This document shows positions 1 to 64,000 of a DNA stretch of 64,000 bases, piece by piece. A program made the position numbers and the translations under genes. The DNA is taken from positions 1-64,000 of the forward strand of contig CALVZS010000010.1 in the NCBI GenBank assembly GCA_944372575.1, read 5' to 3'. Below the pieces are notes generated by a model, which saw nothing but the letters and a program-made list of their open reading frames with translations, searched no databases and was not told the origin of the DNA. Origin of the DNA: an uncultured Clostridia bacterium (GTDB lineage Bacteria > Bacillota > Clostridia > Christensenellales > Borkfalkiaceae). Positions within the stretch are counted from its first letter, which is position 1; each line of letters starts with the position of its first letter.

Positions 1-285
1 ATTGTTCCATTGCTCCTCAAACAGGGCAAGTTTCATTTTGCCTGCGGCGGAAAGGGTGTAATATTTTTTGGGCGGGCTGTTGGGGCTCGGCACGCGCCTG
101 ACCTCAAAGCAGCCCTCCCTTTCCAGCCGCAGCAGCATGGGGTAGAGCGTCCCCTCGGAAAAGTCCGCAAATCCGCTTGCGCGCATCTTCTCCACGATCT
201 CTGCCGAAAAGAGGAAGTCTCCTTCCAAAAGTTTGAGCACGCACCCCTCCAGCACGCCTTTGTTGAGTTGTGCATCGATGCCCAC
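1..285 (-). CDS. PadR-family transcriptional regulator, C-terminus cut by window edge
   Basis: The reverse strand reads 95 uninterrupted codons from a GTG start at 285 to the window edge. The product begins with GIDAQLNKGVLEGCVLKLL, then shows the PadR winged-helix pattern: a helix with ILxxL-type spacing, FSEGTLYPMLLRLEREG as recognition helix, and the wing with SPPKKYYTLSAAGK. PadR proteins are about 105-180 residues, so only the C-terminal dimerisation helix is missing. The GTG start was chosen because a GGGAGG-type SD lies 7-10 bases upstream and no in-frame ATG fits better. A promoter and an inverted repeat sit directly upstream, which suggests autoregulation. The ligand or regulated transporter is outside the window. 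Confidence 0.85.
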   Translation of the reverse strand, partial: MGIDAQLNKGVLEGCVLKLLEGDFLFSAEIVEKMRASGFADFSEGTLYPMLLRLEREGCFEVRRVPSPNSPPKKYYTLSAAGKMKLALFEEQWNN

Positions 286-300
286 AGGCGCGCCCTCCCC

Positions 301-327
301 TCGGTTTCTTGTAATGCAAGGAACCGA
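301..327. promoter_or_regulatory. Inverted repeat, probable PadR operator
   Basis: The arms are CGGTTTCTTG (302-311) and CAAGGAACCG (317-326), matching at 9 of 10 positions around a 5-base centre, with one more A-T pair outside. It lies just downstream of the -10 of the padR promoter and covers the expected transcription start. Such placement is typical of an autorepressor site; that PadR binds here is inference. Confidence 0.6.
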
Positions 328-331
328 TTAC

Positions 332-360
332 AGGATAGCACGCCGCAAGCCGTTTGTCAA
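332..360 (-). promoter_or_regulatory. Sigma-A promoter for padR
   Basis: On the reverse strand TTGACA (360-355) and TATCCT (337-332) are separated by 17 bases, with TG one base before the -10 (extended -10). It points into the padR gene. Confidence 0.7.
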
Positions 361-402
361 GGGTTTCGGAAGAAATTTCTTCGGGAATTTTTTGGAAAAG
401 AA

Positions 403-445
403 GTTTGCCCCGCGTGAGCTGAAAGCTCACGCGGGGCAAGTTTTT
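403..445 (-). terminator. Bidirectional-looking terminator after mnmG
   Basis: A perfect 16-bp stem (405-420 with 424-439) encloses a 3-base loop. On the reverse strand it follows the mnmG stop and is trailed by a pyrimidine-rich tract; on the forward strand a longer T tract (GTTTTTGTTTTTT) follows. No forward gene ends here, so its evident role is to end mnmG. Confidence 0.75.
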
Positions 446-472
446 GTTTTTTAGAACAGCGTGTCCGCGCAT

Positions 473-2338
473 TCACTTTTTCATGCTCAGATATACCATC
501 AGCACGGCGATGTCGGCGGGAGAGACGCCCGAGATGCGCTCCGCCTGTCCGAGGTTGAGGGGACGGATGCGGTCAAGTTTCTCGCGCGCTTCCAGCCGCA
601 GGCCTGCGATCTGATGGTAGTCGATGTCGGCGGGAAGGGGACTTTGCTCCATTTTTTTGGCGCGCTCGGCCTCGTCGCGGCTGCGCTTCAGGTACCCCGC
701 ATAGCGCACCTGCGTCTCGCAGGAGAGCTTCACGTCGGCGGGGACGTCCGAGAGAATCCCGAATACGTCGCACAGTTCTCCGAGGGGGATCCCGCGCCGC
801 AGAAGATCGGCGTACGTCACGCTCGCCGAAAGCGGCGGCTGACCGTGTTTCTGCACCAACGCATCGGCGATTTTCTGGTCTGCGCGCGTCTTCAAAAGGG
901 CGGAGACCTCTTCGCGCATTGCCTTGCGCCTAAGATATTTGCGATAGCGCTCCTCGGTGACAAGCCCGCAGGCGCGGCCGATCTCGGTGAGGCGTTCGTC
1001 GGCGTTGTCCTGGCGGAGCGAAAGACGGTATTCGGCGCGCGAGGTCATCATGCGGTAGGGTTCGTCCGTTCCCTTGGTCACGAGGTCGTCGATGAGCACG
1101 CCGATGTAGGCGCGGTCGCGCTCCAAGACGAGGGGCGGCATTCCGCGCAGCTTGAGCGAGGCGTTGAGTCCCGCCATGAGCCCCTGTGCCGCGGCCTCTT
1201 CGTAGCCGCTCGTGCCGTTGATCTGTCCCGCGGTGTACAGTCCCTGTACTTTTTTGAATTCCAGTGTGGGCAGAACGTCGAGCGTGTCGATGCAGTCGTA
1301 TTCGATGGCATAGGCATAGCGCACGATTTCGCAGTGCTCCAAGCCCTTGACGGTGCGGTACATCTCCTTTTGCAGGTCGTGGGGAAGGGAGGTGGACATT
1401 CCCTGGACATAAACTTCGGTCGTGTCGGCGCCCTCCGGCTCCAGAAAGAGCTGATGGCGCTGTTTGTCGGCAAAGCGCACGACCTTGGTCTCGATGGAGG
1501 GGCAGTAGCGCGGCCCCGTCGAGGAGATCGCGCCGTTGTAGAGGGGAGCGCGGTCGAGGTTGTTCAGGATGATCGCGTGCGTGCGTTCGTTGGTATAGGT
1601 GAGGTAGCAGGGCGTCTGTTCGCTCTGCGGCGGAACGTGCTCGTTCATGAAGGAGAACGGATAGACCTCTTCGCCCGGCTGAACGGCGAGCGCGGAGACG
1701 TCCACGGTGCGCCCGTCCAGGCGGGCAGGCGTTCCCGTCTTGAAGCGTCGCACGGAATATCCGAGACGGATAAGGCATTTTGTGAGCATCGTCGCGCGGG
1801 CAAACCCGTTTGGGCCGCTCTCGGCGATCACTTCGCCCGTGATGGTGCGCGCGTTGAGGTACACGCCCGTCGCAACGACGACGGCGCGGCAGGAAAAGAC
1901 CCCGCCGTAGGCGGTGACGACGCCCGTGACGTGTCCGTCCTGCGTGAGAATGTCGGCAGCCTCTCCCTGCACGATGCGCAGGTTCTCGGTGTGTTCGAGA
2001 ACGCGCTTCATCTCGGTGTGGTATCTGTTTTTGTCCGACTGGACGCGCAGCGACTGCACCGCAGCGCCCTTGCCCTCGTTGAGCATGCGGTACTGCAGTG
2101 CGGTCAGGTCGGCAATCAGCCCCATCTGTCCGCCCAGTGCGTCGATTTCGCGCACCAGGTGTCCCTTGGCGGTGCCGCCGACGGAGGGATTGCAGGGCAT
2201 GAAGCCGATGCTGTCCGGGTTGAGGGTGAGCATGACGGTCTTTTGCCCCGTGCGTGCCAGGGCAAGGGCGGCTTCGCACCCCGCATGTCCCGCGCCGATG
2301 ACCACGGCGTCATATTGTCCTTCGGAAAATGTGTTCAT
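473..2338 (-). CDS. mnmG: tRNA uridine-5-carboxymethylaminomethyl modification enzyme MnmG (GidA)
   Basis: The 621-residue product has the family's usual length. It starts with the FAD-binding Rossmann motif GAGHAGCEAALALARTG (about residues 12-28), followed by MnmG signatures MPCNPSVGGTAKGHLVREID and GPRYCPSIETKVVRF, and ends with the helical MnmE-binding domain (NLGQAERISGVSPADIAVLM). With MnmE it installs cmnm5 or related groups on U34 of tRNAs. Here it lies directly downstream of dnaA on the same strand, 52 bases away, rather than next to mnmE. The ATG at 2338 fits the conserved N-terminus, but no strong SD precedes it; the dnaA terminator occupies the spacer. Confidence 0.97.
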   Translation of the reverse strand: MNTFSEGQYDAVVIGAGHAGCEAALALARTGQKTVMLTLNPDSIGFMPCNPSVGGTAKGHLVREIDALGGQMGLIADLTALQYRMLNEGKGAAVQSLRVQSDKNRYHTEMKRVLEHTENLRIVQGEAADILTQDGHVTGVVTAYGGVFSCRAVVVATGVYLNARTITGEVIAESGPNGFARATMLTKCLIRLGYSVRRFKTGTPARLDGRTVDVSALAVQPGEEVYPFSFMNEHVPPQSEQTPCYLTYTNERTHAIILNNLDRAPLYNGAISSTGPRYCPSIETKVVRFADKQRHQLFLEPEGADTTEVYVQGMSTSLPHDLQKEMYRTVKGLEHCEIVRYAYAIEYDCIDTLDVLPTLEFKKVQGLYTAGQINGTSGYEEAAAQGLMAGLNASLKLRGMPPLVLERDRAYIGVLIDDLVTKGTDEPYRMMTSRAEYRLSLRQDNADERLTEIGRACGLVTEERYRKYLRRKAMREEVSALLKTRADQKIADALVQKHGQPPLSASVTYADLLRRGIPLGELCDVFGILSDVPADVKLSCETQVRYAGYLKRSRDEAERAKKMEQSPLPADIDYHQIAGLRLEAREKLDRIRPLNLGQAERISGVSPADIAVLMVYLSMKK

Positions 2339-2350
2339 GGTTGGGATAAG

Positions 2351-2372
2351 AAAGCCCCTTCGCGGGGGCTTT
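2351..2372 (-). terminator. Short GC hairpin between dnaA and mnmG
   Basis: AAAGCCCC (2351-2358) pairs with GGGGCTTT (2365-2372) around a 6-base loop. On the reverse strand it follows the dnaA stop and is trailed by CTTATCCC, so it could terminate dnaA partially and allow read-through into mnmG. The flanking T stretch is short. Confidence 0.5.
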
Positions 2373-2390
2373 TCAAAGAGATTTTTTGAA

Positions 2391-3731
2391 TTATTGTTTG
2401 AGCACCGCGCTCTTGACGTCGTTGACGTCCTTTGCCACTTTGTCGTTGACGCGCATGAGCTCGGCGATCTTGTCGCGCGCGTAGATGACGGTGGAGTGGT
2501 CGCGCCCGCCCATGATCTTGCCCACGGTGACGAGGGGAAGGGCGAGCATATCGCACATGAGGTAGGTGCAGACCTGCCTCGCCCGCACGATCTCCTGCCG
2601 CTTGTTCTTGCCCAGAAGATCCTCCTTCGAGGCGTTGAAGTGGGTGCAGGTCGCGCGGATGATGGCGTCGGGGGTGACCTCCTCCGGCTCGTCGGGGCCG
2701 ATCGCCTCCTGCAGGGCGGTGGCGGCAAGTTCGAGGGAGATGGGCTTTTCGTGCAGCTTGCTCGCAAAGATGACGGTGTTCAGCCGCCCCTCCAGCGTGC
2801 GCACGTTGTTGTCCGAGTTCTTGACGAGGAAGGAGAGGACGTCGTCCGGCACGGTGTATTTTTTCTCGAGCGCCTTGCGCTTTAAAATGGCGATCTTCGT
2901 CTCGAGGTCGGGCGGCTGGATGTCGGCGATGAGTCCGCCCTCAAAGCGCGTGCGCAGCCGTTCCTCCAGCGTGGTCAGCTCCTTTGCGGGGCAGTCGGAG
3001 GAGATGACGATCTGCTTGTGCTGGGAGAATAGCTCATTGAAGGCGTGGAAGAACGCCTCCTGCACGCCGTATTTGCCCGCCCAGAACTGGATGTCGTCGA
3101 TGAGCAGCACGTCCACGTTGCGGTAGCGGTTGCGGAAGCGCGTCTCGTTGTCGCGCCCCGGCCCCTTCTTGGTGTACATGCTGTCCACATATTCGTTGAG
3201 GAATTTTTCGCTCGTCGTGTAAATGACCTTGAGGGAGGGCTTCTTCTGCAGGATCTCGTTGGCGATCGCCTGCATCAGGTGTGTCTTGCCCAGGCCCGTC
3301 CCGCCGTAGATATACAGGGGGTTGAAGTTTTCGCCCGGATTCTCCGCGACGGACTTTGCCGCGGCGAACACGAACTTGTTGGAGGAGCCCACCACAAAGG
3401 AGTCAAAGGTGTAGCGCGCATCGAGAACGACGGTACTCTCCTCCATGGCGTCGGGCGTCTCGCGCAGCGTGTACTCCTCGCTGCCTTCCACCACGATGAT
3501 GACGCCCGTCAGCCCCACGTTTGCGGAGACGACCGCGTCGCGCAGCTGGGTCATGTGGTTTTTGGAGATGGTGCGCGCGGCCAGATCGCTCTCCGCCTGC
3601 AGAACGATTTTTTTGTTGACGATATCCACGGGGACGAGCGGCTCGATGAACGTGCTGTAGGAGATGGGATTGACAAGCGTCTTTGCCCGCTCGCGGATGG
3701 TGTTCCATAAAATCTCAAACTGTTCTGCCAT
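2391..3731 (-). CDS. dnaA: Chromosomal replication initiator DnaA
   Basis: The product is 446 residues. Domain I spans about 1-75, a short linker follows, then the AAA+ domain with Walker A GGTGLGKT (143-150) and Walker B LLIDDIQF (209-216), and a C-terminal DNA-binding domain with the DnaA signature RARQVCTYLMCDMLALPL and GGRDHSTVIYARDKI. The ATG at 3731 is chosen because GAGGG lies 5 bases upstream and the protein then starts like other DnaA proteins; an in-frame extension further upstream crosses the promoter and is unlikely. DnaA opens oriC and loads helicase. It is divergent from recF; dnaN is not next to it, and no cluster of DnaA boxes was found nearby. Confidence 0.97.
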   Translation of the reverse strand: MAEQFEILWNTIRERAKTLVNPISYSTFIEPLVPVDIVNKKIVLQAESDLAARTISKNHMTQLRDAVVSANVGLTGVIIVVEGSEEYTLRETPDAMEESTVVLDARYTFDSFVVGSSNKFVFAAAKSVAENPGENFNPLYIYGGTGLGKTHLMQAIANEILQKKPSLKVIYTTSEKFLNEYVDSMYTKKGPGRDNETRFRNRYRNVDVLLIDDIQFWAGKYGVQEAFFHAFNELFSQHKQIVISSDCPAKELTTLEERLRTRFEGGLIADIQPPDLETKIAILKRKALEKKYTVPDDVLSFLVKNSDNNVRTLEGRLNTVIFASKLHEKPISLELAATALQEAIGPDEPEEVTPDAIIRATCTHFNASKEDLLGKNKRQEIVRARQVCTYLMCDMLALPLVTVGKIMGGRDHSTVIYARDKIAELMRVNDKVAKDVNDVKSAVLKQ

Positions 3732-3750
3732 TTTTTCCCTCACAAACGCA

Positions 3751-3779
3751 TTGCCTTTTCGGGCAGCTTCTGGTATAAT
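3751..3779 (+). promoter_or_regulatory. Sigma-A promoter for recF operon
   Basis: TTGCCT (3751-3756) and TATAAT (3774-3779) with a 17-base spacer, pointing towards recF at 3866. It overlaps the 5' leader of the divergent dnaA transcript. Confidence 0.65.
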
Positions 3780-3813
3780 AACAAGGAAAGGGCGAACCCT
3801 CTCCGGTTCTCCC

Positions 3814-3842
3814 ATTATAGTACAAAATCGCACAAAAAGAAA
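3814..3842 (-). promoter_or_regulatory. Probable dnaA promoter
   Basis: Reverse-strand TATAAT (3819-3814), preceded by TAC, with a weak TTTCTT 17 bases upstream (3842-3837). Predicted leader of about 75 bases before the dnaA ATG. Confidence 0.5.
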
Positions 3843-3865
3843 GCGTTTTCGCGGAAAAAGAGAGC

Positions 3866-4951
3866 ATGGTCATCAAAAATTTGACGCTGCAAAATTTCAG
3901 AAATTACGGGGAGGAGACCTTTGAATTCGTGCCGGGGCTGAACATCCTCACGGGGCGCAACGCGCAGGGCAAGACCAACTGCGCGGAGGCAGTCTTTTAT
4001 CTGTGTACGGGGGCGTCCCTGCGCATCCGCCATGACAGGCAGCTCATCCGCCGCGGCGAGTCGTCCGCACGCATCGCAGCAAGCGTGCGCACGCGCTTCG
4101 GCGACGTGACGCTCTCCGCCGTTATCTTTGAAAACAGGCGGGAGCTGTACGTCAACGGCAACAAGGTGGCGCGGGCGGCGGACTTCGTGGGCAACATGAA
4201 CAGCGTGTTTTTTTCCCCCGGGGAGCTGCGCCTCATCCAGGACGGCCCGGACGAGCGCCGCCGCTTCCTCAACCTCTCCATCTCCCAGACCTCCCGCGAA
4301 TACTGCACGGCGCTCACGCGCTACCAGCGCATCCTCGACCAGCGCAACAATCTTTTAAAGGGGCATGACGTCTCCGTGATCCTCGAGACGCTGCCCGTGT
4401 GGGACGAACAGCTCGCCGTCTACGCATCGCGCATCATCCGCCACAGAAGGCGGTATCTGGCGCGCTTATCGCCCCTCGCGCGCGACGCACATTCGTACCT
4501 TACGGATGGCGCGGAGGAACTTTTGCTCGAAATGGACGGGTCGTATCCGGAAAACGAGGACGAGATCGTCCAAAAACTGAAGGGGCAGTTTGCCGCTTCG
4601 CGCGAGCGCGATCTGCGCTTGGGCTTTACTTCGGTGGGGCCGCACCGCGACGACATCAAAATTTCCATCAACGGGGCGGACGCGCGCGGATATGCCTCCC
4701 AGGGGCAGGCGCGCACGGCGGCGCTCTCCTTAAAGCTCGCCGAGACGCAGATCTTCCGGGAACTTTCGGGCGAGGCGCCCGTCCTCATCCTCGACGACGT
4801 GATGAGCGAGCTCGACCTTCCCCGCCGCAAAAAGCTGCTCGAGCGGGTGCGCGACATCCAGTGCATCCTCACCTGCACGCACGCTGAGCGCGTCCTCTAC
4901 GGCGCGGAAAGCAATAAGATAAAAATCCGGGAGGGGAAGATCGTCAGATGA
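3866..4951 (+). CDS. recF: DNA replication/repair protein RecF
   Basis: The 361-residue product matches RecF in length. It begins IKNLTLQNFRNYGEETFEF, has Walker A GRNAQGKT (30-37), an ABC-type signature around GYASQGQARTAALSL (about 275-289) and Walker B VLILDDVMSELD (about 306-317). RecF is an SMC-like ATPase that loads RecA at gaps with RecO and RecR. It is divergent from dnaA and overlaps the next gene by ATGA, so recF, the PHP gene and the VanW gene form one transcription unit. Its usual upstream partner dnaN is absent. Confidence 0.96.
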   Translation: MVIKNLTLQNFRNYGEETFEFVPGLNILTGRNAQGKTNCAEAVFYLCTGASLRIRHDRQLIRRGESSARIAASVRTRFGDVTLSAVIFENRRELYVNGNKVARAADFVGNMNSVFFSPGELRLIQDGPDERRRFLNLSISQTSREYCTALTRYQRILDQRNNLLKGHDVSVILETLPVWDEQLAVYASRIIRHRRRYLARLSPLARDAHSYLTDGAEELLLEMDGSYPENEDEIVQKLKGQFAASRERDLRLGFTSVGPHRDDIKISINGADARGYASQGQARTAALSLKLAETQIFRELSGEAPVLILDDVMSELDLPRRKKLLERVRDIQCILTCTHAERVLYGAESNKIKIREGKIVR

Positions 4952-5787
4952 GGGCAGACCTGCATATCCATACCTACTATTCGGACGGGAAATATTCCCC
5001 GCGGGAGATCGCCGCGCGCGCCGCGCAGGCGGGGGTGGAGCTGATCTCCATGACCGATCATGACAGTCTCGAAGGGCTGGAGGAGAAACGCGCCGCCGCC
5101 CGCGCGGAGGGATTGAAGTATGTCGCCGGTTGGGAGGTCTCCTCCTACGCCGGGGATGCCAAGGTACACGTCCTCGGCTACGGCTGCTCGCCCTGCGCGG
5201 CCTATACAGATTTTCTTGCTGCGCGCAGGGAGGGCGCCCTCGTGCGGGCGCGGGACATGATCGCAAAGGGGAACGCATATTTTCATCTCGGCGTCACGCT
5301 CTCCGACGCCGAGCGCTTCCACCTCAAAAAGGAGGCGCCCCTGCACACCATGCACGTCGTCACGGCATTTGCCGAGCGGCTGGGCATCGAAAAGGGGGAG
5401 CTGTATCTCTCCGCCTTCGCGTCGGGCAAGCCGTGCTATTCCTCTCTCTGCCGCCCCGCTCCGCAGGACGCCGTGGACATCATCCACGCCTCGGGCGGCA
5501 TCGCCTCGCTCGCCCATCCCGGACGCATCCCGCTCGCGCAGGGGGAGCGGCTTGCGCTCATGGACGCGCTCGTCTCGGGCGGGCTGGACGGAATAGAATG
5601 TTATCATTCCGACCATACTCCCGTTGAGGCGGAGGCGTTTGCCGCTTATGCGCGCGCAAGGGGGCTTTTGATCACGGGCGGGTCGGACTTCCATGCCGAA
5701 GGCAGAAACCGTACGGTGGGCCTGCCCCCCTTTGAGCCGTCCGAAGCGCTGCTGGCAAGGCTCCTCCGCCCGGAAGGGAGCAGATGA
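4948..5787 (+). CDS. PHP-domain metal-dependent phosphoesterase
   Basis: A 279-residue PHP-fold protein. Metal ligands are visible as DLHIHTYYSDG (H6, H8), TDHD (D37, H38), GWEVS (E63), a mid-chain histidine in TMHVV, LAHPGR, and the C-terminal GGSDFHAEG. This arrangement matches stand-alone PHP proteins of the YciV/RNase AM and 3',5'-nucleotide phosphatase type, which remove phosphate from short nucleotides or RNA 5' ends. Which substrate is used cannot be read from sequence. Translation is coupled to recF by an ATGA overlap and to the VanW gene by another 4-base overlap. Confidence 0.88.
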   Translation: MRADLHIHTYYSDGKYSPREIAARAAQAGVELISMTDHDSLEGLEEKRAAARAEGLKYVAGWEVSSYAGDAKVHVLGYGCSPCAAYTDFLAARREGALVRARDMIAKGNAYFHLGVTLSDAERFHLKKEAPLHTMHVVTAFAERLGIEKGELYLSAFASGKPCYSSLCRPAPQDAVDIIHASGGIASLAHPGRIPLAQGERLALMDALVSGGLDGIECYHSDHTPVEAEAFAAYARARGLLITGGSDFHAEGRNRTVGLPPFEPSEALLARLLRPEGSR

Positions 5788-7022
5788 AGAGGGGATTGTA
5801 TTGTGTCCTTGCGCTCCTGTTTGCGGGGAGCGCTTTTTTATTGGGCGGCTGGGCGATGCGGGTCAGGAAGGGCGTCGTCGTGGAGGGGGTCGCGGTGGGA
5901 GGCATGACGTATGCCGCGGCGGAGGCGTGCGTGCGGGAGAAACTTGCGCACATCCCCTTCGTTCTGCATACGCCCGCCGGCGATGCCGTTCCCGAAATCG
6001 TCTATACCGATGACCTGGCCCGCCTTCTGCGCCGCGCCGCGCGGGGGGAGGAGCTCCGGGTCACGCTGCGGCGGGAGTTACCGGATGCGGAACAGTTTGT
6101 CGCGGACGTATGCGAGAAAAACGTACTTCCTCCGCAGGATGCACGCCTCTCGTTTTCCAGAAGCGGGTTTTCCTACACGCCCGAGCGGGCGGGCAGGCGG
6201 TGCGACTATCGCGCCACGCTTGCCGCCCTGCTTCGCGCGCTTGAAAAGGGGGAGGAGAGCGCCGCGCTCGTCACCCGTTCCTGGCAGCCCGCCGTCACCG
6301 AACAGATGCTCCGGCAGCGCACGCAGCTTCTTGCCTCGTTTACGACGAAGTTCGACGGGAGCCGGACGGCGCGCGTCCACAATATTTTTCTCGCGTGCGA
6401 GCGCATCGCGGGCAGCGTGCTCGCCCCGGGGGAGGAGTTCTCCTTCAATCGCACGGTGGGGGAGCGCACGCGTGCGAACGGCTTTCTGGATGCGCCCGTC
6501 ATCGTCGCCGGGGAGTATGTGGCGGGCGCGGGCGGCGGGGTCTGCCAGGCGTCCACCACGCTCATGGGCGCGGCTCTGCGCGCGGGGCTGCGCATCACCG
6601 AGAGCCGCCCGCATTCCCTTGCGGTGGGGTATGTCCCGCCCTCGCAGGATGCGATGGTCTCCCGCTACAGCGATCTGAAGTTCTCCAATCCGTATGCGTA
6701 CCCCGTCTATTTGCTGGGCAGGACGGGGGAGGGCAGCATCACATTCGAGGTGTACGGACTGCCGGACGGAAAGACGTACACGCCGGAGAGCCGCGTGCTC
6801 GGGCGCATCGCCCCGCCGCCCGCCGAGGTGGTGGAGGGGGAGGAGGAGAAGGTGCTGCGTGCCGAAAAGGAGGGGCTGCGCAGCGAGTGCTACCTCTGCG
6901 TGCGTGACGGCGCGGGCAGGCTGCTCTCCAGAACGCTTCTGCGGCGGGACAGCTACGCCTGCGTGCAGGGAAAGGTGCAGATCAGGCGGGATGCCGGGGA
7001 GGAGCGCGCGCCTCTTCCCTGA
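5784..7022 (+). CDS. VanW-family membrane-anchored cell-envelope protein
   Basis: The 412-residue product begins with a short basic stretch and a hydrophobic segment (about residues 4-21), consistent with an N-terminal membrane anchor. A putative peptidoglycan-binding-4-like region follows, then the VanW domain (about 195-330) with FNRTVGERT, GGGVCQASTTLMGAAL and SDLKFSNPYAYPVYL. VanW proteins are cell-wall associated; their biochemical function is not settled, and presence does not imply vancomycin resistance. It closes the recF operon, overlapping the PHP gene by 4 bases. No clear terminator follows before the rplS promoter. Confidence 0.87.
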   Translation: MKRGLYCVLALLFAGSAFLLGGWAMRVRKGVVVEGVAVGGMTYAAAEACVREKLAHIPFVLHTPAGDAVPEIVYTDDLARLLRRAARGEELRVTLRRELPDAEQFVADVCEKNVLPPQDARLSFSRSGFSYTPERAGRRCDYRATLAALLRALEKGEESAALVTRSWQPAVTEQMLRQRTQLLASFTTKFDGSRTARVHNIFLACERIAGSVLAPGEEFSFNRTVGERTRANGFLDAPVIVAGEYVAGAGGGVCQASTTLMGAALRAGLRITESRPHSLAVGYVPPSQDAMVSRYSDLKFSNPYAYPVYLLGRTGEGSITFEVYGLPDGKTYTPESRVLGRIAPPPAEVVEGEEEKVLRAEKEGLRSECYLCVRDGAGRLLSRTLLRRDSYACVQGKVQIRRDAGEERAPLP

Positions 7023-7050
7023 AAAAATGCAAAAAGGCGGGCAAAATGAG

Positions 7051-7079
7051 TTGATTTTTTTGCCGGCTTCTGTTACAAT
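7051..7079 (+). promoter_or_regulatory. Sigma-A promoter for rplS
   Basis: TTGATT (7051-7056) and TACAAT (7074-7079) with a 17-base spacer. The resulting leader of about 68 bases contains a possible CGTTC...GAACG hairpin (about 7095-7130), which could be an L19-type leader; that is only suggestive. Confidence 0.7.
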
Positions 7080-7153
7080 GGGCAAGTGACTTCGGGCGTT
7101 CCTCTGCCGCACAGCGGGAATGAACGTCGCGTAATACAGGAGGTAAGTCAAAA

Positions 7154-7495
7154 ATGGGACTCATCGAGCAGATCGAAGCCGAGAACATGAAGGAGAACGT
7201 CCCCGCATTCAATGTGGGCGACACCGTCAAGGTCGGCTATCGCATCATCGAGGGCGGCAAAGAGCGTATCCAGAACTTTGAAGGCGTTGTCATCGCCAAG
7301 AAGAACGGCGGGATCCGCGAGACATTTACGGTGCGCCGCCTTTCCTTCGGCGTGGGTGTGGAGCGCTGCTTCCCCCTGCATTCCCCCCGTGTCGCGTACG
7401 TCAACGTCGTGCGCGCCGGCAAGGTACGCCGCGCAAAGCTGTACTACCTGCGCGGGCTTACGGGGAAGGCCGCCAAGATCAAGGAAAAGAAGTAA
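7154..7495 (+). CDS. rplS: 50S ribosomal protein L19
   Basis: The 113-residue product is a full-length L19 with the conserved core [31 protein letters not shown] and [17 protein letters not shown], ending in a basic tail. L19 sits at the 30S-50S interface. A GGAGG SD lies upstream of the ATG at 7154. The gene is monocistronic here, with its own promoter and a strong terminator; the usual rpsP-rimM-trmD partners are not adjacent. Confidence 0.97.
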
Positions 7496-7510
7496 GACCG
7501 CGTATGCAGG

Positions 7511-7555
7511 AAAAACCGATCCGCTTAAAGTCAGAAGCGGGTCGGCTTTTTCTTT
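7511..7555 (+). terminator. Intrinsic terminator of rplS
   Basis: Stem CCGATCCGCTT (7516-7526) with AAGCGGGTCGG (7535-7545, one G-T pair), 8-base loop, then CTTTTTCTTT. Confidence 0.85.
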
Positions 7556-7615
7556 GTGTATGGGGAAAAACGGCAAAAAATTTTCGGGTTTTCGCAAAAA
7601 ATGTTCTCAAATCCG

Positions 7616-7644
7616 TTTACTTTCCGCGCGTTATCGGTTAGAAT
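7616..7644 (+). promoter_or_regulatory. Promoter for the 7692 membrane protein gene
   Basis: TTTACT (7616-7621) and TAGAAT (7639-7644) with a 17-base spacer; a second AT-rich TATAAT lies just downstream near 7656. Confidence 0.55.
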
Positions 7645-7691
7645 AGAATTTACAATATAATAGGGAATAATCCGATCAGGAAACAGGTACT

Positions 7692-9809
7692 ATGGCTAAC
7701 AAGAACAATCGTATGAAATCATCGCCCGCCCTGCGGCTCATCTGGCTCGTCGCACTCATCTTCCTGTGCGTGGGGCTGTGCGTGCTCGGTTCCTTCCGCG
7801 GCACGGGAAGTGCTTTTGAACTCAAGGCGCAGGGGAGCGGCGATGCCGAGACGCCCAGCGTCGTCTTTGAGTTGGAGGAGAATTGCAGGGAGACGGACGA
7901 AAATGGGGAGGAAGTTACCCGCTACTACCGTCTCACGCACGTCTACGTCAACGTGGGCGCCGCATATACGCAGCGCGGGGAGGCGGTCACGCTGCGTGCC
8001 GAGATCGTCGCCGGCCCCAACTCGTCCGCGACCAATTCGGGCGGCAGGCGGCTGGAGCTGACTTTCTCCAACTTTGCGCCCGAAGAGACGACGGAGGAGA
8101 CGCAGTCCCTGCCCGACGACGTATTCTACCGCTGGGTGGAGCTCACGCCCACCACGGCGTCCGAGACCTATGCCAACGGCTGGTACGTCCCCACCTATTC
8201 CTATGTCAAACTGACGTCTGCCAAATCGACATTGGCGGAGCAGCCCAGCAACGTGCTCATCAACGAGGTGGTCTTTGTAGGCGAAAAACTCGTCTCCAAT
8301 TCCTCCTCGGCGGACAGCACGGGGGAGACGGTCGTCATTCCCGCGAGCGTCTACTCGGCGACCCCGCTCGTCGGCGAAAAGCCGGAGGAGTCCGCCGCGA
8401 ACGCACAGGCGCTGCTCGACCGCCAGTACATTCCGTCTGAGGACACGAGCCGCTTCCACCGCTTCACTGCGGGCGAGACGATCAGCCTCATGACGATTGC
8501 CGAGATGCGTGCGGGCGGCAATTACGGGACGGGCAACGTCTATGAAGGGGAGCGCGTCTACGGTGCGCTGGGCGAGGACATCCTCGCGCTCGGCACCCTC
8601 ATCTTCGGCATGAGCCCCTTCGGGCTGCGCTTCTTCCCCATGCTTGCTGCGGCGGGAACGCTGCTCATCGGGGCGCTTCTCGTGCGCAGGGTGACCAGGA
8701 GTGACCGCGCCGGCCTCGTCTTTGCCGTGCTCTTTGCCCTCGCGAGCGCCACGCTCGCGCTCGGCGGCCTGGGAACGCCGCTCATGCTCGGGATATTCTT
8801 CCTGATGCTCTCCCTCGATATGTGCCACCGGTTCTATGCGGGCGGCATGAAGCGCGCGGACTTCTCTTCCGCTCTGCCGCTGCTCGTCTCCGGGCTTTCG
8901 GGAGCTTTTGCCATCCTCGTTCACGGTGCGCTCATCGTCCCCGTGGCGGGCGTTGCGCTCCTCTTCGGCGCGGGCATCGTGCGCCAGCTGCGCGCAAGGC
9001 GCTATCACCTCGATGTCGCCATTGCCGAGGCAGAGGCGGAGCAGGCTCAGTCTGCGCCCGCCGCGCAGGAGGGGGGACAGGACGCCCCGGCCTCGCCCGC
9101 ACGGCAGAAAGTGGCTGCCGTCGTCGCGGAATACCGCAACAAGACGGCGATCGCCTCCGTCACCTTCGGCTGCGCGCTCGTCATCGGCGCGATCGTGTTC
9201 GCACTTCTGTTCGCGCTGCCTCTCTACTATCCCTATATCAAGATGTATTCCGATCCCGCGCAGCCCGGCATCAGCATCTTCGGGCTGGCGGCGCGGTCGT
9301 TTGCGGGCGGTTTTACGGGGGTGAACGCGGCGGCAAGCAGCCGGAACGTGTTCAACATCTTCTATTCCCTCCTGCGCGCGGACGGGGAGGCGCTTTCCAC
9401 GGTGTACGGCGCCTTCATGAACCCCGTCGCCATCGTCGCGGCGGTCGCGGGCGTTGCCTTCCTCATCTATAATATCGTGCGCCTTGCGCGCGCAAAGGAG
9501 TGGGGCAAGGCGGAGCGCAATCTTCTGCGCCGCACCGTGCTGCCGCTGTTCGGGGCGGTGTTTGCCCTCATCGCGGCGTCGTTCGCCGGGGACGGCGTGC
9601 TCTTCGTGCTGCTTGCGTGGATCTTCCTGTTCATGGCGGCGGCGGATGCCGTCGGCGAATTCACGGCGCGCCCGGACGGTGCCGGCAAGGCGAGCCGCGT
9701 GATCGCGTGGGTGGGCTTCGGACTGCTCGCGGCGATGTTCGTCCTCTACTTTGTGTTTGCGGCGGGGCTGCCCGTCGCCTCGGGCATCATCGCGTATCTC
9801 TTTGGCTGA
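7692..9809 (+). CDS. Large polytopic membrane protein, possibly GT-C glycosyltransferase-like
   Basis: A 705-residue membrane protein. A signal-anchor (about 15-35) is followed by a Thr/Glu-rich extracytoplasmic region of about 230 residues, then at least eight hydrophobic segments from about 295 to the end. The stretch YGALGEDILALGTLIFGMSPFGLRFFP and the following RRVTRSDRAG resemble the architecture of PMT/GT39-type GT-C transferases, where a loop is followed by transmembrane helices, but I do not see a convincing catalytic DE motif. A charged, Gln/Ala-rich cytoplasmic loop lies near 455-485. It stands alone with its own promoter. The glycosyltransferase idea is a low-confidence inference. 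Confidence 0.8.
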   Translation: MANKNNRMKSSPALRLIWLVALIFLCVGLCVLGSFRGTGSAFELKAQGSGDAETPSVVFELEENCRETDENGEEVTRYYRLTHVYVNVGAAYTQRGEAVTLRAEIVAGPNSSATNSGGRRLELTFSNFAPEETTEETQSLPDDVFYRWVELTPTTASETYANGWYVPTYSYVKLTSAKSTLAEQPSNVLINEVVFVGEKLVSNSSSADSTGETVVIPASVYSATPLVGEKPEESAANAQALLDRQYIPSEDTSRFHRFTAGETISLMTIAEMRAGGNYGTGNVYEGERVYGALGEDILALGTLIFGMSPFGLRFFPMLAAAGTLLIGALLVRRVTRSDRAGLVFAVLFALASATLALGGLGTPLMLGIFFLMLSLDMCHRFYAGGMKRADFSSALPLLVSGLSGAFAILVHGALIVPVAGVALLFGAGIVRQLRARRYHLDVAIAEAEAEQAQSAPAAQEGGQDAPASPARQKVAAVVAEYRNKTAIASVTFGCALVIGAIVFALLFALPLYYPYIKMYSDPAQPGISIFGLAARSFAGGFTGVNAAASSRNVFNIFYSLLRADGEALSTVYGAFMNPVAIVAAVAGVAFLIYNIVRLARAKEWGKAERNLLRRTVLPLFGAVFALIAASFAGDGVLFVLLAWIFLFMAAADAVGEFTARPDGAGKASRVIAWVGFGLLAAMFVLYFVFAAGLPVASGIIAYLFG

Positions 9810-9856
9810 CGGATCTTGCGCGGGATGCGCCGCGCGGGGACAGGAAAGGGGGGAAT

Positions 9857-11380
9857 ATGATCGCAAAAATCGTCTGTTATGCGCTGCAGGGGCTGGAGGG
9901 CGTCCCCGTGGAAGTGGAGACGGATGTCTCCCGCGGCATCCCCTCCTATGAGATGGTGGGGCTTCCCGACGCCGCCGTCAAGGAGTCGCGCGAGCGCGTG
10001 CGCTCCGCCATCAAGAACAGCGGTTTCGCCTTCCCGATGGGGAAGATCACCATCAATTTCGCCCCTGCGGACAGAAAGAAGGAGGGCGCGTCGTTCGACC
10101 TCGCGGTGGCGGTGAGCCTCCTCAAGGCGGGCGAGCAGCTCGTCGGGGCGGATACGCAGGGTACGGTATTTTTGGGCGAGCTCGCCCTCGACGGCGCGGT
10201 GCGCCCCGTCACGGGGCTGCTGCCCGTCCTCATCTCCGCACGGGCGCACGGCTATACGCGCTTCGTTGTTCCCGCCGGGAACGCAAAAGAGGCCGCCTTT
10301 TTGCGCGGCGCACAGATCTATCCCGTCTCCACGCTTGCGGAGACGGTACGCTTTTTGTTGGGCGCGGAGGCAATCACGCCTCTCGCGCCCGAAACGTTTG
10401 TCCCGCATATGCACGCGGGGCAGGGCGCCGATCTGAAGTTCGTCAAGGGACAGCCCGTCGCGCGCAGGGCGCTCGAAGTCGCCGTCGCGGGCGGACACAA
10501 TCTGCTGCTCATGGGGCCGCCCGGCACGGGCAAGACCATGCTCGCGCGCTGCATCCCCACCGTCATGCCCGACCTCACCTTTGCGGAGGCGCTGGAGATC
10601 ACCAAGATTCATTCGGTCGCCGGCACGCTGGGGGAGGAGGGCATCATATCCGAGCGGCCCTTCCGCACGCCGCACCACACGGCGACTACGGTCGCGATGT
10701 GCGGCGGGGGGAACCGCGTCGTGCATCCCGGGGAGATCTCCCTCGCGCACGGCGGCGTCCTCTTCCTCGATGAACTTCCCGAATACAAGCGCTCCACGCT
10801 GGAGGCGCTGCGCCAGCCTCTGGAGGACGGCAGGATCACCGTCTCGCGGGCGGGCGGCTCCGTCACCTATCCGGCGCGCTTCATGCTCTGTGCGAGCATG
10901 AATCCCTGCCCCTGCGGCAACTACGGCTCCGCCGACAAGGTGTGTACCTGCTCGCCCGCCGAGATCAGGCGCTACCGCAGGAAGATTTCCGGGCCGCTGC
11001 TCGATCGGATCGATCTGCAGGTGGAGGTGGACAACGTCCCCTACGACGCACTCGCCTCGGATGCGGAGCAGGAGAGCAGCGAACGGGTGCGTGAGCGCGT
11101 CAACATGGCGCGCGCCATCCAGAGCGTGCGCTTTGAGGGGCTGCCGCAGCGCACCAACGCGGAGATGGGGGAGCGCGAGCTTACCGCATTCTGCCGCCTG
11201 AGCGGGGAGGGGGAACGCATCCTCCGGGACGCCTTTGAGCGCATGAAGCTCTCCGCCCGCGCCCGCTCGCGTATTTTAAAGGTCTCGCGCACCATTGCAG
11301 ACCTTGCCGCGAGCGAGGAGATCCTTCCCGCGCACGTCTATGAGGCGGTGTCCTACCGCCTGGGGGACAGTCTCGAATGA
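9857..11380 (+). CDS. comM: YifB/ComM-family AAA+ Mg-chelatase-like ATPase
   Basis: The 507-residue product has an N-terminal Lon-protease-like domain (VCYALQGLEGVPVEVETD onward, ending near 170), then an AAA+ domain with Walker A GPPGTGKT (220-227), the FRTPHHTAT motif, Walker B GVLFLDELPEY and a Cys-rich MNPCPCGNYG stretch, and a C-terminal domain. ComM is a hexameric helicase that promotes branch migration during transformation in Gram-negatives; the role in Firmicutes is less clear. The ATG at 9857 follows a GGGGGG-like SD. It overlaps dprA by ATGA, which supports a role in processing incoming DNA. Confidence 0.93.
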   Translation: MIAKIVCYALQGLEGVPVEVETDVSRGIPSYEMVGLPDAAVKESRERVRSAIKNSGFAFPMGKITINFAPADRKKEGASFDLAVAVSLLKAGEQLVGADTQGTVFLGELALDGAVRPVTGLLPVLISARAHGYTRFVVPAGNAKEAAFLRGAQIYPVSTLAETVRFLLGAEAITPLAPETFVPHMHAGQGADLKFVKGQPVARRALEVAVAGGHNLLLMGPPGTGKTMLARCIPTVMPDLTFAEALEITKIHSVAGTLGEEGIISERPFRTPHHTATTVAMCGGGNRVVHPGEISLAHGGVLFLDELPEYKRSTLEALRQPLEDGRITVSRAGGSVTYPARFMLCASMNPCPCGNYGSADKVCTCSPAEIRRYRRKISGPLLDRIDLQVEVDNVPYDALASDAEQESSERVRERVNMARAIQSVRFEGLPQRTNAEMGERELTAFCRLSGEGERILRDAFERMKLSARARSRILKVSRTIADLAASEEILPAHVYEAVSYRLGDSLE

Positions 11381-12456
11381 CCGCCTATTCTGCGGAGGAA
11401 CGCCTTCTTGTCCTGCTCGCCGCCGCGGCGGATCTGGATGAACGCGCCCGCAGCGCCCTTTCCCGCGCCTGTGCGCGGGGACTTGCGCGCGGCGAACTGG
11501 AAAAAATTTGCGCGGCGGTGATACAAACGGACGGGAACGGGGTATATAAAGGTGATCGCGCGGATTTTTCTGCGGCGGCGGACGCCGTTCTCGGGCGCAT
11601 GGAGCGCCTCAACGTCTTTGCCGTCACGCTCGCGAGCGCCGGCTATCCGGAGGCGCTGCGCGCCATTCCCGATCCGCCCCTCGCGCTCTTCTGTGCAGGC
11701 AGAAGGGAACTGCTCGCGGCAAGAAAGTTCTGCATCGTCGGCTCCCGCATCCTGCCCGCCTGGGCGGAAAAGACGGGCAGGCACATCGCAGCCGAACTTG
11801 CCGGGCGGTTTGCCGTCGTCACGGGCATTGCGGAAGGGGGCGACCGCGCCGCCATCGACGGCGCCCTGCCCACAGGCAGCCTCATCAGCGTGCTGCCCTG
11901 CGGCCTGGACGTCGACTACCCCGCCTCTCACGCCTCCCTCAAGCGCGAGATCGCAAAGAAGGGGCTCATCGTCAGCGAATACCCGCTCGGGACGCGGGCG
12001 CAGAAGTTCTCCTTTCATGCGCGCAACCGCATTCTCGCAGGCCTGTCCGAGGGAGTCCTCGTCCTCGCGGCGGGGGAGTGGAGCGGCACGCTCATCACGG
12101 CGAACGCCGCGCTCTCTTACGGCAGAGACGTATTCGCCCTCCCGCACAACGCGGGCGCCGCACAGGGAGCGGGCTGCAATTCCCTCATCAAGCAGGGGGC
12201 ATACCTCTGTACGGACGCGGGCGATATCTTACAGATGTACGGCATGGATCGCGCGCAGACGTCCGCCCCCGAACTGACGGCGGAGGAGGAAAAGCTACTC
12301 GCCGCGCTCCGTCTGCGGGGCGAAGAACACGCCGCGGCGCTTGCCGCCGCTGCGGGCATTCCCGTATGGGAGGCGCAGGCGGCGCTCGCCGCACTCGAAC
12401 TCAAGGGACTTGTCGCCCGCGCGGGCGGGAACAAGTACACCGCACTCAGACTTTGA
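11377..12456 (+). CDS. dprA: DNA-processing protein DprA (Smf)
   Basis: The 359-residue product has a central Rossmann-like DprA domain with CIVGSRILPAWAEKTG, TGIAEGGDRAAIDGAL, VLPCGLDVDYPASH, SEYPLGT and NRILAGLSEGVLVLAA, and a C-terminal winged-helix domain (about 295-359). DprA binds ssDNA and loads RecA in transformation. The usual GSR and R-N motifs are present; the G(S/T)GT-type loop reads SGTLITAN. The gene overlaps comM by 4 bases and is 34 bases upstream of topA, the common Firmicutes order. Confidence 0.93.
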   Translation: MTAYSAEERLLVLLAAAADLDERARSALSRACARGLARGELEKICAAVIQTDGNGVYKGDRADFSAAADAVLGRMERLNVFAVTLASAGYPEALRAIPDPPLALFCAGRRELLAARKFCIVGSRILPAWAEKTGRHIAAELAGRFAVVTGIAEGGDRAAIDGALPTGSLISVLPCGLDVDYPASHASLKREIAKKGLIVSEYPLGTRAQKFSFHARNRILAGLSEGVLVLAAGEWSGTLITANAALSYGRDVFALPHNAGAAQGAGCNSLIKQGAYLCTDAGDILQMYGMDRAQTSAPELTAEEEKLLAALRLRGEEHAAALAAAAGIPVWEAQAALAALELKGLVARAGGNKYTALRL

Positions 12457-12490
12457 ATACAACGGACGGGTTCGTCCGGGAAGGAGCTAT

Positions 12491-14737
12491 ATGGATCTCA
12501 TTATCGTTGAGTCGCCCAGCAAGGCGAAGACCATCTCCCGCTATCTGAAGGGGAAGTACCAGGTGGATGCATCGGGCGGACACATCCGCGACCTGCCGCA
12601 AAAACAGCTCGGCGTCGCGACGGATAAAAACTACGAGCCGCGCTATGTCAACTCTCCCGGCAAGGAGGCGATCATCAAGCGCCTCACCGAGGAGGCGAAG
12701 AAGGCGGACAAAGTCTATCTCGCCACCGACCCCGACCGCGAGGGCGAGGCGATCAGCTGGCATCTGCAGACCGTGCTCGGCCTGCCCGCAGACGGCAAGA
12801 ACCGCATCGAATTCAACGAAATTTCGCCCAAGGCGGTGGAGCGCGCCCTCGCCAGCCCGCGCACCATCGACTACAATCTGGTGGACGCGCAGCAGGCGCG
12901 CCGCGTCTTAGACCGCCTCGTCGGCTATAAGCTCTCCCCGCTGCTCAACGACAAGATCGGCAACGGCCTCTCCGCGGGCCGCGTGCAGTCGGTGGCGCTG
13001 CGCCTCGTGGTGGAGCGCGAGCGGGAGATCCAGGCGTTCAAGCCGGAGGAATACTGGACGATCACGGCGGAACTGCAGGACAGGGAGAAGAAGCATTCTC
13101 CCTTCAGGGCGGCGCTGGAAAAATACAAGGGCAAGAAGTGCAGGATCGGCAGCCGCGAACAGGCGGACGCCGCTCTCGCAGCCCTTGCGGCGGGCGAGTA
13201 CCGCGTGGCGAGCGTCAAGCGCAGCGTCACCAAATCGCACGCGCCCGCACCCTTCACCACCAGCACGCTGCAGCAGGACGCCTCCAACAAACTGGGCATG
13301 ACGGCGCCCGAGACCATGCTCATGGCGCAGCACCTGTATGAGGGCGTCGACGTCGAGGGCATGGGTCACGTCGCGTTCGTCACCTATATCCGTACCGACT
13401 CCACCCGCGTCTCCTCGGACGCGCAGGCGGCGGCGCGGCAGTATATCGAGGCCAATTACGGCAAAGAATACCTTCCGGAGAAGCCCAACTTTTACGCATC
13501 CAAGAAGGGCGCGCAGGACGCGCACGAGGCGATCCGCCCCATCGACTTGTCCCGCACGCCCGAGTCGGTCAGAAAACTGCTCGACCGCAAGCACTACAAT
13601 GTGTACAAGCTCATCTATGAGCGCTTTATCGCCTCGCAGATGAGCGAGGCGCTCTATGACTCCATGCAGGTGGAGATCGCCAACGGCGACTATTCCCTCA
13701 AGGCGAGCGGCAAGGCGCTCAAGTTTGCGGGCTACACCGCCGTCTGGCAGGAGAGCAAACCCGCCGAGGGGGAGGAGGAGAGCGGAAAGGGTCTGCTTCC
13801 GCCCGTCGAGGAGGGGCATCTTCTCGACTGTCTCGGCGTGAAACCCGAGCAGAAGTTCACCAAACCGCCCGTCCGGTATACGGACGCCTCCCTCGTCAAG
13901 GCGATGGAGGACAAGGGCATCGGCCGTCCCTCCACCTACGCGACCATCATCTCGGTGCTCAACAAGCGCAAGTATGTGGAGAAAGAGGGCAAGTACATGA
14001 AGCCCACCGATGTGGCATACCGCATCACCGATATGCTCGTCAAGTATTTTCCGGAGGTCATGGACGTCGGCTTCACCGCCGATATGGAGACCAAGCTGGA
14101 CGCCATCGAGGACGGCGGCAAGGACTGGCACGCCGTCATCGCGGATTTCTATCCGCCCTTTGAAAAACAGCTGCGCTTTGCCAAGACGGACGGGGATGAG
14201 GTGACGGACGTCAAGTGCTCCAAGTGCGGCTCTCCCATGGTCAGAAAGACGGGCAAATACGGCACCTATCTCGCCTGTTCCAACTATCCCGCCTGTTCCA
14301 ACATCGTCAGCGAGGGGGAGACGGAGGTCTCCACAACGCCCTGCCCCAAGTGCGGCGCCATGATGGTGGTCAAGAGCGGCAGGTACGGCAAGTTCCTCGC
14401 CTGCCCCAACTATCCGACCTGCAAATCTACCCTTCCCTATGGCGATAAGGCTGCGGAGGAGGTGCTGGAGGGGAAATGTCCGGTGTGCGGCAAGCCGACG
14501 CGCAAGCTGCGCACCCGCACGGGGAAATTCTACTACGGCTGTACGGGATATCCTGCCTGTACGTTCAAGTCGTGGGATGAGCCGACGGGCGAGAAGTGTC
14601 CGCAGTGCGGCGGCGCACTGGTCAAAACGGCGCGCGGCACCATTCGCTGTTCCAACAAGGAGTGCTCCTACCGCGTGCGTCCGCCCAGGCCTGAAAAGGG
14701 CGCCGCGCCCGATGCGCCCGCGGCCGGGGAAGCATGA
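12491..14737 (+). CDS. topA: DNA topoisomerase I
   Basis: The 748-residue product begins with the TOPRIM domain (LIIVESPSKAKTISRYL, then DPDREGEAISWHL). The active-site tyrosine is Y299 in YIRTDSTRVS. The C-terminus carries four Cys4 zinc modules (CSKC...CSNYPAC, CPKC...CPNYPTC, CPVC...CTGYPAC, CPQC...CSNKEC). It relaxes negative supercoils. The ATG at 12491 has AAGGAG 5 bases upstream; a longer reading frame upstream overlaps dprA and is not used. The stop overlaps the trmFO start (ATGA). Confidence 0.97.
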   Translation: MDLIIVESPSKAKTISRYLKGKYQVDASGGHIRDLPQKQLGVATDKNYEPRYVNSPGKEAIIKRLTEEAKKADKVYLATDPDREGEAISWHLQTVLGLPADGKNRIEFNEISPKAVERALASPRTIDYNLVDAQQARRVLDRLVGYKLSPLLNDKIGNGLSAGRVQSVALRLVVEREREIQAFKPEEYWTITAELQDREKKHSPFRAALEKYKGKKCRIGSREQADAALAALAAGEYRVASVKRSVTKSHAPAPFTTSTLQQDASNKLGMTAPETMLMAQHLYEGVDVEGMGHVAFVTYIRTDSTRVSSDAQAAARQYIEANYGKEYLPEKPNFYASKKGAQDAHEAIRPIDLSRTPESVRKLLDRKHYNVYKLIYERFIASQMSEALYDSMQVEIANGDYSLKASGKALKFAGYTAVWQESKPAEGEEESGKGLLPPVEEGHLLDCLGVKPEQKFTKPPVRYTDASLVKAMEDKGIGRPSTYATIISVLNKRKYVEKEGKYMKPTDVAYRITDMLVKYFPEVMDVGFTADMETKLDAIEDGGKDWHAVIADFYPPFEKQLRFAKTDGDEVTDVKCSKCGSPMVRKTGKYGTYLACSNYPACSNIVSEGETEVSTTPCPKCGAMMVVKSGRYGKFLACPNYPTCKSTLPYGDKAAEEVLEGKCPVCGKPTRKLRTRTGKFYYGCTGYPACTFKSWDEPTGEKCPQCGGALVKTARGTIRCSNKECSYRVRPPRPEKGAAPDAPAAGEA

Positions 14738-16017
14738 TCGTCATCGGCGCAGGGCTGGCGGGCAGCGAGGCGGCGTGGTATCTGGCGGAGCACGGCGAAC
14801 GGGTGCGGCTCATCGAGCAAAAGCCGCTCCGCCGTTCACCCGCCCATCAGAGCGACGATTTCTGCGAACTGGTCTGTTCCAACTCCTTAAAGAGCGACGA
14901 CGTCTATGGCAACGCCTGCGGACTTTTGAAGGAGGAGATGCGCCGGCTGGGTTCGCTCACCATGCAGGCTGCCGCGGCCGCGCGCGTGCCTGCGGGCGGC
15001 GCGCTGGCGGTCGATCGGGACAGATTCTCCGCATACGTCAGCGAGAAACTGCGCCGCCATCCCAATATCACCGTTGTGTGTGAGGAGGCGCAGCAGCTGC
15101 CCGAGGCGGGCATCGTCGCCACGGGGCCGCTGACGGACGGCGCGCTGTACGCCGCCATCGGGGCGCGCTTCGGCGGCGGGCTGCACTTCTATGACGCCAC
15201 GGCGCCCGTTATCACGGCGGAGAGCATCGATTTTTCCGCCGCCTTCACCGCAGACCGCTACGGCAGGGGGACGGGGGACTACGTCAACTGTCCCATGGAC
15301 AAGGAGGAGTACGAGGCTTTCGTTTCGGCGCTGCTCTCTGCCGAAAAGGTGACGCTCAAAGACTTTGAAAAGCGGGAGATCTTCGAGGGCTGTATGCCCG
15401 TTGAGGTGATGGCGTCCCGCGGACGGGACAGCCTGCGTTTCGGCACCTTTAAACCCGTGGGGCTTGCGGACGGGGAGGGAAAACGCCCGTACGCCGTGCT
15501 ACAGCTGCGTCGCGAGAATGCGGAGGGAACGCTCTACGGCCTTGTGGGGTGTCAGACCAATCTCAGATTCGGCGAACAGAAGCGGGTGTTCTCCCTCATC
15601 CCCGCGCTCAGGAACGCACAGTTCGTGCGCTACGGCGTCATGCACCGCAACACGTTTCTTGATTCCCCGCGCGTTCTTAACGCCGATTTTTCCGCAAAGG
15701 ATGCGCCCATGCTCTTCTTTGCGGGGCAGATGACGGGCGTGGAGGGATATGTGGAGAGCGCGGCGAGCGGGATGCTCGCGGGCATCCACTGCCTGCGCAG
15801 ACTGCGCGGCAGGCAGCCTGTTCTGCCCTCCGATGAGAGCGTCATGGGCGCGCTGTCGCGCTACATTGCCACGGAATACAGGCATTTCCAGCCCATGAAT
15901 GCCAACTACGGCATTCTGCGCGGGCTGGACGTCAGAGATAAAACACAAAAAAAGAGGCTCATGGCAGAGCGCGCGCTTGCCGAGATCGAACGCTTCCGCG
16001 CCGCCCTTGCCGAATAA
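14734..16017 (+). CDS. trmFO: Methylenetetrahydrofolate-tRNA-(uracil-54-C5)-methyltransferase TrmFO
   Basis: The 427-residue product starts with a FAD-binding motif ([19 protein letters not shown]) and has TrmFO signatures [49 protein letters not shown] and the C-terminal [19 protein letters not shown] and NANYGI. It methylates U54 of tRNA using methylene-THF and FADH2. It follows topA with a 4-base overlap, as in many Firmicutes. The xerC gene often found between trmFO and hslV is missing. Confidence 0.96.
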
Positions 16018-16028
16018 AGGAGGAAACC

Positions 16029-16562
16029 ATGGAATTTCACGGAACGACCATCTGCGCCGTCAAACGCGGCGGCGTCACCGCCATTGCGGGCGACGGACAG
16101 GTCACGATGGGCGAATCGGTCATCTTCAAGAATACTGCGATCAAGGTGCGCCGCATCTACGGCGGCAAGGTCATTTTGGGATTCGCGGGTTCGGTGACGG
16201 ACGCCTTTGCGCTCTCTGAGCGCTTCGAGGGGATGCTCAACAAGTTTGCGGGCAACCTGATGCGCTCCGCGGTGGAGCTGGCGGAGCTGTGGCGCAGCGA
16301 CAAGCTGGGCAGGCAGCTCAACGCCATGATGATCACCGCCGACAAGGATACGCTGCTCATCCTCTCGGGTACGGGCGAGGTCATCGAGCCGGACGAGGGC
16401 ATCTGCGCCATCGGTTCGGGCGGCAACTACGCCCTGGCGGCGGCGCGGGCGCTCGCGCAGAACACCGACTTCTCTGCGGAGGAGATCGCAAAAAAGTCCC
16501 TGAAGATCGCTTCGGAGATCTGCGTGTTCACCAACGACCATATCATTTGCGAAACGGTGTGA
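16029..16562 (+). CDS. hslV: ATP-dependent protease subunit HslV (ClpQ)
   Basis: The 177-residue product aligns with Firmicutes ClpQ: a short propeptide MEFHG precedes the catalytic Thr6 in GTTICAV, followed by [30 protein letters not shown] and [23 protein letters not shown]. HslV forms the two-ring peptidase core that HslU feeds with unfolded protein. AGGAGG precedes the ATG at 16029. Unlike most genomes, hslU does not follow at once: about 600 bases of hairpin-rich sequence lie between. Confidence 0.96.
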
Positions 16563-17159
16563 CGTACTCGGAGATTTTCTTCCGAACTGACGGAAGAAAA
16601 TCTTCCGAATGGAAGAGAAAACCTGCGGGTACGCCGCAAGCGGCTGACCGCCTGTTTGTCTCAACCGCGCCAATGAAAAGCGCGGTTTCGGTCACGAAAT
16701 TGCCTCTGAAATGGCAATTTCTTAGTTCGCGCATACCCCGAAGCCCCGCAGGGGCTGTCGGCATAACGTACGCGCTCACCTCTCGGCGGCGATATGTTGT
16801 AACAGTCATGGCATCGCCGTCTTCACTCATTCCGCAAGAGCGCAGATATGCGCAAATGCGGGGCGCTGGCGCAAAATGCGATTTTGCTTGCGTCATAATG
16901 ATAGCAAAAGCAATTTCTGTGTCCTTGCTAAAATAACGTGGCAAAAGGCGTCACTGCGTTATGCCTTTTGCGCCCCTGTTTGCCGCTCACACGGCTTATG
17001 CAGAAAGGTGAGCCGCCGCGGGCTAAGCTGTTGCGAAAACAGCGGCGGCGAGGAAAACCGATTGCCGGGCGCAGCCGTGCAATGGGTTTTCCTTAAAATC
17101 ACGAGATTTCTTTTTGTCAGTTCAAAAAGAAATCTGTGAACTTATTCGGGAGGTTTTTT
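16563..17159. repeat. Chain of about ten hairpins between hslV and hslU; no convincing gene
   Basis: Successive inverted repeats fill this spacer: 16572-16584/16591-16603 (13 bp, 6-base loop); 16663-16670/16680-16687; 16696-16704/16713-16721 (9 bp); 16738-16747/16751-16761; 16787-16793/16813-16819; 16832-16836/16857-16861; 16871-16877/16881-16887; 16941-16949/16973-16981; 17012-17019/17042-17049 with an inner GCTGTT/AACAGC; 17051-17065/17079-17093 (14 of 15); 17104-17116/17123-17135 (13 bp). Open frames of up to about 130 codons exist on either strand but lack SD sites and family features, and they arise from the palindromic structure. It could be a palindromic dispersed element or a structured RNA. 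Confidence 0.7.
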
Positions 17160-18470
17160 ATGGATTTATCACCCAAACAGATCGTAGCAGAACTCAATAA
17201 GCACATCATCGGGCAGGATGAGGCGAAGAAGGCGGTCGCCATCGCCCTGCGCAACCGTTACCGCCGCGCGCAGCTCTCCAAGGAGGTGCGCGACGAGATC
17301 ACGCCCAAGAACATCATCATGAAGGGGCCTACGGGCGTGGGCAAGACGGAGATCGCCCGCCGCCTGGCAAAGCTGGTCAAGGCGCCCTTCATCAAGGTGG
17401 AGGCGACAAAATATACCGAAGTCGGCTATGTCGGCAAGGACGTCGAGGGCATGGTGCGCGATTTGGTGGAGTGCGCCGTCCGCCTTGTCAAGGACGAAAA
17501 GACGGCGGAGGTCAACGCCAAGGCGACCGAGGCCGCCGAAAAGAAGATGGTCAAGATCCTTGCCGAGGCCAAGAAGAACGACCGCGGCGAGACGGCGCGC
17601 GAGGTGTTCGAGCAGAACCTTCTCGATTCGCTCCGAAAGGGGACGTTCGATAAGGTGGTCATCGAGACGGAAGTCAGGGACGAGCCGAAGAGCATGGAGC
17701 TTGTTCCGGGCGGTGCTGCCATCAACCTCGGCTCCATTCTCGGCGATGCGTTCTCGCAGAGGAAGAAAAAGCGCAAGCTGACTGTGTCGGAGGCGATGAA
17801 GATCTTTATTGCCGAGGAGGCGGACAAGCTCATCGACGACGATGCCGTGACGGAGGAGGCGCTCCGTCGTGCCGAGAACGACGGCATCATTTTCATCGAC
17901 GAGATCGACAAGATCGCCGCCAAGGGCAATACGGGCGGGGCGGACGTCTCGCGCGAGGGCGTCCAGCGCGACATCCTGCCCATTGTCGAGGGCAGCACCG
18001 TCATGACCAAGTATGGCGCGGTCAAGACGGACTATATGCTCTTCATCGCGGCGGGCGCCTTCCACGTTGCCCGCGTCGAGGATCTCATCCCTGAGCTGCA
18101 GGGGCGCTTCCCCGTGTCCGTGGAGCTCTCCAGCCTCACCAAGGAGGATTTCGTCAATATCCTCACCAACACCGAGCACTCCATCACGCAGCAGTATGCC
18201 ATGCTGCTGGCGGTGGACAACGTCGATCTCAAGTTCACGCCCGACGCCATCGAGGCGATCGCGGAGATCTCCGAGGAGATCAACCTGACCAGCGAGGACA
18301 TCGGCGCGCGCCGTCTGCACACCGTCATGGAATTTCTGCTGGAGGACATCTCCTTCAACGCGGGCGGCGGCAACTATCCCGTTGTCACGGTGGAGATCGA
18401 CAGGAAGTATGTGGAAGAACACCTTGCCAAGATCACCAAGGACAGGGATCTGAAGAAGTATGTGCTGTAA
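17160..18470 (+). CDS. hslU: HslU (ClpY) AAA+ ATPase, unfoldase for HslV
   Basis: The 436-residue product has MDLSPKQIVAELNKHIIGQD, Walker A GPTGVGKT (56-63), TKYTEVGYVGKDVEGMVRDL, an intermediate domain, Walker B GIIFIDEIDKIA and the sensor region GRFPVSVEL, ending near the HslV-contacting C-terminus. The ATG at 17160 was preferred over an in-frame GTG at 17136 because GGGAGG lies 6 bases upstream and the protein then begins like other HslU proteins. A perfect 13-bp hairpin ends 12 bases before that SD. Confidence 0.96.
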   Translation: MDLSPKQIVAELNKHIIGQDEAKKAVAIALRNRYRRAQLSKEVRDEITPKNIIMKGPTGVGKTEIARRLAKLVKAPFIKVEATKYTEVGYVGKDVEGMVRDLVECAVRLVKDEKTAEVNAKATEAAEKKMVKILAEAKKNDRGETAREVFEQNLLDSLRKGTFDKVVIETEVRDEPKSMELVPGGAAINLGSILGDAFSQRKKKRKLTVSEAMKIFIAEEADKLIDDDAVTEEALRRAENDGIIFIDEIDKIAAKGNTGGADVSREGVQRDILPIVEGSTVMTKYGAVKTDYMLFIAAGAFHVARVEDLIPELQGRFPVSVELSSLTKEDFVNILTNTEHSITQQYAMLLAVDNVDLKFTPDAIEAIAEISEEINLTSEDIGARRLHTVMEFLLEDISFNAGGGNYPVVTVEIDRKYVEEHLAKITKDRDLKKYVL

Positions 18471-18506
18471 GAGGTTCGTACCAATGATGTACAGAAGGGG
18501 AAACGT

Positions 18507-19763
18507 ATGATCCAGATTCCGAAGGGCTGTAAGGACGTCCTGCCCGCGCAGGCGTACCAGTGGCAGTATCTTGAAGACAAGGCGCGCGCGGTCGCGGCGG
18601 CCTATGCGTTCAGGGAGATCCGTACCCCTGTATTTGAACACACCGAGCTCTTTTCGCGCGGCGTGGGGGACACGACGGACATCGTCAACAAGGAGATGTA
18701 CACTTTCCTCGACAAGGGCGGGCGTTCTGTTACGCTGCGCCCCGAGGGGACGGCGGGCGTTGCGCGCGCCTTCATCGAGCACGGGCTTGCAGGCAGTGTG
18801 CTTCCCTTCAAGGCGTACTATCTCATCTCGGCGTTCCGCTATGAGCGTCCGCAGGCGGGAAGACTGCGGGAGTTCCATCAGTTCGGCTGCGAGCTGTACG
18901 GCGCCGCGTCTCCCTTTGCGGATGCGGAGGTCATTTCGCTCGCCGACGCCTTTTTAAAGAGCCTGGGGCTGAAGAAGGTGGAGCTGCGCATCAATTCCAT
19001 CGGCTGCAAACACTGCCGCGCGCGCTATCATCAGGCGCTCAGGGAGTACTTCGCGCCCCGCCTCGGGGAAATGTGCGAGGACTGCCGCACCCGCTATGAG
19101 AAGAACCCCATGCGCATTCTCGACTGCAAGGTGGAGGGCTGCAAGCACATTGCCGCGGGCGCACCCAGGATGCTCGACTACCTGTGCGATGACTGCCGCG
19201 CGCACTTTGAACAGGTCAAGCGGCTTTTGTTCGAGGCGGGCATCGCGTACACGGTGGATCCCTCCATCGTGCGCGGGCTGGACTATTACAGCCGTACCGT
19301 GTTTGAGTTCGTCTCGGACGCGGCGGGCGCGCAGGGAACGGTGCTCGGGGGCGGCAGATATGATACGCTGCTCGAGCAGATGGACAGCAAGCCCGTGCCT
19401 GCCGTCGGTTTTGCCGCGGGCATGGAGCGGCTGCTCCTCGTCATGGAGGCGGAGGGATGTATGCCGCCTGCGGATACGGGCGTCATGTGCTGTCTTGCGG
19501 GCATGGACGCGCCCTCCCGCGAGCGGGCGTTCCTGCTGGCGCAGCAGCTGCGCGGAGCGGGCATCTCCTGCGAGACCGACCTCATGGATCGTTCCGTCAA
19601 GGCGCAATTCAAGTATGCGGACAAGACGGGCGCGCGTTTCGTGGCGGTGCTGGGCGAGCGGGAACTTGCGGAGGGTGCTGCAGAGGTCAAAGACCTGCGC
19701 ACTTCCGCATCCGAACGAGTGAATTTCGGTGAACTTGCCGACTATATTAAAAGGAGGATCTGA
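18507..19763 (+). CDS. hisS: Histidyl-tRNA synthetase
   Basis: The 418-residue class II synthetase has IPKGCKDVLP at its N-terminus, motif 2 in AFRYERPQAGRLREFHQFG, the HisRS-specific GLDYYSRTVFEF, motif 3 in GGGRYDTLLEQM...AAGMERLLL, and a C-terminal anticodon-binding domain. It charges tRNA-His. It lies 36 bases after hslU and touches trxA, suggesting transcription through all three. No T-box leader is visible upstream. Confidence 0.96.
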   Translation: MIQIPKGCKDVLPAQAYQWQYLEDKARAVAAAYAFREIRTPVFEHTELFSRGVGDTTDIVNKEMYTFLDKGGRSVTLRPEGTAGVARAFIEHGLAGSVLPFKAYYLISAFRYERPQAGRLREFHQFGCELYGAASPFADAEVISLADAFLKSLGLKKVELRINSIGCKHCRARYHQALREYFAPRLGEMCEDCRTRYEKNPMRILDCKVEGCKHIAAGAPRMLDYLCDDCRAHFEQVKRLLFEAGIAYTVDPSIVRGLDYYSRTVFEFVSDAAGAQGTVLGGGRYDTLLEQMDSKPVPAVGFAAGMERLLLVMEAEGCMPPADTGVMCCLAGMDAPSRERAFLLAQQLRGAGISCETDLMDRSVKAQFKYADKTGARFVAVLGERELAEGAAEVKDLRTSASERVNFGELADYIKRRI

Positions 19764-19764
19764 T

Positions 19765-20085
19765 ATGTCGAAAAATGTCATGGAGATCTCGGGCGCACAG
19801 CTCGAAGAACTCATCAAAAAGGGGCCCGTCGTGTGCGATTTCTGGGCAAGCTGGTGCGGCCCGTGCCGTATGCTCGCGCCCGTGCTGGACGGCATTGCCG
19901 GTGAACTGGCGGGAAGGGCGACCTTCGTCAAGGTGGACGTGGACGCCAACGGCGAGACGGCGCAAAAGTACGGGATCATGTCCATTCCCAACGTCATCGT
20001 CTTCAAGGACGGCGTTCCCGCAGGCAATAACCTCGGCTACGTTCCCGCGCCCACAATGAAGGCGTTCCTCGAAAAATATCTGTAA
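19765..20085 (+). CDS. trxA: Thioredoxin
   Basis: The 106-residue product is a standard single-domain thioredoxin with CDFWASWCGPCRMLAP (redox pair CGPC near residues 32-35), VDVDANGETAQKYGI and the cis-proline in SIPNVIVFKDG. It reduces disulfides of cytoplasmic proteins with thioredoxin reductase. The ATG at 19765 has AAGGAGG 6-7 bases upstream inside the end of hisS. A strong terminator follows. Confidence 0.95.
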   Translation: MSKNVMEISGAQLEELIKKGPVVCDFWASWCGPCRMLAPVLDGIAGELAGRATFVKVDVDANGETAQKYGIMSIPNVIVFKDGVPAGNNLGYVPAPTMKAFLEKYL

Positions 20086-20098
20086 CTGCATTTATTCA

Positions 20099-20124
20099 GG
20101 CAGGGCGGCGGCCCTGCCTTTTTT
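20099..20124 (+). terminator. Intrinsic terminator of trxA
   Basis: GGCAGGGC (20099-20106) pairs with GCCCTGCC (20111-20118) around a 4-base loop, followed by six T. Confidence 0.9.
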
Positions 20125-20135
20125 CTATTTTTGTC

Positions 20136-20164
20136 TTTACAAACGCGCGGGGAAGTGCTACAAT
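20136..20164 (+). promoter_or_regulatory. Promoter for the ECF sigma operon
   Basis: TTTACA (20136-20141), 17-base spacer, TACAAT (20159-20164) with TG one base before the -10. This looks like a sigma-A promoter, so basal expression need not depend on the ECF factor itself. Confidence 0.65.
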
Positions 20165-20193
20165 AAGTTAACTTTTTGATGGGAGGGGAGCGT

Positions 20194-20745
20194 ATGGCGC
20201 CCGCCGATCCGGAACAACTGGATACTCTGCTCACGTCTCTCCGGCACGGCAATGCAAACGCGCTGGACGGCGTCTATGCGCTGCTCGGCGGGCAGATGCT
20301 GGCGCTTGCGCGCGGCATCGTGCATAACCGTGCGGACGCCGAGGACGTCGTGAGCGAAAGTTTCCTCAAACTGGTGCGCGGCATCCGCAGCTACCGCAGC
20401 GGAAGCAACGGGCGCGCCTTTGTCATGCGCATCGTGCGCAACACCGCCTTCGATCTGCTGCGCCGGCGCAAGATACGAGCGGAGGAGGATCTCGACGCGT
20501 TTTTCCATCTGACGGACGAGCGCTACGATCCCGGCCGGACGGAAGATGCGCTCATGCTGGAGGAGGCGGTCGCAAAACTCGATCCGCCCGAGCGCAGGAT
20601 GATCTATTATCGCTACTATCTCGATTTTACGGTGCGGGAGATCGCGCAGGAGACGGGCATGAGCAAGTCGGCGGCGGCGCGCCTTGTATCGCTTGCCGAG
20701 GAAAAGCTGAAAAAACTGCTCGGCGCGGGACAAAACGGGGAGTGA
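20194..20745 (+). CDS. ECF-type RNA polymerase sigma factor
   Basis: The 183-residue protein shows sigma region 2 (ALARGIVHNRADAEDVVSESFLKL, then RAFVMRIVRNTAFDLLRRR) and region 4 (LDPPERRMIYYRYYLDFTVREIAQETGMSKSAAARLV). This is the two-domain ECF layout. The ATG at 20194 has GGGAGGGGAG directly upstream; in-frame TTG/ATG codons before it overlap that SD. It is followed by a membrane protein likely to be its anti-sigma factor and by a VWA lipoprotein, so it probably answers a cell-envelope signal. Confidence 0.92.
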   Translation: MAPADPEQLDTLLTSLRHGNANALDGVYALLGGQMLALARGIVHNRADAEDVVSESFLKLVRGIRSYRSGSNGRAFVMRIVRNTAFDLLRRRKIRAEEDLDAFFHLTDERYDPGRTEDALMLEEAVAKLDPPERRMIYYRYYLDFTVREIAQETGMSKSAAARLVSLAEEKLKKLLGAGQNGE

Positions 20746-20757
20746 AACGTTGGAATC

Positions 20758-21471
20758 ATGAAGGACATGAAGAAGGACGAGAAAATTGAACGGGCATTCC
20801 GTGAATATTTTGATGGGAACGAAGCGCCGGTCTGCGACCTGACGCAGGCAAAGCGCGCGCTCCGGACGGAGCACCGGCGCCGCGGGGGGCGGATCGCGGC
20901 GATCGTCTCCGCGGCGGCGTGTTCCCTGCTCGTTGCCGCCGTGGCGGTCGGGCTGCTCCTTCCGCGCTTTCTGCTCGACGTGCCGTCCGAAGATGCACCT
21001 TCTGCGGGGGATGTGCCGCAGACCTATTCGCTCGCCTCGGCGCAGGCGCAGCCCGCGACCTATGCGGCGTTGGAGGATGCGTACGGGCAGTTTTTGAGCG
21101 GCTTCTCCCGTTTTGACGCCGCCAGGAATGCCTCGGCGCGCTATACGCTCTATGAACAGAACGGAGAAGACGTCCTGCTCTCGGTGCACGTCGAATATGT
21201 CCGCGGACTCACCCGCTGGCGTGCGGACGTCTCCTTTGATCTGACGGAAGGCGCCATGCTCCCCGAGGAGTTTATTCCCTTCGAAGAGCTGTCGGCGGAG
21301 GGCTCCGTCAACGGATATGTCTATCGGTATGACGATCGGTCGTGGAACGGAGAGCCCGTCACGGATGTCTGCCTGACGCTTTCCGCAGGGGAGTGCTATC
21401 TCACCGTCATGGGACAACAGCGGGAGGAGGCGCTCGGCGTCTTTTTGGCGCTGCTCACGGAGCAGGCCTGA
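20758..21471 (+). CDS. Single-pass membrane protein, putative anti-sigma factor
   Basis: A 237-residue protein with a charged cytoplasmic N-terminus (about 1-43, KDEKIERAFREYFDGNEAPVCDLTQAKRALR), one transmembrane helix (about 44-70) and an extracytoplasmic domain of about 165 residues without a known motif. Position right after an ECF sigma gene and this topology fit an anti-sigma factor; no zinc-binding HxxxCxxC motif is present. The start is ATG 20758 or 20767: the SD-like GGGGAG lies inside the end of the sigma gene, a little far away, so translational coupling is likely. Confidence 0.7.
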   Translation: MKDMKKDEKIERAFREYFDGNEAPVCDLTQAKRALRTEHRRRGGRIAAIVSAAACSLLVAAVAVGLLLPRFLLDVPSEDAPSAGDVPQTYSLASAQAQPATYAALEDAYGQFLSGFSRFDAARNASARYTLYEQNGEDVLLSVHVEYVRGLTRWRADVSFDLTEGAMLPEEFIPFEELSAEGSVNGYVYRYDDRSWNGEPVTDVCLTLSAGECYLTVMGQQREEALGVFLALLTEQA

Positions 21472-21573
21472 AATTTTTACGGAAAATTTTTCCGATTTGC
21501 GGGACAGGACGGCCGTTCGGCGCGTTGTAAGAGTGAACGGGGGAGAAAATCGCCCCGAACGGGAGGGAAAACA

Positions 21574-23121
21574 ATGAAAAAACGGTTGATCGGACTCGGA
21601 TGTCTTGCGATGACGGCGGCGTTGCTGAGCGGATGCGGCGTTGCCCCGAACGGCGGGGACATGGGGTACTATCCCATGGAAGACGGGATCTTTGAGAGCG
21701 ACGACGAAAACTATGTGTATGACGAAGTGATCGAACAGGGATTCGTCGATACGGCACAGACGCCTTCTTCTTATTTTTCGCTGGATCGGAATACGGCGGG
21801 GTATTCGCTCGTCCGTGCGCAGGTGCGGGAGGGTCTACAGATCGCCCCCGACTCGGTGCGTCTCGAGGAACTCGTCAATTACTTTGACTACGCCTATCCC
21901 GCACCCAAGGCGGGGGAGGCAGTGGGCGTCTCGGCGTACGTCTCGGACTGCCCGTGGAATGATGCGCATTCGCTCCTGACGTTGGGCCTCAGGACGGAAG
22001 AGGCCGTCCGCACGGGAAGTGCCAACTACGTCCTGCTGATCGACGTCTCGGGCTCCATGGGTTCGACCGTGTGGGGGACGGAGGGACAGAGCTGTCTCGA
22101 CCTCGTCAAATACGGTGCGAACAAGCTCGTCGATACGTTGGACGAGGGAGACAGGCTGTCCATTGTGACGTACGCAAGCGGCGTAAGCACCGTTCTGGAG
22201 AGCACGGAGGCGACGGCGGAGAATAAGCCCGCCATCCGCAACGCGATCGATCGGCTCAACGCCTACGGCTCGACCAACGGCTCGGGCGGACTGGACCGCG
22301 CCTACGAACAGGCAGAGGCCTTCCGCACGGAAGACGGAAACAACCGCGTCATCCTGCTCTCGGACGGCGACTTCAACGTCGGCATATCCGATGAGGACGA
22401 GCTCACCGAGTTCATTCAGGAAAAGGCAAAGAGCGGCATCGCGCTCTCCGTGGCGGCCGTCGGCATGGGCAACATGCGCGACGACTTCATGCAGACGCTT
22501 GCCCTCAACGGAAACGGCAACTATGCCTACATCGATACGCCGCTCGAGGCGGAAAAGGTGTTCACCGAAGAGGTGGCAGGCACGCTCTATACCGTCGCGC
22601 ACGATGCAAAGGCGGGCATCACCTTCGATGCGGACACGGTGTCCTCCTATCGTCTGCTGGGCTATGACATGAAGACCATGTCCGAGGATGACTTCAACAA
22701 CGCCGATACGGACGCGGGCGAGATCGGCAGCAATCTCTGCGTGACCGCCATGTACGAGATTGTGCGCACCGATGCGGACACGGATGCCCCGCTTGCCGAG
22801 GTTGCGGTGCGCTATCGCAACACCGCGGGCGAGGACGACGAGGTCACGCTCACCGTCACGGGCGAGGAACAGGCAACGCAGGACACCGCTTTCGCCGCGT
22901 GCGTGGCGGAGTTTGCCCTGGTGCTGCGCAGGTCGCAGTACCGCGGCAGCGCCTCGCTGGAGAGCGTGCTCGCACGGCTGGAGGGCATGGAGGAGTACCT
23001 TTCCTCGGACGCCTATAAGCAGGAGTTTGCGCAGCTCGTCGCCCTTGCGCAGGAGAGCGGCAATTACGATTACGGGCCTGCCGCCGCGCCGGAGGAGACC
23101 GGAACGCAGGCGGCACTCTGA
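21574..23121 (+). CDS. VWA-domain lipoprotein, YfbK-like
   Basis: The 515-residue product has a lipoprotein signal with lipobox LLSGC (Cys around residue 16), an N-terminal YfbK-type region ([21 protein letters not shown] and [15 protein letters not shown]), a von Willebrand A domain with MIDAS motif DVSGSMG (about 150-156) and SDGDFNVG, and a C-terminal DUF3520-like region. VWA domains bind ligands through a metal ion; the ligand here is unknown. It follows the sigma and anti-sigma genes, with a 102-base spacer holding a GGAAAAATTTTTCC palindrome, and is probably part of that envelope-response module. Confidence 0.88.
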
Positions 23122-23130
23122 ACCGATCTT

Positions 23131-23165
23131 CGCCCGCCGTCATCGGACGGCGGGCGGAGATTTTT
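23131..23165 (+). terminator. Terminator after the VWA lipoprotein gene
   Basis: CGCCCGCCGTC (23131-23141) pairs perfectly with GACGGCGGGCG (23146-23156), loop ATCG, followed by GAGATTTTTT. The stem is nearly the same as that of the glyA terminator at 24536. Confidence 0.88.
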
Positions 23166-23198
23166 TCATGCTGCGATTGCAGATTTTTGCCGGAATCC

Positions 23199-23227
23199 TT
23201 GCTATTTGCGCCAAATCCTGTTATAAT
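23199..23227 (+). promoter_or_regulatory. Sigma-A promoter for glyA
   Basis: TTGCTA (23199-23204), 17-base spacer, TATAAT (23222-23227) with extended TGT immediately before it. Confidence 0.75.
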
Positions 23228-23260
23228 GAAAGGCAATCTCAATATAAGGACGGTACAACC

Positions 23261-24511
23261 ATGATCGATCTGACCACCATCCGCAGCGCCGACCCCGAAG
23301 TCTGCAGGGCAATGGAGCAGGAGCTTGCCCGCCAGCGCGGCAATCTGGAACTCATTGCAAGCGAGAACATCGTCTCTCCCGCAGTCATGGCGGCGATGGG
23401 AAGCCATCTCACCAACAAGTATGCGGAAGGGTATCCCGGCAGGCGCTATTACGGCGGCTGTGAGTTCGTCGACGTGGTGGAGGATCTCGCACGGGACAGG
23501 CTGACGGAACTTTTCGGCTGTGAGCACGCCAACGTGCAGCCCCATTCGGGCGCACAGGCGAACTTTGCCGTCTACTTTGCCATGCTGCAGCCGGGTGACA
23601 CCGTGATGGGGATGAACCTCTCCCACGGCGGACACCTCACGCACGGCTCGCCCGTCAACTTCTCGGGCAAATATTTCCATATCGTACCCTACGGCGTCTC
23701 CGAGGAGACGGAGACCATCGACTATGACGAGATGGAGCGCATCGCGCTCGAATGCAGGCCTAAGATGATCGTCTCGGGCGCGAGCGCCTATCCGCGCATC
23801 CTCGACTTTGCGCGCATCCGCGCCATCTGTGACAGGGTGGGCGCGCTCATGATGGTGGACATCGCCCACATTGCGGGGCTTGTCGCGGCGGGGCTGCACC
23901 CCAGTCCCGTGCCGTATGCCGACTTCGTCACGACCACCACGCACAAGACGCTGCGCGGCCCGCGCGGGGGCGTGATCATGTGCAAAGAACAGTATGCCAA
24001 GGCGATCGACAAGGCGGTGTTCCCCGGCACGCAGGGCGGGCCGCTCATGCACGTCATCGCGGCAAAGGCGGTCGCCTTCCGCGAGGCGCTCTCGCCCGCA
24101 TTCCGTCTCTATCAGCAGCAGATCGTCCGCAACGCCGCCGCCATGGCGGACAGGTTCACCCAGAACGGCGTGCGGCTCGTCTCGGGCGGCACGGACAACC
24201 ACCTCATGCTGCTCGATCTGAGGAAGGACGATATGACGGGCAAGGAGCTGGAGGCGCTGCTCGATCGCGCTCATATCACGGCAAACAAGAACACCATCCC
24301 GTTTGAGACCACGTCTCCCTTCGTGACGAGCGGCCTGCGCATCGGAACGCCCGCCATCACCTCGCGCGGGATGAAGGAGGGGGAGGCGGCCGAGATCGCC
24401 GACCTCGTCACCGAGATCATCGAAGGGCGCGAGGAGGCCGTTGCCGACGTCAGCGCAAAGGTTGCCGCCCTGTGCGAAAAATTCCCCATCTATCAGGGCG
24501 ATATTCTCTGA
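23261..24511 (+). CDS. glyA: Serine hydroxymethyltransferase
   Basis: The 416-residue PLP enzyme has [27 protein letters not shown], the lysine that binds PLP at K229 in [14 protein letters not shown], and [11 protein letters not shown]. It converts serine and THF to glycine and methylene-THF, the one-carbon donor that TrmFO in this window also uses. The ATG at 23261 matches family starts; the preceding SD is weak (AAGGACGG region). The gene has its own promoter and terminator. Confidence 0.97.
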
Positions 24512-24535
24512 AAAGGAAAATGAAGAGGAAAAGCA

Positions 24536-24580
24536 GCGCCGCCCGCCGTCAGATGACGGCGGGCGGCGCATATTATTTTA
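24536..24580 (+). terminator. Terminator after glyA
   Basis: A perfect 15-bp stem (24536-24550 with 24555-24569) with loop AGAT and a trailing ATATTATTTTA. It also separates glyA from the convergent XRE gene. Confidence 0.85.
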
Positions 24581-24593
24581 TCTACCGGATGAG

Positions 24594-24797
24594 CTACCGG
24601 ATGAGCTCATCCAGCGGAACATCGTAGAACTTTGCCAGTTTGATGAAATACTTTAATCTCGGGACGGTCACGCCCCATTCGTATGCCTGATAGGACTGGC
24701 AGGTGATCCCGATCTCCTTGGCAACATATTGCTGCGTGTAATGATATTTTTCCCGCAACCGTTTTAAGTTCCCCGCAATGTTGTAGAGTTCTTCCAT
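24594..24797 (-). CDS. Small XRE-family HTH regulator
   Basis: A 67-residue protein that is essentially one Cro/CI-type helix-turn-helix: LKRLREKYHYTQQYVAKEIG followed by ITCQSYQAYEWGVTVPRL and LAKFYDVPLDELIR. The ATG at 24797 has GAGGG 4-5 bases upstream; an in-frame ATG at 24821 is less likely because it overlaps the promoter. It is divergent from a 57-codon gene, and the shared promoter region contains inverted repeats, so it is likely a local repressor of that pair and perhaps of the AT-rich gene beyond. Confidence 0.9.
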   Translation of the reverse strand: MEELYNIAGNLKRLREKYHYTQQYVAKEIGITCQSYQAYEWGVTVPRLKYFIKLAKFYDVPLDELIR

Positions 24798-24801
24798 GTT
24801 T

Positions 24802-24849
24802 CCCTCATTTTTACTTGACATTATAAAGTCTGTAACTGTATAATGAGGG
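24802..24849. promoter_or_regulatory. Divergent promoter region with inverted repeats, probable XRE operator
   Basis: CATTATA (24819-24825) and TATAATG (24839-24845) form an inverted repeat, and the outer CCCTCAT (24802-24808) and ATGAGGG (24843-24849) form another. They coincide with the forward promoter (TTGACA 24815-24820, 18 bases, TATAAT 24839-24844) and with a reverse TATAAT (24825-24820) facing the XRE gene. A repressor bound here would control both directions; binding is inferred. Confidence 0.55.
24815..24844 (+). promoter_or_regulatory. Promoter for the 57-codon gene
   Basis: Consensus TTGACA (24815-24820) and TATAAT (24839-24844) with an 18-base spacer. Confidence 0.65.
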
Positions 24850-24887
24850 CAAAATAACGTTTGGAACGTTAAAAGCGAGGCATATAA

Positions 24888-25061
24888 ATGGAAAAAATGC
24901 GGGAACAGCCTCTCACGGCAGAGCTTTTACTGGAGGAGATCAGGGTGATTTTAAAGGACAGCTTCGTGGCGCGGGGGAGAAAGACGGGGGACGAGATCGA
25001 ACTGCGCTTTCCGGGTGGGGAGACCTTTCGCCTCACGCTCTGGCGGCAGCCGCCGCGTTAA
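24888..25061 (+). CDS. 57-residue hypothetical protein
   Basis: ATG 24888 to TAA 25061, with GCGAGG 7 bases upstream and a consensus promoter before it. The protein begins MEKMREQPLTAELLLEEIRV and continues with a basic ARGRKTGDEIEL segment and FPGGETFRLTLW. It looks like a helix followed by two or three beta strands. I do not recognise a family. Being divergent from an XRE regulator, it could be a target of it or a small partner protein. Codon usage is GC-rich like the chromosome, unlike the next gene. Confidence 0.65.
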   Translation: MEKMREQPLTAELLLEEIRVILKDSFVARGRKTGDEIELRFPGGETFRLTLWRQPPR

Positions 25062-25091
25062 TTTTTGTTATTATGAATTTGTAATTGCGGT

Positions 25092-25120
25092 TTGACAGGG
25101 GAAGTGTTTACTGATATAAT
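25092..25120 (+). promoter_or_regulatory. Consensus promoter of the AT-rich gene, with direct repeats
   Basis: TTGACA (25092-25097), 17 bases, TATAAT (25115-25120). TTACTGATAT occurs at 25108-25117 over the -10 and again at 25126-25135, 18 bases later, which may be a regulator site. Confidence 0.75.
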
Positions 25121-25172
25121 ATACATTACTGATATTGATTATTATATATTAATATTACATTGAGGTGTATTA

Positions 25173-25838
25173 ATGACAATCAAGGAAATACAAAATAAAT
25201 ATCCAGAAAAAAAATACTATCGGTTAAAAATTGCTCCTAACAATAGGAGTATGTTCATTATGGAAAAACTGGAGGATTTTTTTGAGCTTGTTGATTTGGT
25301 CGGATATGTGGAATCAGAAGTAGATGGAATTGAAGCGAGTGAAGCGAATTTGGAAATGCTTGTTGTGTCGTATTTGAGTTCATTTTATCCTTATAATCCT
25401 TATATAAGTATGCGCGATCCTCGTGTTGAAATCTTTTTGAACTATGTAAATGAAAATATGTCTAATACTTTGCAATTGATTATACAGGCTGAGTCATATA
25501 CAACAACAAATCTTTTTGGTATTAATACAGATATTATGTTTGAAGATACTAAAAGTTCTATGCCTGAAGATAAATTTGAACAAGGTATGACAGAGGTTGG
25601 TAAGCTATATGAGAAATATAAAGAAGGGCTGGATAAAAACAAAAAAACGCGAGAGAATGACATTAGAAATTGTATTTTGAATTATAAAGAAAAATATTTA
25701 CAACTGCAATCTAAGGCAGATAAGGAAGAATTAATAAAAGTCGTCCAGTTAGAGTTAAAAGAGAAATTTGGTATTAGTGGAAGGAATGATAGCAGAGTTA
25801 GCAAGATAGCAATTAAGAAAATGTATGAAGGAGAATGA
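25173..25838 (+). CDS. AT-rich orphan gene, 221-residue hypothetical protein
   Basis: The 221-residue product begins MTIKEIQNKYPEKKYYRLKI and is rich in Lys, Glu, Asn, Ile and Tyr, with a charged helical second half (about 140-221, likely coiled coil) and no transmembrane segment. I recognise no family. The gene and its upstream region are strikingly AT-rich and use A/T-ending codons, in sharp contrast to every neighbour, which points to recent acquisition. GAGGTG lies 7-8 bases before the ATG and a consensus promoter lies upstream, so it is probably expressed. It may belong with the XRE regulator nearby. Confidence 0.75.
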   Translation: MTIKEIQNKYPEKKYYRLKIAPNNRSMFIMEKLEDFFELVDLVGYVESEVDGIEASEANLEMLVVSYLSSFYPYNPYISMRDPRVEIFLNYVNENMSNTLQLIIQAESYTTTNLFGINTDIMFEDTKSSMPEDKFEQGMTEVGKLYEKYKEGLDKNKKTRENDIRNCILNYKEKYLQLQSKADKEELIKVVQLELKEKFGISGRNDSRVSKIAIKKMYEGE

Positions 25839-25874
25839 AATCGTCGCGTTAAGGAAATGACATAAGGAAAACGC

Positions 25875-25903
25875 TTGACAGGGAACGGAATGCGTACTAT
25901 AAT
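25875..25903 (+). promoter_or_regulatory. Promoter for the FMN riboswitch transcript
   Basis: Consensus TTGACA (25875-25880), 17 bases, TATAAT (25898-25903). Confidence 0.85.
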
Positions 25904-25918
25904 ACAGACAATCGAATA

Positions 25919-26030
25919 TTCTTTGGGGCGGAGTGAAAGTCTCCACCGGCAGTAAAGTCTGCGAAGGGCGCAAGCCCCCGAACGGGTGCAATTCCCGTAC
26001 CGACGGTCAAAGTCCGGATGAGAAAAGAAA
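25919..26030 (+). promoter_or_regulatory. FMN riboswitch (RFN element)
   Basis: The conserved RFN segments are present in order: GGGGCGGAGTGAAAGTCTCC, ACCGGCAGTAAAGTCTGCGA, then ACCGACGGTCAAAGTCCGGA and GATGAGAAAAGAA, closed by the P1 stem TTCTTT (25919-25924) with AAAGAA (26024-26029). It precedes a terminator and a RibU-like riboflavin transporter gene, so FMN binding should switch off transporter expression. Confidence 0.95.
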
Positions 26031-26044
26031 CAAAGCGGCATTGT

Positions 26045-26070
26045 CGCGCCCCGCAGGGGCGCGTTTTTTT
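26045..26070 (+). terminator. Riboswitch-controlled terminator
   Basis: CGCGCCCC (26045-26052) pairs with GGGGCGCG (26056-26063), loop GCA, then seven T. It lies between the aptamer and the ribU start and is the expected expression platform. Confidence 0.88.
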
Positions 26071-26117
26071 GTGCGGCGGGTCAAAGAATATCCGAAAATC
26101 ATTGTGAGGTGTTCTTG

Positions 26118-26873
26118 ATGGCAGCCAAAAAATATTTTTCCTCCACGCGCATCGCCATGATCGCGCTCTTCTCCGCGCTTGCGGCAATTTTGTACATCTT
26201 TAACTTCTCTCTGCCGTTTGCCTTTCCCAGTTTTCTGGAGTTCCGCTTCTCCGACGTCCCCGTTCTCATCGGCACGTTCGCGCTTGGCCCGCTCTCGGGG
26301 TGCGTCATCGTCGTGATGATGGTGCTCATCAAACTCGTGTGCGTGTCCACTTCCACCATGTTCGTGGGGGATGCGGCGGACATCCTCGTCGGGATCGCGC
26401 TCGTCATTCCCGTCGGGCTCATCTATCAGCGCCGCCGCACCTTCCGCGGAGCGCTGCTGGGGCTTGCCGTCGGCTCGCTCGTCTCCACCGCGCTCGCCGT
26501 GCTTTTGAACCGTTTCGCCCTTGTGCCTGCCTACGTCTATCTCATGTTCGGCGGCAGCTGGGATCCCATCCTCGGCATGATGACGCCGCTCTTTCCCTCC
26601 TGCACGCGGGAAAATTTCTACTCCCTCTATCTGTGGGCGGCGATCCTTCCCTTCAATCTGCTGCGCTGCCTGGTGGCGTCCCTCATCACGCTGCCCGTCT
26701 ACAAGCACATTTCGCGCGCCATCAACCGGCTGAACGCCAAACTTACGCCCAAAAAGAGGACGGGGGAGAGGAGCAGCCGCTATGCGGCGGCGCTCACCGT
26801 GCTCGGCTTTGTGCTCGCCGTGCTCGTGCTCGTGTTCTTTGCCGTCCTGCACTATCTGCTGACGCAGGGCTAA
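26118..26873 (+). CDS. ribU: Riboflavin ECF transporter substrate-binding subunit, RibU-like
   Basis: A 251-residue membrane protein with about six transmembrane helices and the S-component pattern: RIAMIALFSALAAILYIFNF, FLEFRFSDVPVLIGTFALGP and a long helix before LKLTP-like basic residues. It would bind riboflavin and use an energy-coupling module encoded elsewhere. The FMN riboswitch upstream supports riboflavin specificity. The ATG at 26118 follows GAGGTG; an in-frame GTG 9 bases earlier is less likely. RibU proteins are usually near 190-210 residues; here a basic linker and an extra hydrophobic helix extend the C-terminus. Confidence 0.88.
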   Translation: MAAKKYFSSTRIAMIALFSALAAILYIFNFSLPFAFPSFLEFRFSDVPVLIGTFALGPLSGCVIVVMMVLIKLVCVSTSTMFVGDAADILVGIALVIPVGLIYQRRRTFRGALLGLAVGSLVSTALAVLLNRFALVPAYVYLMFGGSWDPILGMMTPLFPSCTRENFYSLYLWAAILPFNLLRCLVASLITLPVYKHISRAINRLNAKLTPKKRTGERSSRYAAALTVLGFVLAVLVLVFFAVLHYLLTQG

Positions 26874-26887
26874 TGGGCATAAAATTC

Positions 26888-26916
26888 TTGCAAAATGTCG
26901 CCGTATGCGGTATAAT
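26888..26916 (+). promoter_or_regulatory. Promoter placing the start site at the tsaE start codon
   Basis: TTGCAA (26888-26893), 17 bases, TATAAT (26911-26916). Transcription would begin near 26922-26924, only a few bases before the ATG at 26926. Confidence 0.75.
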
Positions 26917-26925
26917 AGCCGTGAT

Positions 26926-27324
26926 ATGGCGATTTTTCTTTCCCGCTCCCCCGAGGAGACCCGGGCATGGGCGGAGAACTATGCAAAGACGCTCTCGCCC
27001 GGCGACGTCGTCCTCCTGGACGGCGAGATGGGCGCGGGGAAAACGGTGGTGGCGCAGGGCATCGCGCGCGGCCTGGGCGTGGAGGAGGACGTGCTCTCTC
27101 CCACCTATGCCTACGTCAACAGCTATGCGCCCATGTTCCACTTTGACTGCTACCGCATCGCAAGCGTGCGGCAGGCGGAGGAGCTGGGATTTGCCGACTA
27201 TTTCGACGCGGGCAAGGTCTGCCTTGTGGAGTGGAGCGAGAACATTGCCCCCCTCCTGCCGGAGGGCTGCAGGCGGATCGTGATCCGTAAGACGGGAGAA
27301 AACGAGCGGGAGATCGAGACATGA
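26926..27324 (+). CDS. tsaE: tRNA threonylcarbamoyladenosine biosynthesis ATPase TsaE
   Basis: The 132-residue product has Walker A GEMGAGKT (33-40), the SPTYAYVNSY segment, FHFDCYRI and EWSENI, matching TsaE. It is the ATPase that assists TsaB-TsaD in forming t6A37 in tRNA. ATG 26926 is chosen since an upstream in-frame ATG at 26905 lies inside the promoter. No SD is present, so the mRNA should be leaderless or nearly so. tsaB and rimI follow; tsaD is not in the window. Confidence 0.93.
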   Translation: MAIFLSRSPEETRAWAENYAKTLSPGDVVLLDGEMGAGKTVVAQGIARGLGVEEDVLSPTYAYVNSYAPMFHFDCYRIASVRQAEELGFADYFDAGKVCLVEWSENIAPLLPEGCRRIVIRKTGENEREIET

Positions 27325-27929
27325 AGTTTCTTGCCATCGATACGAGCGGCAGGGCGCTGACTCTCGCCGCCGTCAACGGGGAGGAGACCGCCTTCATCTG
27401 CCGCGAGGACTGTGCGATGCAGCACTCCGTCCTGCTGATGGATGCGATCGATCGGGCGCTCCGGCAGGCGCACCTGACAGCGGAGGAGTGCGACTTCTTC
27501 GCGTGCGTCGTCGGGCCGGGGTCGTTTACGGGCATCCGCATCGGCATCGCCACCGTAAAGGGGCTGTGCCTCGCCTGCAAAAAGCCCGCCCTCGCACTCA
27601 CCTCTTTCGACACCCTTGCATACGCTGAAAGGGACGGAAAGCGGCTCTGCCTCGTCGATGCGGGGCATGGGAACTATTACCTGTGCGGCTACGACGGGGA
27701 CAGGGTGTGCATCCCGCCCGCCTTCTGTCCGCGCGCGGAGGCGGACGGCTTCATCGCGCAGGGCTTTGTCCCCGTCGCGTCCGCCGCGCTCTTTGATGGC
27801 GTAAAGGCGGCGGACACCGCCCGCGGACTCGTGCGCGCGGCGTCTGCCAAGGCGGGCGAGGCGTGCGGGGCGCACGCGCTGGAGGCGCTGTACCTGCGCA
27901 AGTCCTCGGCAGAGGAGAAGCGCGCATGA
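27321..27929 (+). CDS. tsaB: tRNA threonylcarbamoyladenosine biosynthesis protein TsaB
   Basis: The 202-residue product starts with MKFLAIDTSGRALTLA and contains the TsaB signature VVGPGSFTGIRIGIATVKGLC (around 69-89) within an ASKHA fold. TsaB pairs with TsaD to transfer the threonylcarbamoyl group to A37. The start overlaps the tsaE stop by ATGA. The C-terminal half is short and divergent, as is common for TsaB. Confidence 0.93.
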   Translation: MKFLAIDTSGRALTLAAVNGEETAFICREDCAMQHSVLLMDAIDRALRQAHLTAEECDFFACVVGPGSFTGIRIGIATVKGLCLACKKPALALTSFDTLAYAERDGKRLCLVDAGHGNYYLCGYDGDRVCIPPAFCPRAEADGFIAQGFVPVASAALFDGVKAADTARGLVRAASAKAGEACGAHALEALYLRKSSAEEKRA

Positions 27930-27944
27930 AAAAGGGGGAATGAC

Positions 27945-28379
27945 ATGAACGGACGGCTCTGGCAGTATGCCGACCTCTCGGGGATCGCCGCGCTCGAGTG
28001 CGACTGCTTCTCCGACCCGTGGAACCACCGGATGCTCGCCGAATCCTTTCTCTCGGGCGCCTTTTACGGCTCGCTGCTCGAGGAGGACGGCGCCATCACG
28101 GCATACGGCGGCGTGGGCGTTGCGGGTGAGGTTGCCGAGGTGCAGCTCATCGGCGTGGCGGAGATGTACCGCCGCTGCGGCAGGGGCGGCAAGATCATGG
28201 ACGACCTTGAGGCGCTCGCCCGGGAGCACGGGGCAAAGCGCATCCTGCTGGAGGTGCGTGTGTCCAATTCTCCCGCCCTGTTGCTGTACCTCAGGCGGGG
28301 ATACGGCGGGATTTTCGCCCGCACGCGCTACTATGCGGACGGTGAGGACGCCGTCGTCATGGCAAAGGAGCTTGTTTGA
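27945..28379 (+). CDS. rimI: GNAT N-acetyltransferase, RimI-like
   Basis: A 144-residue GNAT protein with the acetyl-CoA loop in MYRRCGRGGKIMDDLEALAREHG and the strand-helix LEVRVSNSPALLLYLRRGYG. Position directly after tsaB is the classic one for RimI, which acetylates ribosomal protein S18 N-terminally in E. coli; the target here is inferred. GGGGGAA lies upstream of the ATG. The stop overlaps the next start. Confidence 0.88.
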   Translation: MNGRLWQYADLSGIAALECDCFSDPWNHRMLAESFLSGAFYGSLLEEDGAITAYGGVGVAGEVAEVQLIGVAEMYRRCGRGGKIMDDLEALAREHGAKRILLEVRVSNSPALLLYLRRGYGGIFARTRYYADGEDAVVMAKELV

Positions 28380-29074
28380 AACTTTCCCTTGTGCAGCGGG
28401 GGGAGGGGCGCGATCTCGTCCTCCTGCACGGCTATCTCTCCTGCAAGGAGAGCTTCGCCCCGCAGATTGCCTACTTTTCGCGGCGCTTTCGCGTGACCGC
28501 GCTCGACTTTCCCGGTTTCGGCGGCGCGGGGGAGCTGCCCGGGGCGTGGTCGGTCGCCGACTATGCCGACTGGCTGCAGGACGCGCTCGCCGCCCTCTGT
28601 ATCGGGCAGCCGTACGTCCTCGCCCATTCCTTCGGGGGGCGGGTCGCCGTCAAGTGCCTCTCCCGCGGGGACGCGTTCTCCAAGGCAGTGCTTGCGGGCT
28701 GTGCGGGCATTCTGCCGCGGCGCACCCTTTCCTACCGCGTGCGCGTTAAAACGTACCGCCTGGTCAGGCGTTTTGCGCCCGCGTTTGCGGAGCGCCGCTT
28801 CGGCAGCGCGGAGTACCGCACGCTCTCCCCGCTCATGCGGGAGAGCTATAAAAGGATCGTCAACGAGGATTTGCGCGCGGACGCGGCGAAAATTGCCGTC
28901 CCCGTGCTGTTCATTCACGGGATCTGTGACAGGGCGGTGCCGCCCGCTTCCGTGCGCGTCTATCTCTCCTGCGTGAAGGGGAGCCGCGTGTTCTGGATGG
29001 AGGACTGCGGCCACTTCGCGCACCTGGAAAATCCGCTCGCGTTCAATGCGGCGGCGGAGGAGTTTTTGCAATGA
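28376..29074 (+). CDS. Alpha/beta-fold hydrolase
   Basis: A 232-residue alpha/beta hydrolase: LVLLHGYLSCKESF (oxyanion loop), nucleophile elbow LAHSFGGRVAVK with Ser near residue 85, acid residue in FIHGICDRAVPP and catalytic His in EDCGHFAHLENP. The substrate cannot be told. The start is TTG at 28376, overlapping the rimI stop, with AAAGGAG 5 bases upstream; no ATG fits. The next gene overlaps by ATGA, so hydrolase and MurF are translationally coupled. Confidence 0.88.
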   Translation: MKLSLVQRGEGRDLVLLHGYLSCKESFAPQIAYFSRRFRVTALDFPGFGGAGELPGAWSVADYADWLQDALAALCIGQPYVLAHSFGGRVAVKCLSRGDAFSKAVLAGCAGILPRRTLSYRVRVKTYRLVRRFAPAFAERRFGSAEYRTLSPLMRESYKRIVNEDLRADAAKIAVPVLFIHGICDRAVPPASVRVYLSCVKGSRVFWMEDCGHFAHLENPLAFNAAAEEFLQ

Positions 29075-30657
29075 GCATACCGACCATTCTTGCCATTCTC
29101 ATCGGCGGCCTGCTTGCGGGCTATGCCTTTTTTATGTGTTCCGTCCGCCTTGTCGCCATCCTGCAGCAGCAGGGGTACTCGGGCGGGGCATTTCTGAAAT
29201 GGTACTACCGTTCGCGCAATATCGAGCGCAAAAAGGCGTCCATCCTCGCGCTTGCGCTCGCGCTTCTGACGGCGCTCTTTTGCGTGTGCTTCTCCTTTTT
29301 GGGATATGCAGCGGCCAACCTTACCTCGGTGGCGCCCTTCGCGCTCATCTGCGTGCTGTACTGCTATTCCGAGCAGAAGCACGCCCTTAAAGTTCCGCTC
29401 AAAAACACTATGCGCGCCGTGCGGCTGTGCATCGGATATGCCGTACTGCTGTGCGCCCTGTGCATCGGGCTGGGGTTCGCGCTGGCGGCAATCGCCGATG
29501 CGGCGGAAACGGGCTGGGTGTACCTCATGCGCTTTGTTCCCTTCTGCCTGGTGCCGCTCCTCTGTCCGCCCCTTCTGGCGTTTGCCAACCTGTGCATGAA
29601 GGCGTACGAAGTGCCGCACGCAGACAGATTCATCCGGCGCGCCCGGGCGGCGCTCGCCGCGTCACCCTGCATCAAGACGGGCATCACGGGGAGCTTCGGC
29701 AAGACGAGCGTCAAGCACTTTGCCGCTGTCATCCTCTCGGAAAAATACAGAGTCATTGCCACGCCCGCCTCCTACAATACGCCCATCGGCATCGCCAGAG
29801 CGGTGAACGAGGGCGGGCTGGACTGTGATATCTTCCTTGCCGAAATGGGCGCGCGCAGGACGGGCGACATCTCCGAACTCTGCGACATGGTATGCCCCTC
29901 CGCGGGCGTGGTGACGGGCGTCACCTGCCAGCACCTCGCCACTTTCGGTTCGCCGGAGGCGATCCGCGCGGAAAAGGGGGAGCTTGCCGCGCGCGTCGCG
30001 CGCTGCGTGCTCGGGCGCTCCGCCGCGGACATGGGCGGGCCGGATGCGCTCGTCATGGGCAGGGACTTCGACGCCGAGGACGTGGCGCTCTCGCTGGAGG
30101 GAACCTCCTTCACGCTGCGCCTGCCCGCGGGCAGCCTGCCCGTCAGCGTACCGCTTCTGGGCAGGCACGCCGCCGAGGACGTGGCGCTCGCCGCCGCACT
30201 CGCTTCTTCGCTCGGGCTCTCCCTCTCCGAGATCGCTGCGGGCATTGCCAAGATCAGACCCGTCGAACACCGCCTGCAGCGCAGGGATGCGGACGGCGTC
30301 ATCATTCTGGACGATGCCTACAACAGCAACCCCGAGGGCGCGCAGAACGCCGTCGAAGTGCTGCGCCTCGCCCCGGGAAAGAAGGTGGTCGTCACGCCCG
30401 GCATCGTGGAGCTGGGACAGCTGGAGGAGGAAGTCAACGCCCGGCTCGGGGCGTCTCTTGCGGGGCTCGACCGGGTCATCCTGGTGGGGGAGACGCTCGT
30501 GCTCGACGTGCGCAACGGCTACCTCGCCGCGGGCGGGGACGAGAAAAAGCTCTCCGTCGTCCCCACGCTGGAGGCGGCGCAGCAGCTTCTCGCGGGCGAA
30601 CTTGTCTCCGGGGACTGCGTGCTGTTTTTAAACGATCTGCCCGACTGCTACAATTAA
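29071..30657 (+). CDS. murF: Membrane-anchored MurF-type Mur ligase
   Basis: The 528-residue product has an unusual N-terminal membrane domain (about five hydrophobic segments: 4-24, 56-78, 82-98, 117-142, 150-172) before a Mur ligase core with P-loop GITGSFGKTS (204-213), a central domain with EMGARRTGDI, and a C-terminal domain with ILDDAYNSNPEGAQNAVEVL. MurF adds D-Ala-D-Ala to the UDP-MurNAc-tripeptide. The downstream ddl gene makes that dipeptide, supporting the assignment. The membrane domain would place the enzyme next to lipid-linked steps. Confidence 0.87.
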   Translation: MSIPTILAILIGGLLAGYAFFMCSVRLVAILQQQGYSGGAFLKWYYRSRNIERKKASILALALALLTALFCVCFSFLGYAAANLTSVAPFALICVLYCYSEQKHALKVPLKNTMRAVRLCIGYAVLLCALCIGLGFALAAIADAAETGWVYLMRFVPFCLVPLLCPPLLAFANLCMKAYEVPHADRFIRRARAALAASPCIKTGITGSFGKTSVKHFAAVILSEKYRVIATPASYNTPIGIARAVNEGGLDCDIFLAEMGARRTGDISELCDMVCPSAGVVTGVTCQHLATFGSPEAIRAEKGELAARVARCVLGRSAADMGGPDALVMGRDFDAEDVALSLEGTSFTLRLPAGSLPVSVPLLGRHAAEDVALAAALASSLGLSLSEIAAGIAKIRPVEHRLQRRDADGVIILDDAYNSNPEGAQNAVEVLRLAPGKKVVVTPGIVELGQLEEEVNARLGASLAGLDRVILVGETLVLDVRNGYLAAGGDEKKLSVVPTLEAAQQLLAGELVSGDCVLFLNDLPDCYN

Positions 30658-30687
30658 AGGCGCCGCATCGGTACGAGTTACACGCGA

Positions 30688-30726
30688 AACACCTTCGGAA
30701 GAAAAATCCCTTCGGAGGTGTTTTTT
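30688..30726 (+). terminator. Terminator-like hairpin whose stem contains the ddl SD
   Basis: AACACCTTCGG (30688-30698) pairs with TCGGAGGTGTT (30712-30722, two G-T pairs), followed by T to 30726. GGAGGTG in the right arm is the SD for the ddl ATG at 30729. The structure can end the murF transcript or hide the ddl SD. Confidence 0.65.
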
Positions 30727-30728
30727 GT

Positions 30729-31835
30729 ATGCCCAACGTTGCCGTGTTCTTCGGCGGACGCTCCAGCGAGGCGGAGATCTCCGTCATCACGGGGATGTAC
30801 GCCGTCAACTTGCTGCGCGGAACGCGTTACCGCGTCCTGCCCGTCTACCTTCCGCCCGACGGGGGGATGCTGCTCGGGAAGTGGAAGCAGGTGTCCGATT
30901 TCGCGCATCCGGTCAGGGGAACTCCGGTCACGCTGTGCAGGGGCTGCCTTGTGCGGGAGGGCGGGCGCAGGCCGTCGGAGCGCATAGACGTCGCCCTCAA
31001 CTGCTGCCACGGCGGCATGGGGGAGGACGGCACGCTCGCGGCGCTCCTCGCCTGGAATGCGGTCGTCTCCGCCTCTCCCGGCGTCGCCGAAAGCGCCGTC
31101 TTTATGGATAAGCGGCTCACCAAACTTGCCCTGCGCGGGCTGGACATTCCCGCTGCGCCCGCATTCGGCGTTACGGAGGAGGAATATGCCGCTTCGCCCG
31201 ATGCGGTGTGTGCGCAGACGGCCGCCTTCGGCTATCCCGTCGTCGTCAAGCCCGCGCGGCTGGGTTCGAGCATCGGGCTGAGCGTCGCGCACGGGGAGGA
31301 GGAACTCCGGCAGGCGTTCTCCCTCGCCTTCCGCCTCGACGACGGCGCGCTCGTGGAGCGCTATTTCCCCGGAAAGCGGGACATCAACTGCGCCGCCTGC
31401 CGCCTGCAAGGCGAGGTGCGCGTCTCCGCGTGCGAGGAGGTCTTTTCGGGCGGAGAACTGCTCTCGTATGCGGAAAAGTACGAGCGCGGCAGGGGGAGCG
31501 CCTGCCCCGCCGACCTGCCCGAAGCTGCCGCGGCGCACATTTGCAGCTGTACCCGCCGCCTGTATGAGGCGTTCGGGATGCGCGGCGTCGTGCGCGCCGA
31601 CTATCTCCTCGTCGGCGAGGGGGTGTACTTCAACGAACTCAATACCGTTCCCGGCTCGCTCGCGGGGTATCTGTTTGCCGACACGCTCTCGGGCGTGCGC
31701 GACTTCTTTGTCGCCCTCCTCGACGAGGCGCTGCGCACCCCGCCCGTACAAAAGGAGGTCATCCGCACGGGAATTTTGCGGGAGAAGGTTTTTTCGGGCG
31801 CAAAAGGTTGCAAACGGCGGGGAAATTTCGTATAA
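30729..31835 (+). CDS. ddl: D-alanine--D-alanine ligase
   Basis: The 368-residue ATP-grasp enzyme has VAVFFGGRSSEAEISVITG, NCCHGGMGEDGTLAALL, PVVVKPARLGSSIGLSVAH, ERYFPGKRDI and YFNELNTVPGSLAGYLF, the Ddl order of motifs. It joins two D-Ala residues, the substrate of MurF encoded just upstream. The second residue-determining region was not decisive by eye, but D-Ala-D-Ala is the default. The C-terminus is slightly extended and basic (KGCKRRGNFV), and overlaps the icd promoter. Confidence 0.93.
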   Translation: MPNVAVFFGGRSSEAEISVITGMYAVNLLRGTRYRVLPVYLPPDGGMLLGKWKQVSDFAHPVRGTPVTLCRGCLVREGGRRPSERIDVALNCCHGGMGEDGTLAALLAWNAVVSASPGVAESAVFMDKRLTKLALRGLDIPAAPAFGVTEEEYAASPDAVCAQTAAFGYPVVVKPARLGSSIGLSVAHGEEELRQAFSLAFRLDDGALVERYFPGKRDINCAACRLQGEVRVSACEEVFSGGELLSYAEKYERGRGSACPADLPEAAAAHICSCTRRLYEAFGMRGVVRADYLLVGEGVYFNELNTVPGSLAGYLFADTLSGVRDFFVALLDEALRTPPVQKEVIRTGILREKVFSGAKGCKRRGNFV

Positions 31836-31836
31836 T
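31808..31836 (+). promoter_or_regulatory. Sigma-A promoter for icd
   Basis: TTGCAA (31808-31813), 17 bases, TATAAT (31831-31836); the -35 lies inside the end of ddl. Confidence 0.78.
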
Positions 31837-31859
31837 GAAGGAAAAAGCCGAGGTAGTTT

Positions 31860-33071
31860 ATGGCAAAAATTCAGATGACGACCCCCCTCGTGGAGATGGA
31901 CGGCGACGAGATGACGCGCGTCCTGTGGAAGTGGATCAAGGAGATCCTCATCCTGCCCTATGTGGAGTTAAAGACGGAGTATTTCGACCTGGGCCTGCCC
32001 AACCGTGATGCGACGGCGGATACCGTCACGGTGGAGAGCGCCCGCGCCACCAAAAAACTGGGCGTCGCCGTCAAGTGCGCCACGATTACTCCCAACGTAC
32101 AGCGCATGAGCGAATACCATCTGCACGAGATGTGGAAGAGCCCCAACGGCACCATCCGCCGCATTCTGGACGGCACGGTGTTCCGCGCGCCCATCGTGGC
32201 GAAGGGCATCCGCTCCTACATTCCCACCTGGACGAAGTCCATCGTCCTCGCCCGCCACGCCTACGGCGACGTGTACGCGGCGGTGGACGGCATTGCCGCC
32301 GAGGGCAACAAGGTCTACCTCGTGACCGAGGACAAGGAGGGGCGTGAGGTGTCCAGGAAGCTGGTACACGACTTCAACGGCACGTCGGGCGTGGTGCAGG
32401 GGATGCACAACTGCGACGATTCGGTGCGCTCCTTCGCGCACGCCTGTTTCCGCTATGCGCTCGAGCAGAACCTTCCCATGATCTTTGCCACCAAGGACAC
32501 CATCTCCAAGGTGTACGACGGGCAGTTCAAAAAGATCTTCGAGGAGGTGTACGGACAGTACGAGGAGCAGTTCAGAGCAAAGGGGCTGTGGTATCTCTAC
32601 ACCCTCATCGACGATGCCGTGGCGCGCATCATCCGCTCGGAGGGCGGACTGCTGTGGGCGTGTAAGAACTACGACGGCGACGTGATGAGCGACATGGTCG
32701 CCACCGCCTACGGGTCGCTGGGCATGATGACTTCCGTGCTCGTCTCTCCGGACGGCAAGTATGAATACGAGGCGGCGCACGGCACCGTCACGCGCCACTA
32801 CTATAAATACCTCGCGGGGGAGGAGACGTCCACCAATTCTGTGGCGACCATCTTCGCCTGGACGGGCGCTCTGAAAAAGCGGGGCGAGCTGGACGGCAAC
32901 GCGCCGCTCGTCGCATTTGCCGAAAAGCTGGAGCGCGCGACCGTCTCCACCATCGAGGAGGGGGAGATGACGGGCGATCTTGTGCCGCTCTTTTACAGAG
33001 AGGGGATCGCGCCCAAAAAGCTGGATTCCGAGCAATTCCTGCACGCCGTGGCGCGCCGCATGAACGTATGA
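31860..33071 (+). CDS. icd: NADP-dependent isocitrate dehydrogenase, eukaryotic-like type
   Basis: The 403-residue product begins MAKIQMTTPLVEMDGDEMTRV and contains ATITPNVQRMSEYHLHEMWKSPNGTIRRILDG-type motifs (here split at residues about 77-108), KGLWYLYTLIDDAVARI, and AAHGTVTRHY. This is subfamily II, shared by mitochondria/cytosol and some bacteria, rather than the E. coli type. It makes 2-oxoglutarate and NADPH. GAGG lies upstream of the ATG. It is monocistronic with a perfect palindromic terminator. Confidence 0.95.
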   Translation: MAKIQMTTPLVEMDGDEMTRVLWKWIKEILILPYVELKTEYFDLGLPNRDATADTVTVESARATKKLGVAVKCATITPNVQRMSEYHLHEMWKSPNGTIRRILDGTVFRAPIVAKGIRSYIPTWTKSIVLARHAYGDVYAAVDGIAAEGNKVYLVTEDKEGREVSRKLVHDFNGTSGVVQGMHNCDDSVRSFAHACFRYALEQNLPMIFATKDTISKVYDGQFKKIFEEVYGQYEEQFRAKGLWYLYTLIDDAVARIIRSEGGLLWACKNYDGDVMSDMVATAYGSLGMMTSVLVSPDGKYEYEAAHGTVTRHYYKYLAGEETSTNSVATIFAWTGALKKRGELDGNAPLVAFAEKLERATVSTIEEGEMTGDLVPLFYREGIAPKKLDSEQFLHAVARRMNV

Positions 33072-33100
33072 AAAAACGCACCCCGCGGGGTGCGTTTTTT
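33071..33100. terminator. Palindromic bidirectional terminator between icd and the convergent protease gene
   Basis: A perfect 14-bp inverted repeat (33071-33084 with 33087-33100) with flanking A6 and T6, so it works on both strands. Confidence 0.9.
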
Positions 33101-33109
33101 GGCTTTTGC

Positions 33110-33829
33110 TCAGTCGCGGCGCAGCATGGAGAGGAACACGATGGCATAGTAAAGGAAATACACAAGGGAAATGAGCAGGGAGGCGACGTAGGTGAGCGCC
33201 GCGGCGGAGAGTACCTTGCCCGCGGCCGGCAGTTCTTCTTCCCCGAGAATGCCCTCCTCGACGAGCATCTTCTTCGCCCTGCGGGAGGCGTTGAACTCCA
33301 CGGGCAGCGTCGCCAGCATAAAGAGCGTGGACAGCCCGTAGAGCGCGATGCCCAGATACACCGCCCACCGCCCCCAGGGCAGCGGTGCGGAGATCCAGAA
33401 GATGTCCAGAAGCAGTCCCAACAGAATGAGGGGGAGCGCCAGGCGGGAGCCGATGTTGGTGATCGGCACGAGGACGTTCCGGATCTTATAGGGGACGTAT
33501 CCCGTCTCCTTCTGCATGACGTGTCCCACCTCGTGCGCCGCCACGGCGACCGCCGCGACCGAGGCGCTGCCGTATGTGCTCATGGAAAGATTGACAACCT
33601 GTTTGGTCGGGTTGTAATGATCTGTGAGCTTTCCTTCCACGCGGTTGACGGAGATGCCCGTCACGCCGCGGCTGCGCATGAGGCGCGTCGCCGTGTCATA
33701 TCCCGTCATGCACGAGCGCGTCTGTACGCGGTCGTATCTGGAATACGTTGTGTTGACGCGCGCCGACGCCCAGCCGGCAAAGGCAAGACAGGGCAGCAGC
33801 AACAGCAGAAACAGAAGATATTCGAACAT
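33110..33829 (-). CDS. YugP-like membrane zinc metallopeptidase
   Basis: A 239-residue protein with an N-terminal transmembrane helix (about 3-20), the zinc motif AAHEVGHVMQ (HExxH, around residue 101) preceded by NLSMSTYGSASVAAVAVA, and three further hydrophobic helices. This is the neutral zinc metallopeptidase family 2 (YugP). The substrate is unknown; the active site probably faces the cytoplasm. ATG 33829 has AGGAGGAG 9 bases upstream. An extended -10 promoter (TGTTATAAT, TATAAT at 33856-33851) lies just upstream. Confidence 0.9.
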   Translation of the reverse strand: MFEYLLFLLLLLPCLAFAGWASARVNTTYSRYDRVQTRSCMTGYDTATRLMRSRGVTGISVNRVEGKLTDHYNPTKQVVNLSMSTYGSASVAAVAVAAHEVGHVMQKETGYVPYKIRNVLVPITNIGSRLALPLILLGLLLDIFWISAPLPWGRWAVYLGIALYGLSTLFMLATLPVEFNASRRAKKMLVEEGILGEEELPAAGKVLSAAALTYVASLLISLVYFLYYAIVFLSMLRRD

Positions 33830-33850
33830 GGACGGACTCCTCCTGTATCT

Positions 33851-33879
33851 ATTATAACACAAATTGCTGCCTTTCTAAC
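33851..33879 (-). promoter_or_regulatory. Extended -10 promoter for the YugP-like gene
   Basis: Reverse-strand TATAAT (33856-33851) with TGT directly before it and a weak GTTAGA (33879-33874) at 17 bases. Confidence 0.55.
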
Positions 33880-33949
33880 AGTGTACAGGTTTTTTTCACA
33901 AACGGGGACAAAATTCCCCGTCCTCTGCGGCGGGGGAGGGAAAAACGCC

Positions 33950-33978
33950 TTGCCTTTTTGCAAAAAACTTGCTATACT
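33950..33978 (+). promoter_or_regulatory. Promoter placing the start site at the obgE start codon
   Basis: TTGCCT (33950-33955), 17 bases, TATACT (33973-33978). Transcription is expected near 33984-33985, and the ATG is at 33985. Confidence 0.72.
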
Positions 33979-33984
33979 TTGAAT

Positions 33985-35256
33985 ATGGACAAGATCTTTA
34001 CGGACAAGGTGCGCATCACGCTCAAGGCGGGCGACGGCGGCGACGGCATGAATTCCTTCAAGGCATACAAGGGCAAGCCGGCGTGCGGGCCGGACGGCGG
34101 GGACGGCGGGGACGGCGGCAGCGTCTTTGTCATGGCGGACGAGAACGTGCATGACCTGCTCGCCTATCGCTATACGCGCAAGTTTGCGGCGGAGAACGGC
34201 GAGCGCGGCGGCTCCAACCAGTGTTTCGGGAAAAAGGGGGCGGACGTCGTGCTGAAAGTCCCCTGCGGCACCCTCGTGCGGGACGCGGAGAGCGGAAAGA
34301 TCATCTGCGACGCCTATGAGGACGGGGAAAAGATCAGGCTGCTCGCGGGCGGGCGGGGCGGAAAGGGCAACGTGCGCTTTACCACGGCGCGCCGCCATGC
34401 GCCCAACTTCGCCCAGAAGGGCGTGCAGGTCAAACCGCACGACGTCATCCTTGAGATGAAGGTCATCGCCGACGTGGGGCTGGTCGGCTTCCCCAATGTG
34501 GGCAAGTCTACGCTGCTCTCCAAGATCTCGGCGGCGCGCCCCAAGATCGCGGACTACCACTTCACCACGCTCTCTCCCAACCTGGGGGTGGTGAAATACT
34601 ATGAAAATTCCTTTGTGGTCGCCGACATTCCGGGGCTGATCGAGGGCGCCGCGCAGGGAGCGGGACTGGGACACGACTTTCTGCGCCATATTGAGCGCAC
34701 CCGCATGATCTGCCACGTTCTGGACATTGCCGGCACGGAGGGGCGCGACCCCCTGGACGACTTTGAAAAGATCAACGCAGAGCTTGCCGCCTACTCGCAG
34801 AAGCTGGCGCAGCTGCCGCAGATCGCCGTCCTCAACAAGTATGACTGCGCGGGGGCGCTGGAGAACGCCGAGCGCTTTGCGGCGGCGCATCCCGACCTCC
34901 CTGCTGTATGTATAAGCGCCGTGCGCGGCGAGGGGACGGCGGAGCTGCTGGACGCGGTGTGGCGGCTTTTGCAGACGCTGCCGCCCGCTGAAAAGATCCC
35001 CTCCGACGAGTTCGCTTTCGAGGAGGAGGACACCTGGCAGTTCGACATTGCAAGGGACGGCGAGGGCGCGTTCGTCGTCACGGGCGGGCTGGTTGACCTG
35101 CTGTGCCGCAACGTCGTGCTGAACAACCCCGATTCGATGGCGTACTTCCACAGGATGCTCAAGACGCGCGGCGTGTTCAAAGCGCTTCAAGACATGGGCT
35201 GCAGGGAGGGGGACACCGTCGTCGTCGGAGACGTGGAATTTGACTATATTCCGTAA
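33985..35256 (+). CDS. obgE: GTPase ObgE/CgtA
   Basis: The 423-residue product has the Gly-rich Obg fold (CGPDGGDGGDGGSV), G1 GFPNVGKS (168-175), G3 DIPGLIEGAAQG, G4 NKYD, and a C-terminal OCT domain (about 350-423). Obg is an essential GTPase in 50S assembly. The ATG at 33985 begins MDKIFTDKVRI as in other Obg proteins; upstream in-frame codons fall in the promoter. No SD is present, so initiation is probably leaderless. yhbY, another ribosome-associated gene, follows. Confidence 0.96.
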   Translation: MDKIFTDKVRITLKAGDGGDGMNSFKAYKGKPACGPDGGDGGDGGSVFVMADENVHDLLAYRYTRKFAAENGERGGSNQCFGKKGADVVLKVPCGTLVRDAESGKIICDAYEDGEKIRLLAGGRGGKGNVRFTTARRHAPNFAQKGVQVKPHDVILEMKVIADVGLVGFPNVGKSTLLSKISAARPKIADYHFTTLSPNLGVVKYYENSFVVADIPGLIEGAAQGAGLGHDFLRHIERTRMICHVLDIAGTEGRDPLDDFEKINAELAAYSQKLAQLPQIAVLNKYDCAGALENAERFAAAHPDLPAVCISAVRGEGTAELLDAVWRLLQTLPPAEKIPSDEFAFEEEDTWQFDIARDGEGAFVVTGGLVDLLCRNVVLNNPDSMAYFHRMLKTRGVFKALQDMGCREGDTVVVGDVEFDYIP

Positions 35257-35270
35257 TGAGGAGAAAGTAT

Positions 35271-35561
35271 ATGACAAGCAAGCAAAGAAGCAAATTGAAA
35301 TCCATCGCGGCGAACCTCTCGCCCGTCACGCAGATCGGCAAGGGGGGCATTTCGGACAATCTGTTAAAGACGCTCTCCGAGGCGCTGGAGGCGCGCGAGA
35401 TCATCAAGGTGAACGTGCTGCCCTCCGCCGAGGCGGACGCCGATACCATGGCGCAGAACGCCGCCGATCTTCTGGGGGCGGAGGTGGTGTGCGTCATCGG
35501 CAGGAAGGCGGTCTTTTACCGCCGCTCGAAGAGAGAGGACGTGGAACATATCGAACTGTAA
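35271..35561 (+). CDS. yhbY: YhbY-family RNA-binding CRM protein
   Basis: The 96-residue product is a single CRM domain: TSKQRSKLKSIAANLSPVTQIGKGGISDNLL, EALEAREIIKVNVL-type strand-helix, and the C-terminal VVCVIGRKAVFYRRS. YhbY binds pre-50S particles. It sits 14 bases after obgE with GAGGAG before the ATG, which fits joint expression for ribosome assembly. Confidence 0.94.
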   Translation: MTSKQRSKLKSIAANLSPVTQIGKGGISDNLLKTLSEALEAREIIKVNVLPSAEADADTMAQNAADLLGAEVVCVIGRKAVFYRRSKREDVEHIEL

Positions 35562-35587
35562 AAAGGGCGCGGGCAGCACCCTTTTTT
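35560..35587 (+). terminator. Weak terminator after yhbY
   Basis: AAAAAGGG (35560-35567) can pair with CCCTTTTT (35579-35586) around an 11-base loop, ending in a T run. Confidence 0.55.
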
Positions 35588-35641
35588 CATAAAAAATGGG
35601 GCGCCGTAACATCTTTTTTTGAAAAAATTTCCTTAGAAGGG

Positions 35642-35670
35642 TTGACAAACCGCCGTATTTTGCGTATAAT
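35642..35670 (+). promoter_or_regulatory. Promoter of the mgtA leader
   Basis: Consensus TTGACA (35642-35647), 17 bases, TATAAT (35665-35670). Confidence 0.87.
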
Positions 35671-35676
35671 TGCGGT

Positions 35677-35850
35677 ACAAAAAGAATATCCGGTAGGTAA
35701 GGCTACTACGGGGATACGGGCTGTTGCCGCAAAACGATGGAGACATCGTGCGCAGGTTTGAACAGGCTGCGTCGAAAGACAAGGTGCAGCATAACACAGC
35801 TTCATTGCCCCGCGAAGTCAAAGCTCGAACGGTGGACTCTTTGCGGACAG
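35677..35850 (+). promoter_or_regulatory. M-box (ykoK) magnesium riboswitch
   Basis: Conserved M-box segments appear in order: GGTAGGTAAGGCTACTACGG and GGATACGGGCTGTTGCCG (35692-35731), the internal AACAGGCTGCGTCG and GGTGCAGC arms, and the 3' GTCAAAGCTCGAA. The downstream gene is an Mg2+-transporting P-type ATPase, the classic M-box target. High Mg2+ should favour the terminator that follows at 35861. Confidence 0.92.
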
Positions 35851-35860
35851 TCGTCATTTT

Positions 35861-35891
35861 CCGCGCGCCGTCGGGCGCGCGGTTATTTTTT
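35861..35891 (+). terminator. M-box expression-platform terminator
   Basis: CCGCGCGCC (35861-35869) pairs perfectly with GGCGCGCGG (35874-35882), 4-base loop, then TTATTTTTT. Confidence 0.88.
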
Positions 35892-35914
35892 GAAAAAACA
35901 AGGAGGTATGCAGG

Positions 35915-36001
35915 ATGAACGAAGGCAGTCGAAGTCGCAGTGCGCCATCGGGCGGGCTTTTGCGCGCCGTTTGTCCGCATACCCGCGCATCGGCGTACTG
36001 A
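35915..36001 (+). CDS. 28-residue upstream ORF in the mgtA leader
   Basis: ATG 35915 to TGA 36001, with AGGAGG ending 8 bases upstream, the best-placed SD in the leader. The peptide begins MNEGSRSRSAPSGGLLRAVC and ends in SAY; it is Ser/Arg-rich. It lies between the M-box terminator and the SD-sequestering hairpin of mgtA, so its translation could control access to the mgtA SD. An in-frame extension of mgtA beginning at 35908 has only 1 base between SD and ATG and is therefore unlikely. Function is inferred from position only. Confidence 0.5.
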   Translation: MNEGSRSRSAPSGGLLRAVCPHTRASAY

Positions 36002-36009
36002 CGGTTCGG

Positions 36010-36040
36010 CTACCTCATCGAGTTGCATCGAAGGAGGTAG
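36010..36040 (+). promoter_or_regulatory. Hairpin sequestering the mgtA SD
   Basis: CTACCTC (36010-36016) can pair with GAGGTAG (36034-36040), which contains the GGAGG SD of mgtA; TCGA repeats (36018-36021 and 36028-36031) can extend the stem inside. The left arm starts 9 bases after the upstream ORF stop. Confidence 0.6.
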
Positions 36041-36042
36041 TG

Positions 36043-38739
36043 ATGAAAAAATTCAAGAAGATGGAACGCTCCGCCCGGGCAGAGAGGCTCATGCGCCCCG
36101 CTGCGGCGGAGCGGCTGCGCACGGCGGCACGGATGCCCGCCGAGCGCGTCTGTTCGTGGCTGGGAACGCGCGACGGCGGTCTGAGCGAGGAGGAGGTGGC
36201 CGCCCGCCGCGCACAATACGGGAGCAATGTCCTGCAGGGGAAGCGCGCGTCCGGTGCTCTGCGCCGTCTGGCGGGAGCGTTTTTCAATCCGTTTACCCTC
36301 ATCCTGATCGTGCTGGCGCTCGTCTCCCTGCTGACGGACGTCGTCTTTGCCGCACCGTCGGAGCGCAGTTATTTCACGGTCATCGTCATCGCCGTGATGG
36401 TGTTTATCTCGGGCGGGACGCACTTTATTCAGGAGACAAAAAGCGGCAGGGCGGCGGAAAAGCTCTCCTCCATGATTGCTCCCACGGCGTGCGTGGTGCG
36501 CGGCGGCGTCGCCGCCGAACGCCCCGTGGCGGACATTGTGGTGGGGGATCTCATCCGGCTGTGCGCGGGCGACATGCTTCCCGCGGACGTGCGCATTCTC
36601 GCGGCAAAGGATCTCTTTCTCTCGCAGTCGGCGCTGACGGGGGAGAGCGCGCCCGTGGAAAAGAGCGCACAGGCGGAGGAGTCGAAGCGCGCGCTGCTCG
36701 AGAGCGAGTGCCTCGCCTTTGCGGGAACCAATGTCGTGAGCGGCAGCGCCACGGGCATCGTGATCGCAGTGGGCATGGACACCCGGTTCGGACAGTCGGC
36801 AAAGGCACTTGAGGAAAAAACCTCCGGAACGGCGTTTGACAAGGGGGTGAATGCGGTATCCCGCCTGCTCATCCGCCTGATGCTCGTCATGGTTCCGGTG
36901 GTCTTTTTGCTGAACGGCTTTACCAAAGGGGATTGGCTGGAGGCGGCGCTCTTTGCGGTGAGCGTCGCCGTCGGGCTCACGCCCGAGATGCTGCCCATGA
37001 TCGTCACGACCTGCCTTGCAAAGGGCGCGGTGGCGATGTCCAAAAAGAAGGTCATCGTAAAGCGTCTCTCCGCCATTCAGAACCTGGGCGCGATGGACGT
37101 GCTGTGTACGGATAAGACGGGGACGATCACGCAGGACAAAGTGGTGCTGGAACTGCACCTCAACGTCGCCGGCGAGGAGGACGCGCGCGTGCTGCGCGAT
37201 GCCTATCTGAACAGTTATTTTCAGACAGGGCTGAAAAATCTCATAGACGTTGCCGTGATCTCGCGCACACAGGAACTTTGTGCGCAGGGAAAACTGGACG
37301 CAGAGCAGTTTGACGCTTTCCGCAAGACGGACGAGATCCCCTTTGACTTCGAGCGGCGCAGGATGAGCGTCGTCGTGACGGACGGCACGGAGCGGGAGGT
37401 CATGCTCACCAAGGGCGCCGTGGAGGAGATGCTTGCAATCTCTTCCCGGGCGGAGCTGAACGGGGAATGCGTCGCCCTCACACCGGAGGTGCGGGAAAGG
37501 GTACTTGCGATTGCGGACGGGCTCAATGCAAAGGGGATGCGCGTGCTGGCGCTCGCCCGCCGCGCCGATCCCCCCGCGCCGCTTACGGCCGGCGATGAGC
37601 GGGATATGACGCTCGTGGGACTGCTTGCCTTCCTCGATCCGCCCAAGCCCACCGCGGCCGCCGCCATCCGCCGCCTCACGAAGGGGGGCGTTACGGTCAA
37701 GGTGCTCACGGGGGACAACGAAAAGGTTGCCGCCTGCATCTGCGAGAGGGTGGGACTGCGCACGGGCCGCGTGCTGCTCGGCAGCGACGTGGAATCCATG
37801 ACGGACGGGCAGCTTGCCGCCGCGGCGGAGAAGACGGCCGTCTTTGCCAAGCTTTCCCCCGCGCAGAAGGCGCGCGTCGTGAGACTTCTCAAGGGAAACG
37901 GACACGTCGTCGGGTATATGGGGGACGGCATCAACGATGCGCCCGCCATGTGCGCCGTGGACGTGGGCATTTCGGTGGACACGGCTGCGGACGTCGCCAA
38001 GGATGCGGCCGGGGTCATTCTGCTGGAGAAGGATCTCACCGTTGTGGCGGACGGCGTCGCGGAGGGCCGCAGGACGTACATCAATATGATGAAATATATC
38101 CGTATCACGGCATCCTCCAACTTCGGCAACGTGTTCTCCGTGCTGGCGGCGAGCATCTTCCTTCCCTTCCTGCCCATGCTTGCCCTGCAGCTCATGATCC
38201 TCAACTTTGCCTATGACATCTCGTGCGCGTCCCTGCCGTGGGACAGGGCGGACAGCGCGCTGCTTGCACGGCCTGCCGTGTGGGATGCCCGCGGGATCCT
38301 GCGCTTTATGTTTCAGTTCGGGCCGATCAGTTCGGTGTTCGACATCGCGACCTTCCTCATCTGTTGGTTTGCGATCTGTCCCCATGCCTGCGGCGGCGCA
38401 TACGGTACGTTGGACGCCGGGGGGCAGGCGGCGTTTGCCTCGCTCTTCCGTTCGGCATGGTTTGTCGAATCCGCTCTCACACAGCTGCTCGCGCTGCATC
38501 TTCTGCGCGCGGATACGCTCTCCTGGCGGGAGCGCGCCTCCCTGCCCGTATTTGCGCTGACGGCGGGCTGCGCCTTTCTTCTGACGGCATTGCCCTATAC
38601 GGCGGCGGGCAGTGCGGCGGGGCTTGTCCCCCTGCCCGCAGTATTCTTCGCGGCGCTCTTCGGGATCGTCGTTCTCTATGCCGTCGCCGTCTGGGCGGGG
38701 AAGCGTCTCTTTGCGCATTTTCATGCCCGGGCGGCGTGA
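36043..38739 (+). CDS. mgtA: Magnesium-transporting P-type ATPase (MgtA/MgtB type)
   Basis: From ATG 36043 the product is 898 residues, the same length as E. coli MgtA. It shows an N-terminal actuator region with ALTGESAPVEKS, the phosphorylation motif CTDKTGT (Asp357), nucleotide-binding region and GDGINDAPAM, plus about ten transmembrane helices. It imports Mg2+ using ATP. GGAGG lies 5 bases upstream of the ATG. Control is layered: M-box, terminator, upstream ORF and SD-sequestering hairpin all lie in the 370-base leader. A PMR1-like Ca2+ ATPase is excluded by the leader and by overall similarity. Confidence 0.94.
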   Translation: MKKFKKMERSARAERLMRPAAAERLRTAARMPAERVCSWLGTRDGGLSEEEVAARRAQYGSNVLQGKRASGALRRLAGAFFNPFTLILIVLALVSLLTDVVFAAPSERSYFTVIVIAVMVFISGGTHFIQETKSGRAAEKLSSMIAPTACVVRGGVAAERPVADIVVGDLIRLCAGDMLPADVRILAAKDLFLSQSALTGESAPVEKSAQAEESKRALLESECLAFAGTNVVSGSATGIVIAVGMDTRFGQSAKALEEKTSGTAFDKGVNAVSRLLIRLMLVMVPVVFLLNGFTKGDWLEAALFAVSVAVGLTPEMLPMIVTTCLAKGAVAMSKKKVIVKRLSAIQNLGAMDVLCTDKTGTITQDKVVLELHLNVAGEEDARVLRDAYLNSYFQTGLKNLIDVAVISRTQELCAQGKLDAEQFDAFRKTDEIPFDFERRRMSVVVTDGTEREVMLTKGAVEEMLAISSRAELNGECVALTPEVRERVLAIADGLNAKGMRVLALARRADPPAPLTAGDERDMTLVGLLAFLDPPKPTAAAAIRRLTKGGVTVKVLTGDNEKVAACICERVGLRTGRVLLGSDVESMTDGQLAAAAEKTAVFAKLSPAQKARVVRLLKGNGHVVGYMGDGINDAPAMCAVDVGISVDTAADVAKDAAGVILLEKDLTVVADGVAEGRRTYINMMKYIRITASSNFGNVFSVLAASIFLPFLPMLALQLMILNFAYDISCASLPWDRADSALLARPAVWDARGILRFMFQFGPISSVFDIATFLICWFAICPHACGGAYGTLDAGGQAAFASLFRSAWFVESALTQLLALHLLRADTLSWRERASLPVFALTAGCAFLLTALPYTAAGSAAGLVPLPAVFFAALFGIVVLYAVAVWAGKRLFAHFHARAA

Positions 38740-38819
38740 ACGGGATGTGCGCCGCGCCGGCGCCGGCGGGGCAGCCTGTGTTTTCTGCAATTCTCCTGCA
38801 AAAAATTGCGGGCAAGCCC

Positions 38820-38848
38820 TTGTCTTTTTTCCGCAGATATGGTAAAAT
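38820..38848 (+). promoter_or_regulatory. Promoter for the NifU-like/GGGtGRT pair
   Basis: TTGTCT (38820-38825), 17 bases, TAAAAT (38843-38848). Confidence 0.65.
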
Positions 38849-38900
38849 GATGCAGAAAGGTTCCCGTAGAGGGTCGAACGTTTTTTATGGAGGATACAAG

Positions 38901-39602
38901 ATGCAATATTCACGCGAAGTGGAAGAGATGATCTGCGTCGCAAAAGGCCCCAGGCATGACCCCGCTCCCATTCCGGAAGAGGGTAAGTGGATCTGCGCGA
39001 AAGAGATCACGGACATCAGCGGCTTCACCCACGGTGTGGGTTGGTGCGCGCCGCAGCAGGGCGCCTGCAAGCTCACCCTGAACGTCAAGCAGGGCGTCAT
39101 TCAGGAGGCTCTCGTCGAGACGATCGGCTGCTCGGGCATGACGCATTCGGCTGCCATGGCGGCGGAGATTCTGCCCCACAAGACCATTCTCGAGGCGCTC
39201 AACACCGACCTCGTGTGCGACGCCATCAACACCGCCATGCGCGAACTGTTCCTGCAGATCGTGTACGGCAGAACGCAGTCGGCGTTCTCGGACGACGGCC
39301 TCACCATCGGCGCGGGGCTGGAGGATCTGGGCAAGGGTCTGCGTTCGCAGGTCGGCACGATGTACGGCACGGCGCTCAAGGGCGTCAGGTACCTGGAGAT
39401 GGCGGAGGGCTATGTCACGCGTCTCGCGCTGGACAAGGACAGCCAGGTCATCGGCTATGAGTTCGTGTCCCTGGGCAAAATGACCGACTTCATCAAGAAG
39501 GGGATGGAGCCCAACGAGGCATGGACGAAGGCAATGGGCCACTACGGCAGATTTTCTGAAGAGCAGGGCGCGGTGAAGTACATCGACCCTCGCAAAGAGT
39601 AA
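38901..39602 (+). CDS. NifU-like iron-sulfur cluster scaffold-type protein
   Basis: A 233-residue protein with a NifU/IscU-like N-terminal half: KEITDISGFTHGVGWCAPQQGACKLTL-type segment, EALVETIGCSGMTHSAAMAAEILP and MRELFLQIVYGRTQSAFSDD. Conserved Cys and Asp residues resemble scaffold ligands, but the full three-Cys IscU pattern is not evident. It is paired with a GGGtGRT protein, a combination known from anaerobic bacteria whose function is not established. GGAGGATAC precedes the ATG at 38901. Confidence 0.8.
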   Translation: MQYSREVEEMICVAKGPRHDPAPIPEEGKWICAKEITDISGFTHGVGWCAPQQGACKLTLNVKQGVIQEALVETIGCSGMTHSAAMAAEILPHKTILEALNTDLVCDAINTAMRELFLQIVYGRTQSAFSDDGLTIGAGLEDLGKGLRSQVGTMYGTALKGVRYLEMAEGYVTRLALDKDSQVIGYEFVSLGKMTDFIKKGMEPNEAWTKAMGHYGRFSEEQGAVKYIDPRKE

Positions 39603-39614
39603 GGAGGTACGACA

Positions 39615-40616
39615 ATGGCTCTGTTTGAAGGATATGAGAGAAGAATCGACAAGATCAACGGCGTCCTGAAGGAATACGGCATCGGCTCCGTCGAGGAGTG
39701 CAAAGACATCTGCCTCTCCAAGGGCGTGGACTGCGAAAAGATCGTGCGCGGCACCCAGCCCATCTGCTTTGACAACGCCGTCTGGGCATACACCGTCGGC
39801 GCGGCGATCGCCATCAAGAAGGGCTGCAAGAAGGCCGCCGACGCGGCTGCCGCCATCGGCATCGGTTTGCAGTCGTTCTGCATCCCCGGCTCGGTCGCCG
39901 AGAACCGCAAGGTCGGCCTCGGCCACGGCAACTTGGGAAAGATGCTCCTCTCCGAGGAGACGGACTGCTTCTGCTTCCTGGCGGGACATGAGTCCTTCGC
40001 CGCGGCGGAGGGCGCCATCTCCATAGCGATGAACGCGAACAAGGTGCGCAAGAAGCCGCTGCGCGTCATCCTTAACGGCCTCGGCAAGGACGCGGCGTTC
40101 ATCATCTCCCGCATCAACGGCTTCACCTATGTGGAGACGGTGTTCGATCCCTATACCGAGACGGTCACCGTCACCAACGAGGTCGCCTATTCGGACGGCC
40201 CCCGCGCCAAGGTCAAGTGCTACGGTGCGGACAACGTCCCCGAAGGCGTCGCCATCATGAAGCTGGAGAAGGTGGGCGTCTCCATCACGGGCAACTCCAC
40301 CAACCCCACCCGTTTCCAGCACCCCGTCGCAGGCACCTATAAGAAGTGGTGCAACGAGAACGGCTTCAAGTACTTCTCCGTCGCGTCGGGCGGCGGCACG
40401 GGCAGAACGCTGCACCCCGACAACATGGCGGCAGGGCCTTCGTCCTACGGCATGACGGATACGATGGGCAGGATGCACTCGGACGCGCAGTTCGCAGGCT
40501 CCTCCTCCGTCCCCGCGCACGTCGAGATGATGGGGCTCATCGGCATGGGCAACAACCCCATGGTCGGCGCAACGGTCGCTGTTGCAGTCGCCGTGCAGGA
40601 AGGCATGAGCAAGTAA
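39615..40616 (+). CDS. GGGtGRT protein
   Basis: The 333-residue product carries the motif that names the family, SGGGTGRTLHPDNMAAGPSS (about 253-272). Other features are LCIPGSVAENRKVGLGHGNL-like Gly-rich stretches and FAGSSSVPAHVEMMGLIGMG-type C-terminal segments (here spanning about 300-322). The protein is soluble and about five Cys are scattered along it. The biochemical role is unknown; its constant association with a NifU-like neighbour suggests Fe-S or sulfur handling. AAGGAGG lies before the ATG, 12 bases after the upstream gene, so the two are co-translated. Confidence 0.88.
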   Translation: MALFEGYERRIDKINGVLKEYGIGSVEECKDICLSKGVDCEKIVRGTQPICFDNAVWAYTVGAAIAIKKGCKKAADAAAAIGIGLQSFCIPGSVAENRKVGLGHGNLGKMLLSEETDCFCFLAGHESFAAAEGAISIAMNANKVRKKPLRVILNGLGKDAAFIISRINGFTYVETVFDPYTETVTVTNEVAYSDGPRAKVKCYGADNVPEGVAIMKLEKVGVSITGNSTNPTRFQHPVAGTYKKWCNENGFKYFSVASGGGTGRTLHPDNMAAGPSSYGMTDTMGRMHSDAQFAGSSSVPAHVEMMGLIGMGNNPMVGATVAVAVAVQEGMSK

Positions 40617-40632
40617 TTCAAAAAAATATGAG

Positions 40633-40668
40633 GGCGGCTTCCGCACGCGTTGCGGAAGCCGCCTTTTT
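40633..40668 (+). terminator. Terminator after the GGGtGRT gene, identical to one at 41994
   Basis: GGCGGCTTCCGCA (40633-40645) pairs with TGCGGAAGCCGCC (40651-40663), loop CGCGT, then TTTTTGTG. The 31-base hairpin recurs exactly at 41995-42025. Confidence 0.92.
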
Positions 40669-40719
40669 GTGTACACAAATCTATACAGCGTATGGTGCGA
40701 TTTGTGACATCTGTGCGCT

Positions 40720-40749
40720 GTTACGCCAAAGTAACGGGGAAGTAACGGG
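40720..40749. promoter_or_regulatory. Repeat cluster upstream of the XRE-LRR gene, possible operator
   Basis: AAGTAACGGG occurs at 40729-40738 and 40740-40749, 11 bases apart, and GTTAC (40720-40724) forms an inverted repeat with GTAAC (40731-40735). It lies about 20 bases before the -35. Confidence 0.4.
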
Positions 40750-40767
40750 CGGAACGGGCGTGCGGGC

Positions 40768-40796
40768 TTGAAAAAAGGCAGGGTGTATTCTATAAT
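40768..40796 (+). promoter_or_regulatory. Promoter of the XRE-LRR gene
   Basis: TTGAAA (40768-40773), 17 bases, TATAAT (40791-40796). Confidence 0.75.
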
Positions 40797-40825
40797 CAAT
40801 GCAAGAACATCGCGGAGGCGAAACC

Positions 40826-41962
40826 ATGGAATTCAAAGATAAACTCAGAAAGCTGCGCGAGGAACAGGGACTTTCGCAGGCGGAACTTGCCAAAAAGATC
40901 TATGCGAGCCGCAGCGCGGTCGCCAAGCGGGAGAACGGACTGGGGTTGCCCGGGGAAGCATCGCTCACGGCGCTTGCCGACTTTTTCGGTGTGGAGCGCG
41001 CCTCGCTCATCGGCGATCCCGAGACGCAGACGGCGTTCGTCTATAAAAATCAGAAGATGCTCAGGCAGAAAAACGTCATCATCACGCTGCTTTCCGTCCT
41101 GCTCGCAACGGTTCTGGCGGCGACAGTATTTCTCGTGATCCTTGCCGTCCATCCCAGGGACTACGACCCCATGACGACCACCGTCATCGACGGCGTTCTC
41201 TACGAGCGCGTTGACGACGGGAAGGATATCTACTATCGCGTGCGGGGACTGCGTCAGGCGGGGGACACGATGTACGGCAAGGATCGCATCGTGCTGGAGG
41301 ACGAAGTGGACGGCCGGCCCGTCAAGGAGATTGACGAACGCGCCTTCCAGGGCAAGCAGATCAGGGAATTTGTCTGCAACGAGCGCCTTGAGCGCATCGG
41401 GCGCATGGCGTTTGCGGATACGGAACTGGGCAGCATTGCCTTTAACGAAGGACTTGTGGAGCTGGGCGACAGCGTCTTTGAAAATTGCAGCATCACGGAA
41501 GTGACACTGCCCGATTCGCTCACGGTGTTGCCCGGGAACACCTTTTACGGCTGCTATGATCTCATACGCGTGACGCTCGGCAGCAACCTGCGCACGGTGG
41601 AGACGCACGCCTTTGCGCTCACGCCGCGGCTGGAGACAGTCGTCTTTTAAAGCGGGGCGTCCATCGATCCCTATGCATTCTGGTTTTCGGGAGTGCTGGA
41701 ACTTGTACTCGATCACCCGGACGTACTGCTTTCCGATCTGGCGCTCTCCTGCGTACCCATGCTGGAGCGCGTCTCCTATGTGGGCGGGCTGGACAGATGG
41801 AACCGCATCGCCAACGCCCTCAAGCTGGGGACGGATCAGATTTATCTCATGACGAACGGCGTGCAGTATTACCTCATGCAGTATTCGGAGGACAGGTACG
41901 GCGAAAACGGCAGCTGGGAGTACGTCCTCGATGAACTCGGTTATTGGATCCCCTATCAATGA
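40826..41962 (+). pseudogene. XRE-HTH / transmembrane / leucine-rich-repeat protein interrupted by an in-frame TAA
   Basis: From ATG 40826 (CGGAGG upstream) the frame encodes an HTH domain (LRKLREEQGLSQAELAKKIY, about 5-60), a transmembrane helix (about 85-110) and an extracytoplasmic region with LRR_5/BspA-like units (ITEVTLPDSLTVLPGNTFYG). A TAA at 41648-41650 stops it after 274 residues, in the middle of a repeat. The same frame then continues without interruption to a TGA at 41962 with protein-like sequence (IDPYAFWFSGVLELVLDHPD). A single G-to-T change of GAA would explain the stop. Either it is a recent pseudogene, a truncated but functional protein, or the stop is an assembly error. 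Confidence 0.8.
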
Positions 41963-41993
41963 GCGGCCGGGAAGTGCCGGCGCCATGCAGGAG

Positions 41994-42031
41994 GGGCGGC
42001 TTCCGCACGCGTTGCGGAAGCCGCCCTTTTT
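41994..42031 (+). terminator. Second copy of the repeated terminator
   Basis: GGGCGGCTTCCGCA (41994-42007) pairs with TGCGGAAGCCGCCC (42013-42026), loop CGCGT, then TTTTTGC. The core is identical to the hairpin at 40633. Confidence 0.92.
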
Positions 42032-42057
42032 GCGCGGTGTCTTTTTCTCTCCGCGTC

Positions 42058-42086
42058 TTGACAGCGGGCGGCGGAGAGGATATAAT
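42058..42086 (+). promoter_or_regulatory. Perfect consensus promoter of the Y-family polymerase operon
   Basis: TTGACA (42058-42063), 17 bases, TATAAT (42081-42086). No GAAC-N4-GTTC LexA-type box was found around it. Confidence 0.85.
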
Positions 42087-42147
42087 ATTTCTGCTCCGCC
42101 GCGCGGAACGCCCGGCGCCTGCACATACTCTTGAAAGGGGGAAGAGG

Positions 42148-43629
42148 ATGAAACAGTACATCGCGATTGATCTGAAATCCTTTTATGCCTCCGTGGAGTG
42201 TGTGGCGCGGGGGCTGGATCCGCTGCGCACCAATCTGGTCGTCGCCGATGAGCGCCGTACGGAAAAGACCATCTGTCTCGCCGTTTCGCCCGCGCTCAAG
42301 GCATACGGCATCCCGGGGCGGCCGCGCCTGTTCGAGGTGGTGCAGCAGGTGGAAAGGATCAATCGGGCGCGCCTGCGCGCGGCGCCCGGGCACGTCTTTA
42401 CGGGGAGTTCCTTCCTCGATGAGGAGGTACGCGCCGATCCCTCGCTCGCGCTCGGCTATCTCGTTGCGCCGCCGCGGATGGGCTATTATATGCGCTACAG
42501 CGCAAAGATCTATCAGATCTACCTCAAATACGTCGCACCCGAGGACATTCACGTCTATTCCATCGACGAGGTGTTCCTCGATGCGACCGACTATCTCCCG
42601 GCAGCCGGCATGGATGCGCATACGTTTGCCCGTACCATCATGCGCGACATCCTTGCCGAGACGGGCATCACGGCGACGGCGGGCATCGGCACCAATCTCT
42701 ACCTCTGCAAGGTGGCAATGGATGTGTGCGCCAAGCACGCCGCCCCGGACGCGGACGGCGCGCGCATTGCGCAGCTGGACGAGATGAGTTACCGCCGCAC
42801 GCTCTGGAACCACACGCCCATCACCGATTTCTGGCGGGTGGGGAAGGGGTATGCCGACAGGCTGGCGTCCGTCGGGCTGTATACGATGGGCGACGTGGCG
42901 CGCTGTTCTCTCGGCGGGTCGGATGAATACTATAACGAAGACCTCCTCTATGAGCTGTTCGGCGTGAATGCGGAGCTGCTCATCGACCATGCCTGGGGAT
43001 GGGAGCCGTGTACGATCGCCGATATCAAGGCATACCGCCCGCAATCGAGCAGCGTGGGGGCGGGGCAGGTTCTGCCGGAACCCTATCCCTTTGAAAAGGC
43101 GCGCCTGGTCGTCGGCGAAATGGCGGAGGGGCTCGCCCTCGAACTCGTGAAAAAACGCCTCGTCACCGATCAGCTCGTCCTCACGGTGGGCTATGACGTG
43201 GAAAACAGAAACTATCACGGCACGTTTACGCGCGACCGTTACGGCAGAAAGGTGCCGAAACATGCGCACGGGACGTATAACTTCGGACATCGGACATCCT
43301 CGGGACAGGAGCTTTTGCACGCGGTGCAGACGCTCTTTGACCGCATCATGCAGAAAGATCTCACCGTGCGCAGAATGTATCTTGCCGCGACGCACGTCCT
43401 CGCGGAGGAGTCGGTGCGCCCGCCCGTCTATGAGCAGATGGATCTTTTTTCGGACGGGACGGAACGGGAGCGGGAGGAGAAGGCGCGGGAGAAGGAGAAG
43501 CGCCGGCAGCAGGCCGTGATCGCCATCCGGGAAAAATACGGAAAGAACGCCATCCTCAAGGGGATGAACTTTGAAGAGGGGGCGACCGCGCGCGAACGCA
43601 ACGAGACCATCGGAGGGCATAAGGCATGA
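42148..43629 (+). CDS. Y-family DNA polymerase, UvrX/UmuC-like
   Basis: The 493-residue product has the Y-family palm: AIDLKSFYASVE (D8) and HVYSIDEVFLDATD (D140, E141), a fingers/thumb region with GIGTNLYLCKVAMDVCAKH, and a little-finger domain. A beta-clamp-binding motif QMDLF lies at 430-434, followed by a charged helical tail. It would copy past DNA lesions. A YolD-like gene overlaps its end, as in B. subtilis uvrX-yolD type pairs. The ATG at 42148 has GAAGAGG just upstream. Confidence 0.93.
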   Translation: MKQYIAIDLKSFYASVECVARGLDPLRTNLVVADERRTEKTICLAVSPALKAYGIPGRPRLFEVVQQVERINRARLRAAPGHVFTGSSFLDEEVRADPSLALGYLVAPPRMGYYMRYSAKIYQIYLKYVAPEDIHVYSIDEVFLDATDYLPAAGMDAHTFARTIMRDILAETGITATAGIGTNLYLCKVAMDVCAKHAAPDADGARIAQLDEMSYRRTLWNHTPITDFWRVGKGYADRLASVGLYTMGDVARCSLGGSDEYYNEDLLYELFGVNAELLIDHAWGWEPCTIADIKAYRPQSSSVGAGQVLPEPYPFEKARLVVGEMAEGLALELVKKRLVTDQLVLTVGYDVENRNYHGTFTRDRYGRKVPKHAHGTYNFGHRTSSGQELLHAVQTLFDRIMQKDLTVRRMYLAATHVLAEESVRPPVYEQMDLFSDGTEREREEKAREKEKRRQQAVIAIREKYGKNAILKGMNFEEGATARERNETIGGHKA

Positions 43630-44009
43630 AGGACTATTCGGATATCATCTCGCTCGAACACCACGTCTCCCGCACCCATCCCCGGATGTCCGCAGCCGAC
43701 CGCGCCGCGCAGTTTGCGCCCTTTGCCGCGCTGACGGGCTACGGCGAGGTCATCGGCGAGGCGCAGCGCCGCACGCAGGCGCGCCCCGAACAGGATGAGG
43801 CGCGCCTTGCCGAACTGGACGCCGCCCTGCGCACGGTCATGCTGCAGGGAGGAGGGGTGCATCTCGTCTATTTTGTCGAGGATGCGCGCAAGGAGGGCGG
43901 GCGCTTCTGTACGGCGGACGGCGTCATCCGCAGGATCGACGATGCCGGGCGCATCGTGCTGGAGGACGGCACGGCGATCCCGCTTGCGGATATCGTCGAC
44001 CTGTCCTGA
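43626..44009 (+). CDS. YolD-like protein
   Basis: The 127-residue product has the YolD-like signature MSAADRAAQFAPFAALTGY (around 21-39) and a C-terminal beta-rich half (GVIRRIDDAGRIVLEDGTAIP). YolD-like proteins accompany Y-family polymerases; their activity is not defined. It overlaps the polymerase gene by ATGA, so the two are made together. Confidence 0.9.
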   Translation: MKDYSDIISLEHHVSRTHPRMSAADRAAQFAPFAALTGYGEVIGEAQRRTQARPEQDEARLAELDAALRTVMLQGGGVHLVYFVEDARKEGGRFCTADGVIRRIDDAGRIVLEDGTAIPLADIVDLS

Positions 44010-44025
44010 AAGAATAAAAAAAGCA

Positions 44026-44071
44026 AAAAGTGCGCCGCAAACCTTTCAGGGCTTGACGATGGCGCACTTTT
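44026..44071 (+). terminator. Terminator-like inverted repeat after yolD
   Basis: AAAAGTGCGCC (44026-44036) pairs with GGCGCACTTTT (44061-44071) around a 24-base loop that itself contains CCT/AGG. The long loop makes termination less certain. Confidence 0.5.
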
Positions 44072-44081
44072 CCAGTATAAT
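44053..44081 (+). promoter_or_regulatory. Forward promoter-like sequence firing antisense into the AraC gene
   Basis: TTGACG (44053-44058), 17 bases, TATAAT (44076-44081). No forward gene follows; the transcript would run antisense to the regulator gene at 44109-44987. Confidence 0.45.
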
Positions 44082-44108
44082 AATGTAAAATAGGATGCCT
44101 GCCGGCGG

Positions 44109-44987
44109 TTAAGTGACGTCCGAGCTTTCAATGAGGACGCAGTCGTACAGGGTGGGGTTGAATGCCTGCTCGCTCGGATAGGAGAACCTGTCGCCCAGCA
44201 CGAAGTCCTTGGGCAGGCGGGAGGGCGCATGGCCCGTAAATTCCAGAAAGATGCGGTTGAAATTCCGAATCGTTGCAAAGCCGCATTTTTCGGCGATCTC
44301 CGTCATGGTGAGGTTTTCCCCCGAGAGCAGCAGGCGCACGGCGTTGTCCGTGCGGACATAGTTGAGGTACTGGGAGAAGGTCGTCCCCGCCATGGCCTTG
44401 AAGTAGCGCGAGAAGTAGGCGTCGCTCATTCCCATAAAACGCACCGCTTCTTCAAAAGTGTATTCGGCATAGCGCGTATGCAGATCCTCCAGCAGGCGTT
44501 TGAACGCCTCCTCGGTGCGGTCTGTCTCCAGCCGGTGGACAAGCTGTTCTCCGCGGAACACGTCGAGCATCATCTCGCATACGGCGCACTCCGCCTCTAC
44601 GCCGTAAAAGGGCTTGCGCGCCGTGAGGACGGAGCGCAGGCGCGCGTAGTGCTCCGGAATGGGATACTGCCCGTACAGTTTGGGGCTGGCGAGCTGATAT
44701 TTTTCAAGGAAGGGGCGGATGATGGTGGAGTCGAACACGATGACGATGAGGACGGTGTCCTTTTCGCAGGCGCGCTGATAGTGCATCTGCCCGCTGTCCG
44801 TGAAGAATGCTTTGCCCTCGCGCAGCAGATGCTTCTTCTTTTCGCAGAAGATCTCGACGGAGCCGTGTTCCACATAGACAAATTCGCAGTCATAGTGCCA
44901 GTGCAGGAGATTGTGTGAGTTGCGATACTTTCCGACCCAGACCTTTGCCTCTTCGGGATATGTCCAGATCTCTCTCTTTGCGATCAT
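44109..44987 (-). CDS. AraC-family transcriptional regulator with cupin sensor domain
   Basis: The 292-residue protein has an N-terminal cupin-like domain (LLHWHYDCEFVYVEHGSVEI, about 27-90) and a C-terminal pair of AraC helix-turn-helix motifs (FMGMSDAYFSRYFKAMAGTTF and MTEIAEKCGFATIRNFNRIFLEFTG). It is divergent from the galT-galK-aga locus and likely controls it in response to a galactoside or galactose derivative. GAGGG lies upstream of the ATG. Direct ATGTCAA repeats in the shared intergenic region are candidate binding sites. Confidence 0.93.
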   Translation of the reverse strand: MIAKREIWTYPEEAKVWVGKYRNSHNLLHWHYDCEFVYVEHGSVEIFCEKKKHLLREGKAFFTDSGQMHYQRACEKDTVLIVIVFDSTIIRPFLEKYQLASPKLYGQYPIPEHYARLRSVLTARKPFYGVEAECAVCEMMLDVFRGEQLVHRLETDRTEEAFKRLLEDLHTRYAEYTFEEAVRFMGMSDAYFSRYFKAMAGTTFSQYLNYVRTDNAVRLLLSGENLTMTEIAEKCGFATIRNFNRIFLEFTGHAPSRLPKDFVLGDRFSYPSEQAFNPTLYDCVLIESSDVT

Positions 44988-45011
44988 GTGCTTTCCCTCG
45001 TAATTTATTTC

Positions 45012-45040
45012 ATCATAACTTAAAATAGTTCAAATGTCAA
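45012..45040 (-). promoter_or_regulatory. Promoter of the AraC regulator gene
   Basis: Reverse-strand TTGACA (45040-45035), 17 bases, TATGAT (45017-45012). Confidence 0.7.
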
Positions 45041-45064
45041 GCGGATAATGTCAATAAATGTCTA
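45034..45064. promoter_or_regulatory. Direct repeats, candidate AraC operator
   Basis: ATGTCAA at 45034-45040 and 45048-45054, with a partial ATGTCTA at 45058-45064. They lie between the two divergent promoters, overlapping the -35 of the regulator gene and about 20-50 bases upstream of the gal -35. Confidence 0.5.
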
Positions 45065-45083
45065 AAATTCAACAATACGTTGC

Positions 45084-45112
45084 TTGAAAAAACCTCTTGC
45101 TTTGGGTATAAT
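45084..45112 (+). promoter_or_regulatory. Promoter of the gal operon
   Basis: TTGAAA (45084-45089), 17 bases, TATAAT (45107-45112). Confidence 0.78.
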
Positions 45113-45118
45113 GGAGAA

Positions 45119-45315
45119 CGTAAACAGGACGCGGGGCTGACCAGATACCATATCGCCGAAGGCCCGCTGCACAAAATGAGCCTGTTTCAATGCGCTTATA
45201 TCTTCATTCCCCCAATATAGTTTTGGCAAAGAGGCGGTAGTTTCTATCGTCTTTTTGTCATGTTACGGGAAATGTAAGAAAAGCAAAGAATGACCGAATC
45301 CGAACGGGAGGGCGT
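45119..45315 (+). other. Untranslated leader of the gal operon, about 200 bases
   Basis: AAACAGG (45122-45128) can pair with CCTGTTT (45181-45187) to close a 52-base structured segment; the remainder is AT-richer and has no terminator. No known riboswitch was recognised. GGGAGGG lies just before the galT ATG. Confidence 0.4.
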
Positions 45316-46782
45316 ATGAAAGAAGTCTGCGATGCGATCGACTGCCTCATTGCGTACGCGCGCGCGAAGCTGGAGCTTGCGGCGCGGGATGAGACGTATG
45401 TGCGCAACACGCTGCTCGGCCTTGTGGGGCTGGAGAGCTATGAGGGCGCGGGCAAAGAATATGACGGCAGGAGCGTGAGCGCGCTTCTTTCCGACCTCGT
45501 GCAGGCGTGCGAGCGCGCACAGCTGCCCTGCGCGCAGACGCCCGAGCGCCTGACGGACGGCGTGATGGGGGCGCTGATGCTGCCTCCCTCCGCCGTGGAG
45601 GAGCGCTTTGCACAGCACATGGCGGCCTCCTCGCGGGAGGCAACGGAATGGCTGTATTCCTATTCGGTGCGCTCCGACTACGTCAAGAAGGAAAAGCTGG
45701 ATGCCAACCCCCGCTTTACGGCGGACAACGGACTGATCGTCACCATCAACCTGGCAAAGCCCGAATTCCGCGATCCCAAAAAGGCGGTGAGCGGAAACAG
45801 CGTGAAGGGGGGATACCCCAAATGCACCATCTGCCGGGAGAACGAGGGTTATTTCGGCAGGAACAAGCGCACGCTGCGCACCGTGTCCCTTACGCTGGGC
45901 GGCGAGCCGTGGTTCTGGCAGTTTTCGCCCTACGGTTACTTTCACGAGCACGGCATCGCGGTGAATGCAAGGCACACCCCCATGCACGTCGACAGGGGGA
46001 CGTTCGTCAAACTCATGGAGTTTGTCGACCTGTTCCCGCACTATTTCATCGGCTGCAACGCGGCGCTGCCGCGCATCGGCGGGAGCGTACTCGCGCACGA
46101 TCACTTCCAGGGTGGCGGCGAGGTGCTTCCCCTGCATACCGCCGCAGTGTCCATCCCCTTAAGGCATCCCGATTTTCCCGACATTTCGGCGGGGGTGCTC
46201 GACTGGTTCGGCACGGCGGTGCGCATCACGGGCAGGGACGCCGGGCGCGTTGCCGACTGCTGCGAGCTGGTGCGCGCGGCGTGGGAGAGCTATGCCGATC
46301 CCGCGCGCGGCATCATCCCCGCGGACGGAGAGGGGCAGCACAGCGCCGTCAGTCCCACCGTCGTAAAGACGGAGAGGGGGTATGAGATGAACCTCATCCT
46401 CCGCAACAACATCACGTCCGCACAGTATCCCGACGGCGTGTTTCATGCGCATCCCGAGTTCCACGTCATCAAAAAGGAGTCCATCGGCCTCATCGAGGCG
46501 CAGGGACTGTTCATCCTCCCCGGGCGGCTCACACTGCAGCTCGCCCTTCTGGAAGAACTTCTCGTCTCGGGCGGGGAGCTGCCCGCCGACTATGCGGACT
46601 TTGCGATGGTGTTCTCCGAGATGAAGGCGATGGCGCCTTCCTTTACGAAAGAGACGGCGCACGAGGCCGTCAGACGCGAGCTTGCGAGCGTATGCGAGCG
46701 CATCCTCGGCAACACCGCAGTATTCAAGACGCAGCCGGAGACGGCGCAATTCATGCAAAAGGCGGGATTTCTCCATGATTGA
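45316..46782 (+). CDS. galT: UTP--hexose-1-phosphate uridylyltransferase, class II GalT
   Basis: The 488-residue product belongs to the Firmicutes-specific class II GalT: DANPRFTADNGLIVTINLAKPE, CTICRENEGYFGR, SPYGYFHEHGIAVNARHTPMH and LAHDHFQGGGEVLP-type motifs are present. It converts galactose-1-phosphate and UDP-glucose to UDP-galactose and glucose-1-phosphate in the Leloir pathway. It is the first gene after the AraC-controlled promoter and overlaps galK by 8 bases. galE is not in the window. Confidence 0.95.
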   Translation: MKEVCDAIDCLIAYARAKLELAARDETYVRNTLLGLVGLESYEGAGKEYDGRSVSALLSDLVQACERAQLPCAQTPERLTDGVMGALMLPPSAVEERFAQHMAASSREATEWLYSYSVRSDYVKKEKLDANPRFTADNGLIVTINLAKPEFRDPKKAVSGNSVKGGYPKCTICRENEGYFGRNKRTLRTVSLTLGGEPWFWQFSPYGYFHEHGIAVNARHTPMHVDRGTFVKLMEFVDLFPHYFIGCNAALPRIGGSVLAHDHFQGGGEVLPLHTAAVSIPLRHPDFPDISAGVLDWFGTAVRITGRDAGRVADCCELVRAAWESYADPARGIIPADGEGQHSAVSPTVVKTERGYEMNLILRNNITSAQYPDGVFHAHPEFHVIKKESIGLIEAQGLFILPGRLTLQLALLEELLVSGGELPADYADFAMVFSEMKAMAPSFTKETAHEAVRRELASVCERILGNTAVFKTQPETAQFMQKAGFLHD

Positions 46783-47908
46783 CGAAAGCAGATATACATA
46801 CAAAGTTTCGGCCGCCGGCCGTGTCAACCTCATCGGCGAACATGTCGATTACTGCGGCGGAAAAGTGCTCCCTGCCGCGCTTTCCTTAAAGAATACCGTC
46901 TATGTGCGTCCCAACGGGACGGACAAGATCAATCTCTCCTGGACGGACATTCCGGCGCGCATCACGCTGGATATCGGGCGGCTTGGGGAGTACCGGGATG
47001 TGAAATACGCCAACTATCCCGCCGGATGCGCCTATCTCTGGCAGCAGGCGGGGCATGAGATCGTCGGCTGCGATATGCTGCACGACTGCACCGTTCCCTT
47101 CGGCAGTGGGCTCTCTTCCTCGGCAGCGATCGAGGTCTCTACGATCGCGGCGCTTGCAGCGCTGGCGGGGGAGAACCCCGATCCCGTCACCATCGCTCTG
47201 GTGGCGCGGAAGGCGGAGCACGAATATGCGGGCGTGAACTGCGGCATCATGGATCAGTATGCTTCGGCATGCGGCAAAAAGGACAATGCCATCCTGCTCG
47301 ACTGTAACACGCTTGCACGGGAGTACGTTCCCATTCTGCTGGGGGATTACACCCTTGTCATTGCAAACTGCAACAAGCCGCACAGCCTGGTGGAGAGCAA
47401 GTACAATGAGCGGCGCGCCGAGACGGAGCGTGCGCTCGAACTCTTAAAGACCAAGGCGGACATCACCTGCCTCGCCCAGCTCACGCCGGACGCTTTTGCG
47501 CGCATCGGCGGCGTGCTGGACGGCGAGGGGAAGGTGAAGGATCGTGCGCGCCACGTCGTCGAGGAGTGCGACCGCGTGCGCCGTGCGGCGGGCGCGATGA
47601 AGCGCGGCGACGTATGTGAATTGGGCGAGTTGCTCAATGCCTCGCACGCCTCGCTGCGCGATCTGTATGAGGTCACGGGCAGGGAGCTCGATGCCCTTGC
47701 CGCGGCGGCGCAGGCGCACCCGGCGTGCGCCGGCTCGCGCATGACGGGCGCGGGCTTCGGCGGCTGCACCGTCTCCATCGTAAAAAAGGACGGCGTTACC
47801 GATTTCAAGAGGACGGTCGCCGCAAAATATACCGCAAAGATCGGCTATGAGCCTTCGTTCTACGATTGCACTGTGGAGGACGGCATCATCGTCACGAAGC
47901 TGGCATAA
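46775..47908 (+). CDS. galK: Galactokinase
   Basis: The 377-residue GHMP kinase has the galactokinase signature GRVNLIGEHVDYCGGKVLPAAL (around 15-36), the ATP motif PFGSGLSSSAAIEVS, CGIMDQYASACG and RMTGAGFGGCTVSIV. It phosphorylates galactose at C1. The ATG at 46775 lies within the end of galT with only a weak SD, so it is probably translated by coupling. Confidence 0.95.
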   Translation: MIDESRYTYKVSAAGRVNLIGEHVDYCGGKVLPAALSLKNTVYVRPNGTDKINLSWTDIPARITLDIGRLGEYRDVKYANYPAGCAYLWQQAGHEIVGCDMLHDCTVPFGSGLSSSAAIEVSTIAALAALAGENPDPVTIALVARKAEHEYAGVNCGIMDQYASACGKKDNAILLDCNTLAREYVPILLGDYTLVIANCNKPHSLVESKYNERRAETERALELLKTKADITCLAQLTPDAFARIGGVLDGEGKVKDRARHVVEECDRVRRAAGAMKRGDVCELGELLNASHASLRDLYEVTGRELDALAAAAQAHPACAGSRMTGAGFGGCTVSIVKKDGVTDFKRTVAAKYTAKIGYEPSFYDCTVEDGIIVTKLA

Positions 47909-47926
47909 CGCCGCGGGGAGATCGCA

Positions 47927-48754
47927 ATGAAGCTGCGCTATTTCGGGACGGCCGCATATGAGGGGATCCCCGCGCTGATGTGCAACTGCCGGGTGTGCCG
48001 GGCCGCGCGGGCGGCGGGCGGGCGCGATCTGCGCTCCCGTTCCCAGGCGATCGTGGACGGAACGCTCCTGCTCGATTTCCCGCCCGATACCCAGTGGCAC
48101 GCCATGCGCTTTTCTCTCGACTGGAACGCGGTCGCGGCATGTCTCATCACGCATGAACACAGCGACCATTTCTATCCGGAGGACATGGTGATGGGGCGTC
48201 CCGACTTTTGTCCGGAGGGCATCCGCACGGACTACTACCTTCCCGCCGCAGCGCTCCGCCGCCTGGAGCGGGAGATGGCAGATACGGGCCTCGCCGATTT
48301 CGGCGGCCGCGTCGTGTGTCACCTTGTGCAGCCATTTTCTGAATTTGAGGTCGCAGGATACCGCATCCTGCCGCTTGCCGCCGACCACCCTTCGGCGCAG
48401 GGGCCGCTCTTTTATGCGATCGAAAGGGCGGGAGTGCGCCTGCTGTATGCACACGATACGGGGTATTTCCCCGAGCAGACGTGGGAGGCGCTGCGCACAT
48501 TCGGGCGCTTTGACGCCGTCTCGCTCGACTGTACGGGCGGGCTGCAGACGGGCTATCGGGGCAACCATATGTGCCTTGAGACCAACCGCGAGGTCGCGGA
48601 CAGGATGATCGCGGAGGGCATGGCAGACGGGAATACCGTATTTGTCGCCAACCATTTCTCGCACAACGGCGGCGGAACGTATGCGCAGCTGTGCGAACTC
48701 GCCAAAACTTACGGCTTCATGATCGCCTATGACGGCATGGAGATAGAATTTTAG
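47927..48754 (+). CDS. Metallo-beta-lactamase-fold hydrolase, PhnP-like
   Basis: The 275-residue protein has a Cys pair near the start (CNCRVCRAA), the zinc motif THEHSDH (about residues 74-80), ADHP, AHDTGY and a late NHFSHNG histidine. This matches the PhnP/phosphodiesterase-like subgroup of the MBL fold. The substrate is unknown. It lies inside the gal operon, 18 bases after galK and 29 before the alpha-galactosidase gene, so it may act on a sugar-related cyclic phosphate or be a metabolite repair enzyme; that is inference. Confidence 0.87.
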   Translation: MKLRYFGTAAYEGIPALMCNCRVCRAARAAGGRDLRSRSQAIVDGTLLLDFPPDTQWHAMRFSLDWNAVAACLITHEHSDHFYPEDMVMGRPDFCPEGIRTDYYLPAAALRRLEREMADTGLADFGGRVVCHLVQPFSEFEVAGYRILPLAADHPSAQGPLFYAIERAGVRLLYAHDTGYFPEQTWEALRTFGRFDAVSLDCTGGLQTGYRGNHMCLETNREVADRMIAEGMADGNTVFVANHFSHNGGGTYAQLCELAKTYGFMIAYDGMEIEF

Positions 48755-48783
48755 AAAAATATCAACGAAAGGGGAATGAAACC

Positions 48784-50970
48784 ATGATCAGATTCAGCAA
48801 GACGACGCGCATCCTTGTTCTGGACAACAGAAGCATCGGCTATGCCGTCTATGTGAACGACGCCGGCTATCTGGAGACGGTTTACTTCGGCAAACGGCTC
48901 TCGGGCTATACCGATTTCGACTGTGTCCGCAATGCCGGCCCGAAGGCCACCCTCTATTATGACCGGGAGAGCGGCACCGAAAAGGGATACGCGGACGGCT
49001 TCAAAGCTGACAGCGCGCCCCTGGAGGTTTCGCCCCACGGGCTCTGGGACAAGCGCGGCGCGCCCATCATCGTGCGCAGCAAGGAGGGCTCGTTTGAGAC
49101 CGATCTGCGCTTTAAAAGCGTGCGCCGCTTCAAGGGACTTCCCGACATCGAGGGGCTGCCCCATGCGCACGGCGATGCGGAGACGGCGGACATCGTGCTC
49201 GAGGACAAGGCGCTGCGCGTGCGCGCGCATCTCTATCTCTCCATTTTTGCGGACAAGGATATTATCCTCAAGAGCTTCTGCATCGAAAACGCCGGCAGAA
49301 AGGCGGTGCGCCTCACGCGCGCCATGTCCATGCAGCTCGATCTGCCGCGCGCCGACTACGATCTGGTGCATTTCCACGGCCGCTGGGCAAAGGAGCGCGA
49401 CTATTGCTGCAACCCCGTTCCCGACGGCGTGCAGGAGGTCTCCTCCAACCTCGGCCGCTCCTCTGCGGAGGAAAATCCCTTCGTGTTCTTAAAGGAACGC
49501 AATGCCACGGCGGACAGCGGCGAGGTCATCGGCTTCAACCTCATCTACAGCGGGAACTTCAAGTTCCGCACGATGGTCAACGCCTTCCGCGGGCTGCACA
49601 TCCTCTACGGCATCAACGACGAGGACTTCGAGTGGAAGCTCTCCGCGGGCGAAAAGTTCTTCACGCCGCAGGCGGTCATCGCCTACTCGGCGCAGGGAAC
49701 GGACGCCATGTCGCAGACCTTCCACCGCTTTATCCGTGAAAACCTCATGACGTACGCGGCAAACCGCGACTACAAGCCCGTTCTGTTCAACTCCTGGGAG
49801 GGCTGCTATTTCAGCTTTGACACCGACCTCATCCTCTCCTACATCGATGAAGCGGTCAAGATCGGCACTGAGCTCTTCGTGCTTGACGACGGCTGGTTCG
49901 GTGCGCGCAATTCGGACAGGGCGGGGCTGGGTGACTGGACGGTCAACGAACAGAAGATCGATTTAAAGCGCGTCATCACGCACTGCACCGCGCACAAGAT
50001 CAAGTTCGGCATCTGGTTCGAGCCGGAGATGATAAACCCGGACAGCGATCTCTTCCGCGCGCATCCCGAGTACGTCCTCGGCTGGGGCAGGGAACGGCTC
50101 ACGCTTTCGCGCCATCAGTTCTGCCTTGATTTTTCCAATCCGGAGGTCGTCGACGCCGTCTACAAGCAGATGCGCGCCTTCTTCAAGGAATATCCCGTGG
50201 ACTATGTGAAGTGGGACTACAACCGCACCGTTGCCGAGCACGTCTCCGCGGCATATCCGGCGGATCGGCAGGGGGAAGTGTACCACCGCCTCGTGCTGGG
50301 ATACTATTCGCTCATCGGCAGGCTGACGAAGGCATTCCCCAAAATCATGTTCGAGGGCTGCGCCTCGGGCGGCGGGCGCTTTGACATGGGAACGCTCTAT
50401 TACTGTCCGCAGATCTGGTGCTCGGACGAATCCGACCCCGCCCAGCGCATCGACATTCAGTACAACACTTCCCTCGGATATCCGCTCTCGTGCATCGGTT
50501 CGCACGTCAACGACAGCCCCGTGGCGTCCTACGCCACCAAGGCGGCGCTCGCGCTGTTCGGGACGTACGGCTACGAGATGGATCCCCGCAAGCTCAAGAA
50601 GGAGGAGAGGGATACCCTCTTCAAGACGGCGGACGTCTACCGCAAATATCACCGCGACGTCATTGCGAACGGTACGCTCTATCATCTGCGCGCGCCGTAT
50701 GAGGGGAACGACATGTGTATGCAGTGCGTCTCGCAGGACAAGAAGGCGTCCCTCGTGCTGTTCATGAACAAACTCAAGGAGCCGGACATCTTCCGCTTTG
50801 TCCGCCTGAAGGGGCTGGACGAGAAAAAGCGTTACCGTAACACGCTGGACGGACAGGTGCATACGGGCGAATATTACGAAAAGATCGGCCTCAATTTTTC
50901 GGCGACGTGGATGAACGAGTTCTCACACGGTCTGGTTCTTCTCACGGAGGAAGAAAAGCAGAAGAAATAG
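48784..50970 (+). CDS. aga: Alpha-galactosidase, GH36
   Basis: The 728-residue product has a full GH36 layout: N-terminal beta domain, TIM barrel with LFVLDDGWFGAR, GIWFEPEMINPDSDL, nucleophile D478 in VKWDYNR, FEGCASGGGRFDMG and acid/base D548 in WCSDESD, and a C-terminal beta domain. The two catalytic positions have the same numbers as in the Geobacillus stearothermophilus enzymes. No signal peptide is present, so it acts on imported oligosaccharides (melibiose, raffinose). GAAAGGGG precedes the ATG. Confidence 0.95.
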   Translation: MIRFSKTTRILVLDNRSIGYAVYVNDAGYLETVYFGKRLSGYTDFDCVRNAGPKATLYYDRESGTEKGYADGFKADSAPLEVSPHGLWDKRGAPIIVRSKEGSFETDLRFKSVRRFKGLPDIEGLPHAHGDAETADIVLEDKALRVRAHLYLSIFADKDIILKSFCIENAGRKAVRLTRAMSMQLDLPRADYDLVHFHGRWAKERDYCCNPVPDGVQEVSSNLGRSSAEENPFVFLKERNATADSGEVIGFNLIYSGNFKFRTMVNAFRGLHILYGINDEDFEWKLSAGEKFFTPQAVIAYSAQGTDAMSQTFHRFIRENLMTYAANRDYKPVLFNSWEGCYFSFDTDLILSYIDEAVKIGTELFVLDDGWFGARNSDRAGLGDWTVNEQKIDLKRVITHCTAHKIKFGIWFEPEMINPDSDLFRAHPEYVLGWGRERLTLSRHQFCLDFSNPEVVDAVYKQMRAFFKEYPVDYVKWDYNRTVAEHVSAAYPADRQGEVYHRLVLGYYSLIGRLTKAFPKIMFEGCASGGGRFDMGTLYYCPQIWCSDESDPAQRIDIQYNTSLGYPLSCIGSHVNDSPVASYATKAALALFGTYGYEMDPRKLKKEERDTLFKTADVYRKYHRDVIANGTLYHLRAPYEGNDMCMQCVSQDKKASLVLFMNKLKEPDIFRFVRLKGLDEKKRYRNTLDGQVHTGEYYEKIGLNFSATWMNEFSHGLVLLTEEEKQKK

Positions 50971-50983
50971 GGGCAGAGAGCGC

Positions 50984-51024
50984 AAAAAGCAGGGGAGGAC
51001 GCACTGTTTTCCCTTGCTTTTTTT
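50984..51024 (+). terminator. Terminator after the alpha-galactosidase gene
   Basis: AAAAAGCAGGGGA (50984-50996) pairs imperfectly with TTCCCTTGCTTTTT (51009-51022), followed by T. The following MFS promoter's TTGCTT lies inside its right arm. Confidence 0.7.
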
Positions 51025-51042
51025 CATGGGACATGATAGGAT
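51014..51042 (+). promoter_or_regulatory. Possible promoter of the MFS gene
   Basis: TTGCTT (51014-51019), 17 bases, TAGGAT (51037-51042) with an upstream TG. Confidence 0.5.
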
Positions 51043-51090
51043 AGAGGCACTGTGCCGCCGCCCGACGGCGGAAAAGGAACCGGAACGGAT

Positions 51091-52257
51091 ATGGCATCTC
51101 TTCTGCTCGCAGTCATCTACATCGCCTTCATCAGCCTCGGACTTCCCGACTCCCTGCTCGGTTCGGGCTGGCCTGCCATGCACGCCGACCTCGGCGCGCC
51201 CCTCTCCGCCATGGGACTGGTCTCCATGATCATCGCGGCGGGGACGGTCGTCTCCAGCCTGCTGTCCGATTTTCTCACGCGCAAACTCGGCACCGGGCTC
51301 GTCACCGTGATCAGCGTCCTCCTGACGGCGGGCGCCATGCTCGGTTTCTCCTTTGCGCGTGCGTTCTGGCTGCTGTGCGTGCTCGCCGTTCCCTACGGCC
51401 TGGGCGCGGGCAGCGTGGACGCCGCGCTCAACAACTACGTCGCGCTGCACTACAGGGCGCGCCACATGAGCTGGCTGCACTGCTTCTGGGGACTGGGCGC
51501 GCTCGTCAGCCCCTTCCTCATGGGAGCGGCGCTCACGGGGGAGAGCGGCTGGCGGGGCGGCTATTCCCTCGTCTCCTATGTCCAGTTCGGCATCACGGCG
51601 CTCATCCTTCTGAGCCTGCCCCTCTGGAAGAGACCTGCATCGGAGGAGCGCGCGGGAAAATCGCTCACGCTGCCCGGGACGCTGCGCCTGAAGGGGGTTT
51701 GGTTCATCCTCATCGCCTTCTTTGCCTATTCCGCGCTCGAGGCGACCGCCATGCAGTGGGCGAGTAGCTACTTTACCGAGTCCAAGGGCGTGAGTACGGA
51801 GATCGCCGCCATGCTCGGCTCTCTCTTCTATATCGGCATCACGCTCGGGCGGTTTGTGAGCGGGTTCGTCTCGGAAAAACTCGGCGACCGGCGCCTCATT
51901 CGCATCGGCGTATGCATCATCGCCGCCGGCATCGCGCTCCTTGCGCTGCCCGTCGGGTCGGATGCCGTCGCCATCGCGGGCTTCCTCGTCGCAGGCTTCG
52001 GCTGCGCGCCCGTCTATCCCTGCATCATCCATTCCACGCCCGCCAACTTTGGGGCGGAGCACTCGCAGGCGGTCATCGGCGTGGAGATGGCGTTCGCCTA
52101 CATCGGCACCACCTTTATGCCGCCCCTGTTCGGGCTGATCGCGCAGTATGCGGACATCGCCTTCCTGCCGCTCTGGCTGGCGTTGTTCGGGATCGTCCTC
52201 TTCTGCATGACCGAACTGCTCAACCGCTCTGCAGGGAAAAAGCCCGTCCTGCCGTGA
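51091..52257 (+). CDS. MFS transporter, sugar-permease-like
   Basis: The 388-residue protein has about twelve transmembrane helices. It resembles the FHS/fucose permease-type MFS group (FISLGLPDSLLGSGWPAM at the start, LHCFWGLGALVSPFL and GCAPVYPCIIHSTPANFG). Its place after the alpha-galactosidase gene suggests sugar import or export, but specificity cannot be read. ATG 51091 follows a GGAAC-type SD; an upstream in-frame ATG at 51052 gives a non-conserved N-terminus. Confidence 0.88.
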   Translation: MASLLLAVIYIAFISLGLPDSLLGSGWPAMHADLGAPLSAMGLVSMIIAAGTVVSSLLSDFLTRKLGTGLVTVISVLLTAGAMLGFSFARAFWLLCVLAVPYGLGAGSVDAALNNYVALHYRARHMSWLHCFWGLGALVSPFLMGAALTGESGWRGGYSLVSYVQFGITALILLSLPLWKRPASEERAGKSLTLPGTLRLKGVWFILIAFFAYSALEATAMQWASSYFTESKGVSTEIAAMLGSLFYIGITLGRFVSGFVSEKLGDRRLIRIGVCIIAAGIALLALPVGSDAVAIAGFLVAGFGCAPVYPCIIHSTPANFGAEHSQAVIGVEMAFAYIGTTFMPPLFGLIAQYADIAFLPLWLALFGIVLFCMTELLNRSAGKKPVLP

Positions 52258-52277
52258 AAGGGCAGAGCGGGCTTTTT
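52237..52277 (+). terminator. MFS terminator starting inside the coding region
   Basis: AAAAAGCCCG (52237-52246) pairs with CGGGCTTTTT (52268-52277), and CCTGCC with GGGCAG inside it. The stop codon (52255-52257) sits in the loop, so the left arm encodes the last residues KKPVLP. Confidence 0.8.
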
Positions 52278-52282
52278 ATATA

Positions 52283-52307
52283 AGAAAACCACCGGCTATG
52301 CCGGTGG
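52283..52307 (-). terminator. Terminator for the SIMPL gene
   Basis: CCACCGGC (52289-52296) and GCCGGTGG (52300-52307), loop of 3; on the reverse strand TTTTCTTATAT follows. Confidence 0.75.
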
Positions 52308-52326
52308 ATATTTATTGTTTACTGTT

Positions 52327-52956
52327 TTATTCGATGGAATAGGTGATCTGCACTTCGTCCGTCAGAACGATCTCCTCCGGCTGCAGTTCGGCGGCGCCGT
52401 CCATGCGCAATGCGGCTGCCCGCACAAGGGGCACCCCGTGGCTGCGACTGTCCATGGTCAGTACGCATCCGAGTTTTACGCCCGCCGCCACGGCCATTGC
52501 CTCGGCACGGCGGCGCGCATCCCGCACGGAGAGCGCAAGCAGTTCGCCGCGCAGCGCCTCCTCGTCTTTCAGCGCGTACTCTGCCGCGATCTCGGGGGAG
52601 GCGCCGCAGCCCGCAAGCGCCGTCAGCACCCTTGCGAGAAGCGCCCCGTCGCAGGCAAATTGCGCGCGGATGCGCCGTACGGCGGCATAGCCCGCGAAGG
52701 TGCGCCTGCGCACGCCGTTTTCCTCCGTCATGTCATACCGCGCATCCGTGCGCAGCGACAGGGCGCGCACGTTTTCCCCGCCGATGCCGGCGCTCGTCAG
52801 CGCCCCGACGGCGGCGCGCGCCGCCCGTTCGCATTCATCCACTGCGGCGGCATAGTCCTTTTGCACGCGTTCTATGGTCATGGTAAGGTTTACGGTATCG
52901 GGCGGGATGCGCATTTCGCCCCGCCCCGTCACCAGGATCGTTCTCTCAGCTGTCAT
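52327..52956 (-). CDS. SIMPL (DUF541) domain protein, apparently cytoplasmic
   Basis: The 209-residue protein is one SIMPL domain: ILVTGRGEMRIPPDTVNLTMTIE, ARAAVGALTSAGIGGENVRAL, YDMTEENGVRRRTFAGYAAV and ALSVRDARRRAEAMAVAAGVKLG. Most SIMPL proteins carry a signal peptide; this one does not. Function is not established for the family. AAAGGAGG precedes the ATG at 52956, and it overlaps the upstream DUF1275 gene by 11 bases, so the two form an operon. Confidence 0.9.
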   Translation of the reverse strand: MTAERTILVTGRGEMRIPPDTVNLTMTIERVQKDYAAAVDECERAARAAVGALTSAGIGGENVRALSLRTDARYDMTEENGVRRRTFAGYAAVRRIRAQFACDGALLARVLTALAGCGASPEIAAEYALKDEEALRGELLALSVRDARRRAEAMAVAAGVKLGCVLTMDSRSHGVPLVRAAALRMDGAAELQPEEIVLTDEVQITYSIE

Positions 52957-53680
52957 GTTGACCTCCTTTCGATGGTTGCTGCATGATTTTTTTCTGTACC
53001 GCGCTGCCCGTCAGGATGCTTATCAGCACCACAAGCAGTATGGCGGCGGCGATGAATGCCGCATATCCGCCCAGCGCCCGTGAGGCATAGTAGCCTGCCA
53101 GCACGCCGCACAGAAAGAAGAGGATGAGCAGCGCATATTTGGCGGTCACCCTCAGCGCGCCCGCGTCCTTTTCCGCCGCTGCGTGCATCGCGTGTTCGGT
53201 CGCCGAGCGCATGTTTCCCGTGCAGAACGCCGTTGCAAAGGGCCTGCCCTCCATCTTGCGGAAGTTGTCGAACTGTACTGCCGCCGCAAGGGAGACAAAG
53301 GCGTTGACGATGGCGTCCGGCACCGACGGCGGGAGAAATCCCACCGCGATGAGGACGGCGATCTCGCCGGCAAGCACATAGCTGTGTCCGCGGAATTCCT
53401 CGCGCTTCTTTTTTGCAAGGTGCAGGCAGAGTTCGCTCAGGAATACGCCCGCGATGAAGAGCAGAACGGGGATGAGATAGCGCAGCGCCGTGCTCCCTTC
53501 GCCCGCGGCGATGCCGAGCACGAGAAAGATGAGGTTGCTCGTCTGCGCGTTGCAGAACACGCCGCCCCGCGTCACATAGGTATAGGCGTCGAGAAATCCG
53601 CCCGCCACACACAACAAAATCCCCACTTCCAGCCATTCAAAGACGGGGAAGGCGGAAAGTTTTTTCCGATAGTACCGCAT
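52946..53680 (-). CDS. DUF1275 (YoaK-family) membrane protein
   Basis: The 244-residue protein has about six transmembrane segments and the DUF1275 pattern: CVAGGFLDAYTYVTRGGVFC, NAQTSNLIFLVLGIA, and ATAFCTGNMRSATEHAMHA. Its role is unknown; a transport function is often presumed. The ATG at 53680 is chosen from family alignment; the SD is weak (GCGAGAG). A consensus promoter lies just upstream. Confidence 0.88.
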   Translation of the reverse strand: MRYYRKKLSAFPVFEWLEVGILLCVAGGFLDAYTYVTRGGVFCNAQTSNLIFLVLGIAAGEGSTALRYLIPVLLFIAGVFLSELCLHLAKKKREEFRGHSYVLAGEIAVLIAVGFLPPSVPDAIVNAFVSLAAAVQFDNFRKMEGRPFATAFCTGNMRSATEHAMHAAAEKDAGALRVTAKYALLILFFLCGVLAGYYASRALGGYAAFIAAAILLVVLISILTGSAVQKKIMQQPSKGGQHDS

Positions 53681-53699
53681 ATCGCTCTCTCGCTTTCCA

Positions 53700-53728
53700 A
53701 TTTTACGCGGCGCGGGGCGCATTGTCAA
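53700..53728 (-). promoter_or_regulatory. Promoter for the DUF1275-SIMPL operon
   Basis: Reverse-strand TTGACA (53728-53723), 17 bases, TAAAAT (53705-53700). Confidence 0.75.
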
Positions 53729-53920
53729 TCCTTTTTTGCCGGCGGCAGGCAAAATGCGCGTTCAGATTTCATGATGGCATGCATAAGCCGGAATGATGAA
53801 GCGCGGAACACAAATTGTGTCCGGACGGCAGAGGGGACGCAAGATATGCTCCGGACGGAAAAATTTTGCAAAAAAGCGCAAAAAACGGGGGATTTTTCGG
53901 AAAAAAGTTCGTTGAAATGA

Positions 53921-53949
53921 TTGACTTAGGGAAAAAAAGATGGTATGAT
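53921..53949 (+). promoter_or_regulatory. Promoter P1 of the S10 operon
   Basis: TTGACT (53921-53926), 17 bases, TATGAT (53944-53949). It begins a leader of about 258 bases. Bases 53729-53920 upstream of it show only A/T-rich spacer with no gene. Confidence 0.7.
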
Positions 53950-54110
53950 ATACAAGCTGTGTCAAAGCGGCAGGTCTTTTGCTGCGCCGCGGCGTATAGG
54001 GTTGAGGCGGGAAGTTACTGAAAAAGCGAGGACGAAAGCCCCTCGGCAGATAATTTCCGCTGACAAATGTGGGAGCGCGACTCCTGCGACTAACCGAAGG
54101 CTTTTGCGAG

Positions 54111-54140
54111 AAAACACCGCAAAACAACGCGTGTTTTTTT
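54111..54140 (+). terminator. Attenuator terminator before rpsJ
   Basis: AAAACAC-c-GC (54111-54120) pairs with GCGTGTTTT (54129-54137), followed by T to 54140. Confidence 0.65.
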
Positions 54141-54169
54141 CATGGGAGTCCTCGATACGCACGGATGCG

Positions 54170-54198
54170 TTGACACGCAAATCCACAGTTAGTATAAA
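54170..54198 (+). promoter_or_regulatory. Promoter P2 of the S10 operon, close to rpsJ
   Basis: TTGACA (54170-54175), 17 bases, TATAAA (54193-54198). Its start would fall near 54205, at the end of the rpsJ SD, bypassing the attenuator. Confidence 0.55.
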
Positions 54199-54213
54199 TA
54201 AGGAGTAAGGTTT

Positions 54214-54513
54214 ATGGCAAGTCAGAAGATCAGGATCAAACTTTCGGCGTACGATCACGAACTCGTCGATCAGGCGGCAAGCCGCATCGTGGAGACGATG
54301 CAGAAGGGGGGCGCGAAGATCTCCGGCCCCATCCCGCTTCCCACCGAGCGCGAGATCGTCACCATTCTGCGCAGTCCCCATAAAGACAAGGATTCGCGTG
54401 AGCAGTTTGAGATGCGCACCTACAAGCGCATCATCGACATCTATTCGTCCAACGCGAAGCTGCTCGATTCCATCCGCCTGCCCGCAGGCGTGGACATCAA
54501 GGTCAAACTGTAA
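54214..54513 (+). CDS. rpsJ: 30S ribosomal protein S10
   Basis: The 99-residue product matches S10: [57 protein letters not shown]. It is a head protein of the 30S subunit and also the NusE antitermination factor. It leads the S10-spc operon. AAGGAG lies upstream of the ATG. Confidence 0.98.
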
Positions 54514-54573
54514 GCGACGATACTTTTATTTAAGGTATCAAAAGCAATAAAAAAAGAAGGAGTGAACTTTACG

Positions 54574-55206
54574 ATGGGTAAAGCAATCATCGGCCGCAAA
54601 GTGGGCATGACCCAGCTGTTTGCGGAGGACGGGAAGGTCATCCCCGTCACGGTCATCGAGGCAGGCCCCTGCCCCGTGGTGCAGGTCAAAACGCCGGATA
54701 CGGACGGCTATACGGCGCTCAAGCTCGGCTTCCTCCCCGCCAAGGAGAAGGCGCTCAACAAGCCCGACCTCGGCCAGTTCAAGAAGGCGGGCGTCGCGCC
54801 CTGCAAGTATCTGCGCGAAGTGCGCCTCGAGAGCGTCGAGGGCTATAAGGTGGGCGACGAAGTGAAGGCGGACGTCTTTGCCGTGGGCGACAGGGTGGAC
54901 GCATCGGGCGTCACCAAGGGTCACGGCTATACGGGCGTCATCAAGAGATGGAATCAGCACCGCCTCAAGGAAACGCACGGCGTCGGCCCTGTCCACAGGG
55001 AGCCCGGTTCCATGAGCGCGAACAGCTCGCCCTCGCGCGTGTTCAAGCATAAGAACCTCGCGGGCCAGTACGGTGTCGAAAACGTCACCATTCAGAACCT
55101 CGAAGTGGTGCGGGTGGATCTCGCCCGCAACGTCATCCTCGTCAGGGGTGCCGTTCCCGGGGTGAAGGGCAGCATCGTCATGCTCAAGACGAGCGTCAAG
55201 GCATAA
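54574..55206 (+). CDS. rplC: 50S ribosomal protein L3
   Basis: The 210-residue product has AIIGRKVGMTQLF, VTKGHGYTGVIKRWN, the L3 loop GPVHREPGSMSANSSPSRVF and VVRVDLARNVILVRGAVPG. It contacts the peptidyl-transferase area. ATG 54574 is used; a GTG 12 bases upstream overlaps the AGGAG SD and cannot initiate. It starts 60 bases after rpsJ. Confidence 0.97.
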   Translation: MGKAIIGRKVGMTQLFAEDGKVIPVTVIEAGPCPVVQVKTPDTDGYTALKLGFLPAKEKALNKPDLGQFKKAGVAPCKYLREVRLESVEGYKVGDEVKADVFAVGDRVDASGVTKGHGYTGVIKRWNQHRLKETHGVGPVHREPGSMSANSSPSRVFKHKNLAGQYGVENVTIQNLEVVRVDLARNVILVRGAVPGVKGSIVMLKTSVKA

Positions 55207-55217
55207 GGAGAACGATC

Positions 55218-55841
55218 ATGGCAAACGTGAAAGTATATAACATGAAGGGAGAGGAAGTCGGCGATCTCGAGCTTTCCGACAAGGTGTTCGGCGCCGATTA
55301 CAACGAGCCCCTCATCCACCAGGCGGTCGTCACCTATCTTTGCAATCAGAGACAGGGTACGAAGTCCACGCTCACCCGCACGGAAGTGAGAGGGGGCGGG
55401 GCGAAGCCCTGGAGGCAGAAGGGTACCGGCCGTGCGCGCCAGGGTTCCATCCGCGCACCGCAGTGGACGAAGGGCGGCGTCGTGTTCGCCCCCAAGAGCC
55501 GTGACTTCTCCAAGAAGATGAACCTCACCGCCAAGCGCGGCGCGCTCGTCTCGGCACTCTCCAAGAAGGTCGCGGACGGCGAACTGTTCGTCGTCGACGA
55601 ACTCAAGGTCACGGCGCCCAAGACCAAGGAGATGGAGGCGTTCCGCAAGGCGATGAAGCTGGACAAGCGCACCGTCGTCGTCATGGACGAAAATGACGAG
55701 AACGTCATCCTCGCGGCGCGTAACCTGCCCACGCTGACCACCATTTCCGTCAGCGAGATCAACACCTACGAGATCGTCGCAAACGCAGTGGTCGTCCTGA
55801 CGAAGGGCTCCGTGAAGAAACTCGAGGAGGTGTACGCATAA
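55218..55841 (+). CDS. rplD: 50S ribosomal protein L4
   Basis: The 207-residue product shows NQRQGTKSTLTRTEVRGGG, the extended loop KPWRQKGTGRARQGSIRAPQ and VFAPKSRDFSKKMN. L4 lines the exit tunnel, and in other bacteria it represses its own operon through the S10 leader, relevant to the structured leader seen here. Confidence 0.97.
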   Translation: MANVKVYNMKGEEVGDLELSDKVFGADYNEPLIHQAVVTYLCNQRQGTKSTLTRTEVRGGGAKPWRQKGTGRARQGSIRAPQWTKGGVVFAPKSRDFSKKMNLTAKRGALVSALSKKVADGELFVVDELKVTAPKTKEMEAFRKAMKLDKRTVVVMDENDENVILAARNLPTLTTISVSEINTYEIVANAVVVLTKGSVKKLEEVYA

Positions 55842-56131
55842 TGGTACCCGAAGACATCATTTTGAAGCCCGTCCTCACCGAGAAGGGCTATGACGGGATC
55901 GCCGACAAGTGCTACACGTTCCGCGTTGCAAAGTCGGCAAACAAGACGCAGATCAAGATCGCGGTAGAGCAGATGTTCGGTGTGCGCGTGAAGAGCGTCA
56001 ACACCGTCTCCTGCCCCGGCAAGCTCAAGAGAATGGGCAGGAACAGCGGCTACACGCCCGCGACGAAGAAGGCGATCGTCCGCCTCACGGAGGATTCCAA
56101 GGCGATCGAGCACTTCAACTCGTTATCGTAA
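55841..56131 (+). CDS. rplW: 50S ribosomal protein L23
   Basis: The 96-residue product has DIILKPVLTEKGYD, CYTFRVAKSANKTQIKIAVE, and VNTVSCPGKLKRMGRNSGY. It sits at the tunnel exit and docks SRP and trigger factor. The ATG shares one base with the rplD stop (TAATG), implying tight coupling. Confidence 0.97.
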   Translation: MVPEDIILKPVLTEKGYDGIADKCYTFRVAKSANKTQIKIAVEQMFGVRVKSVNTVSCPGKLKRMGRNSGYTPATKKAIVRLTEDSKAIEHFNSLS

Positions 56132-56146
56132 CAGCGGAGGTCAATC

Positions 56147-56974
56147 ATGGCAGTCAAGAGATATAAACCTACCTCTCCCGCGCGCCGTCTGATGACGGTT
56201 CCCGCCTACGGCGAGATCGCCAAGGCGAAGCCCGAGCGCTCCCTTCTGGAGGATCAGCGCAAGTCGGGCGGCAGAAACCACGCGGGCAAGATCACCGTGC
56301 GCCATATCGGCGGCGGCAACAAGAGAAAGTATCGCATCATCGACTTCAAGCGCAACAAGGACGGCATCCCCGCCAAAGTTGCCAGCATCCAGTACGATCC
56401 CAACCGCAGCGCCTATATCGCGCTCCTCGTCTATGCGGACGGGGAAAAGCGCTACATCCTGGCGCCCGTCGGCCTCAATGTGGGCGACACGGTGATGAGC
56501 GGCGCGGGCGCGGACATCAAAGTCGGCAATGCGCTCCCGCTTGCAGACATCCCCGTCGGCACGACCATCCACAACATCGAAATGAAGCCCGGCCGCGGCG
56601 GCCAGATCGCAAGGAGCGCGGGCATCTCCGCGCAGATCATGGCGCGCGAGGGCGCCTATGCGACCATCAAGATGCCTTCGGGCGAGATGCGCCTCATCCC
56701 CGCCGTCTGCCGCGCGACCATCGGTCAGGTCGGCAACGTCGAGCATGAGATCATCCGCATCGGCAAGGCGGGCAAGACGCGCCATCTGGGCATCCGTCCC
56801 ACGGTGCGCGGTTCGGTCATGAACCCCAACGACCACCCTCACGGCGGCGGCGAAGGCAAATCGCCCGTCGGACATGCGGGGCCGGAGACGCCTTGGGGCA
56901 AGCCCGCTCTCGGCTATAAGACGAGAAAGAAGAAGAACCCGACAAGCAAGTTCATCCTGAAGAGGATCAATTAA
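56147..56974 (+). CDS. rplB: 50S ribosomal protein L2
   Basis: The 275-residue product has [20 protein letters not shown] at its start, [40 protein letters not shown], and the C-terminal [16 protein letters not shown]-type segment, here [20 protein letters not shown]2 is needed for peptidyl transfer and subunit joining. Confidence 0.98.
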
Positions 56975-56988
56975 GGGAGGAAGATACC

Positions 56989-57270
56989 ATGTCGAGAAGC
57001 GTTAAGAAAGGGCCTTACGTCGAAGCGAAGCTGCTTGCACGCATCGAGGCGCTGAACGAGGCAAACGAAAAGAAGGTACTCAAGACCTGGTCGAGAGCGT
57101 CGACGATCTTCCCCCAGATGGTCGGTCACACGATCGCCGTGTACGACGGCAGGAAGCACGTTCCCGTCTATGTGACGGAGGATATGGTGGGCTGCAAGCT
57201 GGGTGAGTTCGCTCCCACGAGAACATTCAAAGGGCATACCGCAAAGACGAGCGCGCCCGGAAAGAAGTAA
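56989..57270 (+). CDS. rpsS: 30S ribosomal protein S19
   Basis: The 93-residue product shows [39 protein letters not shown] and [11 protein letters not shown]. It binds 16S rRNA in the head with S13. GGGAGG precedes the ATG, 15 bases after rplB. Confidence 0.97.
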
Positions 57271-57281
57271 GGAGATAAGCC

Positions 57282-57683
57282 ATGGCGACGAATATGAAGA
57301 AAAAGGCGGCACGCGTCGAGGAAAAGAGAGAAACGCGTCCTTATGCCGTCGCAAGATACGTCCGTGTCTCTCCCTACAAGGTGCGCACGGTGCTCGATCT
57401 CATCCGCGGCAAGTCGGTCAGGGAGGCGCAGGCCATCCTTGACAACTGCGTCAACGGCGGCGCGGCGCCCACCAAGAAGGTGCTCATGAGCGCGGTCGCA
57501 AACGCGGAACACAACCAGGGCATGGACAGGGGAGACCTGTACGTTGCCGCCTGCTATGCGGACGGCGGCACGATGCTCAAGCGGATGCAGCCCGTATCCA
57601 AGGGCAGAGGACACGCGATCCTCAAGAGAACGAGCCACATCACGGTCATTCTGGACGTCAAGAAGGCGGAGGGAGAAATCTAA
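57282..57683 (+). CDS. rplV: 50S ribosomal protein L22
   Basis: The 133-residue product has [38 protein letters not shown] and the hairpin loop [20 protein letters not shown], the macrolide-relevant tunnel element. A Lys-rich N-terminal stretch ([20 protein letters not shown]) is slightly longer than usual. Confidence 0.97.
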
Positions 57684-57684
57684 C

Positions 57685-58344
57685 ATGGGTCAGAAAGTCA
57701 ATCCTCACGGACTGAGAGTAGGCATCATCAAGGGCTGGGACACGCAGTGGTACGCCGACAAGAAGGAGTTCGCCGCGTTCCTCAAGGAAGACCACACCAT
57801 CCGTACGTTCCTGAAGAAGAAGTACTATGCGGCGGCCGTCTCGCGCATCCTCATCGAGCGTGCGGCGGGCAGGATCGTCGTGACCGTGTACACGGGCCGT
57901 CCCGGCGTGCTCATCGGCAAGGCCGGCTCGGAGATCGAGGTCATCAAGAAGGAGCTTGCCAGGATTACCAAGGGCAAGCCCGTGAGCGTCAACATCACCG
58001 AAGTGAGAAAGCCCGACACGGACGCACAGCTCGTCGCAGAGGGCGTCGCAGCGCAGCTTGAAAAGCGCGTCGGGTTCCGCCGTGCGCTCAAGCAGGCGAT
58101 CGGCAGGACGATGCGCGCAGGCGCCAAGGGCGTCAAGATGCAGGTCAGCGGCCGTCTCGACGGACGCGAGATCGCGGGATGCGAGCACTATCACGAGGGC
58201 AGCATTCCCCTTCAGACCCTGCGTGCGGACATCGACTACGGCTTTGCGGAGGCGCACACGACGTTCGGCATGATCGGCGTCAAGTGCTGGATCTACAAGG
58301 GTGAAGTCCTGAAAGCCGCAAAGAAGGCGGAAGGAGGCAGATAA
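57685..58344 (+). CDS. rpsC: 30S ribosomal protein S3
   Basis: The 219-residue product begins [20 protein letters not shown], contains the KH domain with [20 protein letters not shown] and the C-terminal [23 protein letters not shown] 57685 is the conserved start, right after the rplV stop; the SD is GGAGGGAG inside the end of rplV. Confidence 0.97.
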
Positions 58345-58784
58345 TGTTAATCCCCAAGAGAGTCAAGAGAAGAAAGCAGCACCGCCCCAACATGAAGGGC
58401 AGCGCACAGAAGGGAAACTTCATCGCTTACGGCGAATACGGCCTCATGGCGGAGGAACAGGGCTGGATCAAGTCCAACCAGATCGAGGCAGCCCGTATCG
58501 CCATGACGCGTTTCATCAAGCGCGGCGGCCAGGTCTGGATCGATATTTTCCCTCATAAACCCATTACCCGTCACCCCGCCGAAGCCCGTATGGGTTCGGG
58601 CAAGGGCAACGTCGAGTACTGGATCGCTCCCGTCAAGCCGGGCAGAGTGATGTTTGAAATGGCGGGCGTGAGCGAGGACGTCGCGCGCGAAGCGATGCGG
58701 CTTGCCGCCCACAAACTGCCCGTCAAGTGCAAGTTTGTCAAGAAGGCGGACGCCGAAAAAACGGCAGAAGGCGGTGAATCCTGA
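58344..58784 (+). CDS. rplP: 50S ribosomal protein L16
   Basis: The 146-residue product shows [60 protein letters not shown] and [17 protein letters not shown]. It contacts the A-site tRNA. Start and rpsC stop share one base; the stop shares one base with rpmC. Confidence 0.97.
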
Positions 58785-58975
58785 TGAAAGGCAATGAATT
58801 TCACAATATGACGGACGTTGAGCTTACCAAGAAGCTGCAGGAACTGAAGAGCGAACTCTTCAACCTCCGCTTCCGCCACGCATCGGGACAGCTGGAGAAC
58901 CCCGTCTCGATCAGGACGTGCAAGAGGGACATCGCCCGCGTGAACACCGAGCTGCGCGCGCGCCAGGCGAAGTGA
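58784..58975 (+). CDS. rpmC: 50S ribosomal protein L29
   Basis: The 63-residue product has [20 protein letters not shown] and [20 protein letters not shown], a two-helix L29 at the tunnel exit beside L23. Coupled to rplP by a shared base. Confidence 0.96.
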
Positions 58976-58986
58976 GGAGGCAGGAC

Positions 58987-59241
58987 ATGGAAAGAAATCT
59001 GAGAAAAGAGATCGTGGGCATCGTCGTTTCCGACAAGATGGATAAGACCGTCGTGGTCGCCGTCAGCGAAAAACGCCCGCATCCCCTCTATAAAAAGACC
59101 ATCACCTATACCCGCCGTTTCAAGGCACACGACGAAGCCAACGAGTGCGGCGTCGGCGATACCGTGCGTATCGTGGAGACGCGCAAACTCAGCAAGGACA
59201 AGAACTGGCGCGTCGCCGAGATCGTCGAAAGGGCGAAGTAA
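58987..59241 (+). CDS. rpsQ: 30S ribosomal protein S17
   Basis: The 84-residue product shows [39 protein letters not shown] and [20 protein letters not shown]. It is an OB-fold primary rRNA-binding protein. ATG 58987 follows GAGGAGG. Confidence 0.96.
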
Positions 59242-59259
59242 CGCGGGAGGAGAACGAAA

Positions 59260-59628
59260 ATGATACAACCTCAGACCAGACTCAAAGCGGCGGACAACTC
59301 GGGCGCAAAGGAGCTTATGTGCATCCGCGTGCTCGGCGGTTCCTTCCGCAGAACGGGAAACATCGGCGACGTCATCGTCGCATCCGTCAAGACGGCGACC
59401 CCCGGCGGCGCCGTCAAGAAGGGCGACGTGGTAAAGGCGGTCATCGTCAGAACCTCGAAGGGGATCCGCCGTCCGGACGGGTCGTATATCCGCTTCGATG
59501 ACAACGCCGCCGTCATCATCGACAATCAGAAGCAGCCCAAGGGGACGCGTATCTTCGGCCCCATCGCCAGAGAGCTCAGGGAGAAGGACTATATGAGGAT
59601 CATCTCCCTTGCGCCCGAGGTTCTGTAA
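59260..59628 (+). CDS. rplN: 50S ribosomal protein L14
   Basis: The 122-residue product has [60 protein letters not shown] and [20 protein letters not shown]. It forms an intersubunit bridge and is the binding site of RsfS. Confidence 0.97.
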
Positions 59629-59640
59629 GGAGGAGCAGCC

Positions 59641-60069
59641 ATGAACGTAAAAGTCAATGACAACGTGCTCGTTCTTACGGGCAAATACAAGGGCAAGCAG
59701 GGCAAGGTGTTAAAGACCTATCCCGCAGAGGGCCGCGTCGTGGTGGAGGGCGTGAATATCGTCCACAAGCACGAGAAGGCGAGAAAGGCAAACGAGACCA
59801 GCCGCATCGTCACCGAGGAGGCGCCCATCGACGTCTCCAACGTGGAAGTCGTCTGCGACAAGTGCGGCAAGGCGACGCGCGTGGCGCACACCGTCATCGA
59901 CGGCAAGAAGGTGCGCGTATGCAAGAAGTGCGGCGCTTCCCTCGACAAGGCATACGTAAAGCAGGTCAAGGCACAGCAGGATGCCGCGCAGGAGGAGGCG
60001 CCCAAGAAGCGCACCAGAAAGCGCAGCAAGAAGACAGAAGAAACGGCGCCCGAAGGCGAAGAGAAATAA
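59641..60069 (+). CDS. rplX: 50S ribosomal protein L24 with a basic/acidic C-terminal tail
   Basis: The 142-residue product has the KOW core (NVKVNDNVLVLTGKYKGKQG, VVVEGVNIVHKHEKARK) and a Cys4 zinc ribbon (CDKCGKATRVAH then VRVCKKCGASLD). Typical L24 is about 100-110 residues; here about 33 extra residues (Ala/Gln, then KKRTRKRSKK, then an acidic end) extend the C-terminus. L24 starts 50S assembly. Confidence 0.96.
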   Translation: MNVKVNDNVLVLTGKYKGKQGKVLKTYPAEGRVVVEGVNIVHKHEKARKANETSRIVTEEAPIDVSNVEVVCDKCGKATRVAHTVIDGKKVRVCKKCGASLDKAYVKQVKAQQDAAQEEAPKKRTRKRSKKTEETAPEGEEK

Positions 60070-60087
60070 GGGGGCGGAGGTTAAGTC

Positions 60088-60693
60088 ATGGCAGAAAAGA
60101 AAACGGCAGCCAAGGCTGCAAAGACCGAAGCGCCCGCAAAGGCAGAGGCGAGCGTGAACCGCGTGAAGGCGTACTACGACAAGGAAGTCGTCCCCGCCCT
60201 CATGAAGAAATTCGGTTACACGTCCGTCATGCAGGTGCCGAAGATCGAAAAGATCGTCATCAACACGGGCCTGGGCGACATCAAGGACAACCAGAAGTCC
60301 ATGCAGATCATCGAAAACGAGCTCAAGCAGATCACCGGTCAGAAGCCCATCTACCGCAAGGCGACCAAGTCCGTCGCAAACTTCAAGGTCAGAGAGGGCA
60401 TGAACATCGGTCTCAAGGTGACGCTGCGCGGCAGACGGATGTACGACTTCTACGATAAGCTCGTCTCCATCGCCCTTCCCCGCGTGCGCGATTTCCGCGG
60501 CGTGTCGGACAAGGCGTTCGACGGCAGGGGCAACTATGCACTCGGGCTCAAGGAGCAGCTCATCTTCCCCGAGATCACCTACGATCAGGTGGAGAAGATC
60601 AGAGGCATGGACGTGTGCATCGTCACCACGGCGCAGACGGACGAAGAAGCGAGAGAGCTGTTGAGGGCGCTCGGAATGCCCTTCAAGAAGTGA
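60088..60693 (+). CDS. rplE: 50S ribosomal protein L5 with an Ala/Lys-rich N-terminal extension
   Basis: The 201-residue product has a [20 protein letters not shown] extension before the usual start near [19 protein letters not shown], then [38 protein letters not shown], and [20 protein letters not shown]. It binds 5S rRNA. GGGGCGGAGG precedes the ATG at 60088. L5 is usually about 180 residues. Confidence 0.96.
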
Positions 60694-60703
60694 GGATACG
60701 GAT

Positions 60704-60889
60704 ATGGCAAAGAAGTCAATGATCAATAAACAGCAGAGAACGCCCAAGTTCTCCACGAGAGCGTACACCCGCTGCTCCATCTGCGGGCGCCCGCACGCGG
60801 TGCTGCGCAAGTACGGGATCTGCCGTATCTGCTTCAGAGAACTCGCCTACAAGGGACAGATCCCCGGCGTAAAGAAGTCGAGCTGGTAA
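60704..60889 (+). CDS. rpsZ: 30S ribosomal protein S14, zinc type
   Basis: The 61-residue product is the short zinc-binding form with [20 protein letters not shown] supplying four Cys. It starts [20 protein letters not shown]. No second, zinc-free S14 is visible in the window. Confidence 0.97.
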
Positions 60890-60903
60890 GGAGGCATAGA
60901 GAA

Positions 60904-61296
60904 ATGACAGATCCCATTGCAGATATGCTCACCAGAATCAGGAACGCCCTCATGGTCAGAAAGGAGACCGTGGATATCCCCGCTTCCAACATGAAGCGCG
61001 AGATCGCCCGCATCCTCCTGGAGGAGGGCTATGTGAAGGACGTCAAGGAGACGGGAGAGGGATACAAGGCAAACATCGCCATCACCCTCAAGTACACCGA
61101 GGACGGCAAGTCCGTCATTTCGGGGCTCAAGCGCGTCTCCAAGCCGGGCCTGCGCACCTACAGCGGTGCGGAGGAAATGCCCAAAGTGCTGGGCGGTTTC
61201 GGCATCGCGATCGTCTCCACGAACAAGGGTATCATGACGAACAAGCAGGCAAAGGCCGCCAACGTGGGCGGGGAAGTGCTCTGCTACGTCTATTAA
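60904..61296 (+). CDS. rpsH: 30S ribosomal protein S8
   Basis: The 130-residue product shows [40 protein letters not shown] and the C-terminal [20 protein letters not shown]. It organises the central domain of 16S rRNA and in E. coli represses the spc operon. Confidence 0.97.
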
Positions 61297-61306
61297 GGAG
61301 GGAATC

Positions 61307-61855
61307 ATGTCGAGAATCGGTAAAATGAGCATCGCGGTTCCCGCAGGCGTCAGCGTCGATTTCAAGGACAGCGTCGTCACCGTCAAGGGTGCGAAGGGGA
61401 CGCTCACGCAGAAGATCACGGGCGCCATCGACGTGAAGAACGAGGGCGGCCACGTGCAGGTCGTCGCGCTCGACGAACTGCAGCAGACCAATGCACTCCA
61501 CGGGCTCTACCGCGCCATCATCGCCAACATGGTCAAGGGCGTGTCTGAGGGCTATTCCAAGGGACTGGAAGTCAAGGGCGTCGGCTGGAAGGCCGCGATG
61601 CAGGGCAACAAGCTCGTTCTGAACGTGGGCTTCTCCCATCCCGTCGAATTTGCCGCACCCGAGGGCATCAAGATCGAATGCCCTTCCGCAACGGAGATCA
61701 CCGTTTCGGGCATCGACAAGGTGCTCGTCGGTCAGGTTGCGGCAGACCTTCGTGCCATCCGCAAGCCCGAGCCCTATCACGGATACGGCATTCGCTACAA
61801 GGGCGAGCACATCGAGCACAAGGAAGGCAAGACTTCCGGTAAGGGCAAGAAGTAA
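61307..61855 (+). CDS. rplF: 50S ribosomal protein L6
   Basis: The 182-residue product has SRIGKMSIAVPAGVSVDFKD, the two L6 repeats, and the signature RKPEPYHGYGIRYKGEHIEH near its C-terminus. It lies near the factor-binding centre. Confidence 0.97.
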   Translation: MSRIGKMSIAVPAGVSVDFKDSVVTVKGAKGTLTQKITGAIDVKNEGGHVQVVALDELQQTNALHGLYRAIIANMVKGVSEGYSKGLEVKGVGWKAAMQGNKLVLNVGFSHPVEFAAPEGIKIECPSATEITVSGIDKVLVGQVAADLRAIRKPEPYHGYGIRYKGEHIEHKEGKTSGKGKK

Positions 61856-61868
61856 AGGAGCGTGAAGC

Positions 61869-62237
<369 letters not shown>

Positions 62238-62250
62238 GGAGGAGACGACA

Positions 62251-62769
62251 ATGGCAAGAGAAAACAGGCCTCAGAGGAGACAGGAGGAGAACGACGGTCT
62301 CATCAAGAAGACCATCGAGATCAACCGCGTGAGCAAGACGGTCAAGGGCGGCAAGAACATGCGCTTCGCCGCACTCGTCGTCGTCGGCGACGGCAACGGC
62401 AAGGTCGGCTACGGCCAGGGCAAGTCCAAGGAAGTGCCGGAGGCGATCGAGAAGGCGACGCAGGCCGCCAAGAAGAACATGATCAGCGTCCCCATCGTGG
62501 AGACCACCATTCCTCACGAGGTGCTCGGCACGTTCGGCAAGGGCGCTGTGCTGATGCTCCCCGCCGAAGCCGGTACCGGCGTCATTGCGGGCGGCCCGGT
62601 GCGTGCGGTCATGGAGGCCGCAGGCATCAAGAACATCCGCACCAAGTCGCACGGCACGCAGAATGCGGGCAACTGCATCAAGGCGACCATCGCAGGTCTC
62701 TCCTCCCTCAAGACGGCGGAGGAGATCGCGGCGCTGCGCGGCAAGACTGTGGAAGAGATCGTGGGCTGA
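62251..62769 (+). CDS. rpsE: 30S ribosomal protein S5
   Basis: The 172-residue product shows [40 protein letters not shown] and the C-terminal [20 protein letters not shown]. It affects decoding fidelity. ATG 62251 follows GAGGAGGAG 8 bases upstream; longer in-frame readings overlap rplR. Confidence 0.97.
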
Positions 62770-62779
62770 GGAGGGCGAT

Positions 62780-62953
62780 ATGGTTAAAGTTACGCTGATC
62801 AAGAGCACGATCGGGGAAGTGGAATCCGTCAAGGCGACCGTCGCCGCGCTGGGTCTGAAGAAAATCCGTTCGGAAAAGACGTTCGAGGATACCCCCGCCC
62901 TGCAGGGCCAGCTCAAGAAGGTCGCACACCTCGTCAAGGTGGAGACCGTTTAA
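62780..62953 (+). CDS. rpmD: 50S ribosomal protein L30
   Basis: The 57-residue product begins MVKVTLIKSTIGEVESVKAT and has GLKKIRSEKTFEDTPALQGQ, the small L30 fold. GAGGAGG lies just before the ATG at 62780, overlapping the rpsE stop region. Confidence 0.96.
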   Translation: MVKVTLIKSTIGEVESVKATVAALGLKKIRSEKTFEDTPALQGQLKKVAHLVKVETV

Positions 62954-62965
62954 CAGGAGTCAGAC

Positions 62966-63412
62966 ATGAGAATCGATACGATCGCTCCCGCAGAGGGAGC
63001 AAGAACTTCCGAGAAGCGTCTCGGCCGCGGCATCGGCTCGGGGCTCGGCAAGACGTCGGGCAAGGGCCACAAGGGTCAGTGGGCGCGTTCGGGCGGCGGT
63101 GTCCGTCCCGGATTTGAGGGCGGCCAGATGCCGCTCGCACGCCGCATCCCCAAGCGCGGATTCAAAAACCGCTTCCGCAAGGAGTACGTCATCGTCAACC
63201 TTTCTTCGCTTGCGGATCTTCCCGCAGGCACGGTCGTGGATTACGGCTTCGTGCTCTCCAACGGCCTCGCAAAGGACGTCAAGAACAACGCAGGCCTGAA
63301 GGTTCTCGGCGACGGCGAACTCGCAGTCGCACTCACCGTGCGCGCGGCAAAGTTCTCCGCCGGCGCCAAAGAGGGCATCGAGAAGGCAGGCGGCACCGCC
63401 GAGACAGTCTGA
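62966..63412 (+). CDS. rplO: 50S ribosomal protein L15
   Basis: The 148-residue product shows the Gly-rich [40 protein letters not shown] and the C-terminal L15/L18e fold. It is a late 50S assembly protein and precedes secY as in most bacteria. Confidence 0.97.
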
Positions 63413-63466
63413 ATGTCTCGGCATTCGTCCGTTAAGGACGGCGTACTTCGGTAAGGAGCGGACACA

Positions 63467-64000
63467 ATGATCGAAACTTTGAAAAACGCTTTCCGGAACA
63501 AGGACATCCGAAAGAAGATCATCCTGACCCTTCTTTTGCTGCTCTTGTTCCGCGTGGGCTGCTATATTCCCATCCCCGGCCTGACGCGCGACACATTTGC
63601 CAGCGCCGTAACGGGCAACGACTTCCTCGCGCTCATGAGCGGCATCACGGGCAGCGCGCTCGCGAACGGCACGCTCTTTGCGCTGGGCATCGGGCCGTAC
63701 ATCAACTCATCCATCATCATGCAGCTTCTCACGGTCGGTATCCCCGCGCTGGAGCGTCTCTCCAAGCAGGGGGAAGAGGGCCGCAAGAAGATCACCAACA
63801 TCACGCGTCTCGTCACGATCATCCTCGCCATCATCCAGTCCGTCGGCATCATCGTGCTGTTCGGCCAGAATGAGGGCGCCATCAACACCGCATATTTCGG
63901 CAACGTTCCCGGCGGCATCGGCGAGACGGGCGCCATGTGGATTGCGGGCATCTTCATGACCGTCGTCTACACGGCGGGTTCCTGCCTGGTCATGTGGATC
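63467..64000 (+). CDS. secY: Protein translocase subunit SecY, cut by window edge
   Basis: 178 codons are present, from the ATG at 63467 (AAGGAGCGG upstream) to the window end. The N-terminus (KNAFRNKDIRKKIILTLLLL), the plug-region ALGIGPYINSSIIMQLLTVG-type segment and SKQGEEGRKKITNITRLVTI are typical of SecY. It is the channel of the Sec translocon. About 60% of the protein lies beyond the window. Confidence 0.96.
   Translation, partial: MIETLKNAFRNKDIRKKIILTLLLLLLFRVGCYIPIPGLTRDTFASAVTGNDFLALMSGITGSALANGTLFALGIGPYINSSIIMQLLTVGIPALERLSKQGEEGRKKITNITRLVTIILAIIQSVGIIVLFGQNEGAINTAYFGNVPGGIGETGAMWIAGIFMTVVYTAGSCLVMWI

Follow-up and report, generated by a model that had tools for sequence, protein, structure and literature searches.

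Bacterial MITEs and composite repeats such as BOX, Correia, and ERIC are dispersed, non-coding sequences with inverted terminal repeats that come in modular variants and insert between genes. REPINs, or BIMEs, are composed of short, non-coding, extragenic palindromic units and are moved by RAYT transposases (PMC3116915). They occur as singlets, inverted doublets, and tandem clusters in highly variable copy number, and are predicted to form hairpins in single-stranded DNA (PMC3116915). Integron attC sites, of which each cassette has one, combine a conserved structure with poor sequence conservation and are recognized as folded single strands (PMC2727003), and mobile double-hairpin elements are found in the intergenic DNA of mitochondria (PMC5910586).

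The element described here, a previously uncatalogued repeat that we class as a variant of non-autonomous bacterial mobile DNA, resembles each of these systems in part. It is short, non-coding, and multi-copy and has inverted terminal repeats, as MITEs do; in contrast to MITEs, BOX, Correia, and ERIC, each of its terminal repeats is itself a hairpin whose arms change freely. It shares with REPINs all of the arrangements and the predicted hairpins listed above, including a palindromic unit outside genes that is present in many copies and can form inverted pairs, but this unit is several times larger and consists of five to six ordered hairpins. Because the unit sequence is not conserved within a genome (32 arm sequences in 104 copies) and a gene for a RAYT-type Y1 transposase is missing from most carriers (PF01797 search), we set the element apart from REPINs. 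Like attC sites, it has a conserved structure, poor sequence conservation, and, as we propose, recognition as a folded single strand, although a cassette carries one site whereas the element is a whole series of hairpins. It differs from the mitochondrial elements in its location on a bacterial chromosome, its five or more ordered hairpins, and its conserved loops. Overall, we consider it probable that the locus studied here carries one copy of a non-autonomous mobile element that is dispersed, recognized as folded single-stranded DNA, and REPIN-like in habit.

The hslV-hslU spacer

In the window (the whole 64,000-nucleotide stretch that was analysed), hslV (16029-16562) and hslU (17160-18470), both assigned by NCBIfam equivalog models, are separated by 597 bp (16563-17159). 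The original prediction was that hairpins fill this spacer, and the inverted repeats it described are indeed present: 13 of 13 bp pair at 16572-16603 and again at 17104-17135, 17 of 20 pair at 17051-17093, and a 9-bp pair at 16696-16721 was read directly from the sequence. The computed fold has an energy of -263 kcal/mol (z = -10.2); dinucleotide shuffles give -199 +/- 6, and none of them (0 of 100) was as good. The hairpins had been thought to differ from one another; this does not apply to the first and the last, which represent the same terminal hairpin in opposite orientations (loop AACTGA in one, TCAGTT in the other).

The spacer comprises two half-elements arranged tail to tail and a second, nested hairpin element (Table 1). 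Covariance model R1, which was built without the window, finds both halves, at 17012-17139 on the minus strand (125 bits) and at 16568-16687 on the plus strand (68 bits). The variant base of the left terminal hairpin, TCGG/CCGA, is also seen in another copy in the same genome (G000 C8) and in the sister genus g10.

Table 1. Parts of the element copy between hslV and hslU (window coordinates)
Feature	Position	Strand	Description and evidence
H1, left half (terminal hairpin)	16568..16608	+	Arms AGATTTTCTTCCG/CGGAAGAAAATCT, loop AACTGA, variant base TCGG/(T)CCGA; sequence and CM R1 match 16568-16687
H2, left half	16613..16662	+	3' end broken by nested element B; aligned to intact H2 copies
Nested element B	16663..16779	-	At least three hairpins: 16663-16687, 16696-16721, 16739-16761
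CTC flanks of nested element B	16660-16662 and 16780-16782		3-bp repeat
H3, left half	16785..16821	+	Loop degenerated from GCAACA..TAGC, then TTCACTCATTCC strand; alignment
H4, left half	16840..16853	+	Sequence and alignment
H5, left half (GGCGC..GCGTC type)	16862..16895	+	Sequence; matches to G000 C8, C7, C21
H6, right half (CAAAAGGCATAACGCAGTGACGCCTTTTG type)	16940..16973	-	Sequence; 90% match to G000 C3
H4, right half	16982..16995	-	Sequence
Pyrimidine strand TCACCTTTCT	17002..17011	-	Candidate third strand over H2 purine strand; register test, 51 copies
H3, right half, loop GCAACA	17012..17049	-	CM R1 match 17012-17139
H2, right half (AAGGAAAACCC...GGTTTTCCTC)	17050..17094	-	CM R1
H1, right half: TCAC AGATTTCTTTTTG AACTGA CAAAAAGAAATCT C GTGA	17099..17139	-	Exact match to H1 pattern

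Across the genus (30 hslV loci), the gap between hslV and hslU is 2-20 bp in many species and contains unrelated or different insertions in others, which shows that the gap in the window is an insertion. The closest relative by HslV (G014, 98% identical) has a 118-bp gap that lacks the element. A regulator specific to hslVU was rejected on the grounds that relatives mostly show short gaps or unrelated insertions here, and the suggestion that the spacer sets HslV:HslU stoichiometry found no support for the same reason and because the element adjoins very many other genes. If the element affects hslVU at all, it probably does so incidentally, as an extra structured leader before hslU.

Anatomy of the unit

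The unit is a half-element of about 200 nt that starts with the terminal hairpin H1, followed by H2, H3, H4, H5, and often H6. H1 is laid out as TTCAC, an arm of 12-13 nt, the loop AACTGA, the complementary arm, a bulged C, and GTGA. H2 has a purine-rich 5' strand (AGGAAAACC, AGAAAAACC, AGAGAAACC, and GAGAGACAACC types) and an inner covarying stem; H3, with the loop GCAACA..TAGC, is followed by a TCAC-pyrimidine strand and then by H4. Units are found singly, in tandem, or tail to tail with an inverted H1 at both ends. Most copies are one-ended, and a direct, decayed H1 often trails the unit. A miniature two-ended copy of about 155 bp (L134 609-763, genome G058) consists of H1, H3, and an inverted H1, without H2 and H4-H6.

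At hslV-hslU in two species (G017 and G224), H1 stands alone, which is most simply explained by a deletion between the two arms, given that in a two-ended copy these occur as direct repeats. Rare hybrid H1s combine arms of two alleles on either side of an intact AACTGA (G058 C1 and C103, G016 C9). Both these remnants and the hybrids, together with the direct H1s behind units and a core (A[AG]CTGA) that stays constant while the arms vary, would also be expected of a recombination-site-like system, in which H1, with its 12-13-bp arms and conserved asymmetric 6-bp core, is a site where units are joined or lost in the manner of integron cassettes. Yet H1-only sites are rare, at about one per genome, and the arms lack the usual attC core motifs, which makes this explanation very improbable.

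Dispersal and phyletic distribution

The element is a dispersed, modular, non-coding component of genomes of Candidatus Gallimonas (chicken-gut Clostridia). A search of the spacer against its own genome and relatives, the check that had been suggested, returned multiple copies, as expected for a dispersed element, and it is this option of the original prediction, a multi-hairpin dispersed element, that proved right. The spacer's own genome (G000) contains about 12 additional loci that match it in part, over module-sized stretches, and the covariance model has 16 matches there; spacer matches were detected in 22 of the 61 genomes of the genus. The number of copies varies greatly between species: the H1 pattern was counted 52 times in G058, 46 in G017, 36 in G224, 19 in G012, and 8 in G000 but not at all in most of the genus (a control pattern gave 0 or 1 per genome). 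Copies at unrelated loci of the same genome are up to 94-95% identical, but their median identity is near 77%; thus, spread has been both recent and old.

When about 85,000 named genomes were searched, the pattern for one common H1 class was found in 86 stretches; apart from a single MAG labelled Ruminococcus, the sources are Gallimonas or unnamed Clostridia MAGs. The common H1 arm pattern had no match in 2.9 million viral contigs, and carriage by phages was rejected on this basis. At the family level, the covariance model has matches in 22 of 151 genomes and 3 of 18 genera, the sister genera being g10 and g8. Many g10 genomes have at least 14-22 scored matches among the best 22 candidates per genome, and model matches indicate copies in g8 too. 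The core of H1 in g10 is AGCTGA, and 22 of the 28 distinct arm pairs examined there are perfect; the AACTGA form of the H1 pattern found nothing in this genus. Rfam has no gathering-level match in the spacer, and a permissive scan gave only sub-threshold hairpin matches. Most bacterial repeat families are recognized by sequence, whereas this element is traced across genera best by its fold; consequently, surveys of repeats based on sequence would miss much.

Conservation of the fold

RNAalifold, unaided, recovered H1, H2, and H4 from 74 copies, and 23 of the 30 pairs show compensatory changes. In the named structure (51 copies, 43 pairs), which was drawn on the very alignment that it is scored on, 93.5% of cells are paired and 29 pairs have two-sided changes. 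The stems of these copies show 422 two-sided changes versus 6 one-sided changes, although the copies are related and these are not counts of independent events. Their covariation score is 0.483, versus 0.180 when shuffled and at most 0.154 with partners slid. The fold is thus kept while paired bases are exchanged freely.

Compensatory changes had been proposed as a sign of an RNA. Covariation is overwhelming, but RNA under selection normally tolerates G-U far more than A-C, and the stems do not follow this rule: the H1 pairs of 104 copies comprise 1304 Watson-Crick, 7 G-T, 8 A-C, and 9 other pairs, and H1-H3 together have 3 G-T versus 17 A-C. Because G-T is scarce and no commoner than A-C, we read the pairing as a property of DNA. 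To judge from the aligned copies, it looks to be kept at the DNA level, as palindromes, and not as an RNA gene; of the features of Rfam-type RNA genes, the element has stem covariation but neither an excess of G-U over A-C nor a counterpart among described families. Conceivably, the copies began as a structured non-coding RNA, or a cis-acting mRNA 3' or 5' element, that spread around the genome with its RNA fold selected, for example, for 3'-end protection or operon tuning. The strand-specific conserved loops, the irregularities, and the register-specific parallel third strand described below do resemble those of ornate RNAs. However, with G-U intermediates nearly absent, no family in Rfam, and a copy number that ranges from 0 to over 50 within a genus, we find the RNA option unsupported and an improbable explanation.

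Perfect stems can also be made and kept by template switching, a documented process (PMC8794818). It would leave the same dearth of one-sided changes, but it should erase irregularities. The bulged C of H1 is invariant (51 of 51 copies), 46 of 51 retain a C.C or C.T mismatch in H2, and no loop varies among the aligned copies, although these were picked in part by their loops. Because these unpaired features persist, we favor selection on the folded strand, perhaps aided by template switching. The contrary possibility is an ordinary inverted-repeat MITE that a DDE transposase moves in double-stranded form and whose arms are corrected by template switching at the fork, the fold having no function. 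In two-ended copies such as that in the window, the H1s are terminal inverted repeats, and the strong excess of two-sided changes is what templated change of both arms predicts. Then again, the persistent bulge and mismatch are hard to reconcile with such correction, the terminal arms, which a transposase would be expected to bind by sequence, are the variable part of the element (32 alleles), and most copies have only one end; we therefore regard this explanation as unlikely, if less so than an RNA. With hundreds of copies, compensatory change, and few G-T pairs, the element provides a data set to separate selection on folded DNA from palindrome repair by template switching.

A candidate triple helix

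The pyrimidine strand that follows H3 shows parallel complementarity to the H2 purine strand, with combinations such as GGAAA/CCTTT, GAAAA/CTTTT, GAGAA/CTCTT, and GAGACA/CTCTTT. Across 51 copies, the C.G/T.A rule holds in 238 of 306 in-register cells; random reassignment of strands between copies gives 197 +/- 6, with a maximum of 218 in 5000, a comparison that ignores the kinship of the copies. No parallel or antiparallel shift beats the in-register agreement. Copies from the sister genus, which lie outside the set that gave rise to the idea, mostly agree (GGGG/CCCC, GAGA/CTCT, GG/CC), the exceptions being some copies with one C fewer and one without the pyrimidine strand. This geometry, with the third strand parallel to the purine strand and H3 as the linker, would be that of a pyrimidine-motif triple helix, and we offer it as a lead. 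It is conceivable, if doubtful, that the element represents a new class, which would move as a defined single-stranded DNA fold that includes a parallel pyrimidine-purine-pyrimidine triplex of the post-H3 strand with the H2 stem, would be recognized by shape with its arms free to diverge, and would be moved by a novel enzyme family. If so, divergence of the arms would also shield dozens of copies from homologous recombination.

Insertion sites and the search for a mobilizer

Copies are located a short way behind stop codons or ahead of start codons. Among 99 distinct H1s, 59 begin 1-15 nt (mostly 4-6) past the stop codon of a gene on the same strand, and 31 have, at a distance of 4-42 nt, the start codon of a gene that is read away from the element. 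The former position, right behind a same-strand stop, would suit an RNA, but copies lie either way round with respect to genes and also form inverted pairs, which does not. Compact genomes may tolerate the element only in the few bases between genes. The gap between hslU and hisS (18471-18506 in the window) is empty in the window and in others and contains the element in three related genomes (L211, L212, and L274). When filled and empty sites were compared, the flanks diverged within a few bases, and no unambiguous target duplication was seen for this element.

For an element that is recognized as a folded single strand, we propose that an enzyme acting in trans would recognize the arms by shape and the loop A[AG]CTGA, the bulged C, and the H3 loop by sequence. 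The likeliest class of mobilizer would be one of the enzymes that act on folded single strands, and movement as a single strand would imply a structure-specific recombinase in common gut Clostridia. Several candidates were considered. Y1_Tnp (PF01797) is absent from most carriers, including G000 (96% complete), G058, G224, and G281, and mobilization by RAYT/IS200 was rejected because the presence of Y1_Tnp does not follow copy number. IS110 was rejected as well: it is absent from nearly all carriers and shows no correlation. IS91-type Y2_Tnp gave zero matches even among the controls, a result that carries no weight either way. No autonomous parent with the same ends was seen beside H1 in the loci fetched, which come from draft assemblies, and clustering of ORFs adjoining H1 returned mostly frames derived from repeats and pointed to no enzyme.

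Nested element B and other hairpin families

Element B is also found inside H2 elsewhere, with GAG on both sides, as seen in the filled/empty pair L262 versus L243, and the CTC on both sides in the window agrees with this. Such a 3-bp GAG/CTC repeat at the insertion of a nested hairpin element is a further point in favor of the DDE-transposase reading of the main element. Element B forms its own family of covarying hairpins (GGCGGCACCAAGG..GTGCCGCC, CACGAAATTGCC..GGCAATTTC, GTTCGCGCATA..), with members in the window (16663-16779), in L262 (2676-2830), and in L220 (about 270-400).

A third repeat family (CCTCCCCTGTGTAAGGGGAGGTGGC.. type) is present in L249, in L277, and in the hslV-hslU gap of G003 (L095). 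It flanks small genes whose products resemble, by eye, DUF559 endonuclease-like proteins, a possible mobilizing partner of that family. Other long hairpins with different loops (for example, TTTCGAACGATTTGTTTC-AAGGAC-, CAAAGG loop) occur in the hslV-hslU gap or other gaps of Gallimonas (L103 in G057, L077 in G039, and L153), hinting at further families of a like kind. Elsewhere in the window, an FMN riboswitch (25915-26033) and an M-box magnesium riboswitch (35682-35843) both score over the Rfam gathering thresholds.
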